Origin: Flavobacterium sp. HJ-32-4
GTDB lineage: Bacteria > Bacteroidota > Bacteroidia > Flavobacteriales > Flavobacteriaceae
Direction: 5' to 3'
NCBI RefSeq assembly: GCF_022532105.1
Contig: NZ_CP092832.1
Location: forward strand, 1,178,001 to 1,242,000
DNA length: 64,000 bases
Under the pieces are notes generated by a model. That model saw only the letters and a program-made list of their open reading frames with translations. It made no database searches and had not been told where the DNA came from. Positions within the stretch are counted from its first letter, which is position 1; the number at the start of each line of letters is the position of its first letter. Positions 1-64,000 of the stretch are shown here, in pieces. Position numbers and translations under genes: made by a program.

Positions 1-639
1 GTCGAGTATTTCGTACGTGATCCCGAGAAGTTCCGCGGCAAGCGCATCGTGATTGCGGGTGGCGGCGATTCAGCGCTCGACTGGAGCATCTTTTTGTCGG
101 ATGTGGCCGATGAGGTGACGCTGATCCACCGGCGTAACGAGTTCCGTGGCGCGCTTGATTCGGTCGAGAAAGTACAGGAACTGAAGAACCTCGGCAAGAT
201 CAACCTGATCACGCCCGCCGAAGTGAAAAGCCTTCACGGCAACGGCCACCTGGAAGCCATTGATATCGAACGTGACGGTATTCTTGAACGCATTGAGTGT
301 GACCACCTCATTCCGTTATTCGGCTTGTCGCCCAAACTCGGTCCGATTGCCGACTGGGGGCTCGAGATCGAGAAGAATGCGATCAAAGTCAACAATGCCC
401 TCGATTACCAAACCAACATACCCGGCATTTACGCCATTGGTGACGTGAATACCTACCCTGGCAAATTGAAACTGATTTTATGTGGTTTCCATGAAGCCAC
501 CCTGATGTGTCAAAGCGTTTACGGCCGTATGAACCCCGGTAAGAAATACGTCCTGAAATACACGACCGTATCAGGTGTCGACGGCTTCGACGGCACTCGA
601 AAAGAAGCGGAGAAGGCGGTGGTGAAGGCGATAGAATAG
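1..639 (+). CDS. ferredoxin--NADP+ reductase, thioredoxin-reductase-like (5' truncated)
   Basis: The gene enters from the left edge in frame 1 and 212 codons are visible. It is a pyridine nucleotide-disulfide oxidoreductase of the type II ferredoxin-NADP reductase kind, moving electrons between NADPH and ferredoxin. The NADPH-binding glycine motif GGGDSALDW is at visible residues 20-28, followed by a HRR near residue 43 that fits the NADPH 2'-phosphate. The FAD-binding C-terminal motif YAIGDV is near residue 145. There is no CxxC pair in the visible part, which argues against thioredoxin reductase itself, though the missing N-terminus cannot be judged. A 2Fe-2S ferredoxin gene at 1202 is its likely redox partner; an unrelated gene now lies between them. 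Confidence 0.85.
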   Translation, partial: VEYFVRDPEKFRGKRIVIAGGGDSALDWSIFLSDVADEVTLIHRRNEFRGALDSVEKVQELKNLGKINLITPAEVKSLHGNGHLEAIDIERDGILERIECDHLIPLFGLSPKLGPIADWGLEIEKNAIKVNNALDYQTNIPGIYAIGDVNTYPGKLKLILCGFHEATLMCQSVYGRMNPGKKYVLKYTTVSGVDGFDGTRKEAEKAVVKAIE

Positions 640-681
640 TGGTCAGTAGTCGGTGGTCAGTAGGCGGTGGTCCGAAGTTGG
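638..681. repeat. left arm of inverted repeat, family E
   Basis: A GT-rich stretch made of units like GTGGTCAGTAGTCGGTG starts on the reductase stop codon. Its reverse complement recurs at 1152-1190, on the far side of the four-helix-bundle gene. Aligning the two gives the same order (agtggtcagtagtcggtg, then gatcagt or ggtcagt, then ggtccgaagttgg or ggttcggagttgg) with one gap of about five bases. Similar text without a gene occurs at 4679-4737 and 8715-8760. Confidence 0.8.
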
Positions 682-712
682 GTTCAGCGTTTACTGTTTG
701 TTCATTTTTTTG

Positions 713-755
713 CGGTTTTTCCGTATCCGGCTCTTTACAAACTCACCTACATTTG
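713..755 (+). promoter_or_regulatory. putative operator plus promoter (copy 1 of a 3-copy arrangement)
   Basis: CGGTTTTTCCGTA at 713-725 is followed after exactly 22 bp by TACATTTG at 748-755, a perfect match to the Bacteroidota -7 consensus TAnnTTTG. The same motif, at the same 22-bp spacing, recurs at 17960 and 52708. The start codon at 774 is 18 bp beyond the box. The position of the motif relative to the box suggests an activator site close to the polymerase; this is inference. Confidence 0.6.
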
Positions 756-773
756 GCTTCCTAATTGGAGGCG

Positions 774-1130
774 ATGTCGGTGCAAAAATTCGAAGACTTG
801 ACGGTATGGCAGAAGTCACAGGATTTCGCCGTTTTGATTTATAACAGATTTTCAGAGGTTAGCGATTTTAGGTTTCGAGACCAGATTTTTCGCGCTTCAG
901 TATCCATTTCTAACAATATTGCCGAGGGTTTTGAGCGAAAAACTTCGAAGGAGTTTGTTCGATTTTTACGTATTTCATTAGGTTCCTGTAGTGAAGTCCG
1001 ATCGATGACCTATCTGGCTGAACGGTTGGGTTATGTAGCAAAGGAGCAGACGCAATTTCTCCTGAACCAAAATGCGGAAATTAGCCGGATGTTACACGCT
1101 TTGGTAAGGTCTATCCAGTCAAAACAGTAA
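774..1130 (+). CDS. four-helix-bundle protein (S23/23S rRNA intervening-sequence family)
   Basis: This 118-residue protein matches the small four-helix-bundle family (TIGR02436) first found inside 23S rRNA intervening sequences. The family hallmarks are visible: FEDLTVWQKSQDF near the N-terminus, then DQIFRASVSISNNIAEGF, and a SLGSCSEVRS stretch in the middle. ATG 774 is chosen over an in-frame TTG at 765, because the family starts just before the FEDL motif and the TTGGAGG at 765-771 resembles a ribosome-binding site. The biochemical role of the family is not established; it is not rRNA-associated here. It sits between a ferredoxin reductase and a ferredoxin, has its own promoter, and is bracketed by inverted repeats, suggesting insertion of a discrete unit. 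Confidence 0.85.
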   Translation: MSVQKFEDLTVWQKSQDFAVLIYNRFSEVSDFRFRDQIFRASVSISNNIAEGFERKTSKEFVRFLRISLGSCSEVRSMTYLAERLGYVAKEQTQFLLNQNAEISRMLHALVRSIQSKQ

Positions 1131-1151
1131 CTTTGTAGCTACGTAAAACCA

Positions 1152-1190
1152 CCAACTCCGAACCACTGATCACCGACTACTGACCACTGA
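1152..1190. repeat. right arm of inverted repeat, family E
   Basis: The reverse complement of the 638-681 arm, beginning CCAACTCCGAACCACTGATC. Together the arms could pair over about 38 positions with few mismatches and enclose the four-helix-bundle gene. It lies only 12 bp before the ferredoxin start. Confidence 0.8.
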
Positions 1191-1201
1191 CGACTTACAC
1201 C

Positions 1202-1528
1202 ATGGACATACTTCTCTCCATCACCGACCGCGACGGCAACACCCACAAAGTAGAGGCGCCCACCGATATGAACCTGAACGTTATGGAAATCGTTCGGATG
1301 TATGAACTGGCGCCGGAAGGTACGATCGGTATCTGCGGCGGTATGGCGATGTGTGCGTCGTGCCAGTGCTATGTGCTGAACGACGTGCCACTCCCGGAAC
1401 GAAATGATGATGAAGAGGCGATGTTGTCAGAGGCTTTTAATGTAAGAGACAACAGTCGTTTGGGTTGCCAGATCCCTATCACGCCTGAAATCGACGGACT
1501 GGCCATTGAACTGGCGCCGGAAGCATAA
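1202..1528 (+). CDS. 2Fe-2S ferredoxin, adrenodoxin type
   Basis: A 108-residue soluble electron carrier. Cys45, Cys51, Cys54 and Cys89 fit the C-x5-C-x2-C...C ligand spacing of vertebrate/ISC-type [2Fe-2S] ferredoxins. An extra Cys56 lies next to the ligands. The acidic stretch NDDEEAM around residue 69 fits a partner-docking helix. The likely partner is the reductase ending at 639. The start ATG 1202 follows the right arm of the family E repeat, so its original leader may have been altered by the intervening gene. Confidence 0.9.
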   Translation: MDILLSITDRDGNTHKVEAPTDMNLNVMEIVRMYELAPEGTIGICGGMAMCASCQCYVLNDVPLPERNDDEEAMLSEAFNVRDNSRLGCQIPITPEIDGLAIELAPEA

Positions 1529-1536
1529 GGATGGTT

Positions 1537-2310
1537 TTACTGTAGAATTTCCAGTGCAGGAGGCAATAGTCGCTCAACGAACCGGGCGTAGGCCTGTTGC
1601 GATGGATGCAAACCATCGGCAGCTACGAGGTAGGTACTAAAGAGTCCTTCCCGGGTGATATCCGTAATATTTACAAAACGCACATTCTTCGATGCTGCGT
1701 GGTTCATGGCGAAGGTATTGTATTGGTCAATCTGCGCAGAAATACCCGCCGGATTGGAACTTCCCTGCCCGTAAGGAGTGTAGGCGTAATCGGGAATCGA
1801 CACCACAATTACGCGACCGGGGTCACCTTTCGCCAACAGGATGGCTTGGTCGAGCAACTGGGGGAATTCGGTTTCATACAAGGAAAAAGGACGGCCCTGG
1901 TATTGGTTGTTCACTCCAATCAGTAAGGTGACCATATCGTAATTTTCTTCAGGAGCGTCGGCTGCGATTGCGGCCAGCAGATTGGTGGTGGTCCATCCGC
2001 TCGTGGCGATGATATCGGTTTGTACGTCAGAGGGGGCGTCCAGCTCAGTTTCGAGACGGGCTTCCAGTTGTGCCGGGAAGCGGCAGGCTTCGCAGACGCT
2101 GGCACCGATGGTATAACTGTCGCCAAGCGCCATATACCGAAGTTGTCGCAGGTTCGGAGAAGTAGGTGTTTCTGGCGACGTAGGTGTTGTCGGATCCGGA
2201 ATGACGGGTATCCCGGCCGTGGTATCGGCATTGTCGGTCGAACAGGCCAGCAATAGCACCGTTACGACGAAAGCCGTTAGAAACTGAAAAAGGCGGCACG
2301 TTGTGTTCAT
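1537..2310 (-). CDS. SGNH/GDSL hydrolase lipoprotein
   Basis: A 257-residue secreted esterase-like protein. The N-terminus has a hydrophobic segment ending in a lipobox, LLAC, with Cys23 as the lipidated residue. A Thr/Pro-rich linker (residues 38-53) follows. The SGNH blocks are all visible: GDSYT with nucleophile Ser65, GVNN at 132-135 (block III Asn), and DGLH with Asp232 and His235. The substrate cannot be told from sequence. It ends only 8 bp from the convergent ferredoxin gene, so the two may share little or no terminator. Confidence 0.9.
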   Translation of the reverse strand: MNTTCRLFQFLTAFVVTVLLLACSTDNADTTAGIPVIPDPTTPTSPETPTSPNLRQLRYMALGDSYTIGASVCEACRFPAQLEARLETELDAPSDVQTDIIATSGWTTTNLLAAIAADAPEENYDMVTLLIGVNNQYQGRPFSLYETEFPQLLDQAILLAKGDPGRVIVVSIPDYAYTPYGQGSSNPAGISAQIDQYNTFAMNHAASKNVRFVNITDITREGLFSTYLVAADGLHPSQQAYARFVERLLPPALEILQ

Positions 2311-2425
2311 AGCAATTGTTCAACAGAGTCGATGAGCAGCCCTGTAATTGCCTAAATATACGCAGGAATCGATTCGACGGATGTTAATGCCGCCAAAATC
2401 GCCTTTCGAAGCCGGAAACGCGTTC

Positions 2426-3604
2426 TTATTTAAACGCCGCGAAGCCCGTAATATCCATTCCGGTTATCAGGAGGTGGATGTCGTGTGTGCCTTCATACGT
2501 GATGACCGATTCAAGGTTCATCATGTGGCGCATGATGGAGTATTCACCCGTGATGCCCATGCCGCCGAGTATTTGGCGTGCCTCACGTGCGATTTCAATC
2601 GCCATGTTCACGTTGTTACGTTTTGCCATTGAAATCTGGGCCGTTGTAGCTTTGCCTTCGTTGCGAAGCACACCAAGGCGCCAGGTCAGAAGCTGCGCTT
2701 TTGTGATCTCGGTAATCATCTCGGCGAGTTTCTTCTGTTGGAGCTGTGTGGCCCCGATCGGTTTATCGAACTGGATGCGCTCTTGCGAGTAGCGAAGCGC
2801 GGTGTCGTAGCAATCCATAGCGGCACCGATAGCGCCCCATGCAATGCCGTAGCGGGCCGAATCGAGGCAGCCCAGCGGCGCGCCCAATCCGGATTTATTC
2901 GGAAGAAGGTTCTCTTTCGGCACCTTCACGTTGTCAAAAATCAATTCACCGGTAGCCGAAGCCCGCAGCGACCATTTGTTATGGGTTTCAGGTGTAGAGA
3001 AACCTTCCATGCCGCGCTCGACGATCAAACCGTGGATACGGCCTTCTTCATTCTTGGCCCACACTACAGCGACTTGCGCGAAGGGTGCGTTCGAAATCCA
3101 CATTTTGGCGCCGTTCAGGAGGTAGTGGTCACCCATATCCTTGAAGTTGGTGACCATGCCGCCCGGGTTCGATCCGTAGTCGGGTTCGGTGAGGCCGAAG
3201 CAGCCCATCCATTCGCCTGAAGCCAATTTTGGAAGGTATTTACGGCGTTGTTCTTCGTTGCCGTATTTCCAGATGGGATACATTACCAATGAGGATTGTA
3301 CGGATGCGGTGGAACGCACGCCCGAGTCGCCCCGCTCGATTTCCTGCATGATGAGTCCGTAGGAAATCTGGTCGAGTCCGGCGCCACCATATTCTTCCGG
3401 AATGTACGGGCCGAATGCCCCGATGTCTGCCAATCCCTGGATGATTTGCGTCGGAAATTCGGCGCGCTGTGCGTAGTCTTCGATGATCGGAGATACGTCG
3501 CGTTTGACCCACTCACGGGCTGCGTCGCGCACTAATTTGTGCTCTTCGGTCAGCAATTCATCGAGAAGGTAGTAATCAGGAGCCTGGAACAGATCGGGTT
3601 TCAT
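2426..3604 (-). CDS. acyl-CoA dehydrogenase, glutaryl-CoA dehydrogenase-like
   Basis: A 392-residue FAD flavoprotein that oxidises an acyl-CoA thioester. The start is placed at MKPDLFQAPDYY (3604) because the 16 residues upstream in frame have no family counterpart. The C-terminal TYEGTHDIH, with Glu near residue 371, matches the catalytic base of glutaryl-CoA dehydrogenase, and CFGLTEPDYGSNPGG in the middle is the flavin/substrate segment of the family. Length equals that of glutaryl-CoA dehydrogenases, so lysine/tryptophan breakdown is the best guess, though other short-chain substrates are possible. A TAATTTTG box (reverse strand, 3628-3635) lies 24 bp upstream. Confidence 0.9.
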   Translation of the reverse strand: MKPDLFQAPDYYLLDELLTEEHKLVRDAAREWVKRDVSPIIEDYAQRAEFPTQIIQGLADIGAFGPYIPEEYGGAGLDQISYGLIMQEIERGDSGVRSTASVQSSLVMYPIWKYGNEEQRRKYLPKLASGEWMGCFGLTEPDYGSNPGGMVTNFKDMGDHYLLNGAKMWISNAPFAQVAVVWAKNEEGRIHGLIVERGMEGFSTPETHNKWSLRASATGELIFDNVKVPKENLLPNKSGLGAPLGCLDSARYGIAWGAIGAAMDCYDTALRYSQERIQFDKPIGATQLQQKKLAEMITEITKAQLLTWRLGVLRNEGKATTAQISMAKRNNVNMAIEIAREARQILGGMGITGEYSIMRHMMNLESVITYEGTHDIHLLITGMDITGFAAFK

Positions 3605-3792
3605 GCGTTGTCTTTTTTTGAGCTTCGCAAAATTAGCGAACGCATATAACAAATTCCTAATTTTTTGTAGTGAAATAGTCCGGAAACCCGAAAAATTCGC
3701 AATTGCTTAGCCGAGGGCCGAGCGCCCGAAAAATCAGGTCAGTCGAAAACCAACAAAATGTTGCAGAAACACACTTTTTGTTAGAGATACAA

Positions 3793-4503
3793 TCACATCT
3801 TTAGGAAAAAGTCCTGGGTCAATGCGATGTAGTCAGCGGTATATTCGTGACGCGCCGTTTCGATGATAAGCTCGTCAATTAACACATTAGGGCGTGTAGA
3901 CCGAAAGGCGAGGAGGGAACGTTTGATCTCTGTGGTCGGCGTGCCCTTGACCCTTGTGATACGAAAGGGATAAAGGTCATTTTCGACGGCTGTGGCTACG
4001 AATGCCTGTTCTTCGACATAGGGGATAACGACGCAAAACACACCGTCCTCCGATAGCAGCAGGGAAGCCGCTTCACAAAGGTCGGTGAATGGCAGCGCCG
4101 CGTTTTGCCGGGCCGTATCGCGTTTCTCGTCGCCCGACCCGAAGCCGGAGGAGTAGAAGGGCGGGTTGGAGACGATGAGGTCGTACGTTTCGTCTTCCAA
4201 CTCGTCCATGAAATCGTCAAGGCTGGCATGGTAGCAGAACAGGCGGCCGTTCCAGGGTGAGTTCTCGAAATTCGCGACGCATTCTTCGTAGGCGTCGGCG
4301 TCGATTTCGAGGGCGTCGATTTGGTCGGCTGTGGTGCGCTGTGCCAGCATGAGGGCAATGAGTCCGGTGCCAGCTCCGATATCCAGGATCGTCTGTGGGC
4401 GGTGGTCGACCGGAGTCCACGTGCCGAGCAGCACGCCGTCGGTGCCTACTTTCATGGCTGCTTTTTCCTGTGAAATAGTGAATTGCTTGAATTGAAACGG
4501 CAT
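3793..4503 (-). CDS. trmN6: tRNA1(Val) (adenine(37)-N6)-methyltransferase
   Basis: A 236-residue SAM-dependent methyltransferase. DIGAGTG at 41-47 binds SAM and NPPF at 113-116 is the N6-adenine catalytic motif. The N-terminal FKQFTISQEKAAMKVGTDG is characteristic of the YfiC/TrmN6 group, which methylates A37 of tRNA-Val. The start at 4503 is chosen because MPFQFKQF begins the conserved part; a further 16 in-frame codons upstream look non-coding. The 188 bp between its stop and the acyl-CoA dehydrogenase start hold only that gene's promoter and AT-rich sequence. Confidence 0.85.
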   Translation of the reverse strand: MPFQFKQFTISQEKAAMKVGTDGVLLGTWTPVDHRPQTILDIGAGTGLIALMLAQRTTADQIDALEIDADAYEECVANFENSPWNGRLFCYHASLDDFMDELEDETYDLIVSNPPFYSSGFGSGDEKRDTARQNAALPFTDLCEAASLLLSEDGVFCVVIPYVEEQAFVATAVENDLYPFRITRVKGTPTTEIKRSLLAFRSTRPNVLIDELIIETARHEYTADYIALTQDFFLKM

Positions 4504-4678
4504 CGTAAGGTTGTTTAGGGCAAAGGTCGTCCATTCGCCTGGGTTGGGCAAGTTTTGAAAGCGCTGGGCTTTCCATAGTTTGTCGCCACGAAGGCACGAA
4601 GACGCCGATGGTCAAATTGGTATACGATTGACGGTGACTCACGTTGTCTTTCGCAATTGCGATTTTTACTACCAAATG

Positions 4679-4737
4679 AGACTGCCAACCGCCTACTGCT
4701 TACCGCCCACTTCCTAATGCGACTGAAAACTGCCGAC
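4679..4737. repeat. family E repeat, solo degenerate copy
   Basis: Text such as ACTGCCAACCGCCTACTGC resembles the right arm around the four-helix-bundle gene, but no gene is associated here. It directly precedes a family A repeat in the gap between trmN6 and rimM. Confidence 0.45.
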
Positions 4738-4742
4738 CCTCC

Positions 4743-4889
4743 TAGCCCGGATTGCAGCGAAAAGCCTTTTGAACGGAAGCGCGTACTTTTTCGCTTGTCG
4801 CGGCGGCGACCAACGGAAGCCGTTCGCGGAAGCTGAAAAAGCAGCGGTTTCGGAAAAAGCTTGTAGCGAAAAGCCGGAATAGCTTCCCC
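4743..4889. repeat. dispersed repeat family A, copy 1
   Basis: A 147-bp intergenic element that begins TAGCCCGGATTGCAGCGAAA and ends TAGCGAAAAGCCGGAATAGC. A second copy is at 31470-31611. Shared blocks include GGCGACCAACGGAAGCC in the middle and AAAGCTTGNAGCGAANAGCC near the end. The two ends resemble one another (AGCGAAAAGCC in both). It lies 4 bp from the rimM terminator. No ORF is conserved between the copies. Confidence 0.75.
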
Positions 4890-4893
4890 TAAA

Positions 4894-4918
4894 AACAAAA
4901 AAAGAGCCACCAGGCTCC
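4894..4918 (-). terminator. Rho-independent terminator after rimM
   Basis: On the minus strand GAGCC-loop-GGCTC (4904-4917) is followed by a run of T. It lies 26 bp beyond the rimM stop and ends the rpsP-rimM transcript. Confidence 0.75.
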
Positions 4919-4944
4919 ACTTGTTAATCGTACATTGTGCATTG

Positions 4945-5475
4945 TTAATTCGGAAGATACATGTCAATCAACCCCGCTGGCAGGTTCATCACCACGCGTT
5001 TTTTTGTCCGGTCGATTTTGACGAGGAAGGCATCGATGAGGGGGATGAGCAGTTCGACCTCGCCGTTCTTCACTTCGAATAGCGGTTGGGCCGTGGTGTC
5101 GTTTACGGCTTCGATAGTGCCGAAGACGCCGCGGGTGACATCTTCGATTTCAAAACCGATGACTTCATGGAAGTAGAATTTGTTGCCGGATAATTTCGGC
5201 AGCATGGAAAGCGGCAGGTAGAGTGCGGAGCCGAGAATGGCGTCGGCTTCTGCCTCGGTTTTGACGTCTTCGAAACGCACCCGTAAGAGGTCGTTCTTGT
5301 GCAGGCTGCTTTGTTCAATAAAAAATGGAACCAGATGTTTGCCCTGTTCGACAAACACTGATTCCATATTTTCGTAGCGCTCGGGCTCATCGGTGTCTAA
5401 CCAACACAATACTTCGCCCTTGAAACTGAACTTTTTCGCAATGCGACCCAAATAGAAACACTCTTCTTTGCGCAC
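4945..5475 (-). CDS. rimM: ribosome maturation factor RimM
   Basis: A 176-residue 30S assembly factor that binds S19 and helps mature the 3' domain of 16S rRNA. It opens with CFYLGRIAKKFSFKGE, the usual RimM N-terminal barrel signature, and has a C-terminal PRC-barrel part with LIPLIDAFLVKID. The gene follows rpsP by 11 bp on the same strand, the common bacterial rpsP-rimM arrangement. Length is normal. trmD is not the next gene, unlike in E. coli. Confidence 0.95.
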   Translation of the reverse strand: MRKEECFYLGRIAKKFSFKGEVLCWLDTDEPERYENMESVFVEQGKHLVPFFIEQSSLHKNDLLRVRFEDVKTEAEADAILGSALYLPLSMLPKLSGNKFYFHEVIGFEIEDVTRGVFGTIEAVNDTTAQPLFEVKNGEVELLIPLIDAFLVKIDRTKKRVVMNLPAGLIDMYLPN

Positions 5476-5486
5476 GCGATCCGGTG

Positions 5487-6092
5487 TTACGCTTCTGTTT
5501 CTTCGCTTGCTTCAGCAGCAGGAGCCTCATCAGCCGGAGCTTCTTCGACAGCTGGTGCTTCTTCCGCAACCGCTTCTACTGTTTCTTCTTCGGCAGTGGC
5601 AGCAGCCTCTTCCGCCTGGGCAGCAGCAATCAGTTCGGCTTCCGCCTGCTTGGCAGCAGCGGCGCGTTTCTCATTTGCTTCCTGCTCCGCTTTCAGTGCT
5701 TTTGCTCTTGCGTCGGCTTTCGCATCGGAAAGACCGGCTTTCTTCGCATCTACCTTCGCTGTTTTTTCTTCAAGCCATTTCGCGAGTTTCGCGTCTGCCG
5801 CTTCCTGTGTCAGGGCGCCTTTCGCTACGCCACCGTCGAGGTGGTGCTTCAAAAGTGCTCCTTTATACGACAGGATGGCACGGGCCGTATCGGTTGGCTG
5901 TGCCCCGTTGTGCAACCATTGAACGGCAGCATCGAGGTTCAGGTCGATAGTGGCAGGATTGGTGTTTGGATTGTAGACACCCAGTTTTTCAAGGTATTTA
6001 CCATCTCTTTTTGACCGCGAGTCGGCGGCCACGACCCAGTAGAAAGGTTTCCCTTTTTTACCGTGTCTCTGAAGTCTGATTCGTACAGGCAT
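5487..6092 (-). CDS. rpsP: 30S ribosomal protein S16 with long C-terminal extension
   Basis: The first 80 or so residues (MPVRIRLQRHGKKGKPFYWVV onward) are canonical S16, which stabilises the 5' domain of 16S rRNA. The remaining ~120 residues are an Ala/Glu/Lys-rich extension, acidic at the extreme end (AEEAPAVEEAPADEAPA). Extended S16 proteins are usual in Bacteroidota; the extension's role is unknown. A TATATTTG box on the minus strand at 6142-6149 is a likely promoter 50 bp upstream. Confidence 0.95.
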   Translation of the reverse strand: MPVRIRLQRHGKKGKPFYWVVAADSRSKRDGKYLEKLGVYNPNTNPATIDLNLDAAVQWLHNGAQPTDTARAILSYKGALLKHHLDGGVAKGALTQEAADAKLAKWLEEKTAKVDAKKAGLSDAKADARAKALKAEQEANEKRAAAAKQAEAELIAAAQAEEAAATAEEETVEAVAEEAPAVEEAPADEAPAAEASEETEA

Positions 6093-6141
6093 AATCTGTT
6101 AGATTAATTGTGGGGTACACGACCCCGGTTAAATAAGGGTG

Positions 6142-6149
6142 CAAATATA
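6142..6149 (-). promoter_or_regulatory. -7 box for rpsP-rimM
   Basis: TATATTTG on the minus strand, a perfect TAnnTTTG match, 50 bp upstream of the rpsP start. No convincing TTG -33 element is seen. Confidence 0.55.
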
Positions 6150-6175
6150 GGTATTTTTTTGATTGACGGGTAATT

Positions 6176-6372
6176 GGAAGTAAAAAGTCGAAAGTTGAAA
6201 GTCTTAAGTCTTAAGTCGAAAAGCGAGAGGGAAGACTAAATGATAACCAACACAAAGCTATCAATCGCAAAAGGGAGGGTCATCATATGTCACGACATTT
6301 TGAAAGCACCTGGCGTCGCCATCCGGGTTTTTGCTTTCGACTTTCGACTCCACACTTTCGACTTCACAATAA
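6176..6372. repeat. AGTCGAAAG-type low-complexity repeats
   Basis: The 399-bp gap between rpsP and the next gene contains units such as AAGTCGAAAGTTGAAAGTC (6182-6225) and, inverted, TTTCGACTTTCGACTCC (6335-6372). The two clusters are roughly complementary, so this is a loose inverted repeat. I see no gene here. A small open frame at 6287-6544 has no ribosome-binding site and runs into the next gene in another frame. Confidence 0.5.
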
Positions 6373-6441
6373 CATTCCCGTTAAAATTTGTGGTAAAACC
6401 CAAATAAACGGATTTTCGTTAGCGTATTTCGTTTTAAAACC

Positions 6442-6449
6442 TATTTTTG
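6442..6449 (+). promoter_or_regulatory. -7 box upstream of lipoprotein gene
   Basis: TATTTTTG, matching TAnnTTTG, 43 bp before the ATG at 6492. Confidence 0.5.
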
Positions 6450-6491
6450 TAATCGAAAAATTCATTTCAACCGAATTAAGTTGTGTCCTGG

Positions 6492-7025
6492 ATGAAAAAG
6501 GTGTTTGCTTTATTGCTTATGATTACGGCCCTGGTTTCCTGTGAGTCGGATGTAAAATTCAACGATCCCGGGTTTCAGGGGCGTAAGGATAATTTTGTCT
6601 GGCAGGCGGATGTAGCAAGCGCGTATACGCTTGACGGCTATACATACGTTAATGCCTATCGAGGACTCGAATCGGTTATCCTGCGTTTTCCGACGCCTCC
6701 TACTGAAATTACGCAATTCAACCCGATTACCTATACATACCGCGACACAGATGGTGATGACGGCAACGATGAGTTTGATGACGTCTCTGCGTTTTATCAG
6801 TTTACCGAGCAAGGTTCAGCTATCAGCTACTACACCGGCCAGAATTCTACACTGGAAGATCCGGGTAATGTCGAAGTAACCATCAACAAATGTCTCTTTA
6901 CAAAAGGGATCATTTCGGGTGAATTTAAGTTCAACGCAAAATACGAGGGCGATTCTGACCTCGTACCTGCTAATGTGAACTTCCAACAAGGCGTATTTTA
7001 CAACGTTCCGCTGACGCAACAATAA
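6492..7025 (+). CDS. DUF6252-like lipoprotein
   Basis: A 177-residue exported protein. The ATG at 6492 gives a clean lipoprotein signal, MKKVFALLLMITALVSC, with the lipidated Cys at residue 17; the GTG three codons earlier adds nothing. The rest is a beta-rich single domain with no catalytic motif I can see, of a kind (DUF6252) common as lipoproteins in flavobacteria. It is 30 bp upstream of a histidine kinase gene on the same strand, so co-transcription is possible. Function unknown. Confidence 0.75.
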   Translation: MKKVFALLLMITALVSCESDVKFNDPGFQGRKDNFVWQADVASAYTLDGYTYVNAYRGLESVILRFPTPPTEITQFNPITYTYRDTDGDDGNDEFDDVSAFYQFTEQGSAISYYTGQNSTLEDPGNVEVTINKCLFTKGIISGEFKFNAKYEGDSDLVPANVNFQQGVFYNVPLTQQ

Positions 7026-7055
7026 AGCCAGACCCCTGTTGGCATAAAACAGGCC

Positions 7056-8270
7056 ATGGAAACCGCCCCAATTCCCCAAAACGAGGCTGAACGACTTCAT
7101 GCCTTGCACGAGTATTCCATTCTCGATACCTTACCCGAGGCCGAATACGACGACATTACGAAACTCGCTTCGCAGATTTGCGGCACCCCAATTTCCTCCA
7201 TTACCCTTATTGACCAGAATCGCCAGTGGTTCAAGTCGAAAGTCGGACCGCTCGGGAGTGAAACCCCACGCGAAATTTCCTTTTGCGGGCACGCCATCCT
7301 CGAGCCCAAGAACGTGTTTACCGTAAATGACGCCAGTCGCGATCCCCGTTTCGAAGACAATCCGTTGGTAACAGGTCCGCCCCAGGTGATTTTCTACGCA
7401 GGCGTGCCGCTGGTAACGCCCGACGGACTGCCGGTCGGAACGCTCTGTGTCATCGACAATACGCCCAAAGACCTGTCACCCGAACAAGTCGAGGCACTCC
7501 GCTCGCTCTCCCACCAGGTCGTCAGCCTGTTTGAGTTGCGGAAAAGCAAAATCCTGCTCGAAAAAATGGCTGCCGAGCTTCGCACGCACAACGAAGAACT
7601 CGAACGCTTCGCACAAGTAGCCGCCCACGATATCAAATCGCCGCTCGCCAACATTTCGTCGCTGGCCCAGATCGTATTGACCGATTACGGCGCGACATTA
7701 CCCTACAACGCGCAGGAACTGCTCAAAATGCTCGACCAATCAAGCGACACCCTGCGTCGCCTTGTCGACGGGATCCTCGCGCACAGCAAGGCCGATGCCG
7801 TACTGTCGTCGTCGCAATCCGTGGTTCGGGTCCGGGATATCATGCAGAAAACCACCGACCTGCTCAACACCAAAGGCGAGGTCGAGGTCACCTATGACAT
7901 CGACGGAGACGAGATCTACGTCAACCCGGTGGCACTACAGCAAATCCTCCTCAACCTGGTCGCCAACGCCATCAAATACAACGACAAGCCTGTTATCCAA
8001 CTGTCTATGGGCTTTTTCGAAACGTCCGACGACTACCATTTTTACGTCGCCGACAACGGATCCGGCATCCGCCCCGACGCCATCGACCGCATCTTCCGCA
8101 TCTTCGAAGTCGTCGCTTCAGAAGACCGTTTTGGCCAGCGCGGCACCGGTATCGGCCTGTCAACCGTCAAAAAACTCGTAGAAGGAATGGGCGGTACGAT
8201 TACCGTAGAATCGGTTGTGGGCGAGGGTAGTCGCTTCGACTTCACGCTCTCCAAGTTTAATTTTTCGTAA
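7056..8270 (+). CDS. GAF-domain sensor histidine kinase
   Basis: A 404-residue cytoplasmic sensor kinase with no membrane segment. Residues ~25-160 form a GAF domain (ISFCGHAI and GVPLVTPDGLPVGTLCVID are typical). After a short coiled coil, the H-box AAHDIKSPLANI carries phospho-acceptor His191. The ATPase domain shows an N-box with Asn304 (NLVANAIKYN), DNGSGI at 333-338 and GTGIGL at 363-368. No response regulator is adjacent, so the partner is encoded elsewhere. The signal could be a small molecule bound by GAF, or redox state. The wobble positions are more C-rich than in the preceding lipoprotein gene. Confidence 0.9.
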   Translation: METAPIPQNEAERLHALHEYSILDTLPEAEYDDITKLASQICGTPISSITLIDQNRQWFKSKVGPLGSETPREISFCGHAILEPKNVFTVNDASRDPRFEDNPLVTGPPQVIFYAGVPLVTPDGLPVGTLCVIDNTPKDLSPEQVEALRSLSHQVVSLFELRKSKILLEKMAAELRTHNEELERFAQVAAHDIKSPLANISSLAQIVLTDYGATLPYNAQELLKMLDQSSDTLRRLVDGILAHSKADAVLSSSQSVVRVRDIMQKTTDLLNTKGEVEVTYDIDGDEIYVNPVALQQILLNLVANAIKYNDKPVIQLSMGFFETSDDYHFYVADNGSGIRPDAIDRIFRIFEVVASEDRFGQRGTGIGLSTVKKLVEGMGGTITVESVVGEGSRFDFTLSKFNFS

Positions 8271-8307
8271 ACACACCGTTTTTCAGGCCGCCGCGTGATT
8301 AATTCGC

Positions 8308-8315
8308 TATCTTTG
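8308..8315 (+). promoter_or_regulatory. -7 box for RRM gene
   Basis: TATCTTTG, a perfect TAnnTTTG match, 24 bp before the ATG at 8339. No TTG is visible at the expected -33 distance. Confidence 0.6.
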
Positions 8316-8338
8316 TGGCGTATACTAATTTTTTACTT

Positions 8339-8659
8339 ATGAATATTTTTGTTGGAAGTCTTCCGTTTAGTACCGGGGAAGCAGAATTACAAGAGGTTTT
8401 TGAAGCCTATGGTACAGTCGATTCTGCTAAGATCATCAAGGACAAATTCACCGGGAAAAGCAGAGGCTTTGGCTTTGTGGAAATGCCGAATGATGTCGAA
8501 GGCGAAAGAGCCATCGAGGAATTGAATGGCTATGAACTGCGAGGCCGCCAAATTGTGGTCAACAAGTCAGAACCAAAACCTGAAGGCGACCGTCGCGGCG
8601 GTGGCGGTGGTGGATTCAACCGCGGTGGCGGAGGCGGTGGTTACCGTCGGGATTATTAA
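8339..8659 (+). CDS. RRM RNA-binding protein with glycine-rich tail
   Basis: A 106-residue RNA-binding protein. Residues 1-80 are a single RRM: RNP2 is IFVGSL (3-8) and RNP1 is KSRGFGFVEM (40-49). The tail is Gly/Arg-rich (runs of GGGGGG and a final YRRDY), like cyanobacterial and Bacteroidota Rbp proteins that are often abundant and cold-responsive. The ATG at 8339 is preferred because RNP2 must be near the N-terminus; the frame is open for 8 more codons upstream. A terminator follows at once, so the gene is monocistronic. Confidence 0.9.
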   Translation: MNIFVGSLPFSTGEAELQEVFEAYGTVDSAKIIKDKFTGKSRGFGFVEMPNDVEGERAIEELNGYELRGRQIVVNKSEPKPEGDRRGGGGGGFNRGGGGGGYRRDY

Positions 8660-8675
8660 TCCCACGCTAAAATGA

Positions 8676-8709
8676 ATAAAAGCTGTCTTCGGATGGCTTT
8701 TTTTTTGGC
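8676..8709 (+). terminator. Rho-independent terminator after RRM gene
   Basis: AAAAGCTGTC-TTCG-GATGGCTTTT followed by a T run, beginning about 17 bp beyond the stop codon. Confidence 0.8.
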
Positions 8710-8714
8710 GTGTC

Positions 8715-8760
8715 GGCGACCAGTAGGCAGTGGACAGTGGCAGTAGGCAGTGTTTAGTGC
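8715..8760. repeat. family E repeat, solo copy
   Basis: CAGTAGGCAGTGGACAGTGG-type units in the 469-bp gap between the RRM gene and the epimerase gene. They resemble the arms around the four-helix-bundle gene at 0.7 kb, but no such gene is present here. Confidence 0.5.
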
Positions 8761-8767
8761 GGTCTAC

Positions 8768-8800
8768 AACCTGCACAAGGTTTTCGAAACCTTGTAGGTT
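8768..8800. repeat. imperfect palindrome AACCTGCACAAGG / CCTTGTAGGTT
   Basis: An inverted repeat with arms of about 15 bp around TTTTCGAAA. It looks related in layout, though not in exact sequence, to the perfect palindromes at 18001 and 52749. It is not preceded by the CGGTTTTTCCGTA motif. Confidence 0.5.
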
Positions 8801-8837
8801 TTCGAGTAGTTGGATGGGGAGTGTAGTTTTTTGGCGT

Positions 8838-9020
8838 GTCGGCGCCCTGCGACTGCGACTGCAAACTGGATAAGGCGCCGTCGGGCTGTCTGCTATAGCC
8901 CCTCGGCCTCAGGCGGTGTTGCACGGCTGCTGACAGCTTCCTACGGTCGCTGCCGCCCGCCGGCGCCACCAGCCTTCGGCCGTCGTCGCTGTCGCGCCCA
9001 TCCCTCACGCCCCGCCGGGT
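8838..9020. repeat. dispersed repeat family B, copy 1
   Basis: A GC-rich non-coding block with the family landmarks GTCGGGCT...TATAGCCCC, a segment GCTTCCTACGGTCGCTGCCG, and the closing CCCATCCCTCACGC. Related blocks are at 17751, 20552, 51751 and 58799. Open frames here are not conserved between copies. Confidence 0.6.
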
Positions 9021-9116
9021 CCGCGCCTCTTAGCGTCACCTTATCGTACGGCGGGCTTGTACTTTCCGTCCCGCTTCACCCTCTTAGGATAGCACTGAAA
9101 ATTCGGACTTTCAGAC

Positions 9117-9124
9117 TACCTTTG
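9117..9124 (+). promoter_or_regulatory. -7 box abutting the epimerase start codon
   Basis: TACCTTTG ends only 4 bp before the ATG at 9129. If transcription starts at the usual distance, the mRNA would be leaderless or nearly so. Confidence 0.6.
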
Positions 9125-9128
9125 TGGC

Positions 9129-10133
9129 ATGATTCTCATCACCGGTGCCACCGGACTCGTTGGTTCGCATCTACTCCTCCGCCTTCTTGAAGACGGGCAT
9201 TCCGTGCGTGCGCTCTATCGGTCCTCCGCCAAACGCGACGCCGTGCGGCAGTTGTTCGCTTTTTACGGAAAGGAGTCGCTCTACGCGGCCGCCCAGTGGC
9301 AACAGGCGGATATCACCGATATCCCGTCGCTTGAAGAAGCATTCGTCGGCATCCATGAGGTATACCATTGCGCCGCCCTCATCTCGTTTGTACCGCAAGA
9401 CGAAGCCCGTCTGCGAAAAGTCAATATAGAAGGAACGGCCAACATTGTCAACCTTTGCCTGCACCACCAGGTGAGGAAACTGTGCCACGTGAGTTCCATA
9501 GCCGCACTCGGCGATCTGCGCGAAGGCGAAACGGTCAACACCGAACTATCGGAATGGAACCCGGAACTCCACCACAGCGATTATGCCATCTCCAAATACG
9601 GCGCCGAAATGGAAGTCTGGCGGGGCGTACAGGAAGGGCTACCAGCGGTTGTCGTCAACCCGGGGATCATCATCGGCCCTATGGTCGACCGAAATTCCGG
9701 CACCGCAACGCTATTCACGAATGTCAGCAAAGGAATGGCCTATTACACAGAAGGCACGACCGCCGTGGTCGATGTGGCCGATGTGGTTGATGCGATGCGA
9801 CTATTGATGCAATCGGATTGCAACGGTGAAAAATTCATCCTGGCAGGCGGTACGTATACCTATCGGCAACTGGCTACTGAAACGGCACGGGCACTGGGCG
9901 TAAAACCGCCCCACAAACGCGCGTCGCGAACGCTCTTGTCGTTGGCCTGGCGGGCCGATGCTTTATTGGCATTTTTGGGTATAAAGAAGCGGGCATTGTC
10001 ACGGGCGTCGGCCGAGGCGCTCCACCACACTGAAACCATCAGCGCAGAAAAGATAGAAACACAGTTCGGATTTCGTTTTCGGCCGGTCGCCGATGCTATT
10101 CTTTTGGCGGCGCGCTATTGGCAGCACGATTAG
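9129..10133 (+). CDS. NAD(P)-dependent epimerase/dehydratase (extended SDR)
   Basis: A 334-residue Rossmann-fold enzyme. GATGLVG at 6-12 binds the dinucleotide, and Tyr152/Lys156 (YAISK) with the upstream VSSIAALG form the catalytic SDR triad. Its closest functional group is the dihydroflavonol-4-reductase-like subfamily, whose bacterial substrates are mostly unknown. It converges with the DUF4296 gene and their 3' ends overlap by 38 bp, so no terminator separates them. Confidence 0.85.
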   Translation: MILITGATGLVGSHLLLRLLEDGHSVRALYRSSAKRDAVRQLFAFYGKESLYAAAQWQQADITDIPSLEEAFVGIHEVYHCAALISFVPQDEARLRKVNIEGTANIVNLCLHHQVRKLCHVSSIAALGDLREGETVNTELSEWNPELHHSDYAISKYGAEMEVWRGVQEGLPAVVVNPGIIIGPMVDRNSGTATLFTNVSKGMAYYTEGTTAVVDVADVVDAMRLLMQSDCNGEKFILAGGTYTYRQLATETARALGVKPPHKRASRTLLSLAWRADALLAFLGIKKRALSRASAEALHHTETISAEKIETQFGFRFRPVADAILLAARYWQHD

Positions 10134-10545
10134 CTTCACGTACCCGTCTTTTTAAGGCCTTGAGTCTTTCGATTTCCGTCGCCTGGGTCGCACCGGTAGA
10201 AGGAGCGGGCGCTACCGGGCCATTCTTCTTCTTGGCTTCCTGAACTTTGTCCAATACCTTTTTATACAGGTTTTTATACCGGTCGGTGTCGGCGGCATAC
10301 CAGTGGTCGCTTTCTACAAATTGCAAGCTGTCTACGCCATATTTCTTTAGTACATACTCCGACGGCTCGAGATGGCGCTCCAAAAACGACGATGGGTTGC
10401 TCTGCCGGATGCCTTCGATTACGTAAAGGTCATAGAGAATCGTGGCCATCTTGTCTTCTTCGATGAAGCGATTGGGTTTCGAAGCGGTATCGCGACAGGC
10501 GGCAAGCAGCAGTCCGGCTATGGCTATGAGAAGGTATTTTTTCAT
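10096..10545 (-). CDS. DUF4296 lipoprotein
   Basis: A 149-residue lipoprotein: MKKYLLIAIAGLLLAAC has the lipobox with Cys17. The conserved DUF4296 portion follows (FIEEDKMATILYDLYVIEGI, then YGVDSLQFVESDHWYA), and the C-terminal ~50 residues are charged and probably disordered. The ATG overlaps the stop of dihydroorotase by 4 bp (ATGA), so it is translationally coupled in the glycosyltransferase-pyrC-DUF4296 operon. The family is restricted to Bacteroidota and its function is unknown. Confidence 0.85.
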   Translation of the reverse strand: MKKYLLIAIAGLLLAACRDTASKPNRFIEEDKMATILYDLYVIEGIRQSNPSSFLERHLEPSEYVLKKYGVDSLQFVESDHWYAADTDRYKNLYKKVLDKVQEAKKKNGPVAPAPSTGATQATEIERLKALKRRVREANRAANSAPPKE

Positions 10546-11877
10546 CGGTCGAAGGCTAAACGTTGTGCGGCCCTTTCCGGACGGACGGTGCCGTTTTCAT
10601 AAACCACTTGTCCGTTGACCAACGTGTGGGTGACCGACGCCCGGAAACGCTGTCCCTCAAAAGGCGACCAGCCACACTTATATAAAAGATTGGAACGGTC
10701 TACCGTCCAGGCAGCGTTCGGGTCTACCAACACCAGGTCGGCAAAGTAGCCCTCGCGCAGGAAACCGCGTTTGTCAATTTGGAAAAGAAGGGCCGGGTTA
10801 TGGCACGCTTTCTGCACGATTTTTTCAAGGCTGATTTTACCGTCGAAGTGGGTCTCAAACCAGGCCACCAGCGCATGCTGCACCAGCGGTCCGCCTGACG
10901 GTGCCTGCAAATATGGGTTCGCTTTCTCTTCGAGCGTGTGCGGCGCATGGTCGGTGGCAAACACATCAATGCGGTCATCCAGCACAGCCTGCCAGATGGC
11001 CTCGCGGTCAGCAGCGGTTTTCACGGCCGGGTTCCACTTGATGAAATTGCCTTTGGTGGCGTAGTCGGCATCGCTGAACCACAGGTGGTGCAAACAGACT
11101 TCCGCCGTAATTTTTTTCTCCGCTAACGGAATATCGTTGCGGAACAGCTCCGTTTCAATGCCGGTCGAAACGTGGAAGATATGCAGGCGAGCGCCGGTTT
11201 TTTTTAGCCAGTTCGATCGCCTTGGAAGACGACAGGTAGCAAGCTTCCGCGCTGCGTATCAACGGGTGCGCACTGACCGGGATGTCGTCGCCGTATTGTT
11301 CTTTATACTGCTCAAGGTTCCGTCGGATGGTGGCTTCGTCTTCGCAATGCGTTGAAATGAGAAGCGGAGTCGAGCGGAAGATGCGTTCCAACACCTGTTC
11401 GTCGTCGACCAGCATATTTCCGGTTGATGAACCCAAGAAGAGTTTGAGTCCGGGTACCGTCCGCAAATCGGTCTTTAGGATTTCCTCAAGGTTGTCGTTC
11501 GTGCCACCCATCATAAATCCGTAATTGGCAAACGACGAGGCAGCCGCAATCGCGTATTTTTCCGCCAACCGTTCCTGCGTCACCGCATTGGGCACGGTAT
11601 TAGGCTGTTCGATATACGATGTGATGCCCCCCGCCACCGCCGCGCGCGATTCGGTTCCGATGGTACCTTTGTGGGTGAGTCCGGGTTCGCGAAAATGCAC
11701 TTGGTCGTCGATAAGTCCGGGCAGCAGGTAATTTCCTCCTGCATCGATGACCCTCGCGGTAGCTTTCGACAGATCACGTCCGATTTGGGCGATATAGGCA
11801 CCCTCCACCAAAAGATCTCCTTCGAAGACAGTGCCTTCGTTAACGAGACGTGCATTTTTGATAAGTATCCGTTCCAT
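10542..11877 (-). pseudogene. pyrC: dihydroorotase, interrupted by a single-base frameshift
   Basis: The two halves together encode a 444-residue dihydroorotase, which closes carbamoyl-aspartate to dihydroorotate in pyrimidine synthesis. The N-terminal half (11155-11877) stops early; the second half continues in another frame. The break is at a run of eight A on the coding strand (11198-11205 as T). With seven A, the frame reads through LAKKTGARLHIFHVSTG into the rest, restoring the family's IFHVST and FATDHAPHT metal-site motifs. The metal site begins DQVHFR (58-63), with Gln59 where many dihydroorotases have the first His of HxH. It may be a sequencing error, a true mutation, or an expressed gene that relies on slippage at A8. 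It starts on the last base of the glycosyltransferase stop. Confidence 0.85.
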
Positions 11878-12602
11878 TACAATCTCCTGAACATTTTACG
11901 AAGCCGTAGCGAGATGACTCCGACGATCGCTTCCTTTATGATTGAACCGCTCATCTTCGATTGTCCTTTCGCCCGGTCTGTAAAGATAATAGGTACTTCC
12001 GTGATTCGGAAGCCGGCGGCAAAGGCCCGGTATTTCATTTCGATCTGGAAGGCGTAGCCGATGAACCGGATCCGCTCCAGGCGTATTTTCTCAAGTACCT
12101 CCCTACGGTAACACATGAATCCGGCCGTTGCATCGCGTATCTCGACACCCGTTATCATTCGCACATAAACCGAAGCGAAATACGACATCAGCACCCGGTT
12201 GAGTGGCCAGTTGACCACGTTGACTCCCGTGATGTAACGCGATCCAATCGCAACATCCGCTCCCTCTTCATGGCACGCCTTATATAGGCGTTCCAAGTCA
12301 TTTGGGTTATGGGAAAAATCGGCGTCCATCTCGAAGATATACGCGTATTGGTGCTGGATGGCCCAACGGAATCCGTGCACATACGCAGTGCCGAGACCCG
12401 ACTTCTCTTTGCGGTTTTCCATAAACAGGCGGTCAGGGAAGACCGACTGCAGTTCCCGCACTTTCTCGGCAGTTCCGTCAGGAGAATTGTCGTCTACGAT
12501 CAGGATGTCGAAACGCTGTTCAAGCGCGAACACGGCCCGAATAATGGCCTCAATGTTATCAATCTCGTTGTAGGTGGGAATGATGACGATGCTATCGTGC
12601 AT
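11877..12602 (-). CDS. polyprenol monophosphomannose synthase-like GT2 glycosyltransferase
   Basis: A 241-residue family 2 glycosyltransferase of the DPM1 type, which moves a sugar from a nucleotide donor to polyprenyl phosphate at the inner membrane. IIPTYNE at 7-13, VDDNSPDGT at 36-44 and the metal-binding DAD at 93-95 are clear, as is the acceptor-site region MKYRAFAAGF. There is no transmembrane domain, as in bacterial short forms. It is the first gene of the three-gene operon with pyrC and DUF4296. A TATTTTTG box on the minus strand at 12620-12627 lies 17 bp upstream. Confidence 0.9.
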   Translation of the reverse strand: MHDSIVIIPTYNEIDNIEAIIRAVFALEQRFDILIVDDNSPDGTAEKVRELQSVFPDRLFMENRKEKSGLGTAYVHGFRWAIQHQYAYIFEMDADFSHNPNDLERLYKACHEEGADVAIGSRYITGVNVVNWPLNRVLMSYFASVYVRMITGVEIRDATAGFMCYRREVLEKIRLERIRFIGYAFQIEMKYRAFAAGFRITEVPIIFTDRAKGQSKMSGSIIKEAIVGVISLRLRKMFRRL

Positions 12603-12619
12603 TCTACAAGGTTTACGGG

Positions 12620-12627
12620 CAAAAATA
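12620..12627 (-). promoter_or_regulatory. -7 box for glycosyltransferase-pyrC-DUF4296 operon
   Basis: TATTTTTG on the minus strand, 17 bp upstream of the glycosyltransferase start; it is divergent from the box at 12689. Confidence 0.55.
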
Positions 12628-12688
12628 CTGTTTTTCCGACAAGGCTTCCTTAATTAATTGATAATAAATGGAAGCGTCGAAAAATTAG

Positions 12689-12696
12689 TATTTTTG
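12689..12696 (+). promoter_or_regulatory. -7 box abutting the DUF4271 start
   Basis: TATTTTTG ends 4 bp before the ATG at 12701, so the transcript may be leaderless; an in-frame second ATG follows at 12704. Confidence 0.55.
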
Positions 12697-12700
12697 CGCC

Positions 12701-13370
12701 ATGATGACGGATGTTACCCTTCACGAACGCGCGGCCATGAGTGCCGACTGGGCAACGGTCGTCTTTGTGGTCGGGCTTGCCCTGCTGACCGTCACGCGGG
12801 TGGCCTTTGAGAACCGGTTCCTCGAGTTTTCACGGCTCGCTATTTCCGACAAATACATCAAGATATACCGAGACAGTGGCCAGTTGGTCGGATGGTTTAC
12901 GATTGCCCTTTTCCTGGTGCAGGTCATTTCATTCGCTTTCCTCATCCAACTTGCCATGGACCACTTCGGGTATGCCAACCGGCACGACTGGATGCTCTTC
13001 ATCCGTATCTCGACCTTTGTGTCGGTTTTTATCCTGGCAAAGTTCCTGATTGAGAAGATTATCGCCACTTCGTTCCATATTGAAGAGTTTGTGGAGCAGT
13101 TCAATTTGTACAAAATTAGCTACAGAACCTATCTGGGGATGATTTTGCTTCCAATCGACGCCGTCCTCTTCTATCACGAAGCATTGCCTTCATTTATGAT
13201 TTATGCATTGTTTGTTTATAATAATTGCAATAAACGGCATTACTTATCTAAGTTCATTGAAGACTTATCAAAATCTGATAGTGTCTCACTTGTTTTATTT
13301 TATTTTGTATCTTTGCGCACTTGAAATTGCGCCCTATTATTTCTTGTATTACTGGTTTACAAAAAGTTAG
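12701..13370 (+). pseudogene. DUF4271 membrane protein, interrupted by a single-base frameshift
   Basis: A multi-pass inner-membrane protein of the Bacteroidota-specific DUF4271 family, normally followed by hemD, as here. Reading from 12701 gives family-like sequence to about 13213, then drifts (VYNNCNKRHYL) and stops at 13324. Dropping one T near 13213-13217 restores ALFVIIIAINGITYLSSLKT, then LFYFILYLCALEIAPYYF, and a stop at 13370, for a total of 222 residues, the expected family length. The conserved C-terminal helix is therefore in the other frame. A sequencing error is as likely as a real mutation. Four or five hydrophobic segments are visible. Function unknown. Confidence 0.8.
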
Positions 13371-13392
13371 GATCCAGAGTTACCATCCGTAT

Positions 13393-14142
13393 ATGAAAGT
13401 GAAGACTATCCTGGTGTCACAGCCGGAGCCGAAAGTGGATAATTCGCCTTACCACGAACTCCAGCAGAAACACAAAGTTAAGATCGATTTCCGGCCTTTC
13501 ATCCACGTCGAGGGCGTAAGCGCGAAAGACGTCCGGCTGCAGAAAATCGACCTGAACCACTATACCGCCATTATCCTGACCAGTAAGAATGCCGTCGACC
13601 ATTTCTTTCGGGTGGCAGAGGAGATGCGGTATAAAATCCCAGAGACCCTGAAGTATTTCTGCCAGTCAGAAGCGATTGCGTTTTACCTCCAGAAGTATGT
13701 GGTCTACCGCAAGCGGAAAATATATGTCGGACAGAAAGATTTCGCCGATCTCGCGCCGCTTATCAAGAAGTATAAAGACGAGAAGTTCCTCTTGCCGGCG
13801 TCCGATCAATTGAACGCCGATGCGCCTCAGGTACTTAACAACCTGAAAGTCGACTGGACGCAGGCTACGTTCTATAAAACCGTGATGAGCGACCTTTCAG
13901 ATCTCGCAGACGTTTACTACGATGTCCTGGCGTTTTTCAGTCCGACCGGTATCAAGTCGTTGTTCAAGAACTTTCCTGACTTCGAACAAAACAATACCCG
14001 CATCGCGGTTTTTGGAAGCACCACACAGAAAGAAGCCCTCGAACACGGACTCCGGGTCGATATCATGGCGCCCGCGCCGGAAGCCCCGTCTATGACGATG
14101 GCACTCGACAAATACATCGCGAAAGTCAACAAAGAAAAATAG
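13393..14142 (+). CDS. hemD: uroporphyrinogen-III synthase
   Basis: A 249-residue enzyme that closes and inverts ring D of hydroxymethylbilane in heme/siroheme synthesis. The start at 13393 (MKVKTILVSQPEP) is chosen over a TTG at 13321, which lies inside the end of DUF4271. Family landmarks are ILTSKNAVDHFF near residue 68 and DVLAFFSPTGIKSLF near 178, with VFGSTTQKEALEHGL towards the end. It begins 22 bp after the restored DUF4271 stop and is probably co-transcribed with it. Confidence 0.9.
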   Translation: MKVKTILVSQPEPKVDNSPYHELQQKHKVKIDFRPFIHVEGVSAKDVRLQKIDLNHYTAIILTSKNAVDHFFRVAEEMRYKIPETLKYFCQSEAIAFYLQKYVVYRKRKIYVGQKDFADLAPLIKKYKDEKFLLPASDQLNADAPQVLNNLKVDWTQATFYKTVMSDLSDLADVYYDVLAFFSPTGIKSLFKNFPDFEQNNTRIAVFGSTTQKEALEHGLRVDIMAPAPEAPSMTMALDKYIAKVNKEK

Positions 14143-14207
14143 TATCTAATAAGACATAAGAAAAGGCCATCCATTCAGGAGGGTCTTTTTTGTTCTCAAC
14201 TACCCAC

Positions 14208-14237
14208 AAAAAAAGCTGTCACCTGACAGCTTTTTTT
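14208..14237. terminator. bidirectional Rho-independent terminator
   Basis: A perfect hairpin: seven A, GCTGTCA, CC, TGACAGC, seven T. It serves hemD (plus strand) and pckA (minus strand, stop at 14255). Confidence 0.9.
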
Positions 14238-14254
14238 CGAATCAATAACCAACC

Positions 14255-15856
14255 TTATGCCGTCGGGCCGCCCGCCAGTATTTCCTCATTGGCGAACGCC
14301 TCAAACTTGGCGAAGTTCTGCCGGAAACGCGTGGCAAGCTCAACCGCTTTCACGTCATATAGATATTTGTCTGTCCAGGTGTTGCGCGGATTCAGCACGT
14401 CAGCCGGAACTTCCGGACACGATTGCGGTACGGCAACGCCAAATACTTTGTGTTTCGCGTAAATCACATGGTCAAGTTCACCTTTGAGGGCGGCGGTGAT
14501 CATCGCGCGGGTGTATTTCAATTTCATCCGGTTACCAGTGCCATACGGGCCGCCTGTCCAACCGGTGTTGATCAGCCATACTTTCACGCCGTTGGCCTTC
14601 ATTTTCTCGCTCAGCATTTCGGCATAGCGCGTCGGATGCAGCGGCATGAACGGCGCACCGAAACAAGCTGAAAAGTTCGGTTGCGGTTCGTTGACGCCTG
14701 CTTCGGTTCCCGCTACTTTCGCGGTATAGCCTGAAATGAAGTGGTAAGCGGCCTGTCCCGGCGTCAATTTCGAGATAGGAGGCAGGATTCCAAAAGAATC
14801 CGCAGTAAGGAAAAAGATATTCCGCACGTCCTTCCCAACCGAACCCGGTTGTACATTGTCGATATGGAAAATCGGATAGCTTACCCGTGTGTTCGGCGTG
14901 ATAGATACGTCGGTATAGTCCACTTCGCTTGTGCCGTCCTTAAAAATTACATTCTCAAGCAGGGCTCCTTTTTTGATAGCGCGGAAGATATCCGGTTCGT
15001 TTTCCTCGGTCAGGTTGACCACTTTCGCGTAGCAACCTCCTTCGAAGTTAAACACGGTGTTAGCAGGCGTCCAACCGTGTTCGTCGTCGCCAATCAGTTT
15101 GCGACCCGGGTCAGCCGATAGCGTCGTTTTACCGGTTCCGGAAAGTCCGAAGAACAAGGCGGTATCCTGTTCGTCGCCCACGTTCGCACTACAGTGCATC
15201 GGCAACGTATTCTTTTGTGTAGGAAGGATAAAATTCAGGGCAGAGAAAATGCCTTTTTTCATTTCGCCAGTGTACCCCGTGCCCCCTACCAACGCAATTT
15301 TGCGGGTAAAGTTCAGGATGGCGAAGTTCGGCTGCCGCGTTCCATCGACCGCAGGGTCCGCCTGGAAACCGGGTGCACACACCACGTGCCATTCCGGCGT
15401 AAATCCATCCAGTTCGCTTTCGCCCGGACGCAGGAACATGTTGTAGCAGAAAAGATTCGACCACGCGGTTTCCGTCACCACGCGCACATTCATCCGATAG
15501 GCCGGATCCGCGCATACATAGCTTTCACGTACAAACACCTCTTTACCCGAAAGGTACTTGGTTACTTTTTCGTATAAACGGTCGAACGCTTCCGGAGAAA
15601 AAGGAATGTTCACATCGCCCCACCATACATCCTGCTCCGTAATCGCATCTTTTACGATGAAACGGTCTTTAGGTGAACGTCCGGTAAACTCTCCGGTATT
15701 GATGGCGAGTGCACCCGTCGACGACTCGACTCCCTCGCCCGACGCAATCGTGATGGCATGTAGCTCATCCGGCGATAACTGGTAACGGACGCTGGCATCA
15801 GTAATTCCAAGGCTTTCCAGCGAAATCGATTTCGTAAACAGGGCGTTTGTATCCAT
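14255..15856 (-). CDS. pckA: phosphoenolpyruvate carboxykinase (ATP)
   Basis: A 533-residue gluconeogenic enzyme that converts oxaloacetate and ATP to phosphoenolpyruvate. The kinase loop FGLSGTGKTTLSADP is near residue 240, preceded by the metal/OAA-site CSANVG segment, and TGRSPKDRF is near residue 58. The start at 15856 (MDTNALFTKSISLESLG) is used; 33 further in-frame codons upstream include a promoter-like TACCTTTG box (minus strand, 15891-15898), so they are not coding. Length is normal for the ATP-dependent family. Confidence 0.97.
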   Translation of the reverse strand: MDTNALFTKSISLESLGITDASVRYQLSPDELHAITIASGEGVESSTGALAINTGEFTGRSPKDRFIVKDAITEQDVWWGDVNIPFSPEAFDRLYEKVTKYLSGKEVFVRESYVCADPAYRMNVRVVTETAWSNLFCYNMFLRPGESELDGFTPEWHVVCAPGFQADPAVDGTRQPNFAILNFTRKIALVGGTGYTGEMKKGIFSALNFILPTQKNTLPMHCSANVGDEQDTALFFGLSGTGKTTLSADPGRKLIGDDEHGWTPANTVFNFEGGCYAKVVNLTEENEPDIFRAIKKGALLENVIFKDGTSEVDYTDVSITPNTRVSYPIFHIDNVQPGSVGKDVRNIFFLTADSFGILPPISKLTPGQAAYHFISGYTAKVAGTEAGVNEPQPNFSACFGAPFMPLHPTRYAEMLSEKMKANGVKVWLINTGWTGGPYGTGNRMKLKYTRAMITAALKGELDHVIYAKHKVFGVAVPQSCPEVPADVLNPRNTWTDKYLYDVKAVELATRFRQNFAKFEAFANEEILAGGPTA

Positions 15857-15890
15857 AAAAATAGGTGTTTTGCGAGTTGTTGTTGCGCAG

Positions 15891-15898
15891 CAAAGGTA
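15891..15898 (-). promoter_or_regulatory. -7 box for pckA
   Basis: TACCTTTG on the minus strand, 34 bp upstream of the chosen start, which supports that start over longer alternatives. Confidence 0.6.
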
Positions 15899-15935
15899 CG
15901 CAATATCGGTTATGATGTTATGTAATGTGCAAAAT

Positions 15936-16319
15936 TTATGACTTTTTCCGGGCAAAATCGAGAAATAGCCAAGCCCATGCGCATATTAATAAGAATCCTC
16001 CAATAGGCGTTACAGGCCCCAAAAACGACAAACCGACCTTCCAGGCTTCATCCAAAGCGAGTAAATAGAGCGAGCCGCTAAAAAGCACTACACCCAGTAA
16101 CGTAAGCGCCGAGATACCCTTCCGGGCCTTGTCTGAAACCGGGGCCAGGGCCACGAACAACAAAAAAAGCGCGTGGTACATCTGATAACGCACCCCGATC
16201 TCGAAAGCGTTTAGAAAAGGAGGGGTCAGGAGGTTCCGAAGGGCATGCGCACCAAACGCTCCGAGTATGATAGAAGTGCCCCCGAATGCAGCGGCAATAA
16301 GTATAAGGCTACGACGCAT
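15936..16319 (-). CDS. DUF423 membrane protein
   Basis: A 127-residue inner-membrane protein with four hydrophobic segments (about 3-20, 45-62, 70-90, 98-120). The N-terminal GAFGAHAL and the YQMYHALFLLFVAL segment are typical of the YgdD/DUF423 family, which is widespread but without a proven function. It is upstream of pckA on the same strand, but the pckA promoter lies between them. Confidence 0.9.
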   Translation of the reverse strand: MRRSLILIAAAFGGTSIILGAFGAHALRNLLTPPFLNAFEIGVRYQMYHALFLLFVALAPVSDKARKGISALTLLGVVLFSGSLYLLALDEAWKVGLSFLGPVTPIGGFLLICAWAWLFLDFARKKS

Positions 16320-16353
16320 CTTTTTTTTGCTAAAGATACGGCATATTACCCGT

Positions 16354-16385
16354 TTGGGAAATTACCCCATGACCCATTACCTTTG
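16354..16385 (+). promoter_or_regulatory. promoter (TTG-N21-TACCTTTG) abutting start codon
   Basis: TTG at 16354-16356 and TACCTTTG at 16378-16385 are 21 bp apart, matching the Bacteroidota -33/-7 arrangement. The box ends 5 bp before the ATG at 16391, so transcription would begin at or next to the start codon. Confidence 0.65.
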
Positions 16386-16390
16386 CCGCC

Positions 16391-17725
16391 ATGAGACACA
16401 TCCTGATTATCGGTGCCGGCCGTTCCGCCTCTTCACTCATTCGTTACCTTCTTGAACGGTCGGAAGCCGAACAACTACACCTGGTAATCGGGGATCTGTC
16501 GGAAGCTCTTGCCACGGCTAAGACGGGCGGACACCCCAATGCGACGCCCATTGCCTTTGACGTGACAGACACCGCCCAACGCCAGGAGCAGATCCAGAAA
16601 GCGGACCTCGTCATTTCCATGCTGCCTGCGCACATGCATGTCGACGTAGCCCGCGATTGCCTCGCCTTCGGCAAACACATGGTGACGGCGTCGTATGTGA
16701 GTGAGGCGATGCTGGCGCTGGATGAAGAAGCTACGGCACGTGGACTCGTATTCATGAACGAAATCGGACTCGATCCGGGTATCGACCACATGAGTGCCAT
16801 GAAATTGCTCGATGAAATCCGGGCGGAAGGCGGCCGCATCAAGGCGTTCGAATCGCATTGCGGTGGACTCGTGGCTCCGGAATCTGATGACAACCTGTGG
16901 AAATACAAATTCAGCTGGGCACCCCGTAACGTCGTATTGGCCGGACAGGGCGGGGCGGCAAAGTTCCTTGAGAAGGGCAGCTATAAATACATCCCTTACC
17001 AACAGCTCTTCCGGCGCACATTACCGCTGTCTATTGAAGGATATGGCGATTTCGAGGTCTACGCCAACCGCGATTCGTTGAAATACCGCGAAGCCTATCG
17101 CCTTGACGGAGTCGAGACGCTCTTACGCGGCACCGTTCGTCGGGCCGGTTATTCCGCCGCCTGGGATGTATTGGTACAACTCGGCATGACTGACGACACC
17201 TATACGGTCGACAACTCAGAAACCCTCACGCATCGCGAGTTCCTGAACCTGTTCCTGCCGTATCATCCGTCCCGATCCGTAGAAGAGAAACTCCGCGCCC
17301 AATTCACCATCAACGACGACTCCTGGCGCAAGCTCGAGGAACTCGAACTGTTCAGCAACGACAAAAGGGCCGGACTGCCGCACGCAACGCCTGCCCAATG
17401 GCTTGAAACGGTATTGGCAGAGAAGTGGGCGCTCCGGCCGTCTGACAAAGACATGATCGTCATGTACCACAAAATTGGCTACGAACGCAACGGCACGCAC
17501 CACCAACGGCATTCGCAAATGGTCGTTATAGGCGATGATCGCACCTACACTGCCATGGCCAAAACGGTCGGTCTTCCGGTCGCCATCGCGGCACTGATGA
17601 TCCTGAACGGCACCATCCGCACACCCGGCGTCCAACTGCCCCTTCGCCCGGATGTCTACGAGCCAATACTCGCCGAACTGGCCACGTATGGCGTCCGATT
17701 TGTAGAAAAAGACATCGCGCTTTAA
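16391..17725 (+). CDS. saccharopine dehydrogenase family oxidoreductase
   Basis: A 444-residue NAD(P)-dependent enzyme. The N-terminal Rossmann motif IIGAGRSASSL (residues 5-15) is followed by ADLVISMLPAHMH, MVTASYVSEAM and GLDPGIDHM, all typical of saccharopine dehydrogenase/homospermidine-synthase folds. In yeast-type pathways this fold acts in lysine metabolism; in flavobacteria it could make or break saccharopine or carry out a related reductive step. The acyl-CoA dehydrogenase at 2.4 kb would fit lysine breakdown but is not linked to it. No operon partner. Confidence 0.85.
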   Translation: MRHILIIGAGRSASSLIRYLLERSEAEQLHLVIGDLSEALATAKTGGHPNATPIAFDVTDTAQRQEQIQKADLVISMLPAHMHVDVARDCLAFGKHMVTASYVSEAMLALDEEATARGLVFMNEIGLDPGIDHMSAMKLLDEIRAEGGRIKAFESHCGGLVAPESDDNLWKYKFSWAPRNVVLAGQGGAAKFLEKGSYKYIPYQQLFRRTLPLSIEGYGDFEVYANRDSLKYREAYRLDGVETLLRGTVRRAGYSAAWDVLVQLGMTDDTYTVDNSETLTHREFLNLFLPYHPSRSVEEKLRAQFTINDDSWRKLEELELFSNDKRAGLPHATPAQWLETVLAEKWALRPSDKDMIVMYHKIGYERNGTHHQRHSQMVVIGDDRTYTAMAKTVGLPVAIAALMILNGTIRTPGVQLPLRPDVYEPILAELATYGVRFVEKDIAL

Positions 17726-17750
17726 GCGTTTATCCACGAAGTAATCAGTA

Positions 17751-17925
17751 GGGCGGACATTCCCCGCTGTTCGCGTCAAGTCCTCGCGCCATCCGCGGGT
17801 GTGGCATCCGCGCCGTCGAGCTTCCGTTGGTCGCTGCCGCCGCCGGGCCCCACCTCACGGCTGCCGTTTCGGCCTTTCTGCTGCCATCGGGGCCGCAGAA
17901 GCGTATGTCCCGACGAATCGGTTTC
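17751..17925. repeat. dispersed repeat family B, divergent copy 2
   Basis: The gap of 374 bp after the saccharopine dehydrogenase gene holds GGGCGGACATTCCCCGC, then GAGCTTCCGTTGGTCGCTGCCGC, close to GCTTCCTACGGTCGCTGCCG in copy 1. The characteristic ATCCCTCACGC ending is not intact. It is followed by the operator/promoter at 17960. Confidence 0.4.
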
Positions 17926-17959
17926 AAAAGAACGAGAGTTGATAATTTAACATTTTAGG

Positions 17960-18002
17960 CGGTTTTTCCGTATCCACGGCTCCCGCGCAGTTTTTACCTT
18001 TA
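17960..18002 (+). promoter_or_regulatory. putative operator plus promoter (copy 2)
   Basis: CGGTTTTTCCGTA at 17960-17972, then exactly 22 bp, then TACCTTTA at 17995-18002 (TAnnTTTG with a final A). The box runs straight into the palindrome at 18001-18035. The YjbR-family gene starts at 18100. Confidence 0.6.
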
Positions 18003-18035
18003 GACCTCAAAGGTTTTAAAAACCTTTGAGGTCTA
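18001..18035. repeat. perfect palindrome, 17-bp arms (family C)
   Basis: TAGACCTCAAAGGTTTT, a single A, then the exact reverse complement. A near-identical palindrome is at 52749-52783 in the same position relative to operator and box. The expected transcription start falls in the left arm, so either a DNA-binding site or an RNA hairpin at the extreme 5' end is possible. Confidence 0.85.
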
Positions 18036-18099
18036 AGCCGACCGCCAGCGCGACGAATCGGTCGCGTCAAAACCATTTTGTGAATGTCAGTAAGCCCTT

Positions 18100-18471
18100 A
18101 TGGATATACAACACTTTTTCGAATATTGCCTCGCCAAGAAAGCCGTCACCGAACATTTCCCCTTTGACGAAGACACCCTCGTCTTCAAAGTGGGTGGCAA
18201 AATGTTCGCCCTCGCCTCACTGTCGGAGTGGGAGAAGGGAAGCCCCGCCGTCAACCTCAAATGCGACCCCGACCGCGCAGCCGAGCTCCGCGCCGAATAC
18301 GAAGGCATACAACCCGGCTACCATATGAGCAAAATCCACTGGAATACGGTCGCCGTCAACGCCGACGTGCCCGATAGCATGGTGCGCGCACTCATCGACC
18401 ATTCCTACGAACTGGTGCTGAAAAGTTTACCTAAAAAAGCGCAGGCGGAAATCGCCGAATCAGCCGATTGA
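18100..18471 (+). CDS. MmcQ/YjbR family protein
   Basis: A 123-residue protein with the CyaY-like YjbR fold. The N-terminal KAVTEHFPFDEDTLVFKVGGKMFAL, the LKCDPDRAAELR segment and GYHMSKIHWNTV are the usual landmarks. The family has a double-wing-like DNA-binding fold but its cellular role is not settled. It is preceded by the 17960 operator/promoter and palindrome, with a 5' leader of about 90 bp. A promoter for the next gene overlaps its stop. Confidence 0.9.
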   Translation: MDIQHFFEYCLAKKAVTEHFPFDEDTLVFKVGGKMFALASLSEWEKGSPAVNLKCDPDRAAELRAEYEGIQPGYHMSKIHWNTVAVNADVPDSMVRALIDHSYELVLKSLPKKAQAEIAESAD

Positions 18472-18473
18472 GT

Positions 18474-18481
18474 TATTTTTG
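18474..18481 (+). promoter_or_regulatory. -7 box for PH/SHOCT gene
   Basis: TATTTTTG, directly after the YjbR stop codon and 24 bp before the ATG at 18506. Confidence 0.5.
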
Positions 18482-18505
18482 CAGCCGTAACCACACGCCC
18501 ACAAC

Positions 18506-19213
18506 ATGAAAGAACAGATTCGGAAATTCCTCAACGAAGAACAAGACCCAAAAGCGGTCGAGAAAGTGACCCACAAACTCAACGACCTGTTGATGCGCGG
18601 CGAAGAGATCGGTTATATAGGGGTGCAGAAAAACCCGGTGCTCACGGTGTTCCCCGACAGCATCGTACTGACCAACAAACGAATCATCATCTGCAAACCC
18701 AAGAATCTCGGCCTGTCAATGGACTTCACCGATTACACCTGGGACGATATCGACACGACCTTCGTGAAAGAAGGTATCCTCGGCTCCGAATTCTCCTTCA
18801 CCACCCATACCGAACTGGTCATTTCCATCGATAACCTGCCGAAAATACAGGCGCGTAAAATCTACACCTTCGCCAAAGAGCAACTCGATATTCTGAAAAC
18901 GGGCTCCGAGCCGGCAGCGGCAGCACCCGTCGAAGCGGCACCGGCACCAGTGGCCACTCCCGTCGCCGAAATCGAAGAAGCTGAAACCGAAGAGGTGACC
19001 CACTTCGCTGAGATACTTCCGGCCACAACGGCCACAATTGCCGAAACACCAGTCCCACCATCCGCAAGCCACAGCGGCGAACGCAGCCTCTCTGAACTGT
19101 CAAAAGAAGAGCTGTTCGAGAAATTACAGAACTACAAAAAACTCCTTGACAACGGCCTCATCCTGCAAGGCGAATATGACAACCTGAAAAAGGAGATATT
19201 GGCGTACCTCTAA
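18506..19213 (+). CDS. PH-domain protein with C-terminal SHOCT-like motif
   Basis: A 235-residue soluble protein. Residues ~25-130 form a bacterial PH-type domain (VLTVFPDSIVLTNKRIIIC, then TWDDIDTTFVKEGILGSEF). Residues ~135-195 are a low-complexity Pro/Ala/Glu linker. The last ~40 residues (LSKEELFEKLQNYKKLLDNG, ILQGEYDNLKKEIL) are a SHOCT-like short helical motif, as found at the ends of many unrelated bacterial proteins. Role unknown. It is followed by a strong terminator. Confidence 0.8.
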   Translation: MKEQIRKFLNEEQDPKAVEKVTHKLNDLLMRGEEIGYIGVQKNPVLTVFPDSIVLTNKRIIICKPKNLGLSMDFTDYTWDDIDTTFVKEGILGSEFSFTTHTELVISIDNLPKIQARKIYTFAKEQLDILKTGSEPAAAAPVEAAPAPVATPVAEIEEAETEEVTHFAEILPATTATIAETPVPPSASHSGERSLSELSKEELFEKLQNYKKLLDNGLILQGEYDNLKKEILAYL

Positions 19214-19228
19214 GATATCCCTAAAAAA

Positions 19229-19273
19229 GAATCCCAAATTCCGGTATAAAACAAACTGGAATTTGGGATTTTT
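19229..19273. terminator. bidirectional terminator
   Basis: AATCCCAAATTCC and its complement GGAATTTGGGATT flank a ~17-base loop, with T runs on both sides. It serves the PH gene and the convergent DUF4407 gene. Confidence 0.85.
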
Positions 19274-19292
19274 ATTTTCAGTTGGGATCGTA

Positions 19293-20393
19293 TTACATCG
19301 TCTCCCACTGCTTCTCCACAAACCGGTGCGCCTGCAACTCCAGCAGTTCTTTTGCCTTGCTGCGCTGCAATCCGAACAGGCCTTTGTCCTGGGCGATGTC
19401 AGCGTACACCCTGTCGTGCATTTCCGCGCTCGTTGCCACCAGCAGTTGCCGTTGGTGCTTGTCTTGTGCCAACGTCGCCTGCAAGGCCGTTTCGATGTCT
19501 TCGAGTTTGAAATCGTATTCTCCCTTCGGCGACAGCAACTTTGCGATGATCGGCGCGGTTTCGATCGCCAGGAACAGCAACATAATGAACAACGACGGCA
19601 GCAGCGGTAACGATCCGAGCGCATTGATCCGCGCCATAAGACCGTCAAACCCTTCGATTACAGGTTGTCCATCGCCGATTTTTTTGTCGAGGTCGGCCTG
19701 CACGTCCTTATTTTTAGCTTCCAGTGCCGCAATTTTCGCCAGGTTCGCCTTTCGCAGCGTATCGAGTTCCGTGCGGGCCAGGTCGTGCTTCGCGATTTTC
19801 TCTTTGAATACCGGTCCCTTCCCGATCTTCAGTGTGCCCTTACGCCCCTCTGCTTCCGCAATATAGGTGTCGTACAACGTATTCACTTCTTTCTCTTTAT
19901 CCGCGATCTCGGTCTTCAGGCGCTTGATATCCGACTCGTTCCGGTCAAGGTCGGTCTTGAAATAATCCGACACTTCTTTCTTGTTCCGCAGCGCCATCGC
20001 GTTTTTTTCTTTCAGCAGCACCGTATTGATTTCTTTTTCAAAAATCTTGATCTCAAGCGGTTTCGAGATAACGATCGCAATGATGACCGCCAACACCACA
20101 CGCGGCGCCGCCTGAAGCAGTTCCTGCCCAAAACGGTCGCGTTTGCGGATGGTCGACACAATAAAACGGTCGAGGTTGAAAATCAGCAGTCCCCAGATAA
20201 GACCAAAGAACACCGCAGGCCAAACATTGTCAAAAACGGTGTACAGCGCGTAAGAAGCAGCCACCCAGGCCATGACGGCCGTGAAAAAAACGGTAGCGCC
20301 AATGCCGGCGAACTTGGTTTGTTCGCCCTCCGAGCAAGTGCCAAGCAACTTGCGGTCTGCGCCAGAGCACAGCACGAAAAAAGATTTCAGCAT
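19293..20393 (-). CDS. DUF4407 membrane protein
   Basis: A 366-residue inner-membrane protein. Hydrophobic segments are near residues 30-50, 58-75, 95-112 and 262-285. Between the third and fourth is a long charged coiled coil (~115-245: FEKEINTVLLKEKNAMALRN onward). FGLIWGLLIFNLDRFIVST is the family signature. Function is unknown; the architecture suggests a membrane-anchored coiled-coil scaffold or sensor. It stands alone, with a repeat-rich gap upstream. Confidence 0.9.
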   Translation of the reverse strand: MLKSFFVLCSGADRKLLGTCSEGEQTKFAGIGATVFFTAVMAWVAASYALYTVFDNVWPAVFFGLIWGLLIFNLDRFIVSTIRKRDRFGQELLQAAPRVVLAVIIAIVISKPLEIKIFEKEINTVLLKEKNAMALRNKKEVSDYFKTDLDRNESDIKRLKTEIADKEKEVNTLYDTYIAEAEGRKGTLKIGKGPVFKEKIAKHDLARTELDTLRKANLAKIAALEAKNKDVQADLDKKIGDGQPVIEGFDGLMARINALGSLPLLPSLFIMLLFLAIETAPIIAKLLSPKGEYDFKLEDIETALQATLAQDKHQRQLLVATSAEMHDRVYADIAQDKGLFGLQRSKAKELLELQAHRFVEKQWETM

Positions 20394-20551
20394 AGGGATG
20401 ATTTAGGTCCGGGCGCCGCAAAACGATAACCCGGATTTGATTGATGATGATACCTGCAAAAGTAACGCCAAAAGAACGCCAATCGTCTCCCGTCACAAAA
20501 TATTTTTTCGTAAGATGCTGTAAAACAGTATTTTTTGGTGTAATTTTTTTT

Positions 20552-20669
20552 GGGCGTTCCCCGGCATCGCGTCCGTTCTTCCCTTTCAATGCCTCCGCCG
20601 GGTCGCGTGCTCTGCTTTATCCCGCCCTCCTGCGTCGGGTCGGGGATACCGCGGCCGCCCGCTAACGCA
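20552..20669. repeat. dispersed repeat family B, copy 3
   Basis: In the 302-bp gap between the DUF4407 gene and the sigma module: GGGCGTTCCCC at the left, CGGGTCGCGTGCTCTGCTTTA and CGTCGGGTCGGGGATACCG in the middle, CGCTAACGC at the right. It shares GGGCGTTCCCC with the copy at 51751. No gene seen in the gap. Confidence 0.55.
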
Positions 20670-20695
20670 ACCCCTTCTTCTTTCGACTGCCGTCG

Positions 20696-21103
20696 TTACG
20701 GGAGTGGCTTTTCGCTCAGCAGATTACCTTCCTTATACGTCCGGATCAGGATGGGAGTGCCCTGTTCGTCAAAATACGTCCAGTCGCCCGAATAGAACCA
20801 ATGCCGCTCTTTGTCGGTCACGACCACGCGGGTCACACCTTTCGACGCGACTTTTCCGTTCGGATGATAGAACGTTACATCACACACCGAGTCGCGGTAG
20901 CGTTCTATTTTAAAGAGTTTCCCATTGGTGTAGTGCCGCCAGCGTTTTACCTCGTCGCCATGGCGATAGCGCCCCACGCTTTTGTAGCGCTGTTTGTCGT
21001 CAGCGTAAACTTCTTTCCAGCGGCCTTCCCGTTGGCCGTTGACCGTCCGGTTCGGGGCACATGCCACTAGCAATAGCAGAAAAAGAAATGCGGTGTATCT
21101 CAT
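20696..21103 (-). CDS. lipoprotein with MORN-like repeats, in sigma-factor operon
   Basis: A 135-residue protein. The start at 21103 (MRYTAFLFLLLLVAC) gives a lipoprotein signal with Cys15; the longer frame upstream has no sense as protein. The body has repeats of the pattern GxWxxxYxDGxxxYxxxYxxG (REGRWKEVYADDKQRYKSVG, then HYTNGKLFKIERY, FYHPNGKVASKG, YFDEQGTPILIRTYKEGN), like YwqK/MORN antitoxin-type repeats. It begins 2 bp after the stop of the small membrane gene, so sigma factor, membrane protein and this lipoprotein form one operon. Confidence 0.75.
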   Translation of the reverse strand: MRYTAFLFLLLLVACAPNRTVNGQREGRWKEVYADDKQRYKSVGRYRHGDEVKRWRHYTNGKLFKIERYRDSVCDVTFYHPNGKVASKGVTRVVVTDKERHWFYSGDWTYFDEQGTPILIRTYKEGNLLSEKPLP

Positions 21104-21105
21104 AG

Positions 21106-21324
21106 TTAGGAATGTCGTTCGAAAAAGAAGATGGTCATGCATACTGCCACTATCACAATGACCAATAGCAATAAGACAATCAGGAACAGCCGCGACGACT
21201 GCGGTCGGAACCACGGCCGCCTGACCGATTTTCGCCGGATCTTCTGCCACAGTTCGTCCGACGGTGTCTCATCGAAACCGGCACTTTTCGCTTTGAAGAG
21301 TTCGAAGAGTTCCTTATCGTTCAT
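21106..21324 (-). CDS. 72-residue single-pass membrane protein, putative anti-sigma-like
   Basis: Residues 1-43 are a soluble region (LFELFKAKSAGFDETPSDELWQKIRRK) and residues ~46-66 form one transmembrane helix (LFLIVLLLLVIVIVAVCMTIF). The ATG overlaps the stop of the ECF sigma gene by 4 bp (ATGA). An inner-membrane protein with a short cytoplasmic N-terminus, coupled to an ECF sigma gene, has the layout of an anti-sigma factor, but it lacks a recognisable zinc HxxxCxxC motif and is much shorter than usual. The function is therefore inferred only from context. Confidence 0.7.
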   Translation of the reverse strand: MNDKELFELFKAKSAGFDETPSDELWQKIRRKSVRRPWFRPQSSRLFLIVLLLLVIVIVAVCMTIFFFERHS

Positions 21325-21860
21325 GGCTGCATTTTTTTGGATTGGGCCTCTGCCAATAACTTTTTCAACTTTTCCTTTGCATAGTTCAGTTGCGATTTCG
21401 ACGTGCCTTCCGATATGTTCAGCATTTCGGCAATTTCGTGGTGCTTATACCCTTCAATTGCGAACAGGTTGAACACCAATCGCGCACCTTCGGGCAATAC
21501 CAACAACATCTTCGATACGTCATCCATTTCAAAATCCCGCATCACCGCCGAGTCCACCGAAACATGTACATCTTCGATCTCAGCCCCGAAGCGGAACGGG
21601 TTTTTCTTTCGCAACTCCATCAGGCAATGGTTTACCGCAATCTTCAGGATCCATCCCGAAAAATTACCATCACCTTTAAACTGGCCGATTTTCGCGAAGA
21701 CCGTCACAAAGGTATTCATCGCCATTTCCTCGGCCCGCTCCCGATCCTTCATATAGCGTTTGCAGATACCCAGCACACGCGCACCATACAGCTTATAAAG
21801 CTGGTGCTGTGAAAGCGGATCCTGGCGCAGGCATCCGGAGATGAGGTCTTTTTCAGACAT
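21321..21860 (-). CDS. ECF-type RNA polymerase sigma factor
   Basis: A 179-residue sigma-70 family protein. Region 2 covers about residues 15-85 (LYGARVLGICKRYMKDRERAEEMAMNTF; FSGWILKIAVNHCLMELRKK) and region 4 about 118-170 (GARLVFNLFAIEGYKHHEIAEML, then NISEGTSKSQLNYAKEKLK). The first 20 residues resemble the Bacteroidota ECF subgroup. It leads a three-gene operon with a tiny membrane protein and a lipoprotein, which suggests an envelope-linked signal. Confidence 0.92.
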   Translation of the reverse strand: MSEKDLISGCLRQDPLSQHQLYKLYGARVLGICKRYMKDRERAEEMAMNTFVTVFAKIGQFKGDGNFSGWILKIAVNHCLMELRKKNPFRFGAEIEDVHVSVDSAVMRDFEMDDVSKMLLVLPEGARLVFNLFAIEGYKHHEIAEMLNISEGTSKSQLNYAKEKLKKLLAEAQSKKMQP

Positions 21861-21914
21861 GAACGGGACTTTTCGGATGCGATGCGTGTAAGGAAGGCAA
21901 AGGTTGTATGACCG

Positions 21915-22331
21915 TTATTCTTTTGATGTTGGTTCTTCTTTAGGGGCCGTCAATACAAGGGGAAAAGCATACTGCACCCGTACAGGCCGTCCGTTCTGTT
22001 TGGCGGGTTTCCATTTGGGCGATTTTGCCAGCAAATCCAGTACCGCCTGGTCCAATGAGGCTAAAGGACTTCCTTTCACGCGCACGTCCGTCGTCGATCC
22101 ATCCTTCTCGACCACAAAGGTGACGAATAGTTTCACCGAAAGGGTATCTGCCTCTTCCGGAATCCGGAAGTTCTTACGTACGAAATCATAGAAAGCCTTC
22201 GTACCTCCGGGAAACTCCGGTGTCGACTCCGGAGCCGTTTCATATACATCCTGCTTGTCCGTTTCCTGTGCTGAGGCCGTTGCCGACAGCAGCCATAAGC
22301 CGAGCCCACAAGCCGTAAAAAAGCGTTTCAC
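21915..22331 (-). CDS. TonB C-terminal-domain protein, periplasmic
   Basis: A 138-residue exported protein. GTG 22331 is chosen as the start because it yields a signal peptide (MKRFFTACGLGLWLLSATASAQ) 5 bp after the M20 dipeptidase stop; the longer TTG frame runs back into that gene. Residues ~40-130 are a TonB C-terminal-like domain (PEFPGGTKAFYDFVRKNF; VTFVVEKDGSTTDVRV; WKPAKQNGRPVRVQY). There is no N-terminal membrane anchor or Pro-rich region, so it is not a complete TonB; secreted stand-alone domains like this are common in Bacteroidota. It is probably co-transcribed with the dipeptidase. Confidence 0.75.
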   Translation of the reverse strand: MKRFFTACGLGLWLLSATASAQETDKQDVYETAPESTPEFPGGTKAFYDFVRKNFRIPEEADTLSVKLFVTFVVEKDGSTTDVRVKGSPLASLDQAVLDLLAKSPKWKPAKQNGRPVRVQYAFPLVLTAPKEEPTSKE

Positions 22332-22335
22332 AGGC

Positions 22336-23730
22336 TTATTGACCGCTTGCCAACTCCGTGAAATACTTGTAAAACAACGGAATCGTCTCAATTCCTTTCA
22401 GGTAATTGAAAATCCCGAAATGTTCGTTCGGCGAGTGGATGGCGTCGCTGTCAAGTCCGAATCCCATCAAAATGGTCTTGCTTTTCAACTCTTTCTCAAA
22501 CAGTGCCACGATCGGAATACTGCCGCCCGAACGCACTGGGATGGCCGGCACACCGAACGTTTCCGTATACGCCTTGTTCGCGGCCTGGTAACCGATGCTG
22601 TCAATCGGCGTCACATAACCCTGGCCCCCGTGGTGCGGTGTCACTTTTACCCGCACACCGGCTGGCGCGATGCTTTCGAAGTGGCGTGTAAACAGTTCGG
22701 TAATCTCTTCCCAATCCTGGTGGGGCACGAGGCGCATGGAAATCTTGGCATAGGCTTTCGAAGCAATGACGGTCTTGGCACCTTCGCCCGTATAGCCGCC
22801 CCAGATGCCGTTGACATCCAGCGTTGGTCGGATCGAGTTGCGTTCGTTCGTCACATAGCCTTTCTCTCCGTATATGTCGTCAATATCCAACGCCTTTTTG
22901 TAGGCATCCAGCGAGAACGGCGCCTTGGCCATTTCGTCGCGTTCTGCCCTTGATAATTCCTCTACCTTATCGTAAAAACCCGGAATGGTGATATGGTTGT
23001 TTTCGTCATGCAGCGAGGCAATCATTTTTGCCAGCACGTTGATGGGGTTGGCCACCGCGCCACCGTAAAGTCCGGAGTGCAGGTCGCGGTTCGGCCCCGT
23101 CACTTCCACCTCAACATAGCTGAGTCCGCGCAAACCGGTCGTGATCGACGGCTGTTGGTTCGAGATCATCCCCGTATCCGAAATCAGGATGACGTCGCAT
23201 TTCAGTTTGTCCTGATTGCGCTCTACAAACCAGCCAAGGCTCTTCGATCCGACTTCCTCCTCGCCCTCAATCATGAATTTGACGTTGCAGGGAAGGGCGT
23301 TGTTTCGCATCATATATTCAAACGCCTTCACGTGCATATACATCTGGCCCTTGTCGTCGCAGGCGCCGCGGGCGAAGATCGCGCCATCGGGGTGCAATTC
23401 CGTTTTTTTGATCACCGGCTCGAAAGGCGGGGAAGTCCAGAGGTCGATCGGATCGGGTGGCTGCACGTCGTAATGTCCGTATACCAACACAGTCGGTAAA
23501 TTCGGGTCAATTGTCTTTTCACCATACACGATGGGATAGCCGGGTGTTTCGCAGACTTCCACCACATCGCAACCGGCCTCGACAAGGCTTTTGCGAACGG
23601 CTTCGGCCATATCAATGACATCCTGTGAGTAGGCGCTGTCGGCGCTGACCGACGGTATTCTCAAAATCGAAATCAGTTCTTCTATAAAACGGTCTTTGTG
23701 TTCCGCTACGTAAGATTTAATCGTGTGCAT
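22336..23730 (-). CDS. M20 family dipeptidase
   Basis: A 464-residue zinc metallopeptidase of the M20 (carnosinase/CNDP-like) family that cleaves dipeptides. Metal and catalytic motifs are VYGHYDVQP (His and Asp), GACDDKGQMYMH (second Asp), and MIEGEEEVGS (catalytic Glu pair). HSPNEHF near the C-terminus supplies another metal His. No signal peptide. The start at 23730 (MHTIKSYVAEHKDRF) is used because the family begins there; a TACATTTG box on the minus strand (23748-23755) lies 18 bp upstream. Confidence 0.93.
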   Translation of the reverse strand: MHTIKSYVAEHKDRFIEELISILRIPSVSADSAYSQDVIDMAEAVRKSLVEAGCDVVEVCETPGYPIVYGEKTIDPNLPTVLVYGHYDVQPPDPIDLWTSPPFEPVIKKTELHPDGAIFARGACDDKGQMYMHVKAFEYMMRNNALPCNVKFMIEGEEEVGSKSLGWFVERNQDKLKCDVILISDTGMISNQQPSITTGLRGLSYVEVEVTGPNRDLHSGLYGGAVANPINVLAKMIASLHDENNHITIPGFYDKVEELSRAERDEMAKAPFSLDAYKKALDIDDIYGEKGYVTNERNSIRPTLDVNGIWGGYTGEGAKTVIASKAYAKISMRLVPHQDWEEITELFTRHFESIAPAGVRVKVTPHHGGQGYVTPIDSIGYQAANKAYTETFGVPAIPVRSGGSIPIVALFEKELKSKTILMGFGLDSDAIHSPNEHFGIFNYLKGIETIPLFYKYFTELASGQ

Positions 23731-23747
23731 CAGGGTTAGGTTTGACC

Positions 23748-23755
23748 CAAATGTA
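23748..23755 (-). promoter_or_regulatory. -7 box for M20 dipeptidase
   Basis: TACATTTG on the minus strand, a perfect consensus match, 18 bp upstream of the ATG at 23730. Confidence 0.55.
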
Positions 23756-23773
23756 CGAAAAAGGGAGAGATGG

Positions 23774-23842
23774 GGAATTAGCGAATGAGCCAATTAGCGG
23801 ATTAGCGAATGAGATAATTAGATGATTAGAAAATGAGATAAT
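23774..23842. repeat. dispersed repeat family D, copy 1
   Basis: AT-rich units of AATTAGCGAATGAG and GATTAGCGAATGAG in tandem, degenerating to AATTAGATGATTAGAAAATGAG. Related blocks flank the nadK-CBS gap at 50061 and 50241. Confidence 0.6.
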
Positions 23843-23883
23843 GCGTAGAAGGACGTGCTTCGATCCTCGTCAGATTCGGAAAT

Positions 23884-23912
23884 AAAAAAAGCCTCCCGTT
23901 TGGGAAGCTTTT
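23884..23912 (-). terminator. terminator after tRNA-Leu
   Basis: On the minus strand AAGCTTCCC-AAAC-GGGAGGCTT followed by seven T, starting 2 bp beyond the tRNA 3' end. Confidence 0.9.
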
Positions 23913-23914
23913 CG

Positions 23915-23996
23915 TGCGGGCGATAGGACTCGAACCTACACACCGTAAGGCACCAGATCCTAAGTCTGGCGTGTCTACCAATTTCACCACGCCCGC
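23915..23996 (-). tRNA. tRNA-Leu (anticodon UAG)
   Basis: An 82-nt class II tRNA. The acceptor stem is GCGGGCG/CGCCCGC with discriminator A. The anticodon stem CCAGA/TCTGG holds loop CTTAGGA, giving anticodon UAG, which reads CUA and, by wobble, other CUN codons. A variable arm (TGCCTTACGGTG region) and the T arm GTAGGTTCGAGTCCTAT are visible. No CCA is encoded. A strong promoter lies just upstream and a terminator just downstream, so it is a single-gene transcript. Confidence 0.95.
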
Positions 23997-24005
23997 TTGG
24001 AGGCG

Positions 24006-24035
24006 CAAATATAAGGATACTTCCCCCGTTTGCAA
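24006..24035 (-). promoter_or_regulatory. promoter for tRNA-Leu (TTG-N19-TATATTTG)
   Basis: On the minus strand TTG (24033-24035) and TATATTTG (24006-24013) are 19 bp apart, the best -33/-7 pair in the window. It ends 9 bp from the mature tRNA 5' end. Confidence 0.75.
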
Positions 24036-24129
24036 AGGAAACGCCTTCTATTTTTTTCGAACGCGCCGTTTCAAAGAGTACATGACAGGCAATACGCGAC
24101 AAAACGATCCCATCATCGGCGCTCGAAAT

Positions 24130-25974
24130 TTACTGCTTTACGACCAACTTCAATTGGAACGCCTTGCCGCTCATCGTGTTACCCGATACGATGTAGGTTC
24201 CGTTGGAAAGCCCGGAAATGTCCATCCCATTCGATGAAAGACGCCGGGATAAAACAACCCTGCCCGTCATGTCGCTGATGGTAACCGATTCGTCCGCCGC
24301 CACACCCTGTATCTCAAATCGGTTCGAAGCGGGGTTGGGGAAAAGCCGTTCGGCTTCGGTAACAACGGGGATTACAGACAAATAGGTAGTAGCATCCACC
24401 GAGATGATAAGGTCTTTTCGCTCGGTCAGTCCGGGTTGGGAGTTCACCGATAATGTGGTCAGACCGGAGGTGCGGTACGCCGATACGGACAGTGACACCA
24501 GAAGCGTAGCGAATTCGGAGGGACTTCCCGTAAAAAGCAACTGGTTGCCGACAATGGAAAAAAGCCCGTTTGCGGACGTCGTTGCCTGGTTGTCGGTAAA
24601 CACATACGTCACCGGATCGGAGGTGTCGGCCATGAAGGTGCCGATAACCATTCCGCCCGGAACCATGGTAGGCACCGTTAAAGGTTCATATGTTATCTCT
24701 GTCTGGTCGAAACAAAGCGTGGCTTCATCCAGCATCGGGTTGTTGGATAAGTAGTAATACGGAGTGCTCCATTCGTCGGCCTGCGTGATGGTCTCGAGCG
24801 AACATAACTCCAGTATTGTCAACGCATCATTCCCACTGAAAAATACGTATCCTGACGCGGTGGTAAGTTGCGGCGCACTGAACCGGTTCGCTTTGTCATT
24901 ATCGTAGAAGTACAGGTAATTCCCCGTTTCCTGCAACACGGGAAAATCAATGTCTTCCATGCTGGCATTTTGATGGAAATAGACGTATCCGCCTACTGAT
25001 TGCAACACCGGGAATTCGACGGCTACGATGTTGGTCGTTTTATGGAAATAGATATTGCCGGAAACCGAAACCAAATTTTGGAACACCAGTTTGGTAGGCT
25101 GGGTGTAGGCGGTCATGTGGTAATAGACGTTTTCGGCGGTCGCGTCGTCAATGACAATGGTCTGGATTGGTTCGGCAACAACGTCTGTGACGGTAATAGT
25201 AAAAGAAGTGCTTATGCCCTGATACTGCGGATTGGTGGCTTTTACGCTGATAGTGAACGAGGGTTGCGACTCATGGTCAAACGGGCGTGCACTGTAAAGT
25301 TGGTTGCCGGAAATATAAAAAGGCGCCGGATAATCGGAATCCACGATTTCATAGGTAATGGCACCTCCGACGTAATTACTGTTAACGGAAAGTTGGCCTA
25401 CCAGGGTATTTAACGGTTGGTTCTCTGCTATCGTGTTTGAACTTAGAGAAAGAGAGGTAGGCGCCGTCTGCACGAAACAGGGTGGGCCCGGTGGAAGCAA
25501 TGGATTACCCGTAACGGTGTAGCCCTCACCGATGGCGGTCACATTACACATGTCAAGGGTGTTCAATGCCGTATTACCCGCAACATGAATGTAACCCCCG
25601 ACCGATGTGAGCATCGGACTATGGATTTCAGCAAGGGCGGTGTTGCTGTGGACGTAAAAATAGCCTCCGGCCTCCTGCAATTGGGGAAGATTTATTTCCG
25701 TCAATGCGGTGTTCTGATGAAAATACAGGTATCCGCCCACTGAGGTGAGTGCTGGAAATTCGACAGCAACCAGGTTACTGTTCTGATGAAAATAGACATT
25801 ACCGCTAACACTGGTCAGATTGGTAAACACCAATTTTGTGGGTGTAGCGAAACTGATTTGGTGATAAGAAACGTTTGTAAGGGACGTGTCGGTAACTTCT
25901 ACTATCGTCTGGGCAGAAATAGTTTGTACACTGCTACCAAATAAGATCAGCAGTAAAAAGGTAAAGATTCGCAT
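24130..25974 (-). CDS. T9SS-secreted protein with receptor-L-like repeats and cadherin-like domain
   Basis: A 614-residue exported protein. Residues 1-21 are a signal peptide ending SAQ. Residues ~22-165 and ~275-420 are two blocks of ~23-residue repeats with the core VxFPxLxSVGGYxYFHQNxxL, resembling a receptor L-domain/leucine-rich solenoid. A cadherin-like domain lies between the blocks (~168-268: ENQPLNTLVGQLS, ITYEIVDSD). The last ~75 residues are a T9SS type A sorting domain (LFPNPASNRFEI, DMTGRVVLSRRL, GLSNGTYIV). It is likely a surface or released adhesin. A TACCTTTG box on the minus strand at 25995-26002 is 21 bp upstream. Confidence 0.88.
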   Translation of the reverse strand: MRIFTFLLLILFGSSVQTISAQTIVEVTDTSLTNVSYHQISFATPTKLVFTNLTSVSGNVYFHQNSNLVAVEFPALTSVGGYLYFHQNTALTEINLPQLQEAGGYFYVHSNTALAEIHSPMLTSVGGYIHVAGNTALNTLDMCNVTAIGEGYTVTGNPLLPPGPPCFVQTAPTSLSLSSNTIAENQPLNTLVGQLSVNSNYVGGAITYEIVDSDYPAPFYISGNQLYSARPFDHESQPSFTISVKATNPQYQGISTSFTITVTDVVAEPIQTIVIDDATAENVYYHMTAYTQPTKLVFQNLVSVSGNIYFHKTTNIVAVEFPVLQSVGGYVYFHQNASMEDIDFPVLQETGNYLYFYDNDKANRFSAPQLTTASGYVFFSGNDALTILELCSLETITQADEWSTPYYYLSNNPMLDEATLCFDQTEITYEPLTVPTMVPGGMVIGTFMADTSDPVTYVFTDNQATTSANGLFSIVGNQLLFTGSPSEFATLLVSLSVSAYRTSGLTTLSVNSQPGLTERKDLIISVDATTYLSVIPVVTEAERLFPNPASNRFEIQGVAADESVTISDMTGRVVLSRRLSSNGMDISGLSNGTYIVSGNTMSGKAFQLKLVVKQ

Positions 25975-25994
25975 GTTAGGGGGATATAGGTTCC

Positions 25995-26002
25995 CAAAGG
26001 TA
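25995..26002 (-). promoter_or_regulatory. -7 box for T9SS protein gene
   Basis: TACCTTTG on the minus strand, 21 bp upstream of the start at 25974. Confidence 0.55.
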
Positions 26003-26033
26003 TCAAAATCTTACTGCATTAACCGTCAGGGGG

Positions 26034-26870
26034 TTATTTTTGTTTCGATGCTTCCTTTACAAAAGGCTGCGTATCGATACCGGCGTCATGCAACGCAGTT
26101 TTGATGCGCTCCAGTACTTCCGATACCATCAAACCGTAGTCCTCGTTCTTCGCCCATGGCCGGATGGCGAGGCGTACGGCATTGTCCAGCAGTTCCGTGA
26201 CGACCACCGCCGGCGCCGGGTCTTTGAGTACCCGCGTATTTTGTTCCAATATCGAATAGATGAGGTCTTTTACCAGTTTAAGGTCGGCATCATACGCGAT
26301 GGAAAACAGCAGTTCCGCCCGTCGTGTCCCGCCCATCGAGAAGTTGATGATCGTGCCGTTCGACAGCGCGCCATTCGGCACAAAAATCGTTTGGTTGTTA
26401 CCGGTTACGAGTTTTGTGACGAAAATCTGGATTTCCAACACGGTTCCGGTTACGCCCTGGGCTTCAATCGTATCACCCACGCGGAACGGTTTGAACATGA
26501 TGATGAGCATACCCCCCGCAAAATTGGAGAGCGACCCCTGCAACGAGAGTCCGACTGCGAGTCCGGCGGCGCCCAAAATCGCTACGAATGACGAGGTTTC
26601 GACCCCGAGTTTCGAAATAAACGTAACAAAAAGGAGTATTCGTAAGGCCCACAGCAGGATGTCGGCAAAGAAACGCGAAAGGGTCGGATCAAGGTCGCGC
26701 TTCACCATCACACGGCGTACCAAACGGTTCACGATCCGGATGACGTAAAGCCCGATGAATAAGACAATGAGCGCCGACAAAACGCGGGGCACATAATCCT
26801 CAAAAAAAATAAGTAAACGGTCGGTGTAACGCGACAATAAGTCCGGACCCGGAATAAGGTCGTTTATCAT
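26034..26870 (-). CDS. small-conductance mechanosensitive channel (MscS family)
   Basis: A 278-residue inner-membrane channel that opens under membrane tension to release solutes on osmotic downshock. Three hydrophobic helices are visible near residues 28-48, 70-90 and 92-115. The third is the pore helix, with the Gly/Ala pattern ILGAAGLAVGLSLQGSLSNFAGG. The beta domain follows (PFRVGDTIEAQGVTGTVLEI; FVPNGALSNGTIINFS). Length matches E. coli MscS. A TACCTTTG box on the minus strand at 26894-26901 lies 24 bp upstream. Confidence 0.95.
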   Translation of the reverse strand: MINDLIPGPDLLSRYTDRLLIFFEDYVPRVLSALIVLFIGLYVIRIVNRLVRRVMVKRDLDPTLSRFFADILLWALRILLFVTFISKLGVETSSFVAILGAAGLAVGLSLQGSLSNFAGGMLIIMFKPFRVGDTIEAQGVTGTVLEIQIFVTKLVTGNNQTIFVPNGALSNGTIINFSMGGTRRAELLFSIAYDADLKLVKDLIYSILEQNTRVLKDPAPAVVVTELLDNAVRLAIRPWAKNEDYGLMVSEVLERIKTALHDAGIDTQPFVKEASKQK

Positions 26871-26940
26871 AGAATGCCTTCTTTTTTGGAACGCAAAGGT
26901 ATGATTTTAGGAGGTTGGAAAGCGTGAACAGGTTCTTAAA

Positions 26941-27312
26941 TCACGAGCCTGATACCGTGTCGTCAGATGGGTTGGTCGGTTTGGGTTTCCGCTTTCTTGG
27001 CTTGGGTTTCCGCGCAGTGGACGTGGCCGATGTGTCTACCTTTGCAGCCGGATCCGTCTTACGGGCTGGCGTTGGCTTGCGCTTTTTGGGCTTTGGTGGG
27101 GAGACGGTCTCCTTCGGGTCTTCCTCACGCGTTTCGTTCGTTTTCTTCGAAGCATGACGCATTGAAGTGGACTTAATCTGTTGGCGCGTCCGGGCGGTAA
27201 TCTCGGCGACTTCATCGGCCGCCTTCTTTTTGTCGCGGGTTTTTGTCGCGGTAGAAGGCTTTGATTCGGGTGTGCCGCCAAGAAGAGTACGGAAAAAAGA
27301 AAGGATTCCCAT
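26941..27312 (-). CDS. small lysine/proline-rich basic protein, unknown function
   Basis: A 123-residue, strongly basic, probably disordered protein. It starts MGILSFFRTLLGGTPES and then is dominated by Lys, Pro, Thr and Arg (PKPKKRKPTPARK, RKPKPRKRKPKP). There is no signal peptide or fold I recognise. It could be a nucleic-acid-binding or histone-H1-like tail protein, but that rests on composition only. An ORF on the opposite strand is also open here, so coding potential is less certain than for neighbours. It is followed closely by the mscS-type gene on the same strand. Confidence 0.55.
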   Translation of the reverse strand: MGILSFFRTLLGGTPESKPSTATKTRDKKKAADEVAEITARTRQQIKSTSMRHASKKTNETREEDPKETVSPPKPKKRKPTPARKTDPAAKVDTSATSTARKPKPRKRKPKPTNPSDDTVSGS

Positions 27313-27403
27313 AGGTGTAGCGATTGGTTCTACACTCTAAGGTACGCCAAAAGGCCCGGTTCCCGCATCGCGTCACGGCTAATATTCTGTTAAAAAAATC
27401 GCG

Positions 27404-29419
27404 TTATTCGATGATGACGCGTGAGCGGACGACGGTGGCGCCGGCTTTTCCTGTCAGGAGGTATACGCCCGATGACAATCCCGACACATCCAATACCGCT
27501 TCGGTGGAAGTGGGTTTCCACTCGCGGATCAGCCGTCCTGACAAATCATAGAGGGCCAGTTCCTGCACCGGCAGCGACGTCGTTACCGTGACGAAATCGT
27601 GTGCCGGATTGGGTGTTACCGTGTAGACCGCCATCGCTTCGGTTTCTACCCCAAGGGTTGCGTCGCTCACTGCTTCCCAACTCGACGCGAGGGCGTTGTC
27701 GTAACTGTCGTTGACCAGGCGGAGGTAGCTGCCATTGCCATCGGCATCCGGCCAGGGGGCGGAATCGTAATAATGTACTTCATCGATGACATTCCCAAAG
27801 GCATCGGCTAAAATGAGGTCTTTGTCGCTGTTAGAAAGGTTGCGCGTGAACGACCCGTAGGGTGCAAAACCATATTTAATTTGGAAAACCGCCGGCTTGC
27901 TGGCAAGATACACTGTGGCGCCCGCGGCCAGCGTTTGGTTGGCCGGAAATTGGTAGACGAAACCCGTTCCGCGGAAGTAAATCCCCGTCAGGTTCACGGT
28001 TGTGGTGCCCGTATTCCGGATGGAGAGAAATTCCTGGTCGTCGCTGTTAGGATACGTCGAATTGGTATCAGGATGGTAATGGATGCGGTTGATAACCAGG
28101 GAAGGCAGTACAACATTGCTGCACGGTGTCGTAGCCGGCAGTTGCGCCGAGATCCAATTGATACGGTCGGACAGCCAGCCTTTCATGTTGTCGATTTCCC
28201 CCAAAAGGTCAGGAACGGTACCCCATCGCCCCTCTTCACGCGCCGCGGCATCCGAAATCTCGGCCACGATGTCATCGATAAATGCATCGAGTTGGTCGGG
28301 ATGCAACGGGCCGTTCGGTTGCGTCAATTCGCCCCAACGCCGGGCAAAGTAGCACTTATAGGTAGGGTTATTGAACAACGTCTGCCAGAACGAAGCGCCC
28401 TGGTTGTCGCCGTTACCAAACTGCCAGACATCGTAATGACTGCGGTCGTAACCCCATAAAAACAAGTCGTTGCCGTAGGTAAGGTTATAGTCCCAAATGG
28501 GCCCGGCCCTCAGCTTCCCGTTGCGGTCTTTGTGGAAGTACGTACTGAGCTGATACGAATCGGCGTTGCTCGCCAGTTCCGCCAGGATCATGTAATCGAT
28601 GAACGACGGAACATCGATGACCGATGGATAGCCTGTAGTAATGGACGTGCTATTTGACACGGCCTGTAAATACGTGAATTGGGAATGGATGTACGCGTCT
28701 TGCTCGGCGGTCACATTCTCGGGTTTCGGAAGTTCGTGTATGAAATCAACCCACTCGCCGGGAATCGACGACTGCATCGACCAGGCTACCGGATCGCCTC
28801 CCGTGGTTTTGTCGGCCTTGGTGATGTAGCCACCCGAGAGATTCGGCAGCGTATTGCTTGACGATGATATCTTTATGACGTTGACCCGATTGGAGTCGGC
28901 CTTGATTTTTTCCTGCAACACATACAACCCGATGTAATCGCCGTTCAGGATGATTTCGCAATACTGGGTGCGTGTGGCGTAGTCGCCCAACTGGCGGGCC
29001 AGGTTATACGACAGGTAATCGCGGATGAGGGACGGGTCGAACGCGAGGCCGTTGAAAATCCAGTCGCTTTCCTCGGGCATGCCCAGCAGGCCGGCGTCAA
29101 GGTCATCGGAATCATCCGGAAGTTTGGTGGTAAAGCTGTATTGTTTTTTTGGTAGTGCCTGCGAACTTGAACCGCGCACCTCAATCGCGATGCGGCCGTT
29201 ATAGTCGATATAGTCGGGGTTAGTCGCATCGGAAACATACGTCGTCTGCCCGGCCCCGCGGTATACGATCTTCATACTGGCTGGAATCTTGGGTTCATCC
29301 GGAATTTCCTGTCCGCCGTCTGTCGTAATCCATACGATGGGTAAGTTGCTTTCCGTCAGTACTTGCGCGTACGTCCAGAGGGAGCAACAAAGAAGAAAGG
29401 AAACGAAAAGATGTCGCAT
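27404..29419 (-). CDS. CotH-kinase-like, lamin-tail-domain protein with T9SS sorting domain
   Basis: A 671-residue secreted protein with signal peptide (residues 1-18, ending YAQ). Residues ~75-400 match the CotH family of atypical protein kinases: IEVRGSSSQALPKKQYSFTT, LYVLQEKIKADSNRVNV, and GPIWDYNLTYGN with the metal-binding Asp. Residues ~445-560 are a lamin-tail domain (INRIHYHPDTNS; EFLSIRNTGTTTVNLTGIYF). The last ~75 residues are a type A sorting domain (VTPNPAHDFVTV; LYDLSGRLIREW; SGVYLLTGKA). It probably acts at the cell surface. A TAGCTTTG box at 29436-29443 lies in the short gap upstream. Confidence 0.88.
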   Translation of the reverse strand: MRHLFVSFLLCCSLWTYAQVLTESNLPIVWITTDGGQEIPDEPKIPASMKIVYRGAGQTTYVSDATNPDYIDYNGRIAIEVRGSSSQALPKKQYSFTTKLPDDSDDLDAGLLGMPEESDWIFNGLAFDPSLIRDYLSYNLARQLGDYATRTQYCEIILNGDYIGLYVLQEKIKADSNRVNVIKISSSSNTLPNLSGGYITKADKTTGGDPVAWSMQSSIPGEWVDFIHELPKPENVTAEQDAYIHSQFTYLQAVSNSTSITTGYPSVIDVPSFIDYMILAELASNADSYQLSTYFHKDRNGKLRAGPIWDYNLTYGNDLFLWGYDRSHYDVWQFGNGDNQGASFWQTLFNNPTYKCYFARRWGELTQPNGPLHPDQLDAFIDDIVAEISDAAAREEGRWGTVPDLLGEIDNMKGWLSDRINWISAQLPATTPCSNVVLPSLVINRIHYHPDTNSTYPNSDDQEFLSIRNTGTTTVNLTGIYFRGTGFVYQFPANQTLAAGATVYLASKPAVFQIKYGFAPYGSFTRNLSNSDKDLILADAFGNVIDEVHYYDSAPWPDADGNGSYLRLVNDSYDNALASSWEAVSDATLGVETEAMAVYTVTPNPAHDFVTVTTSLPVQELALYDLSGRLIREWKPTSTEAVLDVSGLSSGVYLLTGKAGATVVRSRVIIE

Positions 29420-29435
29420 GACGGGGCATTTCCGA

Positions 29436-29443
29436 CAAAGCTA
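29436..29443 (-). promoter_or_regulatory. -7 box for CotH gene
   Basis: TAGCTTTG on the minus strand in the 29-bp gap before the CotH start at 29419. Confidence 0.45.
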
Positions 29444-29448
29444 CGAAA

Positions 29449-31455
29449 TCAACGCCATTGTGTTCGTGCATCTTCCAGATTATCAACCGGTAAACCACAG
29501 GTGTTGTTTTGGCAGACATAAAACTGCAGTTGGTTTTCGACGAATCGCCCGTTGAGAAAGGGCAGGTTCGACGCCTTTTCCGAAGCAGCGATGACGAGCT
29601 GTGGATGCCATTCCGACTGTAACCTGCGGGCCGCTTTGATGGCGCCTTCGCCTATGATAGCCAGTTCGATAGTCTGGTCGCCCGAGAGGAGTTCCAGCCG
29701 CATCCAGTTGGCAAAGGCGGAAGGGTAATCGATTCCGGGGATGATACCGGCTAGCATCCGCGCAGCGACTTTTCGGTAATGGGGGTTAACGAAATAGACG
29801 CCCAATCGAAACAGGTTGTCGGCCATGATGGAGTTCGAAGCCGGGATGACATTGTCTTCGATTTCATAATGGCCGGCCACCAGCACATCGCCTGCAAGCG
29901 GTCGAAAGGAGAAAAATCCGGAGGTCGTATCGTAAAAGCGGTCAAGAGTTTCGTCGGCGAGGGCTTTTGCGTGGTGCAGCCACGACGCATCAAAGCTCAC
30001 GTTATAGAGCGCAAGGAAGGCGTCGATGGTCGTCGCATAGTCTTCCAGAAAGCCGCCAACGGAAGCCTTACCATTTTTGTAGGTACGCCAGAGGGAACCC
30101 TCAGGAGACAATAGTGTTGACAGGATAAAACGACCCGCCCGCTCCGCATTTTCCCGGTAGGATGTGACGCCCGTGGCGAGGAAGGCATCCGCAAACCCAC
30201 GGATCATCAACGCGTTCCATCCGGTGAGGGTTTTGTCGTCGAGCGACGGTCGCTGACGGTTTTCCCGCCATTCAAAGAGTCGTTGCTCCCACTGGCGTTT
30301 GCGGGTCGCCAGTACCTTTTCCTCGAGTCCTGCCTCGGCGGCGATGTCGGCGAGGGGCCGATCCTGTATCAAGACATACTGCCCGTGTTCCCAGTGGCCG
30401 AAATCGTCTATGTGGAATACCTTCGAAAAAAGGGGCATTTCATCGCCGAGACAGGCTTCCAGCTCGGGTTTTGTCCAGGTGTAGAACGCGCCCTCCTCGC
30501 TTTTCCTCGCTGCATTCAGGCTGTCGGCGTCGAGCGCACTGAAGAAGCCGCCCTCGCCGTTGGCAAGTTCGCGGGAAACGAACGAAAGGGTTTTGTCGAT
30601 GACCTCGCGGTATAAAGGTGATTCCGTCCGGCGGAAGGCTTCGGCGTAGAGCGACACCAGTTGTGCGTTGTCGTAGAGCATCTTTTCAAAATGCGGGACG
30701 TGCCAACGCATATCGACCGAGTAGCGCGAGAAGCCACCGCCGACCGTGTCGAAGAGACCGCCCCAGGCCATGCGTGTCAGGGTGAGGTCGACGAAATCGG
30801 CCAGGGAAGCATCGGATTTTGCGGTTGCATAGGCCATGAGGAACCGGTAATTGCAAGGCATCATAAATTTCGGGGCCCGTGCCATGCCGCCGTATTCGTG
30901 GTCAAAACTGCGTTTCCATTTGGCGACGAGGGGATCGAGTGCGGCGGGGACTTCCGGCGCCGGATTAAGGGGAAGTGCCAGGGCATCGACGGCTTCGAGG
31001 AGTTTGTCGGCATACTCGGTCATGCGATCGGGCTGTGTGTGCCACATCTGGGCTAGGTGCTGCAATGATTCGAGCCATTCTTCCTTCCGGAAGTACGTGC
31101 CGCCCCACACGGGCCTACCGTCGGGAAGCGCGACGACGTTTAGGGGCCAGCCACCCCGACCCGTCATGATCTGCACGGCTTTCATGTAAACGGCATCGAC
31201 ATCGGGACGTTCTTCGCGGTCGACCTTGATGCACACAAAATCGGCGTTCATAACGGCGGCTGCCGCAGTGTCTTCAAAGGTCTCATGCTCCATGACATGG
31301 CACCAGTGACAGGCCGAATAACCGACGCTGATGAGGAGCAGTTTCTGTTGCGCTTTCGCGGATGCCAGGGCCTCATCGTTCCAGGCTTTCCAGTAGACGG
31401 GGTTTTGTGCGTGTTGCAGGAGGTAGGGGCTGGTCTCTTTCGACAGTTCGTTCAT
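29449..31455 (-). CDS. DUF255/YyaL thioredoxin-fold protein
   Basis: A 668-residue cytoplasmic protein. The N-terminal thioredoxin-like DUF255 domain opens [19 protein letters not shown] and has CHWC at Cys49-Cys52, in place of the usual CGPC. It is followed by an (alpha/alpha)6 barrel like those in GlcNAc 2-epimerases ([21 protein letters not shown]). Family members are called YyaL in Bacillus and SPATA20 in animals; the reaction is not established. The start at 31455 is used because the frame upstream lies inside family A repeat DNA. Length is normal. Confidence 0.9.
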
Positions 31456-31469
31456 GGGGAGAAGGTATC

Positions 31470-31611
31470 TAGCCCGGATGGCAGCGGAAAGCCTTTGGGC
31501 CGGAAAACCCGATTTTGCCCGGTGGCGACGGCGACCAACGGAAGCCGGGAGGCCCGGATGCAAAAGCGGTTTTGCGGGACAAAGCTTGCAGCGAACAGCC
31601 GGATGGGCTTC
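31470..31611. repeat. dispersed repeat family A, copy 2
   Basis: A 142-bp element that starts TAGCCCGGATGGCAGCGGAAA and ends GCAGCGAACAGCCGGATGGGCTTC. Blocks shared with the 4743 copy include GGCGACCAACGGAAGCC, AAAGCTTG and AGCCGGA. As in copy 1, its right end adjoins a minus-strand terminator. Confidence 0.75.
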
Positions 31612-31617
31612 AAAAAA

Positions 31618-31650
31618 ATAAAAAAGCGCCCGTTTTGGCGGACGCTTAAA
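31618..31650 (-). terminator. terminator after NifU-type gene
   Basis: On the minus strand AGCGTCCG-CCAAAA-CGGGCGCT followed by a T run, 17-19 bp beyond the NifU-type stop. Confidence 0.75.
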
Positions 31651-31666
31651 GGTACGTTTTTTTGGC

Positions 31667-32572
31667 TTATGCGTTCAGCGCTTCGACGCGAATCTGTTCG
31701 TCTTTGAGCATGTCTTTGAGCATGTTCTCGATGCCGCTTTTCAGGGTGAAAGTCGACGACGGACAGCCGCTGCAGGCTCCTTGCAGGATGACCTTGACAC
31801 GCTTGTCGGCCGGGTCATACGAGTCGAAGAGGATGTTGCCCCCATCGGCCTGAACGGCGGGTTTCACGTACTCTTCGAGGATGTTGACGATCTGCTGCGA
31901 GGTCGTATCGAGCGTGTCGAAATGCTCGATTTTCTGTTTTTGGGTCTTCTCGCTTTGGGCCAGGAGGCTTTCGTCGACGACCGTCCCGCCGTTCTGGATG
32001 AAGTCGCGGATGAACGAACGGATTTCGACCGTGATGTCGTTCCAGTCGTAGGCCTCGTATTTGGTGACAGATACGTAGTTTTCGTCGATGAATACCTCTT
32101 TTACGCTGGGAATTTTGAACAGTTCCTGTGCGAGCGGCGAGGCTTTTGCCTGGTCGATGTTATGGAACTCGCAGGCCACGCCGGTCAGGCGGCTGTTGGC
32201 TACGAACTTGAGGACGGCCGGGTTGGGTGTGGTTTCGCCGTAGATGGTGGTCGCCTTCTTTTCCCACGGTTTGACTTCTTCTGGCTCTTCGATCACCGTT
32301 CCGCCTTTGGCTACGAAGGCGTCGATTTGCTCGGCTACGGCTTCCTGCACGTCGTCCCATTCGACGATGTTATAGCGTTCGATGGCGACGAAATTCTGTG
32401 AGATGTAGACCGTTTTTACAAACGGAAGGTAGAACAGTTGACGGGCGAGGGGAGAGGACGTGGCTTCGTCGATATTGCGGAATTCATATCCTTTGCCCTT
32501 TACGACGAGATTGTTCACCTCAAATTTCAGTATAGCAGGGTTTTGGGTTGTTTTTATTGTAACATTTTCCAT
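31667..32572 (-). CDS. NifU C-terminal-domain Fe-S protein with two Nfu N-domains
   Basis: A 301-residue iron-sulfur carrier or scaffold. Residues ~5-85 and ~110-195 are two copies of the Nfu N-terminal domain: each has TxNPAxLKF, then SPLA(R/Q)xLFxxPxVKxVxI and a FVxKGGTV- or [12 protein letters not shown] end. Residues ~220-301 are the NifU C-terminal domain with CSGC (Cys267, Cys270) binding a [4Fe-4S] cluster. Usual Nfu proteins have one N-domain, so the internal duplication is notable but common in Bacteroidota. A TAAATTTG box on the minus strand at 32591-32598 is 18 bp upstream. Confidence 0.92.
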
Positions 32573-32590
32573 GGAATTTGTTTTAGCCTA

Positions 32591-32598
32591 CAAATTTA
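32591..32598 (-). promoter_or_regulatory. -7 box for NifU-type gene
   Basis: TAAATTTG on the minus strand, 18 bp upstream of the start at 32572. A divergent TATATTTG on the plus strand (32622-32629) could serve the adhesin gene. Confidence 0.5.
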
Positions 32599-32696
32599 AC
32601 GAACAAAATTTAGGGTTTCTTTATATTTGGCTGTTTATCTCAACTATAACATTACGTTAGCATTTGCTGCGCTCGCGCGCCTGAAAAAAAGCGACT

Positions 32697-35600
32697 ATGA
32701 AAAGAATTTTACTAATCCTTGCCTTTTTTATCGGTTTCCATTCGTATTCTCAGGCCGATATACAGGTCACCTACTCTGATTTTACGGATTATTACGAACC
32801 GGGAGGCACCAATACGTATGTCCTTACGGTTCGGAATACGGGACCGTCCGTTGCAACAAATATCACGATAACGGGCGGGATTCCGGCCGGCATCGATGAA
32901 TATTCCTGGACGGGTCCAAATGGTACTTTCGATGCGGATGACGCGTTGAACCAAACTATTGCTACGCTTGCCTCGGGTGGAACCGTCACGTATCTCATCA
33001 CGATGAAGGCCAGTGTGTCCTTCCTGGGTAACATTATCAGTACTGTTTCGGCTTCCAGCGCCGTATCCGATCCCAATCCGTCCAACAACACAGCTACGGA
33101 TACTGATAGTCGATATGTGGGGGCCGATCTGGTGGTAACCAATACCAATGGGCAATCTTTTTACACGCCTGGAACTACGGTCAATTACACGGTTACGATT
33201 CTGAATGCAGGTCCTTACACCACGACCAACGTGCAGGTGGTGTATCCGATACCGGCGAATGTGCAGAATTTCACATGGACTGGGCCCAACGGTTCGGGCG
33301 GGAGTAACTCGGGTATCAACACCGTGGTGCCGGGTCAACTCAATGAAGGCGCTTCTTATGTGTTTAACGTGAGTTTTACGATCCCCCCCGACTTTACCGG
33401 CCCGTTGGTTACGCAGGCGTCGGCCTCGAGCTACTACGTAGACCCGGTGCCCACCTGCAGCGGCTGTATCGATACCGATTTGCGGGGAACGAACCTAACA
33501 TACAGTGTAACGGACAATAAGACAAACTTTACGCCCGGAGATACAAATACGTATGTCGTGACGGTGTCGAACCAAGGCGATTTTCAGGCAGATAACGTCG
33601 TTGTGTCGTTACCCCTTCCTCTTGGGGTGACGTCTATGACCTGGACCGGAACGGACGGGTCAAGCGGCTCAGGTGCCCTGTCGGCTACCCTTGCTACGCT
33701 GGCGCCCGGCGCGACTGTTACGTACACCCTTACAGCTATTACAGCCAATGATTTCTATGCCAATATAATAGCGCAACTGAATGTGACCAGCACGACGCCG
33801 GATACCACTCCGGGATGTACGTCATGTACGGATACAGATAGCGTGATTATCTCGTCGCAGGCAAATATAGCCGTGACGAACACCGATAACCAAAACGCGT
33901 ACTTTCCCGGTCAACCCTTAACGTACACGGTAACGGTTACCAACAATGGTCCGAACCCTGCGACCGACGTTCGTGTCATCAATGCCGTTCCGGCGGGTAT
34001 CACCTCTTTTAACTGGACGGGTTCAAATGGCACAAGCGGGACGGGAACGCTGAACGACCTCATTGCTTCGTTAGCTGTTAACCAAAGCGTTACCTACACG
34101 ATAACCGTGCAGGTGCCCGCAGGCTTTACCGGCTCGCTTTCGAGCACCGCTACTGCGAACGCCCATGAATTCGATCCTGCACCCGCCAACAATAAGGCAA
34201 CCGATACGGATGCGCAGGTCACTGTCGGGGCTGATATTATCGTTACCAATACCAACGGCCAAACGACGTATACGCCCGGGCAAACGGGAGTGACCTATAC
34301 AATTACGGTTACTAACAAAGGGCCTCAGAACGCATCTAACGTTTTGGTAACTAATCCTATTCCGGCTGGCGTTACGAACTTTAGCTGGAGCGGCAATTCC
34401 CAAAATGGCACCAACACCGCCCTCAGCAGCATTATCGTGACTTTGAATGCCGGCACGAGTGTCACGTTCACGGTCACTTTTGATGTGCCTCTCGCTTTTA
34501 CCGGAAACCTTACGAGCACGGCAAACGTGTCGAGTCCGACCGGGGATCCGAACCCGGCCAATAACCAAAATATTGCAGACACAGATACACAGGCGGGTGC
34601 CGGCACTACTGCCGATGTGGCGCTCACAATAGCCGATAACCAAACCACGTATACGGCACCTGGTACGCGTGTTTATACCGTAACGGTCTCCAACGCGGGG
34701 CCAATCGCGGCGACAGGCGTACAGGTGAATGTGCCGATTCCAGCCGGTATCACGTCGTTTTCATGGACCGGCAATAGCCAAAGTGGAACGAATACGGCGC
34801 TCAGCAACACTATTGCCACTTTAGCACCAGGTGCCTCTGTAATCTACACCGTGACCGTGCAGGTGCCTTCCGGTTTCACGGGCGATCTTGTGGTGGCTGG
34901 TACGATTACACCGGTTACAACCGATTCGAATACGGCTAACAATGCGGCAGCTGATAAGGATGTTCCGGACGGAGGTGCTGACATCGTCGTAGTGAACAGC
35001 GACAACACGGCGAATTTTATAGCGGGCCAAACCCGTACGTATACTGTTACCGTCACGAATTACGGTCCGCAGACAGCGACGAATGTTTCCGTTCAGGGTA
35101 ACGTGCCCGTTGGGATTTCTCCTTCCCAGGTATCCTGGAGTGGACCCACGGCTTCTGGTTCGGGTGCGTTGACGACTACGATACCTTCACTTGGTGTGGG
35201 CGAAACCGTCACGTATACGGTAGCAGTTGCGGTTCCGAGTAACTATACGGGCGCGACGTTGATCCATGATATTTCTGTTTTGGCCGACCAGCCAGACCCT
35301 AACCCGGGTTGTGCACAGTGTTCGGATTCAGATACAGCTACGCCGTTTGCCGATTTGCAAACAGTAAAAACCGATAATCAATCGCAGTATCTTTTCAATT
35401 CGACTGTCGTTTACACGATTACCCTTTACAATGCAGGCCCGAGTGATGCTACGAATGTGGTGATGACGGATCTGGTGCCAGCTGGTATTACAAATGCCGC
35501 AAATATGACCTGGATTTCCTCAACGGGCGTGACGGGAACAGGTAATATGACGCTAACGATACCGACATTGGCAGTGGGGGCTTCCGTTTTTGTTAAAGTT

Positions 35601-38600
35601 TCTGTTCAAATCCCGCTCAACTGGTCTACCCAAACACCATCACCGAACCTTACCAATACCGTGACGGTGACGAGTTCGACTCCGGACCCGAATCCGGGTT
35701 GTACTACTTGTACGGACATAGACACACCCCGTTCGAAGTTTGTGACTGTTGATACGACCAGACCAACATATGACCTTGTTCGAGACGTATTGATCGCTTC
35801 GCCCTGCGCGAATTTTTCCAATGTAGTCACATCTACCAATACGCTTGCCTCTAACATTGGGTGGGGCTACTTTAATCGGAACAACTCGGACTTCCCTTTG
35901 AAAGATGGTGTGGTGATCCGGTCGGGACAGGCAGTGCAGGCTGCTGGGCCTATAAATGGGACGGTGAGTACCACCGCTACGGGTCAAGGTGACCCTGACG
36001 TCGACTGGATTATCGGGGATATGGGCCTGTCGGGTGTTTCGGCTGACCACTCCTACATCCAGTTTAAGTTCATTCCGTACACTAATGAGTTCAGCTTTAA
36101 TTTCGTATTCGCGTCTAATGAATATGGGTTCTGGCAGTGCCAGTATTTTGACGTTTTCGGATTTGTACTGACCAACCTGAACACGGGGGAGAAGAAAAAC
36201 CTCGCGGTAGTGCCGGTCGCGGGTAATCCACCCATTTCCGTTAATACGATACGTGATGCGGCCTACAACGTAGCTCCGAGTAATTGTGCTAGTGCAAACC
36301 CGCAATTTTTCGGCGAATATTACGAAGCAGATCAGCCCAATGCCGATATTAATTTCCGCGGGCGCACCGTTAAGATGACCGCGTTTTCGGAGGTTACGCC
36401 TGGAGACCCTTACACCATCAAACTGGTCGTTTCGGATTATAATGACCAGGCTTTCGATATCGGGGTTTTCATTGAAGGAGGTAGTTTCAATATCGGTAAT
36501 CCGGATTTTCGCTTCACCGACCCTATCACCGGTATCGAAGATTCGCTTACAGCCGGCGGCGCCACTATTTGTGGTGGAAGCGGCCTGCAGTTTACACTTA
36601 AGGCGGGGACTGCGCCTATTCCCGGAGCCACCTATGCGTGGACCCGCGTCGTCGACGGGGTAGTAGAGAATCTTCCCGATACGACATATGATATACAATA
36701 TGCGGAACCGGGGGAGTACTATGTCACGATCACCTTCGGGACCTCATCCTGCTCGCAAACCTATCGTGCCGAGATCAAAGACTTTACCGATCCGACCATT
36801 CCTCCAACGAATGCGCCAAACGATATCTTACTCTGTCAGGCTGCCGCACCGTATATTTTCAATATTGACCAGGACACGCTTATTGCAAATGGTGCGACAC
36901 CGGGGACCTACGACATCCATTATTATGTGGGTCAAACCGACGCGCAGTTTGCAGCGCCTAATTATATCACAAACATTACGACATACGAACCTCCTACGTT
37001 GCCTTATACCATCTGGGCTTCTGCTTACAACAACGTGACGGGTTGTATCGACGTGTATCCGGTTGTGTTGGATGCGGAAATTCCGGGAGGTACCTTCTCG
37101 TATCCGGGAGGGCCGTTCAACTTCTATAACACTACTACTATCACGCCAACACTTGCCGGCCTTACGCCGGGGGGGACTTTTTCTGCCAGCCCCGCGACAC
37201 TCGACATCGACCCGGTGACAGGTGTTATTACGCCTGCAACTAGTACTTATGAACCGAGTTATACCATTACATACGAGATTGTGGCGTCACCTACTGCCTG
37301 TCCGTATGTAACGACGACGACCATCGAGTTTGACCTGACCTGTGCTACCACTGCGACATCAAGTGCTCCGGCGGTCTGTGTGGGTGGTTCCGTTGATTTG
37401 TTTGCCTCAGGGACGGAGCCTGACACAACCTACGCATGGACGGGCCCAAGCTTTACGTCGGCTGTACAGAATCCAACAGGTGTGGCCTTACCACTTACGC
37501 CGGGTGATTACACGTATACCGTGGTCAAAACGCGAAACGGACTCGACTGTGCAACTGCCAGCGTGACGGTTTCCGTCTACGAAATCCCGACGGCTGCTTT
37601 TGCCGTTTCGACCTTCCCGGCCTGTTTGGGTGATACTCCTAGTGTATCGGTAATGGGCACGCCAAATGCGGTGGTTACGGTGTATGAACAAGGCACCACG
37701 ACGCCTATTTCGGTCACGCTCGACGCCACGGGTGTTGGGTCATTCACGACCCTTGCAGTGCCTTCGACAGGCATGGTATACGAACTGACACGTGCTGAAT
37801 CGACTACGACGCCGGTCTGCGCCACGGATTATACCCCTGGCACGGTGACGGTCACCATCACGACAACGCCTCCGACAGCGACGGTAGCGGCGCCGCCGAC
37901 GGCTGTCTGCTCAGGTGATACGGCTACTTTTACCGTTACGGGCACACCGAATGGTGTTGTAAATTATACGCTGGGTGCCGCGGGAGGTTCCGTGACCCTC
38001 GACGGAGCAGGTACGGCCCCGGTTACGACCGGTCCAATTACGGCTGGGGTAACTATAACGCTTAACAGCATCGTGTCGGGTAGCTGCACCACGCCGCTCT
38101 CTGCCACGGCTTCTGCTTCGGTATTGCCATTGCCAACGGCGAGCTTTACGGCTACTACGACCATCTGTGCGCAGCAAGCGGCGGTGATCGACTTCACCGG
38201 CACGCCGAACGCGCAGGTGACTTTCACCGATAGCAACGGCACCTCCAATACGATTACCCTAACAGCAGGCGGTACGTATCAGTATACCTCACCGTATCCG
38301 ATGACGGCCAACGGCACCTTCACCCTGAACAGTGTGGTGAGTGCCACCACACCGGCCTGTACGCAAACCCTGAACCAACAGTTGAACTTCACGGTCAATG
38401 CCCTTCCAGCCGTTACACAGGATCCGGCCCCGGCCACACAGGCAGCCTGCGAAGGCAGCACGGTGACCTTTACCGCTGCGGGAACAGGAGCGGGAGTGGG
38501 GTATCAGTGGTACGGTCCATCCGGACTGATCACCGGCGCCAATAACGCGACGCTGACCCTGACCAACATCACCCTGGCCCAGGAAGGCAATTACTACGTT

Positions 38601-40754
38601 GAGGTAAGCGGTACCTGCGCGCCTTCACCGCTTTCGGCCAATGCCTTTTTGGATGTGACCGATGCTCCGGCCATCACGAGCCTTGCAGCCAATACGGTGC
38701 TGTGTGAAGGATCGAACTATAGCATCACGGTAAACGCCACCGGAGATAACCTATCGTATGAATGGCGCAATGCTGCCAACCTGGTGGTGGGCAACACCGC
38801 GACACTGACCATCGCTTCGATCACCCCGGCCAATGCGGGTACCTATACCGTTACGGTGAGTGGAGCCGCAGGCTGTACGCCGGTATCGCAATCGACGACC
38901 CTTACCATCAATGCCCTTCCGCAGATCACCACCCAACCGGTGGGCGCGACCATCTGCGAAGACGAAGGCTATACCTTTACCGTAGCGGCTACTGAGTCGC
39001 TGTTGAACTTCAACTGGTACCACGGCAGTCCTGCGGCACTTGTCAAGAGCGGTCCGGATAACTTCCTTACCGTTGCCGGTACGATGGCCGATGAAGGCAC
39101 GTATTATGTAGAAGTCACCAACCCGTGTTTACCAAGTCCGGGTGTTACCAGTACAACCGTTACGCTGAACATCGAGCAGAAGCCACGCATTACGGTGCAA
39201 CCGTTATCCCCTGCGCCGATGTGTACGGGCGAGAACTTTACCCTGTCGGTCACCGCCACAGGCGAGAACCTTGGCTACCAGTGGTATGGTCCGGATGGCA
39301 ACCCGATTGCGGGGGCTACCTCGACCAGCTACAGTGTGACCGGCGCCCAGGTGAACCAATCGGGGAACTACTTCGTTCGGGTGAGCAACACCCTGGGTGA
39401 ATGTAGCCCGGTTGATTCGACACCGGCCACTATCACCGTGAACCAGGGCCCTGCCTGGACAGTAGAGCCAGGTGATCTGAACCTGTGTGTTGGAGAGGCT
39501 ATCCTGCTTAGCTCACAGGCTTCAGGCGATGCCCTGACCTATAGCTGGTATAAAGACGGAGTGGACCTGAACGTCCACACCCCTGATCTTACCATAGCCG
39601 CCGCCGATGTGGATGTGACCGATGCGGGTATTTACCGCGTGGAGGTCACCAGCCCGACGTGCCCACTGATTTTCTCAGAGGCCATTGTTCTGGTTTACCC
39701 AGCTCCGCAGGCAACGATAGCTAATGGCAACGAGCCTGAAATCTGTGAAGGACAAAGTGCTGATGTGGTCTTTAGCGGCACCCCGAATGCGGTGGTGACC
39801 TATACGATCAACGGGGGAGCACCTCAGACCATTGTATTGAGTCCGGGCGGGCAGGCCATCCTGGCTACGGGCCAACTGGATGCCACGACTGAGTACACGC
39901 TGGTGAGTGTGATTACGGGCAGTGAGCCGTATTGTTCGGCTCCACTAGCCGGACTTCCGAACACCACGGCTATTGTGAAGGTTGACCGGATCCCGGATGT
40001 GGACCTTCCACAGGATACCTACCTCTGTTTTGACGCGGCGGGTAATCTGTTGGGTGTACACGATGCGTTTGAAACAGGGCTTGACCCGGCTATTTATAGC
40101 TTCCAGTGGTATTTTGAAGGCAATCCGATTGCAGGGGCTACCGGATCGGGTTACACGCCCGACAGTGCGGGCCAGTATCGTGTGGAAATAACCAATAATA
40201 CGACGAATTGTACTTCGGCTGCTACGGCTCCGGTTGTGTCCTCGACGGCTCCGACTTCGATCACGGCGGCGGATGTGACTACGGGTTACTTCGCCGATAC
40301 GGCTTCGATTGTGGTGACGGTTGACCCTGTAGGGGACTACGAATACCGCCTGGATGACGGTCCGTGGCAGACAAGCAATACCTTCACGGGTGTCAGCAAC
40401 GTATTGGGCTATGCCCAAACGGGCAGTCATACGGTATATGCCCGCGACCTGAAGTCTTGTGGACAGGTAGAGTATGCGGTGTATCTGGTAGATTATCCGA
40501 AGTATTTCACCCCGAATGGCGACGGCATCCACGATACGTGGAATATTCCGGTGCTTAGTGGTCAACCTAATGCAAAAATTTATATATTTGACCGTTCCGG
40601 AAAATTCCTGAAGCAATTGTACCCTACCGGCACGGGTTGGGATGGTACATTCAACGGTAACCCCATGCCTGCCGACGATTATTGGTTCGTGGTAAAATAT
40701 GAGGAAACCGGGCTCAATAAGGAGTTCCGTGCGCATTTTACATTAAAACGTTAA
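32697..40754 (+). CDS. giant SprB-like surface adhesin, T9SS type B sorting domain
   Basis: A 2685-residue secreted protein, signal peptide 1-19 (ending YSQ). Residues ~20-1015 hold eight tandem DUF11-type beta-sandwich repeats of ~120 residues, each starting ADIxVTxxxxQxxYxPG and ending in DPNPxNNxATDTD. Residues ~1035-1265 are a choice-of-anchor-L-type domain (NTLASNIGWGYFNRN; FVFASNEYGFW; GVFIEGG). Residues ~1270-2590 are Ig-like and PKD-like repeats, including a recurring GTPNAxVTxT module and GxYxVEVSG-type Ig strands. The end (YFTPNGDGIHDTWNIP onward, ~2602-2685) is the CHU_C/type B sorting domain. Architecture, size and the adjacent SprF-like gene fit a cell-surface adhesin like SprB of gliding flavobacteria. 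Which ligand it binds is unknown. Confidence 0.93.
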   Translation: MKRILLILAFFIGFHSYSQADIQVTYSDFTDYYEPGGTNTYVLTVRNTGPSVATNITITGGIPAGIDEYSWTGPNGTFDADDALNQTIATLASGGTVTYLITMKASVSFLGNIISTVSASSAVSDPNPSNNTATDTDSRYVGADLVVTNTNGQSFYTPGTTVNYTVTILNAGPYTTTNVQVVYPIPANVQNFTWTGPNGSGGSNSGINTVVPGQLNEGASYVFNVSFTIPPDFTGPLVTQASASSYYVDPVPTCSGCIDTDLRGTNLTYSVTDNKTNFTPGDTNTYVVTVSNQGDFQADNVVVSLPLPLGVTSMTWTGTDGSSGSGALSATLATLAPGATVTYTLTAITANDFYANIIAQLNVTSTTPDTTPGCTSCTDTDSVIISSQANIAVTNTDNQNAYFPGQPLTYTVTVTNNGPNPATDVRVINAVPAGITSFNWTGSNGTSGTGTLNDLIASLAVNQSVTYTITVQVPAGFTGSLSSTATANAHEFDPAPANNKATDTDAQVTVGADIIVTNTNGQTTYTPGQTGVTYTITVTNKGPQNASNVLVTNPIPAGVTNFSWSGNSQNGTNTALSSIIVTLNAGTSVTFTVTFDVPLAFTGNLTSTANVSSPTGDPNPANNQNIADTDTQAGAGTTADVALTIADNQTTYTAPGTRVYTVTVSNAGPIAATGVQVNVPIPAGITSFSWTGNSQSGTNTALSNTIATLAPGASVIYTVTVQVPSGFTGDLVVAGTITPVTTDSNTANNAAADKDVPDGGADIVVVNSDNTANFIAGQTRTYTVTVTNYGPQTATNVSVQGNVPVGISPSQVSWSGPTASGSGALTTTIPSLGVGETVTYTVAVAVPSNYTGATLIHDISVLADQPDPNPGCAQCSDSDTATPFADLQTVKTDNQSQYLFNSTVVYTITLYNAGPSDATNVVMTDLVPAGITNAANMTWISSTGVTGTGNMTLTIPTLAVGASVFVKVSVQIPLNWSTQTPSPNLTNTVTVTSSTPDPNPGCTTCTDIDTPRSKFVTVDTTRPTYDLVRDVLIASPCANFSNVVTSTNTLASNIGWGYFNRNNSDFPLKDGVVIRSGQAVQAAGPINGTVSTTATGQGDPDVDWIIGDMGLSGVSADHSYIQFKFIPYTNEFSFNFVFASNEYGFWQCQYFDVFGFVLTNLNTGEKKNLAVVPVAGNPPISVNTIRDAAYNVAPSNCASANPQFFGEYYEADQPNADINFRGRTVKMTAFSEVTPGDPYTIKLVVSDYNDQAFDIGVFIEGGSFNIGNPDFRFTDPITGIEDSLTAGGATICGGSGLQFTLKAGTAPIPGATYAWTRVVDGVVENLPDTTYDIQYAEPGEYYVTITFGTSSCSQTYRAEIKDFTDPTIPPTNAPNDILLCQAAAPYIFNIDQDTLIANGATPGTYDIHYYVGQTDAQFAAPNYITNITTYEPPTLPYTIWASAYNNVTGCIDVYPVVLDAEIPGGTFSYPGGPFNFYNTTTITPTLAGLTPGGTFSASPATLDIDPVTGVITPATSTYEPSYTITYEIVASPTACPYVTTTTIEFDLTCATTATSSAPAVCVGGSVDLFASGTEPDTTYAWTGPSFTSAVQNPTGVALPLTPGDYTYTVVKTRNGLDCATASVTVSVYEIPTAAFAVSTFPACLGDTPSVSVMGTPNAVVTVYEQGTTTPISVTLDATGVGSFTTLAVPSTGMVYELTRAESTTTPVCATDYTPGTVTVTITTTPPTATVAAPPTAVCSGDTATFTVTGTPNGVVNYTLGAAGGSVTLDGAGTAPVTTGPITAGVTITLNSIVSGSCTTPLSATASASVLPLPTASFTATTTICAQQAAVIDFTGTPNAQVTFTDSNGTSNTITLTAGGTYQYTSPYPMTANGTFTLNSVVSATTPACTQTLNQQLNFTVNALPAVTQDPAPATQAACEGSTVTFTAAGTGAGVGYQWYGPSGLITGANNATLTLTNITLAQEGNYYVEVSGTCAPSPLSANAFLDVTDAPAITSLAANTVLCEGSNYSITVNATGDNLSYEWRNAANLVVGNTATLTIASITPANAGTYTVTVSGAAGCTPVSQSTTLTINALPQITTQPVGATICEDEGYTFTVAATESLLNFNWYHGSPAALVKSGPDNFLTVAGTMADEGTYYVEVTNPCLPSPGVTSTTVTLNIEQKPRITVQPLSPAPMCTGENFTLSVTATGENLGYQWYGPDGNPIAGATSTSYSVTGAQVNQSGNYFVRVSNTLGECSPVDSTPATITVNQGPAWTVEPGDLNLCVGEAILLSSQASGDALTYSWYKDGVDLNVHTPDLTIAAADVDVTDAGIYRVEVTSPTCPLIFSEAIVLVYPAPQATIANGNEPEICEGQSADVVFSGTPNAVVTYTINGGAPQTIVLSPGGQAILATGQLDATTEYTLVSVITGSEPYCSAPLAGLPNTTAIVKVDRIPDVDLPQDTYLCFDAAGNLLGVHDAFETGLDPAIYSFQWYFEGNPIAGATGSGYTPDSAGQYRVEITNNTTNCTSAATAPVVSSTAPTSITAADVTTGYFADTASIVVTVDPVGDYEYRLDDGPWQTSNTFTGVSNVLGYAQTGSHTVYARDLKSCGQVEYAVYLVDYPKYFTPNGDGIHDTWNIPVLSGQPNAKIYIFDRSGKFLKQLYPTGTGWDGTFNGNPMPADDYWFVVKYEETGLNKEFRAHFTLKR

Positions 40755-40758
40755 CCCA

Positions 40759-41754
40759 ATGAATTTTAGGAAGAGGTACCTAGTAGGTTTATTTTCAATT
40801 TTCTTTACCCAGCTTTCGTTTTCTCAGGAAGGAATCGCCGTTTATTCCGACTACTTGTCTGATAACTATTACCTCATCCACCCGTCTATGGCCGGTGCGG
40901 CCAACTGTGCCAAACTTCGTCTTACTGCGCGGCAGCAATGGTTTGGTCAGGAAGATGCACCTGCTCTTCAGACGGCGAGTTTCAATGGGCGCCTTGGGGA
41001 ACAATCTGGTGGGGGTATTATCCTCTTCAACGACCGCAACGGTTACCACTCACAAAGAGGTTTTAAATTGACATATGCGCATCACCTGATGTTTTCACGT
41101 AGCGAAGTCGATTTGAACCAATTGTCATTCGGTATCAGCGCCGGAATCGTGCAAAGCCAGCTCGACGAAACAGATTTCACCGATCCGGATCCGATCATCG
41201 GAGGCATCGTACAGAAGGATTCGTACTTTAACGTTGACATTGGGGCGTCGTACTTCTACCTTGATTTGTATACGCACTTGACTGTAAAGAATGCTTTGGG
41301 TAATCGTCCTGATTACTATACGGACTATGAGTCTGATAACCGTCGTAAGTGGATATGGAGCGCCGGATATGTGTTCGGCGATACCGATCGCATCCAATGG
41401 GAGCCTTCTTTCATGTTCCAGTACGTCGACCAGACCAAAGAGAAAACCATCGACCTGAACGTGAAAGCCTATAAGGATTTGGAATTTGGCAAGCTATGGG
41501 GGGGTCTATCGTATCGTCGTGCGTTTGACGCCGCTGAGTATTCCGACAGCCAAGGAAATGTAAAGACACAGCGCTTACAGTGGCTTACTCCTATCGTAGG
41601 TCTCAACTTCAGGCAGTATATGGTTTCCTATACCTATTCACACATCATGGGAGATGTGAAATTTGATCAGGGAGGCTTCCACCAAATCACACTTGGTATG
41701 AACCTGTTCTGTAAGCGTGAGAAGTATGACTGTAACTGTCCTGCCATCAACTAG
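40759..41754 (+). CDS. PorP/SprF family T9SS outer-membrane protein
   Basis: A 331-residue outer-membrane protein that starts 4 bp after the adhesin stop. Signal peptide 1-22 (ending SFSQ). The PorP/SprF hallmark is near the N-terminus (YSDYLSDNYYLIHPSMAGAA) with RQQWFG soon after; the rest alternates as a 14-strand-type barrel. In Flavobacterium johnsoniae SprF follows sprB and is needed to secrete SprB through the T9SS, and type B sorting domains generally need such a partner. By that precedent, this protein serves the giant adhesin. A terminator follows directly. Confidence 0.93.
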   Translation: MNFRKRYLVGLFSIFFTQLSFSQEGIAVYSDYLSDNYYLIHPSMAGAANCAKLRLTARQQWFGQEDAPALQTASFNGRLGEQSGGGIILFNDRNGYHSQRGFKLTYAHHLMFSRSEVDLNQLSFGISAGIVQSQLDETDFTDPDPIIGGIVQKDSYFNVDIGASYFYLDLYTHLTVKNALGNRPDYYTDYESDNRRKWIWSAGYVFGDTDRIQWEPSFMFQYVDQTKEKTIDLNVKAYKDLEFGKLWGGLSYRRAFDAAEYSDSQGNVKTQRLQWLTPIVGLNFRQYMVSYTYSHIMGDVKFDQGGFHQITLGMNLFCKREKYDCNCPAIN

Positions 41755-41772
41755 TACAAACGCAAATACTAT

Positions 41773-41803
41773 AAGTCCCGACCAACATCGGGACTTTTTT
41801 TAT
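41773..41803 (+). terminator. terminator after SprF-like gene
   Basis: AAGTCCCGA-CCAACA-TCGGGACTT followed by seven or more T, 19 bp beyond the stop. Confidence 0.9.
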
Positions 41804-41807
41804 TCTT

Positions 41808-42350
41808 ATGATTATACGCGAAGTCAATGGAAAGAGCCCGGTTATTCCGGCGGATTGTTTTGTTGCGGAGAATGCGACGATTGTAGGCGATGTCGTTTTC
41901 GGCGACTCCTGCAGTGTTTGGTTCAATGCTGTGGTACGGGGCGATGTGCACCACATCCGTATCGGTAATAAAGTCAACATACAGGATGGCGCGGTGATCC
42001 ACTGCACCTATCAGAAACATCCCACGGAGATAGGGAATAACGTCTCTATAGGCCACAATGCCATCGTACACGGCTGTACGTTACATGACAACGTATTGGT
42101 GGGTATGGGAGCAATCATCATGGACGGTTGTGTCGTGAACAGTAACTCCATCATCGCGGCAGGTGCTGTCGTGACACAGCATACGGTTGTGGAGTCGGGT
42201 TCCATTTACGCTGGCGTTCCAGCCCGCAAAGTGAAAGACATCAACGAATCGGAATTTTCCGGTGAAATCGCGCGTATTTCCAACAATTACGTGATGTATA
42301 GCGGTTGGTTCCGCGAAGACGATCAGAACGAGCGGCGTTCCACGGAATAA
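41808..42350 (+). CDS. gamma carbonic anhydrase family protein
   Basis: A 180-residue left-handed beta-helix trimer subunit. The hexapeptide-repeat pattern (ATIVGDVVFGDSCSVWFNAVVRGD) is clear. His65, His83 and His88 have the spacing of the three zinc ligands of gamma carbonic anhydrases (Cam/YrdA). YrdA-like members often lack measurable activity, so hydration of CO2 is not certain. The ATG lies directly after the sprF terminator, so its promoter must overlap that hairpin or read-through must occur. Its 3' end overlaps murI by 28 bp, convergently. Confidence 0.9.
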   Translation: MIIREVNGKSPVIPADCFVAENATIVGDVVFGDSCSVWFNAVVRGDVHHIRIGNKVNIQDGAVIHCTYQKHPTEIGNNVSIGHNAIVHGCTLHDNVLVGMGAIIMDGCVVNSNSIIAAGAVVTQHTVVESGSIYAGVPARKVKDINESEFSGEIARISNNYVMYSGWFREDDQNERRSTE

Positions 42351-43102
42351 CCGTTTCCAATGATACCCCGAAGCACCTCAGGATCGGCATTCGTGTAGAA
42401 ACGGTTGTAGGGAACCGCGGAAGTGTTATTTAAGGAATTCCGGTCTTTTAAGACGTTTCGGGTCTGCCGTGCTACCGCTTCGCCCGAATCAATGATTTTT
42501 ACGTGCTCCGGGAGGATGTTCCGGATTTGCGGAATCAGGTACGGATAGTGGCTACAGCCTAATACCAGATAGTCGATTCCTTCCGCTACCATCGGATCGA
42601 GATAGGAGTGAAGCAGTTGGGTCATCTCGTCGGATTCCATTTCACCGCTTTCAATGAGTTGCACAAGTCCGTGGCCCACCTGTTCAATAATGCGTACGTC
42701 GTGATAGCTTTCGACCGCTTTATTGAACAACTCGCTATTGAGTGTCCCTTTAGTGGCGAGTATGCCGATGGTCTGTGTTTCTGAATTATGGGCGGCGGGT
42801 TTGATCGCGGGTTCAATACCGATGAAAGGAATATCATAGCTAGCCCGCAACTCGCGAATTGCATTGGTTGTGGCTGTGTTGCAAGCCACGACAACGATTT
42901 TGCAACCCAAACTGATGAGTAGGTCGGTATTTTTCTTACTCAACGCCACGATCTCGTTTTTGCTTCGCTGACCGTAGGGGGCATTGGCGCTATCGGCAAG
43001 GTAAATGGTGTTCTCATGCGGCAGCAGGCGGTGAATTTCCCGCCAAATACTGGTGCCGCCGACACCTGAATCAAAAACGCCTATGGGTTGCTCGTTCGCC
43101 AT
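42323..43102 (-). CDS. murI: glutamate racemase
   Basis: A 259-residue cytoplasmic enzyme that makes D-glutamate for peptidoglycan. The two catalytic cysteines are visible: Cys74 in VVACNTATT and Cys183 in LGCSHYP. DSGVGGTSIW (11-20) and YLADSANAPYG are substrate-site motifs. The start ATG at 43102 is near a TACCTTTG box (minus strand, 43108-43115) whose first bases are the tail of the OmpH terminator. It is the last gene of the envelope cluster that runs leftward from nadK. Confidence 0.95.
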   Translation of the reverse strand: MANEQPIGVFDSGVGGTSIWREIHRLLPHENTIYLADSANAPYGQRSKNEIVALSKKNTDLLISLGCKIVVVACNTATTNAIRELRASYDIPFIGIEPAIKPAAHNSETQTIGILATKGTLNSELFNKAVESYHDVRIIEQVGHGLVQLIESGEMESDEMTQLLHSYLDPMVAEGIDYLVLGCSHYPYLIPQIRNILPEHVKIIDSGEAVARQTRNVLKDRNSLNNTSAVPYNRFYTNADPEVLRGIIGNGYSVERRSF

Positions 43103-43107
43103 TGTGG

Positions 43108-43146
43108 CAAAGGTAAAAAAAGAACCCGGACGTAAAGGTCCGGGTT
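43108..43146 (-). terminator. OmpH terminator overlapping murI promoter
   Basis: On the minus strand AACCCGGA-loop-TCCGGGTT (43123-43146) is followed by CTTTTTTT, and those T's run into TACCTTTG (43108-43115), a consensus -7 box 5 bp before the murI start. One short stretch thus ends the OmpH transcript and may start murI. Confidence 0.7.
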
Positions 43147-43170
43147 TGTAGATACTATTGCGTTTCCGAA

Positions 43171-43671
43171 TTAGAATCCGAGGTCTTTCTTTACGTCAGC
43201 AGTGATATCCGGACCATCAGCTAATAGCAGGCCGGCCGCATTGAACACGTACTGGAATCCTTTTGCTTTGCCTACTTTCGCGATTGAAGCCTTCACTTTT
43301 TCCTCAATCGGTTTCATCAGGTCCGACTCTTTGGTTTGAAGTTCTTTCGCTGCGTTTTGACGGAAGTCGTTGATACGTTTTTCCATATCATCTACTTCCT
43401 TACGACGGTCCTCGTTTACTTTATCGCCTACGGTTGTCGCTTCGCGCTCGTACTTTTCGATTTTGGTCTGGTACTCTGTTACCATCGTCTTGAAATCAGC
43501 GTCATACGTTTCGCTTAGTTTCTTCAGTTGGTTTTGGGCTTCCAGTACAGCAGGCATCTTTGACATAATTTCCTGTACGTCGATGTGTGCGCACTTTGCC
43601 TGAGCTTGAACCATCTGGCTTCCACCAAGGAAAGCAACGGCGGCGATCAGGAACGTTTTCAATTGTTTCAT
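43171..43671 (-). CDS. OmpH/Skp family periplasmic chaperone
   Basis: A 166-residue exported chaperone of the Skp type that holds unfolded outer-membrane proteins for the BAM complex. Signal peptide MKQLKTFLIAAVAFLGGSQM...QAQ, then CAHIDVQEIMSKMP (the usual OmpH start), a long coiled coil (~40-125), and the terminal FQYVFNAAGLLLADGPDIT. ATG 43671 is used; an ATG one codon earlier is equally possible. The frame stays open far upstream to 44112, but that part overlaps the tail of the next gene in another frame. It is the second of two tandem ompH genes. Confidence 0.9.
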   Translation of the reverse strand: MKQLKTFLIAAVAFLGGSQMVQAQAKCAHIDVQEIMSKMPAVLEAQNQLKKLSETYDADFKTMVTEYQTKIEKYEREATTVGDKVNEDRRKEVDDMEKRINDFRQNAAKELQTKESDLMKPIEEKVKASIAKVGKAKGFQYVFNAAGLLLADGPDITADVKKDLGF

Positions 43672-43720
43672 CATTTGAAGATTAAGGTAAATTAAATTTA
43701 GCGTTTTTGATTTTTGTGTG

Positions 43721-44824
43721 TTACGGTTTCGGAGTGGCCGGTGCGTCCGATTCTTCCGGCTTAGCAGCGGGGTCATCTTCTTTCTTGGCGTCCGTTTTCT
43801 CTTGTTTCGCCTTTTTATCGGCGTCTGCTTTTGCTTTTCTTTCTTCGAGGGCTTTCTTGCGTTCCTCCAGTGTTTTGTTACGCTTGTCAAGGGCGGCCTG
43901 TTGCGCTGCTTTTCGGGCCTGGGCAATGGAGTCGCGTTTGGCGGCTTGTTTTTCCGCCAACGAGGTACGGGCCTCCGCTGCTGCCTCTTTACGGGCTGCC
44001 GGGTCTGTTTTCGTGGTTGTACTATCTTTTGACGTTGTAGCGCTAGGTTTGCCGGTGGTCGCCGCTTTTCGTGCCGCATTCCGCTCGTCAACAGCCTGTT
44101 GACGTTTTGCAAGGGTTTCCGCTCGTTTGGCTTCAGCTGCGGCCTTGCGGTCAGCTACCTGTTTTTCACGGGCGGCTTTGCGCTCTTCCAGTTGTTTTTG
44201 GCGTTCTTCCTGATTAGGATTGGCGTCTTTGAGGTCTTCGTTATACTCGCGAATCTGGTCTTCCTTAAGCTCCTTTTTGCTCTTTTGGCTGCGATTGGCC
44301 GCGCGGTTCAAAACACGGATGACCTGGTCACTGATGTCAAATCGTTTCGCAGCGAAAAGCATAGTTAGGTCAGACGATTTATCGAAGATGAAATCGTATT
44401 TACGTGCTTCTGCGATGTCCTGCACGGCGTTGAATACCTGATCTTGTATCGGTTGTACGAGTACCGCTTTTTGTGATACCAGTTCGCCTGTAGGGCCAAA
44501 TTTCTTTTGTTGGAAATCGGCAAGCTCCGTTTCAAGAAAGGTTATTTCTTCTTCGCGTTCCTCGATAAGTTCTTTTGTAAGTAGGGGACGTTCTGTTTTC
44601 AGCACATCTTTCAGCCGCGCAATTTCATTCTTCTTGGTGTCGGCCTCCTGTTTCCATTTTTGTGCCTTTTGTTCGAGTTGGTTGAGGGCTTCAGCGTAGT
44701 CGGAGACATTTTGAAGAATATAATTCATGTCGATATAGCCGACCCGTATACCACGCGCTGATTGAGCCTTCCCGGGAACGGCCATCGCCAGCAGAAACAA
44801 AAGAGCGAAAAGATGTCTGTTCAT
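43721..44824 (-). CDS. OmpH family protein with long charged C-terminal tail
   Basis: A 367-residue exported protein. Signal peptide 1-20 (ending GKAQ); residues ~25-175 are the OmpH/Skp core (VGYIDMNYILQNVSDYAEA; KYDFIFDKSSDLTMLFAAKRFD). Residues ~180-367 are a highly charged, Lys/Ala/Glu-rich predicted coiled coil and disordered tail (repeats of QKQLEERKAAREKQ and LEERKKALEERKAK). The extension is absent from E. coli Skp. It follows bamA by 21 bp and precedes the shorter ompH by 49 bp. Confidence 0.9.
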   Translation of the reverse strand: MNRHLFALLFLLAMAVPGKAQSARGIRVGYIDMNYILQNVSDYAEALNQLEQKAQKWKQEADTKKNEIARLKDVLKTERPLLTKELIEEREEEITFLETELADFQQKKFGPTGELVSQKAVLVQPIQDQVFNAVQDIAEARKYDFIFDKSSDLTMLFAAKRFDISDQVIRVLNRAANRSQKSKKELKEDQIREYNEDLKDANPNQEERQKQLEERKAAREKQVADRKAAAEAKRAETLAKRQQAVDERNAARKAATTGKPSATTSKDSTTTKTDPAARKEAAAEARTSLAEKQAAKRDSIAQARKAAQQAALDKRNKTLEERKKALEERKAKADADKKAKQEKTDAKKEDDPAAKPEESDAPATPKP

Positions 44825-44845
44825 ACTATTTTTTTAAGTCCGTCA

Positions 44846-47587
44846 TCAGAACTGTTGTCCGATGATGAAATGCGTTTCCCAACCATTAGGTCGTGTGTTG
44901 TTCGTCAGGTTCGGCGCGGCATCGAAGCCGTATCCGAAATCGATACCCAACAGACCGAACGCAGGCATGAATACCCGTAGCCCGAATCCGGCTGATCGCT
45001 GCAATACAAACGGATTGTACTCACCGAACGTATTGTAACCTGCACCTGCCTCTGCGAAGGTCAACGCGTAAATCGACGCCGACTGCTTCAGGGTTAACGG
45101 GTAGCGGAGTTCGAACGAAAACTTGTTGTAAATCGTCGCCCCCTGTTGCGCCCCGTAATTGGAACTCGTACGGTCGGTGATGAATGGCGTCAACGACTGG
45201 TTCGGATATCCTCTCAGCTGTATCGTTTCCCGACCGTCCTGCGTAAAATTCGCAAGTCCGTCACCACCGAGGTAGAATCGTTCAAACGGAACCAGGCCGC
45301 GATTATTGTCATAGGCACCCAGGAATCCGAACTCACCCAATGAACGGAAAACGAATTTACCAAAAATCTGTGTATACCAATCGGCCTTGAACTTAATTTT
45401 GTAGTATTCAAGCCAATTGAATTTCTTTTGCTCGAGTTTCGCGTCACTTGCACTTGCACTTGCATAGTCACTTCCGACGGATTCATAGGTGACGGAGTTG
45501 TTGTTGTCGCGGACGATCTTGACATAGTCGGTTTCGTTCACATTCCCACCACCTTCGGTCGTTACAGTACCTCCGGCTTTGGTCACCTCATACGCCTGTA
45601 GTTTGTATTCGCGCTGGTTGCCGAGGTTTTTATAATCCACGCCATTGAACAGCGAGTACGGAGGCGTAAACTTGGCGGATACACTAAACTCGGAGCCTCT
45701 CGTAGGGAAGATCGGGTTGATGGCTTTACTGTTTCGCGTAAGGCTGACAATGTAAGCGAAGTTACGCGACGAGCCATCGAAACTGAATACCTGGTAGTTA
45801 TCCTGGTTGTAGTATTGAAAGTTCAATCCCTGTGACAGAATAAAGTAGTTATCCGGTGCCGTCAGTTTCTTCGCAATACCCACGTTCAGTGAGATAATGC
45901 TGAAACTGCGGTCGCGGTTCACACGATTGGTGAAGCCGGATGTCGAAGAATAGGCGTTCAGGTATTGCTTACTATAAGCAAGTGACGTGCTGAAACTAAC
46001 CGGCTTGCGTCCTCCGAACCATGGCTCTGAAAACGAAAGGCTGTAGGTTTGGAAGAAGCTGCTTCCCTGAAGACGAAGCGATACCTTCTGCCCGTCTCCC
46101 ATCGGTAGGGGCTTATAGGCGTCTTTCTTGAAGATGTCTTTCATTGCAAAGTTGTTGAACGAAAGGCCCAATGTTCCGATGAAACCGCCGCCGCCATAGC
46201 CGCCCTGTAGTTCAATCTGGCTGGATCCTTTCTCGACAACATTGTACTCAATATCTACGGTTCCCGCAGCAGCATCCACATTTTTGAACTTCGGCTCAAT
46301 CGCTTCCGGATCGAAGAAGCCCAATGCACCGATTTCACGTATGGAGCGAACGAGGTCTTCCTTACTGTATTTCTGTCCCGGTTTGGTATACAATTCGCGG
46401 TAAATGACCTTGTCATTCGTCTTGTCGTTACCCACTACCGTGATTTTATTGAAATACGCGACCGGTCCTTCCATCACACGGATTTCGAAATCGATAGTGT
46501 CATTATAGGTGCGTGTTTCTACTGCATTTACCTGAGAGAACAGATAACCGCTGTTCTGGTATAAGTTGGTGATGTCGTTGGCATCCGGGTCGGATTTGTC
46601 CGCGATTTTCTTCTGGAGGAGTACACTATTATAGGTGTCGCCTTTTTTGATGCCCAGGATACGGTTCAATACTTCATCCGAATACACCGAATTTCCGAGG
46701 AACTTAATGTTTCCGAAGTAGTATTTGTTACCTTCCTCTACGTTGATTTTAATGGCGAGGCGGTTTCGGTCTTTGTCAAACGACACGGTATCACTCACCA
46801 CCCGTGCATCGCGGTAGCCTTTTTCGCCATACTTCGAAATGAGCGTTTCAAGGTCTTCCTGGTATTTTTCGCGTATAAATTTCGAGCGTTTGAAAATCCG
46901 GATTGGGTTGATTTGCTTGGTGTTTTTCATCGCCTTCCGGAGCTTTCCATCCGAAAGTTGCTTATTTCCTTCGAACTCAATGTGGGAAATCTTGATTTTC
47001 TGCCCACGGTCGATGCGGACCACCATATTCACATTCCCCGTGCTGTCCGCAACGGTATTGTTGATTGCGACTTTTGCATTGTAAAAGCCGTCTTTCTTGT
47101 ATTTGTTTTCGAAGTAGTTCTTGGTCGTCGTAATGAAGTTCTCGTTTACCACCTTACCCTTCGTCAGCTCGGCTTCTTTGATCAGTTCTTCCGCTTTGTT
47201 TTTACGGACGCCGGTAATCTTGACATCGTTCAGTTTAGGGAGCTCATACATATTCAGTTCAAGCCAGATGCTGTCGCCTTCAATTTTGTTGACATAGAAA
47301 TCAATGTCACTGAAGAGCCCGAGATTTCCGAGTTTCTTCACCGCATTGGCGATTTCCTCTCCGGGGACGGTAATCGATTTGCCCTTTTGCAGACCGGACA
47401 CCGTTACGATGGCCTGTTTGCTGAAGGATACTTTCCCGGTCACGTTGACATCGGCTAATATATAGGAAGAACCCTGGTCGAACGGCAACCGCTCCTGGGC
47501 GTTGACCCGAAGTGTGTTTCCGAAAAGGAGGAACGCAATGAACAGCGCCATCCTCAGAATAGGTGCTGTTTTATTGTATTTGTTCAC
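44846..47587 (-). CDS. bamA: outer membrane protein assembly factor BamA
   Basis: About 913 residues. The first ~420 are POTRA domains (e.g. SYILADVNVTGKVSFSKQAI; VKITGVRKNKAEELIKE; GNSVYSDEVLNRILGIKKGD), and the rest is the 16-stranded barrel that inserts outer-membrane proteins, ending in the usual terminal Phe (FIIGQQF). GGSGLANFTQ- and RG(Y/F)-type conserved segments are present as GGDGLANF and LRGYPNQ. The start is uncertain: GTG 47587 gives a complete signal peptide (ending RVNAQ) and overlaps uppS by 17 bp; ATG 47551 gives a shorter one. It lies between uppS and the ompH pair. Confidence 0.95.
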   Translation of the reverse strand: MNKYNKTAPILRMALFIAFLLFGNTLRVNAQERLPFDQGSSYILADVNVTGKVSFSKQAIVTVSGLQKGKSITVPGEEIANAVKKLGNLGLFSDIDFYVNKIEGDSIWLELNMYELPKLNDVKITGVRKNKAEELIKEAELTKGKVVNENFITTTKNYFENKYKKDGFYNAKVAINNTVADSTGNVNMVVRIDRGQKIKISHIEFEGNKQLSDGKLRKAMKNTKQINPIRIFKRSKFIREKYQEDLETLISKYGEKGYRDARVVSDTVSFDKDRNRLAIKINVEEGNKYYFGNIKFLGNSVYSDEVLNRILGIKKGDTYNSVLLQKKIADKSDPDANDITNLYQNSGYLFSQVNAVETRTYNDTIDFEIRVMEGPVAYFNKITVVGNDKTNDKVIYRELYTKPGQKYSKEDLVRSIREIGALGFFDPEAIEPKFKNVDAAAGTVDIEYNVVEKGSSQIELQGGYGGGGFIGTLGLSFNNFAMKDIFKKDAYKPLPMGDGQKVSLRLQGSSFFQTYSLSFSEPWFGGRKPVSFSTSLAYSKQYLNAYSSTSGFTNRVNRDRSFSIISLNVGIAKKLTAPDNYFILSQGLNFQYYNQDNYQVFSFDGSSRNFAYIVSLTRNSKAINPIFPTRGSEFSVSAKFTPPYSLFNGVDYKNLGNQREYKLQAYEVTKAGGTVTTEGGGNVNETDYVKIVRDNNNSVTYESVGSDYASASASDAKLEQKKFNWLEYYKIKFKADWYTQIFGKFVFRSLGEFGFLGAYDNNRGLVPFERFYLGGDGLANFTQDGRETIQLRGYPNQSLTPFITDRTSSNYGAQQGATIYNKFSFELRYPLTLKQSASIYALTFAEAGAGYNTFGEYNPFVLQRSAGFGLRVFMPAFGLLGIDFGYGFDAAPNLTNNTRPNGWETHFIIGQQF

Positions 47588-48311
47588 TTGTTTTCCCGAA
47601 TCTGCGTTCTCTTTTCTGATAACTGACAATAGCGGCATATAAATCATGTTCTGTAAAATCCGGCCACAAGACATCCGTAAAGTAAAACTCCGCATAGGCA
47701 ATCTGCCACAACAGGAAATTACTGATCCGATGCTCGCCGCTCGTGCGTATCACCAGGTCTACGTCCGGTAAATTTCGCGTGTAAAGATGCTGATTAATAA
47801 TTGATTCATCAACAGCGTCTACCTCAATTATATTATTTTTAACTTTGAAAGCAATCTCCCTCGCAGCCCGCGCCAACTCTTCCCTTGAGCCATAACTAAG
47901 GGCTACGGTGACGGTCATTTTAGTGTTGTTTTTCAATTTCTCCACAACCTCTTCCAGTTCGGTCCGAACGCGTTTCGGAAGCCGTTCAAGGTTTCCGATG
48001 GTCTCCAACCGGATCTCATTTTCCATGAAGCTCTTGTATTCTTTTCGAAGCGAAGAGATCAGAAGTTTCATCAAGACATCGACTTCCGCTTTGGGGCGGT
48101 TCCAGTTTTCGGTCGAGAAGGCGTAAAGGGTAAGGTTTTTGATACCGATACGACCGCAGGTTTCGATTGTGGTTCGTACCGATTTGGTACCGTGCTCGTG
48201 ACCGAGCGTACGGAGCATGCCGCGTTGTTTGGCCCAACGGCCATTGCCGTCCATAATGATGGCAATATGCTGGGGAAGGTTGTCTTTGTCTATAGTGTCG
48301 GGCAGCTGCAT
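47571..48311 (-). CDS. uppS: isoprenyl transferase (undecaprenyl diphosphate synthase)
   Basis: A 246-residue cis-prenyltransferase that makes the C55 lipid carrier for peptidoglycan and other wall polymers. HIAIIMDGNGRWAK with Asp21 is the diphosphate-binding site, and LVIRTSGEHRISNFLLWQ and YAEFYFTDVLWPDF are the other conserved blocks. The start at 48311 (MQLPDTIDKDNLPQH) follows the DUF6089 stop by 2 bp. Its 3' end overlaps bamA if bamA uses its GTG. Confidence 0.96.
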   Translation of the reverse strand: MQLPDTIDKDNLPQHIAIIMDGNGRWAKQRGMLRTLGHEHGTKSVRTTIETCGRIGIKNLTLYAFSTENWNRPKAEVDVLMKLLISSLRKEYKSFMENEIRLETIGNLERLPKRVRTELEEVVEKLKNNTKMTVTVALSYGSREELARAAREIAFKVKNNIIEVDAVDESIINQHLYTRNLPDVDLVIRTSGEHRISNFLLWQIAYAEFYFTDVLWPDFTEHDLYAAIVSYQKRERRFGKTSEQIQ

Positions 48312-48313
48312 GC

Positions 48314-48997
48314 TTACTGGGGGCAGAAACACGGGTTGTTGCCGAACGTATAGGTCAGCGTAAAACCGGTGAATACATACCAATCTTTATTCTTATAATT
48401 GCCAAATTTGAATCCTGCGTAGTCCTCGTTCTCCGGGTTACTGCCGTCCAGGTCGTCAACGAACGTGAAACGCGCACCCACTTCAAAGCCTAGCACGAGG
48501 TGGTGCGTGATGTTCGACTTAACGCCCAAAACCATCGGCAGTGCCATCACATTCCGTTTCCCATCGCTTTCCGTACGGCCATTCTCTATGTAGAGCGAGC
48601 TGTAACGGAAGTAGCTCAGTCCGCTATACACATACGGCGTAAACTGCTGGCGCAGGGCGTGGGTGTCGAAATCAAAGAAATCGAACTCAAGCCCCGCCGA
48701 GAATTCGTCGACCGTGTTCGAGAACTTATAGCCGCGCTGGTTCCGGTTGGGTGCATCCGAATCGGCGTCGTCCGCACTCACTTCGGCGTGGATGAATGAG
48801 GCCCTCCAGGAATGTCTCGGACTTTTATTCCATTTGAAAATACCGCCGAACGCGAGATCATTGGGCTTGATGTAATTCGTGGCGCCCACATCGCTGATGA
48901 CGTTCGAACCGCCCACGAAAAGCCCCACTTCATAAATCTGCGCATGAAGTCCGGAAGTAACCAACAACAAAATAAAGGCCCTGAGGATCCTTCCCAT
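48314..48997 (-). CDS. DUF6089 outer-membrane beta-barrel protein
   Basis: A 227-residue exported protein. MGRILRAFILLLVTSGLHAQ is the signal peptide, which sets the start at 48997. The rest has alternating hydrophobic strands expected for an 8-10-stranded barrel, beginning YEVGLFVGGSNVISDVG, and ends FTLTYTFGNNPCFCPQ. It heads the operon with uppS and bamA, an order repeated in many flavobacteria, and its role there is unknown. A TATATTTG box at 49016-49023 is 18 bp upstream. Confidence 0.85.
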   Translation of the reverse strand: MGRILRAFILLLVTSGLHAQIYEVGLFVGGSNVISDVGATNYIKPNDLAFGGIFKWNKSPRHSWRASFIHAEVSADDADSDAPNRNQRGYKFSNTVDEFSAGLEFDFFDFDTHALRQQFTPYVYSGLSYFRYSSLYIENGRTESDGKRNVMALPMVLGVKSNITHHLVLGFEVGARFTFVDDLDGSNPENEDYAGFKFGNYKNKDWYVFTGFTLTYTFGNNPCFCPQ

Positions 48998-49015
48998 AGG
49001 ATTCAAAATAGCGTG

Positions 49016-49023
49016 CAAATATA
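49016..49023 (-). promoter_or_regulatory. -7 box for DUF6089-uppS-bamA operon
   Basis: TATATTTG on the minus strand, a perfect match, 18 bp upstream of the start at 48997. No TTG at the -33 distance. Confidence 0.55.
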
Positions 49024-49146
49024 ACAATTAAGATGTGTAGTAAGTGCCCGCTTCGTTAAAACACCTGAATTAAGTGGCAAACCGAGGGCAGGCGCCCCTG
49101 ACAACACTTCCTAAAACGCGATATAACAGGGAATCGTATTTTGGGA

Positions 49147-49163
49147 ACCTATATAATATAGGT
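49147..49163. repeat. short AT-rich palindrome ACCTATATAATATAGGT
   Basis: Perfect 8-bp arms around one A, 11 bp beyond the nadK stop and 150 bp upstream of DUF6089. It lacks the T run expected of a terminator, so it may be a protein-binding site or chance. Confidence 0.4.
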
Positions 49164-49174
49164 GTCAGCCTTCG

Positions 49175-50059
49175 TCAATTGCGACGGTCTTCGCCCCACA
49201 GCAGTTTTTTTCGCAGGGTCTTCAGGAAAGTCTCACCCGGAATTTCGGCCATCCGGATGGTGAAGCCGGCTTTGCGCACGGTCAATACCGACTCATTCGT
49301 AACGGTCGTAATACGCGAGTCGAGTGACACCAGGTACTGTTCCTCACGGCCGCTCACCCGAAACCGCACTTCGACGTTGTCTGGAATCACCAAAGGCCGC
49401 GCATTGAGATTATGCGGCGCAATCGGCGTAATCACCAGGCTTTGCGTTTCCGGCGTCAGGATCGGCCCACCGCAACTTAGCGAGTAGCCCGTAGAGCCCG
49501 TCGGTGTGGCCAGGATGAGTCCGTCTGCCCAATACGCGTTCAGGAACTCCCCATTCAGCCACGTTTCGATCGTAATCATCGAAGTCGTGTCTTTCCGGCT
49601 TACCGACACCTCGTTCAGGGCGAAATTGATGTCGGTCAGTCCCTGGTTGGCCGGTTCGGAGTGTACCTCTAGCACCGAGCGCTCTGAAATCGTATAATTC
49701 CGGTCGACCACATACTGCAGGAATTCCGCAATGTTGTCTTTTTGCACCGACGCGAGGAAGCCCAGGCGACCCGCATTTACGCCCAGTATCGGAATCCTCG
49801 AATCCCGCACCAAAGCCGCCGCCCTCAGGATGGTGCCATCGCCGCCGATGCTAATCAGCAAATCAAACGATTCGTCCAATTCGGCATGCGACGTAAAGGT
49901 CCGATACGGTTTCCGAACAAGTTCTTTCTCGTATAGCAATTGCAGGAACTGCGCCTCTATCACCATTTCCACCCCATTGCCATTGAAGAACAGGAAGATA
50001 TCCCGTATGATCGGTTCGGTAGAGTTTTGGTAGTATTGACCGTAGATGGCGACTTTCAT
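49175..50059 (-). CDS. nadK: NAD kinase
   Basis: A 294-residue enzyme that phosphorylates NAD to NADP. GGDGT at 72-76 is the ATP/NAD-binding motif, and FALNEVSVSR and DGLILATPTGSTGYSLSCGG are the other conserved blocks. Length and start (MKVAIYGQYYQN) are normal for Bacteroidota. It is on the same strand as the CBS gene upstream and the DUF6089-bamA operon downstream. Confidence 0.96.
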   Translation of the reverse strand: MKVAIYGQYYQNSTEPIIRDIFLFFNGNGVEMVIEAQFLQLLYEKELVRKPYRTFTSHAELDESFDLLISIGGDGTILRAAALVRDSRIPILGVNAGRLGFLASVQKDNIAEFLQYVVDRNYTISERSVLEVHSEPANQGLTDINFALNEVSVSRKDTTSMITIETWLNGEFLNAYWADGLILATPTGSTGYSLSCGGPILTPETQSLVITPIAPHNLNARPLVIPDNVEVRFRVSGREEQYLVSLDSRITTVTNESVLTVRKAGFTIRMAEIPGETFLKTLRKKLLWGEDRRN

Positions 50060-50060
50060 G

Positions 50061-50112
50061 GTAATTAGCGGATTAGCGAATGGGGAAATTAGCGAATGGA
50101 AGCACGTCCGGA
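50061..50112. repeat. dispersed repeat family D, copy 2
   Basis: AATTAGCGGATTAGCGAATG and AAATTAGCGAATGG between nadK and the CBS gene. It is inverted with respect to the copy at 50241, so the two could pair around a ~130-base loop. Confidence 0.6.
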
Positions 50113-50240
50113 TAGACCCTGTCCGCGTTTTGGAAAATCACCCCATGTCGCATTTGTGACGAATGACGCGCGTTGTGGCTGGATAGAGCGGCTGCGGTTT
50201 TTTTGAGAGGATGGATGCCCTTCCTACTGCGCTCCCCTCC

Positions 50241-50280
50241 ATCATTCGCTAATTCGCTCATCATCTCATTCGCTAATTAA
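50241..50280. repeat. dispersed repeat family D, copy 3 (inverted)
   Basis: ATTCGCTAATTCGCTCATC and CATTCGCTAATTAA, the reverse complement of copy 2. It covers the CBS gene's stop codon. Confidence 0.6.
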
Positions 50281-50936
50281 ATATTCAGGTACCGATCCAA
50301 ATAATCCGACCGCTCCCGCAAATTGTTCAGGTAATTGTCTTCGTCATGGTGCGAAATCACCTCATAATCATAACGACGGAACGTCTGGATGATCTCGTTG
50401 ATGCTTCCGGCACCGGTTTTCACCGTCGCCTGCACGGTGTCTACGGTCGCTTTCGAAACGAAACAGCCGAGCAGTCGGCCATTGTTGCCCTCCACGATCT
50501 GCACCACCTGCGCCATTGAGAAGTCGACCAGCGGTTTTTCCACGATGATGATACCGCCCGGTTCTTTCAAAAACGGCGTTTCGTTGAAGAAGCGAATGAC
50601 TTCCGCCAGTTCATAATAGCCGACATATTGGTTCTTGTCGTCGAGCACCGGCGTGACATTGGTTTCGTTGCGTGCAAATACTTCCATCACGTCAAACCAC
50701 GTCATGTTCGTACGGGCGAAGAAACCCTCCAATGCAAAACGGTAGTCGCCCGCCGTTTTCGTCAGGTCAAAGGTTTCGACGTCTTCACTGGCCAAACTGC
50801 CGATATACACGCCTTCTTCCGTTACCGGGAAGTGGGAAAATTCGACTTCAGCAAAAAAATCCTGCATGCTGCCCACCGTCTCACGGCTGTCGATCGGGCG
50901 GAAATCGCGGTTGATGAAATCCGTAATTTCACTCAT
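50277..50936 (-). CDS. CBS-domain protein
   Basis: A 219-residue soluble protein. Two CBS motifs occupy about residues 1-125 (PIDSRETVGSMQDFFAEVEF; MTWFDVMEVFARNETNVTPV), a pair that usually binds adenine nucleotides. The C-terminal ~75 residues resemble an ACT-like regulatory fold (MAQVVQIVEGNNGRLLGCFV). The start at 50936 (MSEITDFINRD) is chosen because the pdxJ promoter region lies upstream. It precedes nadK in a common flavobacterial order; a regulatory link with nucleotides is plausible but unproven. Confidence 0.88.
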   Translation of the reverse strand: MSEITDFINRDFRPIDSRETVGSMQDFFAEVEFSHFPVTEEGVYIGSLASEDVETFDLTKTAGDYRFALEGFFARTNMTWFDVMEVFARNETNVTPVLDDKNQYVGYYELAEVIRFFNETPFLKEPGGIIIVEKPLVDFSMAQVVQIVEGNNGRLLGCFVSKATVDTVQATVKTGAGSINEIIQTFRRYDYEVISHHDEDNYLNNLRERSDYLDRYLNI

Positions 50937-50998
50937 GGTTCGTACTTTATGCATTGCAAAATAACCAATTTTGGCGCAACGGGCCGTCGTTTCCTTCG

Positions 50999-51006
50999 TA
51001 AATTTG
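50999..51006 (+). promoter_or_regulatory. -7 box for pdxJ
   Basis: TAAATTTG, 28 bp before the pdxJ start, in the gap divergent to the CBS gene. Confidence 0.5.
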
Positions 51007-51034
51007 TGCCGCCGTCACGCAATTAAACGCCATT

Positions 51035-51751
51035 ATGACAAAACTTAGTGTCAATATCAACAAAATCGCCACCCTGCGGAACGCCCGCGGAGGCAATGTG
51101 CCCGACCTTTTGAAGGTCGCCGCCGATATCGAGCGGTTCGGTGCCCAGGGCATCACCGTCCATCCGCGGCCCGATGAGCGACACATCCGTTATCAGGATG
51201 CGCGCGACCTTAAGAAGGTTGTGTCCACCGAATTCAATATCGAAGGCAATCCGGACAAAAAGTTCATCGACCTCGTACTCGAAGTGCGTCCCGACCAGGT
51301 CACGCTTGTACCCGATCCGCCCGGGGCCATCACCTCGAACGCCGGTTGGGATACCCGCAAACACCGCGCCTTTCTCAGCGAAATGGTCGCCGAATTCAAA
51401 CGAAATGGCATCCGTGTCTCGATTTTCGTCGACCCCGACCCCGATCAGGTGGAAGGAGCGGCGGAAACCGGCACCGATCGCGTAGAACTATATACGGAAT
51501 CCTACGCCCATCAGTTTGGTCTGGGCAACCGCGAAGGCATCCGGCCGTATGTAGAAGCAGCCCATGCGGCGCAGCGCGTCGGGCTCGGACTCAACGCTGG
51601 TCACGACCTGAGTCTCGACAATGTGCAGTATTTCAAACAGCATATCCCCGGCCTGCTCGAGGTGTCGATCGGCCACGCACTGATTTCGGAAGCACTCTAT
51701 TTCGGCCTCGACAACACCGTAAATATGTACCTGCAACGTTTGAAAGGGTAG
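51035..51751 (+). CDS. pdxJ: pyridoxine 5'-phosphate synthase
   Basis: A 238-residue TIM-barrel enzyme that condenses 1-deoxyxylulose-5-phosphate with 3-amino-2-oxopropyl phosphate to give pyridoxine 5'-phosphate (DXP-dependent vitamin B6 route). [17 protein letters not shown] at the start, [12 protein letters not shown] near residue 46, [12 protein letters not shown] near 150 and [11 protein letters not shown] near 190 are the conserved phosphate- and substrate-site blocks. Length is normal. A family B repeat follows immediately. Confidence 0.96.
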
Positions 51752-51874
51752 GGCGTTCCCCTCGGCGGAAGACCCTCCGAGCCGGAACTCCCCACCGCCT
51801 CGGGTCGGGCTATCCGCTGTAGCTTTGCTCCGCGAAGCGGGTCGCAAAGGCTGCCGCTCCTATCCCTAACGCGG
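51751..51874. repeat. dispersed repeat family B, copy 4
   Basis: GGGCGTTCCCCTCGG at the pdxJ stop, then CGGGTCGGGCTATCCGCTGTAG, GAAGCGGGTCGCAAAGG, and CGCTCCTATCCCTAACGCGG. It shows the family layout most clearly alongside the copy at 58799. Confidence 0.65.
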
Positions 51875-51922
51875 CGGTTCACAGTAGGCGCAGCTACTCT
51901 TACTACTAAACAATCACACGCT

Positions 51923-52690
51923 ATGAACCTCCTCCATTCGAAAATAGAAGGCACCGGCCGTCCGCTCCTCATCCTGCACGGCTACCTCGGCATGTCCGAC
52001 AACTGGAAATCACTCGCCCAACGCTTCGCCGCCGACGGTTTTCAGGTGCATGCCCTTGATTTGCGCAACCACGGTCGCAGTTTCCATTCCGATGAATTTA
52101 CCTTTGACGCCATGGTGCAGGATGTGCTGGCCTATGCCGACGCCCACTCCCTGGCCCAGTTCGACATCATCGGCCATTCAATGGGAGGGAAGTTGGCCAT
52201 GTTTTTGGCAACCACCCATCCCGATCGCATCGGCAGGCTCGTCGTGGCCGACATCGCCCCGCGGTATTACCGGCCGCACCACCAGGACATCATGGCCGGA
52301 CTTAACGCCGTCGATTTTTCCCAAAAACCCGATCGCGCACAGGCCGAGGCCATGATTGAACCCCATATTCCCGATTTTGGTACCCGGCAGTTCATTATGA
52401 AAAGCCTGTATTGGGTCGAACCCGGACAACTCGGCTGGCGGTTCAACCTGCCCGTTTTCAACGAAAAAATCGACAACATCGGACAGGCGCTTCCTGACGA
52501 CGCTACGTTCCAGGGGCCGACACTTTTCCTGAAAGGGGCCAATTCGCGCTACATCTCCGAACAGGATGTGGCCGATATCGGGCATCATTTCCCGGATTCC
52601 CAAATCGTCACCATCGCCAACGCCGGACACTGGCTGCATGCAGAGAACCCCAGAGACTTCTACGAAGCCTGCATCCGTTTTCTGAAGTAA
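51923..52690 (+). CDS. alpha/beta-fold hydrolase (YbfF-like)
   Basis: A 255-residue cytoplasmic hydrolase. The oxyanion-hole LLILHGYLG (15-23), nucleophile Ser86 in GHSMGG, and His near residue 236 in NAGHWLHAENP make up the usual catalytic set. DLRNHGRS near residue 46 is typical of the YbfF esterase group, which acts on short acyl esters. Substrate unknown. It may be co-transcribed with pdxJ, but the repeat between them (172 bp) makes this uncertain. Confidence 0.9.
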   Translation: MNLLHSKIEGTGRPLLILHGYLGMSDNWKSLAQRFAADGFQVHALDLRNHGRSFHSDEFTFDAMVQDVLAYADAHSLAQFDIIGHSMGGKLAMFLATTHPDRIGRLVVADIAPRYYRPHHQDIMAGLNAVDFSQKPDRAQAEAMIEPHIPDFGTRQFIMKSLYWVEPGQLGWRFNLPVFNEKIDNIGQALPDDATFQGPTLFLKGANSRYISEQDVADIGHHFPDSQIVTIANAGHWLHAENPRDFYEACIRFLK

Positions 52691-52707
52691 ATATTTAACT
52701 TTTTTTA

Positions 52708-52750
52708 CGGTTTTCCCGTACCCCCGCTACCCCCGGAGGCGCTACCTTTA
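52708..52750 (+). promoter_or_regulatory. putative operator plus promoter (copy 3)
   Basis: CGGTTTTCCCGTA at 52708-52720 (one change from copies 1 and 2), then exactly 22 bp, then TACCTTTA at 52743-52750. In this copy the motif is preceded by TA, making TACGGTTTTCCCGTA, whose outer bases are an inverted repeat. The next gene starts at 52865. Confidence 0.6.
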
Positions 52751-52783
52751 GACCTCAAAGGTTTTCAAAACCTTTGAGGTCTA
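52749..52783. repeat. near-perfect palindrome, 17-bp arms (family C)
   Basis: The same arms as at 18001 (TAGACCTCAAAGGTTTT), with C as the central base. It directly follows the -7-like box, as in copy 2 of the operator. Confidence 0.85.
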
Positions 52784-52864
52784 AACCGCACGCCCACTCG
52801 AAAATTCGCCCGCAGCGGTTATGTCAAATTCGCTACATTAGCATCGAAATCAAGTTTTGTATCT

Positions 52865-53215
52865 ATGCGTTTCCTGCTCAAACTTCTCCTCACTGCCGTC
52901 TTCATCATGGTCATCGGGCATTTCTTCCACCTGGTTGAGGTCCGCGATTCCAAAACAGCCATCATCGTCGCCCTGGTATTGGCCTTTCTTAACTCGATCG
53001 TAAAGCCGATACTGGTCATACTGACATTACCCGTAACGGTGGTGACACTCGGACTATTCCTGTTGATCATCAACGCCGCGATGGTCATGCTGACAGCCGA
53101 AATCGTCGGCCCCGCCTTCCATGTAAACGGTTGGACGTCGGCCCTGCTGTTCAGCCTGATGCTGTCGGTTTTCCAATACCTGGTGGAGAAGCTGATCAAG
53201 AAGAACGACAAATAG
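52865..53215 (+). CDS. phage-holin-family (DUF360-type) membrane protein
   Basis: A 116-residue inner-membrane protein with four hydrophobic helices (about 4-20, 30-48, 52-75 and 85-107). The FLNSIVKPILVILTLPVTVVTLGLF stretch, including LNSIVKP and LPVTVVTLG, is the signature of the PF04020-type family, annotated as phage holin family IV though mostly encoded in chromosomes. There is no lysis gene or phage gene nearby, so a phage role is not supported. It is preceded by the operator/palindrome array. Confidence 0.88.
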   Translation: MRFLLKLLLTAVFIMVIGHFFHLVEVRDSKTAIIVALVLAFLNSIVKPILVILTLPVTVVTLGLFLLIINAAMVMLTAEIVGPAFHVNGWTSALLFSLMLSVFQYLVEKLIKKNDK

Positions 53216-53274
53216 CACCCACCTCGCGCCTGCGTAATATGTAGTCGAATGGTGCGACGCTCGAAAAAATGTTG

Positions 53275-53282
53275 TACTTTTG
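53275..53282 (+). promoter_or_regulatory. -7 box for trigger factor
   Basis: TACTTTTG, 33 bp before the ATG at 53316. Confidence 0.5.
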
Positions 53283-53315
53283 CGCTCCGAAAATAAGACG
53301 CTAAAATACAGACAG

Positions 53316-54644
53316 ATGAATATCACCCGTACCCATATCGACGCTTTGAACGCCGTGGTTACCATTGAATTGGAGAAGGCAGATTACGAGCCACAGGTTG
53401 AAAAAGTGTTGAAGAGTTATGTTAAAAACGCCAGTATTCCGGGCTTCCGTAAAGGTGCCGTCCCGATGAGCCTGGTGAAAAAGCAATACGGAAAGGCCGT
53501 CCTGGCAGAGGAAGTTAACAAACTGCTCCAGGAGAACCTGAACAAATACCTGACCGAAGAAAAACTCGATATCCTCGGCAATCCACTTCCGAAATTCAAC
53601 GAGAACTTCACATGGGAAGACGAAACGTATTCATTCGACTTCGAATTGGGATTGTCTCCTGAATTCAACGTTGACCTCGGTGCCGCTAAAGGTGTCGTTC
53701 GCTATAAAATCACCGCCGACGACAAAATGCTCGACGAGCAGGTGCTGCGCATCCGTAAGCAATACGGCAAAATGAGCCAAAAAGAGGAGGTAGGCGCTGA
53801 TGACGACCTGTCAGGTACGTTTACCAACACTGAAAAAGGAATCGAAAACCAGGCACGCTTCACCCTCGACGTTTTCAAAGACAAAAACACCGCGAAAGCG
53901 TTCATCGGGAAAAAAGTAGGCGACGTAGTCACGCTGAATACCAAAGGGCTGTTTCCGGATGACCACCAGTTGATGGAATACCTGAAAGTAAGCCACGACG
54001 ATGTGCACGGACTCGACATCAACGTCGATTTCACCATTGAGTCGATTACGCATACAGAGCCGGCTGAACTGGATCAGGAGTTCTTCGACAAATTGTTCGG
54101 GGAAGGGAACGCCTCTTCCGTCGACGATATCAAAGCGCGTATCAAAGCGGACGCTGAAAACCAGTTCGAATCACAATCGAACCAGAAGTTCCTGAACGAT
54201 GTGACCGAAGCATTGGTCGCTAACACGACTTTTGACCTTCCGGGCGACTTCCTCAAGAAGTGGTTGCAGCAGGCAGGCGAACAGCCGCTCACGGCCGCCC
54301 AGGCAGAAGAAGAATTTTCACGATCTGAAAAAGGACTCCGTTATCAATTGATCGAAGGCCGTATCATGGCACAACACAACCTGCAACTCACATTCGACGA
54401 TCTGAAGTCGCACACTGCTGCCGTTATTCGTCGTCAGATGGCGCAGTTCGGACAAATGAATCCATCCGACGAAGATGTCGACGGAATCGTGGCGCGTGTG
54501 CTCTCCAACCAGGAGGAAGTACGCCGCCTGTCTGATCAGGTGATGGGTGAGAAAATGCTCAACCTCTACATCGAAAAGGTCGATGCCAAAGTAAAAGAAG
54601 TCACCTACGACCAGTTCGTAGCGGCTACCTACGGCGAGCACTAA
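53316..54644 (+). CDS. tig: trigger factor
   Basis: A 442-residue ribosome-bound chaperone. The N-terminal ribosome-binding domain carries GFRKGAVPMSLVKKQYG (residues ~44-60), a match to the GFRxGKxP signature. The central PPIase-like domain is reduced (~150-235), and the C-terminal helical arms run from ~250 on. The start at 53316 (MNITRTHIDALN) is chosen by homology over an upstream in-frame ATG. It heads the tig-clpP-clpX group, as in many bacteria, although separate promoters may exist. Confidence 0.94.
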   Translation: MNITRTHIDALNAVVTIELEKADYEPQVEKVLKSYVKNASIPGFRKGAVPMSLVKKQYGKAVLAEEVNKLLQENLNKYLTEEKLDILGNPLPKFNENFTWEDETYSFDFELGLSPEFNVDLGAAKGVVRYKITADDKMLDEQVLRIRKQYGKMSQKEEVGADDDLSGTFTNTEKGIENQARFTLDVFKDKNTAKAFIGKKVGDVVTLNTKGLFPDDHQLMEYLKVSHDDVHGLDINVDFTIESITHTEPAELDQEFFDKLFGEGNASSVDDIKARIKADAENQFESQSNQKFLNDVTEALVANTTFDLPGDFLKKWLQQAGEQPLTAAQAEEEFSRSEKGLRYQLIEGRIMAQHNLQLTFDDLKSHTAAVIRRQMAQFGQMNPSDEDVDGIVARVLSNQEEVRRLSDQVMGEKMLNLYIEKVDAKVKEVTYDQFVAATYGEH

Positions 54645-54814
54645 TCGGAAAATAGCTATCTTTGAGCGTCCGCGTCCCGGGCGCTCTTTTTTTTAATTGC
54701 TGTCGCCTTGTCAGTCCGTTTCGGATGGAATGCTTTTTGAGGACTTGCGGGGACTTCGTGAAAAAAAACAAAGAATCGAAGCAACCTTTTACCGATCATT
54801 TAACTCTTACCCAC

Positions 54815-55486
54815 ATGAACTACGGAAAAGAATTCAGGAAGTACGCCGTAAAACACCACGGTGTCAACTCTCTTTACTTTGACAAAATTACCGCGGCGAT
54901 GACGCCCACCAATATGACGCCGTATATCATTGAGGAGCGTCAGATGAACATGACCGCCATGGACGTGTTCTCGCGCCTCATGATGGACCGCATCATCTTC
55001 CTCGGCACCGGTGTCGACGACCAGATCGCCAACATCATCCAGGCGCAGTTGCTCTTCCTCGAGAGCGTCGACGCGTCAAAAGACGTGCAGATCTACATCA
55101 ATTCACCAGGCGGAAGCGTCTACGCGGGTCTTGGCATTTATGACACCATGCAGTACGTCCGTCCGGATGTCGCCACTATCTGTACGGGTATGGCCGCCTC
55201 TATGGGTGCCGTATTGCTTTGTGCGGGGGCAGCGGGCAAACGCTCGGCATTGCCGCATTCACGCGTCATGATCCACCAGCCATCAGGAGGCGCACAGGGC
55301 GTGGCTACCGATATGGAAATCAACCTGCGCGAAATGCTGAAACTGAAAGAAGAACTATACAAAATCATCGCCCAACACTCGGGTCAGTCGTACGACAAAG
55401 TACACGCCGACAGTGAGCGCGATTACTGGATGAAAGCCGATGAAGCCAAAGAATACGGCATGATCGACGAAGTCCTGAGACGATAA
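54815..55486 (+). CDS. clpP: ATP-dependent Clp protease proteolytic subunit
   Basis: A 223-residue serine protease that forms the two-ring tetradecamer working with ClpX. Catalytic Ser129 (GMAASMGA) and His154 (VMIHQPSGG) are visible, and an Asp about 50 residues later completes the triad. The N-terminal ~30 residues, before [15 protein letters not shown], are longer than in E. coli and may be a propeptide. The start at 54815 follows a GC-poor gap of 170 bp. Confidence 0.95.
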
Positions 55487-55579
55487 ATCCAGGTTCTGGT
55501 CAACGGTTTACAAGGAACGTTTTTATAACACTCGCTCCCCAATTAGAACCCTCAACCCGGAACCCTCAACTGAAAAAGA

Positions 55580-56812
55580 ATGGCGAAAGAAGTATTGGAA
55601 TGTTCGTTCTGCGGAAGGAAAAAGCCTGAAACCAACCTGCTCATCGCGGGTATCAATGCCCATATCTGCGACTCCTGCATCGAGCAGGCGCATGGCATTG
55701 TCATTGAAGAACTGAAGTCCCGCGGCGGGACAAAAACCAACGGCGACCTGGTGCTGCGAAAGCCCAAGGAAATCCGTACGTTCCTTGATCAGTATGTGAT
55801 CGGACAGGAGCAAACGAAAAAAGTACTTTCGGTAGCGGTTTACAACCACTACAAACGACTGACGCAGGCACCGTCTGCCGACGACGTCGAAATCGAAAAG
55901 AGCAACATCCTGATGGTCGGGCAAACCGGCACAGGGAAAACGCTCGTCGCCAAGACCATCGCCCGCATGCTCGACGTGCCTTTGGCGATTGTCGATGCCA
56001 CCGTGCTCACCGAAGCCGGATACGTGGGCGAAGATGTCGAAAGCATCCTCACGCGCCTGCTACAGGCGGCCGACTATGACGTTGCCAAGGCCGAGCGGGG
56101 TATCGTCTTCATCGACGAAATCGACAAAATTGCCCGCAAAAGCGACAACCCATCCATCACCCGTGATGTATCAGGCGAAGGCGTACAGCAGGCGATGCTG
56201 AAACTGCTTGAAGGAACTGTCGTGAACGTACCACCAAAAGGCGGACGAAAGCACCCCGACCAGAAGTTCGTAGAGGTGAATACCCAAAACATCCTTTTCA
56301 TCGCAGGCGGCGCTTTCGATGGCATCGACCGCATCATCTCCAAACGACTGAACCGTCAGGCGGTGGGATATGCGACGTCGCGTAGCAACGACCATATCGA
56401 TAAAGACAACCTGTTGCAGTATATCACGCCGCGTGACGTACGTGATTTCGGACTCATCCCTGAAATCATCGGCCGACTGCCCGTCCTTACGCACATGGAT
56501 CCACTCGACCGCGAGGCACTGCGTGCCATCCTGACCGAACCGAAGAACGCGTTGCTGAAACAATACGAGAAATTGTTCTCAATGGACGGCATCCAGTTTT
56601 CCATCACACCCGATGCACTCGACTTTATCGTAGACAAAGCACTTGAGTACAAACTCGGCGCTCGTGGACTCCGTTCTCTCTGCGAGGCCATCCTCACCGA
56701 TGCGATGTACGACCTACCGGGCACCGACGAGAAAACACTCGACATCGATGTTAAGTACGCGAAGGAAACGCTCGACAAAAACCTGCTGAAGCGACTTGAG
56801 ATTGCCTCATAA
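55580..56812 (+). CDS. clpX: ATP-dependent Clp protease ATP-binding subunit ClpX
   Basis: A 410-residue AAA+ unfoldase. The N-terminal zinc-binding domain has Cys8, Cys11, Cys30 and Cys33. Walker A GQTGTGKT is at 114-121, Walker B ([10 protein letters not shown]) near 170, and the pore/ISRF-type sequences follow ([17 protein letters not shown], the RKH pore loop). A terminator follows 7 bp beyond the stop. Confidence 0.96.
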
Positions 56813-56814
56813 AA

Positions 56815-56843
56815 AAAAGAACCCGGTTATGCCGGGTTTTTTA
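56815..56843. terminator. bidirectional terminator between clpX and rsmG
   Basis: ACCCGG-TTATG-CCGGGT flanked by A and T runs. The T run reaches the rsmG stop codon. Confidence 0.85.
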
Positions 56844-57467
56844 TTTGTATTTCAGGGGAAGATAAACCACTTTCTTCGTCTCAAAAAAATCCTCTTCGAA
56901 AAACCCGGGAATCGGGTATTCCACCGCTTTCGGAAAATCCCGCAATTCTGCTGAAAGATCGCCGCCTTTCAAATACAGGATGCCGTTGGGTAACGCGTGC
57001 CGGCTGTCTTTCTTTACCTTACCACGCACCCACGCCACAAAATCGGGCATATTCGTCACCGCACGGCTCACGATGAAGTCATACGACGCGGTCACGTTCT
57101 CGGCCCGCAATTGTTCCGCTTTTATGTTCTGCAAACCCAACGCATCGGCCACGGCCTGCACCACGCGTATCTTTTTCCCGATGACGTCGATCAGGTGAAA
57201 ACGGGTCTCCGGAAAAAGGATTGCCAGCGGGATTCCCGGGAAACCACCACCCGTCCCTACGTCTAACACTGCGCTGCCCGGAAGGAAGGATTGCACACGG
57301 GCAATTGCCATCGAATGCAGCACGTGCCGCGTATACAGCTCCTCAATATCTTTGCGTGAAATCACATTGATTTTCGCATTCCAGTCGGCATACAAGGGGC
57401 CGAGTTGGGCGAATTGTTCGCGCTGCAACGGGGTCAGGTCGGGGAAGTAGTGAAGGAGGCGCTCCAT
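56841..57467 (-). CDS. rsmG: 16S rRNA (guanine(527)-N7)-methyltransferase
   Basis: A 208-residue SAM-dependent methyltransferase that modifies G527 in the 530 loop of 16S rRNA. VLDVGTGGGFPGIPLAI is the SAM motif, NVISRKDIEELYTRHVLHS is the RsmG N-terminal signature, and FIVSRAVTNMPDFV is a later conserved block. The start at 57467 (MERLLHYFPDLTP) is used. It is divergent from the aminotransferase gene at 57577. Confidence 0.95.
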   Translation of the reverse strand: MERLLHYFPDLTPLQREQFAQLGPLYADWNAKINVISRKDIEELYTRHVLHSMAIARVQSFLPGSAVLDVGTGGGFPGIPLAILFPETRFHLIDVIGKKIRVVQAVADALGLQNIKAEQLRAENVTASYDFIVSRAVTNMPDFVAWVRGKVKKDSRHALPNGILYLKGGDLSAELRDFPKAVEYPIPGFFEEDFFETKKVVYLPLKYK

Positions 57468-57546
57468 TCCTTTATTTTTCACAAAAGTACAGAAATAGCC
57501 GCCGTTTTTTGCCGTTTTTGCACTGGTTTCCGCGGGCATAAAGTTG

Positions 57547-57554
57547 TAACTTTG
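57547..57554 (+). promoter_or_regulatory. -7 box for aminotransferase
   Basis: TAACTTTG, 22 bp before the ATG at 57577. Confidence 0.55.
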
Positions 57555-57576
57555 GCGCGGACGTAACTACAACAAA

Positions 57577-58782
57577 ATGACAACAGCAACCACTACAAAG
57601 AATCCGTTATCCGATCGTATCAACGAGCTCCAGACGTCGCAGACGCTCGCTATGGCGGCGTTGGCCCGCGAGCTCAAGGCACAGGGCAAAGACATTATCA
57701 GCCTCAGCCTCGGGGAACCGGATTTCAATACGCCCGATTTCATCAAAGAGGCCGCCAAAAAGGCCATCGACGAGAACTATTCGACCTATCCACCCGTTGA
57801 TGGGTACGCCGAACTGAAAGAGGCCATCTGCCGGAAATTCAAACGCGATAATCATCTCGACTACAAACCGGCGAACATCGTCGTTTCCACCGGCGCCAAG
57901 CAATCGCTTTACAACGTGGCCCAGGCCATGATCAATCCCGGCGACGAGGTCATTCTTCCGGCGCCCTATTGGGTGAGCTACTACGAAATCATCCGCATGG
58001 CAGGCGGTATCCCGGTTGAGGTGCCTACGTCAGTAGAAACCGATTTCAAGATCACCGCCCAGCAACTCGAACAGGCCATCACGCCCAAAACCAAGATGGT
58101 GTGGTATTCGTCGCCCTGCAACCCGTCCGGTTCGGTCTACAGCCGCGACGAACTGGTGGCATTGGCAAACGTTCTCGAAAACCACCCGGATATCTACATC
58201 GTATCCGACGAAATCTACGAACACATCAACTTTACCGGTACCTACAGCAGCATCGCATCCATCCCCGGCATGTTCGATCGCACCATCACCGTAAACGGCG
58301 TGGCCAAAGCCTTCGCCATGACAGGCTGGCGTATCGGCTACATCGGTGCACCCGAGTTCATCGCGAAAGCCTGCACCAAAATGCAGGGGCAGGTGACCAG
58401 CGGCGCCAATTCCATCGCGCAGCGCGCCACCATCGCCGCAGTAGAAGCCGATCCGGTCGTATTGAAAGGCATGGTCGACGCCTTCCACCGCCGTCGCGAC
58501 CTGGTGTCGGGCCTGATCCAGGAGATTCCCGGCTTCAAATGCAACATCCCGGAAGGCGCGTTCTACGTCTTCCCCGACGTCTCGTTTTATTTCGGTAAAA
58601 CACTGCGCGGAAAAGAAATCGCCAACGCCGACGACTTCTCAATGTACCTCCTTGCCGAGGCCAACGTCGCGACCGTAACGGGCGATGCCTTCGGAAACCC
58701 GAACTGCATCCGTCTTTCCTATGCCACCAGCGACGAATTGCTCGTCGAGGCGCTGCGCCGCATCCGCGAAGCCGTCAGCTAA
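57577..58782 (+). CDS. class I pyridoxal-phosphate aminotransferase (aspartate-type)
   Basis: A 401-residue PLP enzyme, most like bacterial subgroup Ib aspartate aminotransferases. ISLSLGEPDFNTP (41-53), YWVSYYEI (131-138), SPCNPSGSVYS (179-189) and VNGVAKAFAMTGWRIGY with the PLP lysine at Lys244 are clear. C-terminal Arg in CIRLSYA binds the substrate carboxylate. Aspartate or a prephenate-type substrate cannot be separated by eye. Confidence 0.9.
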   Translation: MTTATTTKNPLSDRINELQTSQTLAMAALARELKAQGKDIISLSLGEPDFNTPDFIKEAAKKAIDENYSTYPPVDGYAELKEAICRKFKRDNHLDYKPANIVVSTGAKQSLYNVAQAMINPGDEVILPAPYWVSYYEIIRMAGGIPVEVPTSVETDFKITAQQLEQAITPKTKMVWYSSPCNPSGSVYSRDELVALANVLENHPDIYIVSDEIYEHINFTGTYSSIASIPGMFDRTITVNGVAKAFAMTGWRIGYIGAPEFIAKACTKMQGQVTSGANSIAQRATIAAVEADPVVLKGMVDAFHRRRDLVSGLIQEIPGFKCNIPEGAFYVFPDVSFYFGKTLRGKEIANADDFSMYLLAEANVATVTGDAFGNPNCIRLSYATSDELLVEALRRIREAVS

Positions 58783-58798
58783 GGAAGTAAAAGAATGT

Positions 58799-58892
58799 GG
58801 GCGTGCCCCTGCGGGTCGGGCTCTCCGCACTCGCTATGCCCTCCGCAGGCTGCGGGCATGAGCTCAAACAATCGCTCCGATCCCTCACGCGG
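58799..58892. repeat. dispersed repeat family B, copy 5
   Basis: GGGCGTGCCCCTGCGGGTCGG, then CTCTCCGCACTCGCTATGC, then CGCTCCGATCCCTCACGCGG. It is the shortest and clearest copy, between the aminotransferase and purT. CCCTCCGCAGGCTGCGGGC holds a small inverted repeat. Confidence 0.7.
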
Positions 58893-58949
58893 TAGCTTCG
58901 GCGCCGGAAATAGCGGTGGGTATTTGACCTTTAAAACACACAACACCAC

Positions 58950-60116
58950 ATGAAGAAGATTCTACTCCTCGGCTCGGGCGAACTGGGCAAAGAATTCGTC
59001 ATCGCCGCCCAGCGGATCGGGCAATATGTCATTGCGGTCGACAGTTACGAGAACGCGCCGGCTATGCAGGTCGCACATGCCTACGAGGTAATCAATATGC
59101 TCGACGGGGCCGAACTTGATCGCATCGTCGCCAAACACCAACCTGATTATATCGTCCCCGAAATCGAGGCCATCCGTACCGAACGGTTTTATGACTATGA
59201 AGCCCAGGGCATCACGGTTGTGCCTTCCGCGAAAGCGGCGAATTTCACCATGAACCGCAAAGCGATCCGCGACCTGGCCGCCAAAGAACTCGGACTCAAG
59301 ACGGCTTCCTATCGCTACGCCACCTCGGCAACCGAATTGCAGGAGGCGGTGGCGGAAGTCGGTATTCCCTGCGTGGTAAAGCCTTTGATGTCTTCCTCCG
59401 GAAAAGGACAATCGACTATAAAATCCGCCGATGACATCGAAAAAGCCTGGCAATACGCCGTCGAAGGTTCGCGTGGCGATGTCGTTGAAGTAATCGTCGA
59501 GGCATTCGTGAAGTTCAACTCAGAAATTACCCTGTTGACCGTCACCCAGAAAAACGGCCCGACGCTGTTCTGTGCGCCGATCGGCCACCGGCAGGAGCGG
59601 GGCGATTACCAGGAAAGCTGGCAGCCCGCGCTGGTTTCCGACAAAGATTTATACGTCGCACAGGATATGGCCGAAAAAGTAACCGAAGCCCTTGGCGGCG
59701 CCGGTTTGTTTGGTGTCGAGTTCTTCCTGGCCGATGACGGAGTATATTTCTCCGAACTGTCACCACGACCCCACGACACGGGCATGGTAACACTGGCCGG
59801 TACCCAGAATTTTTCCGAATTTGAATTGCACCTGCGCGCCATCCTGGGGCTTCCGATCGCCGGTATCGCACTCGAGAAAGTAGGCGCAAGTGCGGTAATC
59901 CTGGCCTCCGGGCATTCCGAAAAACCCGAATACAAAGGCATCGAAGCCATTGCGGCCCTTCCCAAAACCGACTTCCGGATTTTCGGCAAACCCACCACAC
60001 GGCCCTATCGCCGGATGGGCGTGGCGTTGGTTTCCGACACCCTGGATACGCCGGTAGAAGAGGTCATCGAAAAAGCCAAGGCTGCCGCGGCACTCGTGAC
60101 GGTCATCGGAGATTAA
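58950..60116 (+). CDS. purT: formate-dependent phosphoribosylglycinamide formyltransferase
   Basis: A 388-residue ATP-grasp enzyme that adds formate to glycinamide ribonucleotide in purine synthesis. [13 protein letters not shown] (4-16), [17 protein letters not shown] (~71-87), [15 protein letters not shown] (~136-150, the ATP-grasp P-loop) and [14 protein letters not shown] (~269-282) are family motifs. The 33 bp before it hold no clear promoter box. Confidence 0.95.
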
Positions 60117-60127
60117 GCGGGAATCCG

Positions 60128-60135
60128 TACTTTTG
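60128..60135 (+). promoter_or_regulatory. -7 box for fabD
   Basis: TACTTTTG, 23 bp before the fabD ATG at 60159. Confidence 0.5.
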
Positions 60136-60158
60136 CGGCTGAACCAACAGCAACCCAC

Positions 60159-61031
60159 ATGAAAGCATATGTATTTCCGGGCCAGGGTGCCCAGTTCACC
60201 GGAATGGGAAAGGAACTATACGAAACCTCGCCACTTGCCCGTGAACTTTTCGAGAAAGCCAACGATATCCTCGGCTTCCGCATCACCGATATCATGTTCG
60301 AAGGCACGGCCGAGCAACTCAAGGAAACAAAGGTGACCCAGCCGGCCGTCTTCCTGCATTCGGTTATCCTCGCCAAAACACTCGGCGATTTCCAACCCGA
60401 TATGGTAGCCGGTCACTCGCTGGGCGAATTCTCGGCGCTCGTGGCCAACGGTACGCTTTCTTTCGAAGATGCCCTCCTTTTGGTCTCCAAGCGGGCGATG
60501 GCCATGCAAAAAGCCTGTGAAATTACGCCCTCCACCATGGCCGCTGTGCTCGGACTCGACGATAAAACCGTTGAGGATGTTTGCGCGTCGATTGACGGCG
60601 TAGTAGTCGCAGCCAACTATAACTGCCCCGGTCAGCTCGTTATTTCGGGCGAAACGACGGCGGTCGAGAAAGCCTGTGAAGCGTTGAAGGCCGCAGGAGC
60701 CAAACGGGCCCTGTTGCTTCCGGTAGGCGGTGCGTTCCACTCACCTATGATGGAACCGGCGCGGGAAGAACTGGCCGCTGCCATCGAAGCAACGACATTC
60801 CATACACCCTCTTGTCCGGTCTACCAGAATGTAACGGCAAGTGCGGTATCAGACCCAAACGAAATCAAGAAAAACCTGATCGTCCAATTGACGGCGCCGG
60901 TGCGGTGGACGCAGTCGGTGCAACAAATGGTGGCCGACGGCGCGACGCTCTTCACGGAGGTCGGACCGGGTAAGGTGCTCACCGGACTCATCGGGAAAAT
61001 AGACAACACCGTGGCAACCGCCAACGCGTAA
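60159..61031 (+). CDS. fabD: malonyl-CoA:ACP S-malonyltransferase
   Basis: A 290-residue enzyme that loads malonyl onto acyl carrier protein for fatty acid synthesis. FPGQGAQFTGMG is at 6-17, catalytic Ser87 lies in GHSLGE, and the catalytic His is in GGAFHSPMM near residue 195. Length is normal. No other fab gene is adjacent, and a terminator follows, so it is transcribed alone or with purT. Confidence 0.95.
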   Translation: MKAYVFPGQGAQFTGMGKELYETSPLARELFEKANDILGFRITDIMFEGTAEQLKETKVTQPAVFLHSVILAKTLGDFQPDMVAGHSLGEFSALVANGTLSFEDALLLVSKRAMAMQKACEITPSTMAAVLGLDDKTVEDVCASIDGVVVAANYNCPGQLVISGETTAVEKACEALKAAGAKRALLLPVGGAFHSPMMEPAREELAAAIEATTFHTPSCPVYQNVTASAVSDPNEIKKNLIVQLTAPVRWTQSVQQMVADGATLFTEVGPGKVLTGLIGKIDNTVATANA

Positions 61032-61035
61032 AAGG

Positions 61036-61066
61036 AACCGTCTCGAGAGAGGCGGTTTTTTTTTTG
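61036..61066 (+). terminator. terminator after fabD
   Basis: AACCGTCTC-GAGA-GAGGCGGTT followed by ten T. Confidence 0.85.
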
Positions 61067-61126
61067 GAGAGAGAGGTGAGGGAAGAGAGGAAAGAGGGAA
61101 GAGGAGAAGGGTATTCTGGCGCCTTC

Positions 61127-62137
61127 TTAACTCCGGACTTTCTGCTCCCACTGCCACGCCGACGCAATAGCTTCGTCAAGCGAATGGCGGGCCGTCCAGC
61201 CCAGCACGTCGCGGGCTTTCGAGGTATCGGCGTAAGCTTCGGTGACATCGCCTTCCCGACGGGGTACGATCTTGTAAGGAAGTTTTTTTCCGGAAACGGT
61301 TTCGAATGATTGGATGACTTCCAGCACCGAACTTCCTTTTCCCGTGCCTAAATTGAAAACCTCCACCTTTTCGGTGTTGTGTTTTTCCAACAACCGTTGC
61401 AGTGCGGTGACGTGGGCTTCGGCCAAGTCGACGACATGAATGTAGTCCCTTACGCATGTGCCGTCCGAAGTAGGGTAATCGTTGCCAAAAACCGACAACT
61501 CCGCCCGAAGTCCCATCGCGGTTTGCGTAATGAAGGGCACGAGGTTTTGGGGCACGCCCAAGGGCAATTCGCCTATCGCGGCCGACGGATGCGCGCCTAT
61601 CGGGTTGAAATAGCGCAGGAGGATGGCGTTCAAATGGGTTGCTTTGGCCGTATCGCGGATGATTTCTTCGCCGATTTGCTTGGTGTTGCCATACGGAGAC
61701 AAGGCGGGTTGCACTGGCGCATCTTCCGTTATCGGCATTCGGGTCGCCTGTCCGTAAACGGTGCAGGATGAGCTGAAGATAAAGGGCGCGGTTTCTTTTT
61801 GAGTCAGTTCCTGTAAAAGATAAACCAGGGCTCCGACGTTGTTTTCGTAATACAACAAGGGCTTTTCAACGCTTTCACCCACGGCTTTCGACGCCGCAAA
61901 ATGGATGATACCTGAGATGTCGTGTCTTTCAAACAAGGCTTTTACCGCGGCTTTGTCGCGCAGGTCGAGTTGTTCGAACACAGGCCGGCGTCCGGTGATG
62001 CTTTGGATGCCGTCCAGCACGGTTTCCGACGAATTCGAAAGATTGTCGACAATGATAACGTCGAATCCTTTTTCCTGTAAGGCAACAACGGTATGTGAGC
62101 CGATAAAGCCCAAGCCGCCAGTAACTAAAATACCCAT
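61127..62137 (-). CDS. galE: UDP-glucose 4-epimerase
   Basis: A 336-residue NAD-dependent SDR enzyme that interconverts UDP-glucose and UDP-galactose. GGLGFIG at 7-13 binds NAD; catalytic Tyr149/Lys153 (YGNTK) follow the SSSCTVYG serine block. LRYFNPIGAHPSA and GTCVRDYIHVVDLAEAH are typical GalE segments. It is the last gene in a tight minus-strand operon after a DegT aminotransferase and a tiny membrane ORF; this suggests a polysaccharide or LPS sugar role. Confidence 0.95.
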   Translation of the reverse strand: MGILVTGGLGFIGSHTVVALQEKGFDVIIVDNLSNSSETVLDGIQSITGRRPVFEQLDLRDKAAVKALFERHDISGIIHFAASKAVGESVEKPLLYYENNVGALVYLLQELTQKETAPFIFSSSCTVYGQATRMPITEDAPVQPALSPYGNTKQIGEEIIRDTAKATHLNAILLRYFNPIGAHPSAAIGELPLGVPQNLVPFITQTAMGLRAELSVFGNDYPTSDGTCVRDYIHVVDLAEAHVTALQRLLEKHNTEKVEVFNLGTGKGSSVLEVIQSFETVSGKKLPYKIVPRREGDVTEAYADTSKARDVLGWTARHSLDEAIASAWQWEQKVRS

Positions 62138-62139
62138 AA

Positions 62140-62256
62140 TCAGTGCTTAAGTAGGTAACGCGTCACCAGAAAGGCCACCGCGAAAACCACCACGAAGATA
62201 AGCAGCTGTTTGATCAGCGGGCCTTTTTCCCTACCAGTTGTTTCCTTCGGTGTCAT
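62140..62256 (-). CDS. 38-residue single-pass membrane protein
   Basis: A small ORF, MTPKETTGREKGPLIKQLLI and then a hydrophobic run (FVVVFAVAFLV) ending TRYLLKH. One transmembrane helix spans roughly residues 17-32, with a positive C-terminus. The ATG overlaps the stop of the DegT gene (TAATG) and its own stop is 2 bp before the galE ATG, so it fits exactly into the operon with no spare sequence. No homology is recognisable at this length. The strongest evidence is position and the clean membrane helix. Confidence 0.6.
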   Translation of the reverse strand: MTPKETTGREKGPLIKQLLIFVVVFAVAFLVTRYLLKH

Positions 62257-63383
62257 TATCCCAGAAACGCAATCACGGTTGAGGTGATATAGGCCATCTG
62301 CTCATCGTCGATTTCGGTGTGCATCGGAAGTGAAATCACTTCTTTTACCAACTGGTTCGTCACCGGGAAATCTTCTTCCTTATAACGCGCATCGGCATAG
62401 GCTTTCTGGCTATGAAGCGGAATCGGGTAGTAGATCGCACACGGAATACCTTTTTCCACCAGATGCTGCATCAGCGCATCGCGGTCAGCGTCGATGATCC
62501 GAAGGGTGTATTGGTGGAATACGTGGTCGTCGCCGTTTTCGTCAAACGCCGGTGTCACGATTTTCGGATGTCCGGCAAAGGCCTTGTTATATGCCGCCGC
62601 CGCTTTCCGTCGTGCGGCGTTGTAGGCGTCGAGTTTGGGAAGTTTTACGTTGAGTACGCCAGCCTGGATGCTGTCGAGGCGCGAATTGACGCCCACCACA
62701 TCATGGTGATAGCGCACATACATGCCGTGGTTCGCGATGCCGCGGATGGCATGGGCGAGGGCATCATCGTTGGTGAAGATGGCTCCACCGTCGCCGTAGC
62801 AACCGAGGTTCTTGGAAGGGAAGAACGACGTAGCGGCTACGTGTCCGATAGCACCCGCCCGGAATTTTTGTCCTTTGTAGGTACACATCGCCCCAATCGC
62901 CTGCGCGTTGTCTTCGATTACGAACAGGTTGTGTTCGGCAGCCAGGTCCATAATCGCTTCGATGTTGGCAGCACGACCGAAAAGGTGTACTGGCACGATG
63001 GCCTTCGTTTTCGGCGTAATCGCTTTCCGGATGGCGTCGATGGAAATGTTCATCGAGTCTTCCTCTACATCCACCAAAACCGGCGTCAATTGCAACAGGG
63101 CAATCACTTCAACGGTAGCGGCGAAGGTGAAGTCGGCCGTAATGACCTCGTCACCCGGTTGCAGGCCGAGGCCCATCATCGCGATCTGAAGGGCATCGGT
63201 TCCGTTGGCGCACGGGATGACGTGCTTCACGCCCAGGTAGTGTTCAAGGTTCTTCTGGAACTCTTGCACAAGGGGTCCGTTGATGTAGGTCGTCGTGTCG
63301 AGTACTTGTTGGATCGCGGCATCGACATCCGCTTTTATGTGGTCGTACTGCGTTTTGAGGTCGACCATTTGCAATTTTCTCAT
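62256..63383 (-). CDS. DegT/DnrJ/EryC1/StrS family sugar aminotransferase
   Basis: A 375-residue PLP enzyme that makes amino sugars from keto-sugar nucleotides. FFPSKNLGCYGDGG carries the PLP lysine (Lys191); ADFTFAATVEVI (~84-95), VIEDNAQAIG (~155-164) and NSRLDSIQAGVL (~235-246) are the usual blocks. The start at 63383 (MRKLQMVDLKTQYDHI) is used; upstream in-frame codons reach into the divergent promoter region for kdtA. It lies directly upstream of the 38-residue ORF and galE, next to kdtA, which suggests a lipopolysaccharide/envelope-sugar neighbourhood. Confidence 0.92.
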   Translation of the reverse strand: MRKLQMVDLKTQYDHIKADVDAAIQQVLDTTTYINGPLVQEFQKNLEHYLGVKHVIPCANGTDALQIAMMGLGLQPGDEVITADFTFAATVEVIALLQLTPVLVDVEEDSMNISIDAIRKAITPKTKAIVPVHLFGRAANIEAIMDLAAEHNLFVIEDNAQAIGAMCTYKGQKFRAGAIGHVAATSFFPSKNLGCYGDGGAIFTNDDALAHAIRGIANHGMYVRYHHDVVGVNSRLDSIQAGVLNVKLPKLDAYNAARRKAAAAYNKAFAGHPKIVTPAFDENGDDHVFHQYTLRIIDADRDALMQHLVEKGIPCAIYYPIPLHSQKAYADARYKEEDFPVTNQLVKEVISLPMHTEIDDEQMAYITSTVIAFLG

Positions 63384-63502
63384 CGAAGTAGGTTTTAGGT
63401 TGCGGATGCATCCGCGAAAGCGCCACAAAAATAGCGATTTGCCGCCTGATGCCAATGCGATATCTGCAAAAGAGCCGTATTTTAGCGGCACAAATTCCGT
63501 CG

Positions 63503-64000
63503 ATGTTTTTCCTTTATAACGTGTTGATGCATACCGTTGCCGCCCTTCTGCCGGTGGTGGCGTTGTTCAGTCGCAAGATGCGGTTGTTCGTCGACGGGCG
63601 CAGGCAAACTTTTTCGCGTCTGGAGGCGGCACTTTCCTCCCAACGACCTACGATCTGGTTCCACGCGGCGTCACTGGGCGAATACGAACAAGGACTTCCG
63701 GTGATGGAGCGTATGAAAGAACGGTTTCCGAACCACGCATTCGTGCTCACCTTTTTCTCGCCATCGGGTTATGAAGTGCGGAAAAACAACACGGTAGCCG
63801 ACGTGACGGTTTACCTTCCGCTCGACACAAAACGAAACGTAAAGCGCTTCCTCGACATCGTGCGTCCCGAGCAGGTGTTTTTCATCAAATATGAGTTTTG
63901 GCCGAACTACCTCGCCGCCCTTCGCAAACGCGGAACCCCAACCTATCTTATTTCGGGCATTTTTAGGGACAATCAGGTGTTTTTCAAATGGTACGGCGGC
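63503..64000 (+). CDS. kdtA: 3-deoxy-D-manno-octulosonic acid (Kdo) transferase, 3' truncated
   Basis: 166 codons run to the window edge. An N-terminal hydrophobic anchor (MFFLYNVLMHTVAALLPVVA) is followed by IWFHAASLGEYEQG, where Glu60 is the catalytic base of WaaA/KdtA, and later FIKYEFWPNYL, both hallmarks of the enzyme that adds Kdo to lipid A precursors. The N-terminal half (GT-B N-domain) is present and the CMP-Kdo-binding half is beyond the window. It is divergent from the DegT-galE operon. Confidence 0.92.
   Translation, partial: MFFLYNVLMHTVAALLPVVALFSRKMRLFVDGRRQTFSRLEAALSSQRPTIWFHAASLGEYEQGLPVMERMKERFPNHAFVLTFFSPSGYEVRKNNTVADVTVYLPLDTKRNVKRFLDIVRPEQVFFIKYEFWPNYLAALRKRGTPTYLISGIFRDNQVFFKWYGG

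Follow-up and report, generated by a model that had tools for sequence, protein, structure and literature searches.

Three genes within a 64,000-nucleotide stretch of the Flavobacterium sp. HJ-32-4 genome are each preceded by a 13-base motif (one base variant in the third) that stands at a fixed distance from a −7 promoter box. The sequence-only reading of this stretch (the window; positions 1178001–1242000 of the single-contig 3.53-Mb genome, 52% G+C in the window) had proposed that such spacing would be given by either an activator site or an alternative sigma factor element, and would define a small regulon. The question raised by the locus is which of these the motif represents and which genes it serves. 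The positions on which that proposal was built proved exact: CGGTTTTTCCGTA occupies 713–725 and 17960–17972 and CGGTTTTCCCGTA occupies 52708–52720, followed after 22 bp by TACATTTG (748–755), TACCTTTA (17995–18002) and TACCTTTA (52743–52750), so that the gap is identical at all three sites.

The three window sites

All features of the three sites lie on the plus strand, and the sites were recognized from the sequence together with a matrix scan. Site 1 has the palindromic core TGCGG-TTTTT-CCGTA at 711–725, and its distal TTAACA element is degenerate (GTTCAT, 700–705). If the box occupies −12 to −5, where excerpts of an F. psychrophilum transcriptome study place TAnnTTTG (PMC9723704), the predicted start of site 1 is close to 760. 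The gene served by site 1 (774–1130) encodes a four-helix-bundle protein (23S_rRNA_IVP, PF05635/TIGR02436; the NCBIfam scan that gave TIGR02436 was begun at an upstream TTG at 765). A 24-nt inverted repeat (96% complementary; 638–661 and 1165–1188) encloses site 1 and this gene, as if the gene and its promoter formed a small cassette.

Site 2 (TTAACA-N5-GGCGG-TTTTT-CCGTA, 17947–17972) and its box are followed by a hairpin of a dispersed repeat (TTTAGACCTCAAAGGTTTT-AAAAACCTTTGAGGTCTAA, 17999–18036) and then by a YjbR family gene (PF04237, 18100–18471). Site 3 (TTAACT-N5-TACGG-TTTTC-CCGTA, 52695–52720) is followed by a hairpin with 19-nt arms that are 100% complementary (52747–52785; folding of 52700–52790 gave a z of −7.0 as DNA) and by a gene for a Phage_holin_4_2 family membrane protein (PF04020, 52865–53215). 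Both hairpins were assigned as hairpin-type copies by repeat comparison, and Pfam agreed with the three gene families that had been named from the sequence. The TACCTTTA box of sites 2 and 3 runs into the hairpin, and the RNA of these two sites would begin inside it if transcription started some 12 nt past the TA.

The sites had been described as lying at three unrelated genes, with spacers that are not conserved and a distance that is. This description stands for site 1, whose spacer shares 5/22 and 4/22 bases with those of sites 2 and 3. It does not stand for sites 2 and 3, which agree at 11/22 spacer bases and are not independent, both being copies of a single repeat that bears a hairpin (77% identity across 121 bp).

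In the window alone the 13-mer with up to two mismatches is weakly enriched (10 matches against a shuffle mean of 5.2, with 5 of 100 shuffles reaching 10). A match of at least 8/10 to TACGG-N5-CCGTA followed by TAnnTTTR was found three times at spacing 22 and not at any other spacing from 15 to 30. When both strands of the window were scanned with a matrix built from 78 sites of other genomes, the three sites took ranks 1–3, with scores of 31.0, 21.9 and −0.7, and the next match scored −17.2. The value of −0.7, far under those of sites 2 and 3, belongs to site 1, which is without the TTAACA element.

Several other features of the window were recorded. Three matches to the Flavo-1 RNA family exceed the gathering score (4740–4884 and 31467–31609 on the plus strand, 51799–51883 on the minus strand); in the excerpted text of the F. 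psychrophilum study a clear role for Flavo-1 was likewise not found (PMC9723704). Tandem repeats of 8 bp, similar to AATTAGCG/AATGAGCG, lie at 23768–23845 and have direct and inverted counterparts at 50062–50279, and an open frame of 2685 aa that contains internal repeats spans 32697–40754 on the plus strand.

The site across the genome and the genus

Exact copies of the 13-mer number 64 across the 3.53 Mb (0 + 1 for the reversed pattern). A genome-wide search for the motif and its box had been proposed by the sequence-only reading and, run as RCGG-N5-CCGTA-N20..24-TAnnTTTR, it gave 22 matches in this genome and 0 in the controls. The spacing is exactly 22 bp in 19 of these matches, and 21, 23 and 24 bp in one each. 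A survey of 199 genus genomes detected the 13-mer in 76 (64 copies in this genome, 31 in the genome designated G155 and 0–6 in the remainder). Two patterns were too strict: TTAAC with the palindrome and a strict TAnnTTTG occurred at a single place in this genome, and the 13-mer with TAnnTTTG had matches in 4 of 60 genomes, those beyond our own being at other spacings.

On sequence grounds the 13-mer forms the core of a more extended site, TTAACA-N5-TRCGG-N5-CCGTA, a form that emerged from the flanks of copies in other genomes. This full site was the more useful probe, because the 13-mer alone looked like background outside two genomes. It is present in 38 of 398 Flavobacterium genus genomes (reversed control 0), with 48 copies in our own genome and 100 across the 37 others (1–7 each); G155 has the palindrome and lacks the full site. 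Two loci on contigs labelled Limnohabitans sp. MAG20 (L126 and L130) also bear the Flavobacterium-type site, which suggests that these contigs were wrongly binned.

The sites of the 37 other genomes were picked blind to any promoter box, and 96 of the 100 were counted (one was unfetched, two were outside the script range and one had an identical context). TAnnTT follows the site after 22 bp in 80 of the 96, after 21 bp in 4 and after 23 bp in 0, and it occurs at most 8 times at any other offset within the first ~60 bp. With the more complete boxes the same offset stands out: TAnnTTTR is found there in 60/96 sites (at most 2 at every other offset) and TAnnTTTG in 32/96. The shuffled null for a box at 22 bp had a mean of 1.8 and a maximum of 8 of 96, and when the box was sought in the opposite direction from the sites no offset rose above 3. 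The spacers fall into 65 clusters (mean pair identity 0.33), and 56 of these clusters have the box at 22 bp. The full site mostly precedes a TAnnTTT box by exactly 22 unconserved bp, and we consider it very likely that the pair is a genuine activator-promoter class whose geometry is fixed.

Candidate regulator and promoter geometry

The candidate activator is a NarL/FixJ-type response regulator (930245–930907, minus strand), recognized by its receiver domain and by its adjacency to a site. In 24 of the 37 other genomes a gene for an orthologue (37–57% identity, 180 or more aligned residues) is found no more than 51 bp from a site; the site follows the regulator stop in 13 of these, lies at a divergent start in 10 and is ahead of the gene in 1. 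In the other 13 of the 37, no orthologue was found closer than 150 bp to any of the sites read. A gene for an orthologue is present in 28 of 83 site loci (282 kb), and no orthologue was found in 30 comEC loci (114 kb) that had been fetched for another reason. When 30 loci were retrieved with the 13-mer as the sole criterion, one of them (L088) had an orthologue, and this locus itself bears sites.

In our own genome the regulator is part of a cluster at 929.6–937.1 kb that also has three HisKA_3 kinases, two of which have detectable TPR repeats, and a secreted Cys-containing protein. Sites lie at 930 kb (the regulator's end), 933 kb and 937 kb; the palindrome at 937 kb is shared by a kinase on one side, at spacing 21, and a divergent metallophosphatase gene on the other, at spacing 24, an arrangement also found in the genome G001. 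The regulator's receiver domain (PF00072) scored 38.7 bits against a cut-off of 30.2. The HTH is divergent: GerE was unreported for this protein and, of nine orthologues, some had it at scores under the cut-off, at best 22.2 bits against 23.5. The predicted structure (mean pLDDT 87.6, pTM 0.68) matches full-length LiaR, RcsB and VraR (TM 0.54–0.70). Based on these observations, the site is likely controlled by the NarL-type two-component regulator, which would be bound there. The regulator would be phosphorylated by the adjacent histidine kinases in a phosphorelay, and would control the operon to which it belongs as well as the secreted-protein gene next to it.

At the divergent arrangements (L133, L137, L138, L143, L149, L151, L158, L159, L209 and L219) the site is flanked on one side by the NarL-type regulator and on the other by the gene of a second regulator. 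The proteins of this second gene start like VQYSYLII; that of L159 was scanned and has a receiver and a LytTR domain, and the others were assigned by eye. Since the site is common to both genes in these 10 cases, the LytTR-type regulator is a rival activator there.

With the box at −12 to −5, the palindrome falls at about −49 to −35 (centre about −42) and TTAACA at about −60 to −55. LuxR and class II activators contact polymerase from about −42. An activator bound at TTAACA-N5-TRCGG-N5-CCGTA, 22 bp before a sigma-A type TAnnTTTG −7 box, would be centred at this position and could touch RNA polymerase. Flavobacterium sigma-A promoters, as described in excerpts of the F. psychrophilum study, share the TAnnTTTG box at −12 to −5 with the present sites, but the upstream activator site is not one of the motifs that these excerpts describe (PMC9723704).

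The same rigid spacing could be expected if an alternative (ECF-like) sigma factor recognized the motif as the upstream part of its promoter, particularly as the conserved element sits just upstream of the −33 region. However, the box is of the sigma-A TAnnTTTG type, a response-regulator gene adjoins the site in the 24 genomes noted above, and a 15-bp palindrome plus TTAACA, reaching from about −60 to −35, would be larger, and lie farther upstream, than sigma region 4 allows. A −33 element conserved at a fixed place in the spacer was not found among the 78 sites, because the columns past the first base (0.8 bits, A) carry 0.0–0.2 bits. The F. psychrophilum motifs SM4–SM6, in the excerpted text, are a −24/−12 sigma-54 element, TAnnTTGY and a CGT box (PMC9723704), which also argues against this alternative; TAnnTTGY-like boxes do occur at a few sites, e.g., L149 and L158. 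We regard an alternative sigma factor as highly improbable, and of the two explanations first offered for the motif the activator is favored, because of the sigma-A type box and the linkage of the site to a response-regulator gene.

A different objection is that the fixed spacing is a copying by-product of a dispersed repeat, of the hairpin or MITE type, with no regulatory role. A script's rule assigned 28 of the 64 13-mer copies as MITE-like, 8 as hairpin class and 28 as "single", a crude classing since some of the single copies are, judging from their flanks, further MITE arms. The MITE-like repeat is represented in our own genome by 25 distinct elements of 131–133 bp with terminal inverted repeats, and on each arm the site is present, pointing inward; TA occupies the 22-bp position in 49 of 50 arms; a clear target-site duplication was not evident by eye in the flanks. 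In the hairpin class the site is joined to TAGACCTCAAAGGTTTT-N-AAAACCTTTGAGGTCTA, a palindrome whose core has 11 copies in the genome; nine of ten hairpin copies whose flanks were read have the site by a script filter and the tenth has it with one mismatch. These proportions, together with the resemblance of sites 2 and 3, are what a by-product of copying would give, and copying of one repeat remains true for the origin of those two sites. Against it, the recA, comEC, ssb, recJ and rmuC sites and site 1 have no hairpin or MITE centre by eye, and the 37 other genomes keep the spacing with unrelated spacers and only 1–7 full sites each. As a general explanation, copying is ruled out by non-repeat sites elsewhere with equal spacing, and we consider it very unlikely that the spacing has no regulatory role. 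A repeat element with a complete operator-promoter suggests how a regulon under the proposed activator can grow.

Target genes and a probable competence switch

The genes that come first after a site in our own genome include those for ComEC, RecA, SSB, RecJ, RmuC, UPF0102/YraN, a PIF1-like helicase and Y1_Tnp, and UvrD is encoded by the second gene after a site. A RadC site, with the box TATCTTGC, was found outside the set of 22 matches. Further targets are two four-helix-bundle genes, ORF6N, YjbR, the holin-like protein, a phosphatase, kinases and secreted proteins. One of the 22 matches (1885204) is antisense into a gene. DNA-uptake and recombination genes account for 8 of the 21 sense targets (seven first genes, and UvrD second), with UPF0102 counted on the basis of nuclease-like similarity; the chance of this is ~4e-6 under an assumed 5% background.

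Five other genomes, chosen because they have comEC with the site, gave 24 matches and 0 in the controls. The G155 targets are YifB/ComM (scanned as a partial protein), ComEC, a ComF-like protein (under the NCBIfam cut-off, at 81 of 234 bits), RecJ, two Y1_Tnp, a TPR protein and a C25 peptidase. In G308 the targets are RmuC, comEC and a TPR protein, and comEC is also a target in G318 and G001. Three genes for Y1 (IS200-like) transposases have a site promoter, two in G155 (L300 and L313) and one, the single Y1_Tnp match, in our own genome (294620–295054, minus strand). A Y1_Tnp gene beside a copy of the site had prompted a REPIN/RAYT reading; this was rejected, as the copy is that gene's own promoter, and no MITE or hairpin copy was seen by eye beside our own genome's gene.

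We tested comEC in 30 genus genomes: our own (G000), G155, and 28 of the other 37 with the full site, the remaining nine of the 37 being omitted. The gene was found in all 30, although in G262 it is split over two frames. It has the site in 6 (G000, G001, G155, G308, G318 and, in degenerate form, G096), with the box 13–333 nt before the start; the site is absent before the other 24, so that comEC was rejected as a universal target. In other genomes the site also precedes genes for PurK, YfbU and LytTR-type regulators, judging from one scanned representative of each, and, by eye, for many small secreted proteins. The genes downstream of the site at L134, L153, L171, L178, L188 and L213 encode very short putative lipoproteins, mostly with proline-rich PKP-like ends (by eye), and it is possible that these are peptide signals.

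The site probably serves DNA uptake and recombination in this genome. Here and in a few relatives the regulon would have taken in comEC, comF, yifB/comM, ssb, recA, radC, recJ, rmuC and the Y1 transposases, and with uptake and recombination genes in the regulon the system is probably a competence switch in those lineages. DNA-uptake genes seem to have been recruited in particular lineages. Competence cannot be called a universal target, because 24 of the 30 comEC genes are without the site; the non-DNA targets, together with these comEC genes, indicate that the switch is broader than competence. Overall, we think it likely that an autoregulated two-component activator at about −42 controls DNA uptake and recombination in some lineages. 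The site, its spacing, its target genes and its closeness to the regulator gene are computed results, from which binding, activation, phosphorelay and a role in competence are deduced.

Two other functions were weighed against this. Recombination and repair genes such as recA, ssb, recJ, uvrD, radC and rmuC, all targets in our own genome, would also be expected of a DNA-damage (SOS-like) regulon. However, comEC, the comF-like gene and yifB are DNA-uptake/transformation genes, the site also serves secreted proteins and kinases, and its geometry fits an activator rather than a repressor, making an SOS-like regulon improbable. The system might instead respond primarily to a secreted peptide or to contact, through the small secreted proteins and kinases, with the DNA genes being incidental. 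The lack of the site before most comEC genes is consistent with this, as is the fact that, in the 13 of 24 genomes where the site follows the regulator stop, it precedes the next gene, often one for a small secreted protein (by eye). Such a response is nonetheless rather doubtful as the primary function, given the share of DNA genes among the sense targets of our own genome and the fact that G155 separately has the site at comEC, the comF-like gene, yifB and recJ.

The preferred reading, an activator of uptake and recombination genes in some lineages, can be extended tentatively. The kinases and the NarL-type regulator, encoded with small secreted proteins as a possible signal, may directly activate uptake, recombination and domesticated Y1 transposases, and MITE-like repeats may have spread the −42 operator and, by doing so, recruited new genes into the regulon, including those of the window. 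If this extension is true, RAYT-like transposases would act in handling incoming single-stranded DNA. The Y1 transposases under the shared promoter (one here, two in G155) are a lead on why bacteria keep them, and the operator, candidate activator and kinases make comEC regulation directly testable.

Several of these targets are known from the study of transformation. In Riemerella anatipestifer (Flavobacteriaceae), according to excerpts of PMC8459023, transformation requires ComEC, DprA, ComF and RecA and is reduced in YifB mutants; ComEC, ComF, RecA and YifB are of the same families as the present targets. For F. johnsoniae, excerpts of PMC7965970 list homologs of DprA, ComEC, RecA, ComM, Ssb and RadC and state that the species was not competent in the laboratory conditions of that study. 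The word "promoter" is absent from the main texts of both papers; "two-component" likewise occurs 0 times in the main text of PMC8459023, and its excerpts showed no operator. Competence, recA, comEC and LuxR had 0 matches in the F. psychrophilum main text (PMC9723704). A REP-associated tyrosine transposase and natural competence both appear in PMC3686654, seen in excerpt, among the best 10 of 2,078 matches. The exact string TACGGTTTTTCCGTA had 0 matches in the literature. Among the matches listed, titles and abstract starts named no comEC regulator in this group, and none of the three papers on peptide pheromones was on point.

The arrangement can be compared with three competence systems. In ComP-ComA of Bacillus subtilis a histidine kinase and a NarL-type regulator drive competence from an inverted-repeat operator. 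ComA works via ComS and ComK, whereas here the operator lies directly on uptake and recombination genes, and TPR repeats were detected in two of the three kinases. The CRP-S/Sxy regulon includes comEC/rec2, ssb, radC and comM, and for QstR of Vibrio cholerae neither a link to a TPR kinase nor the 22-bp TAnnTTTG geometry is known to us. QstR is, like the candidate here, a LuxR-type regulator, and one of competence according to excerpts of PMC6237807. The CRP-S/Sxy (TfoX) system of the Pasteurellaceae differs from ours in regulator family, operator sequence and phylum, but there, as proposed here, a single operator co-controls uptake and ssDNA-processing genes (PMC5809987, in excerpt).
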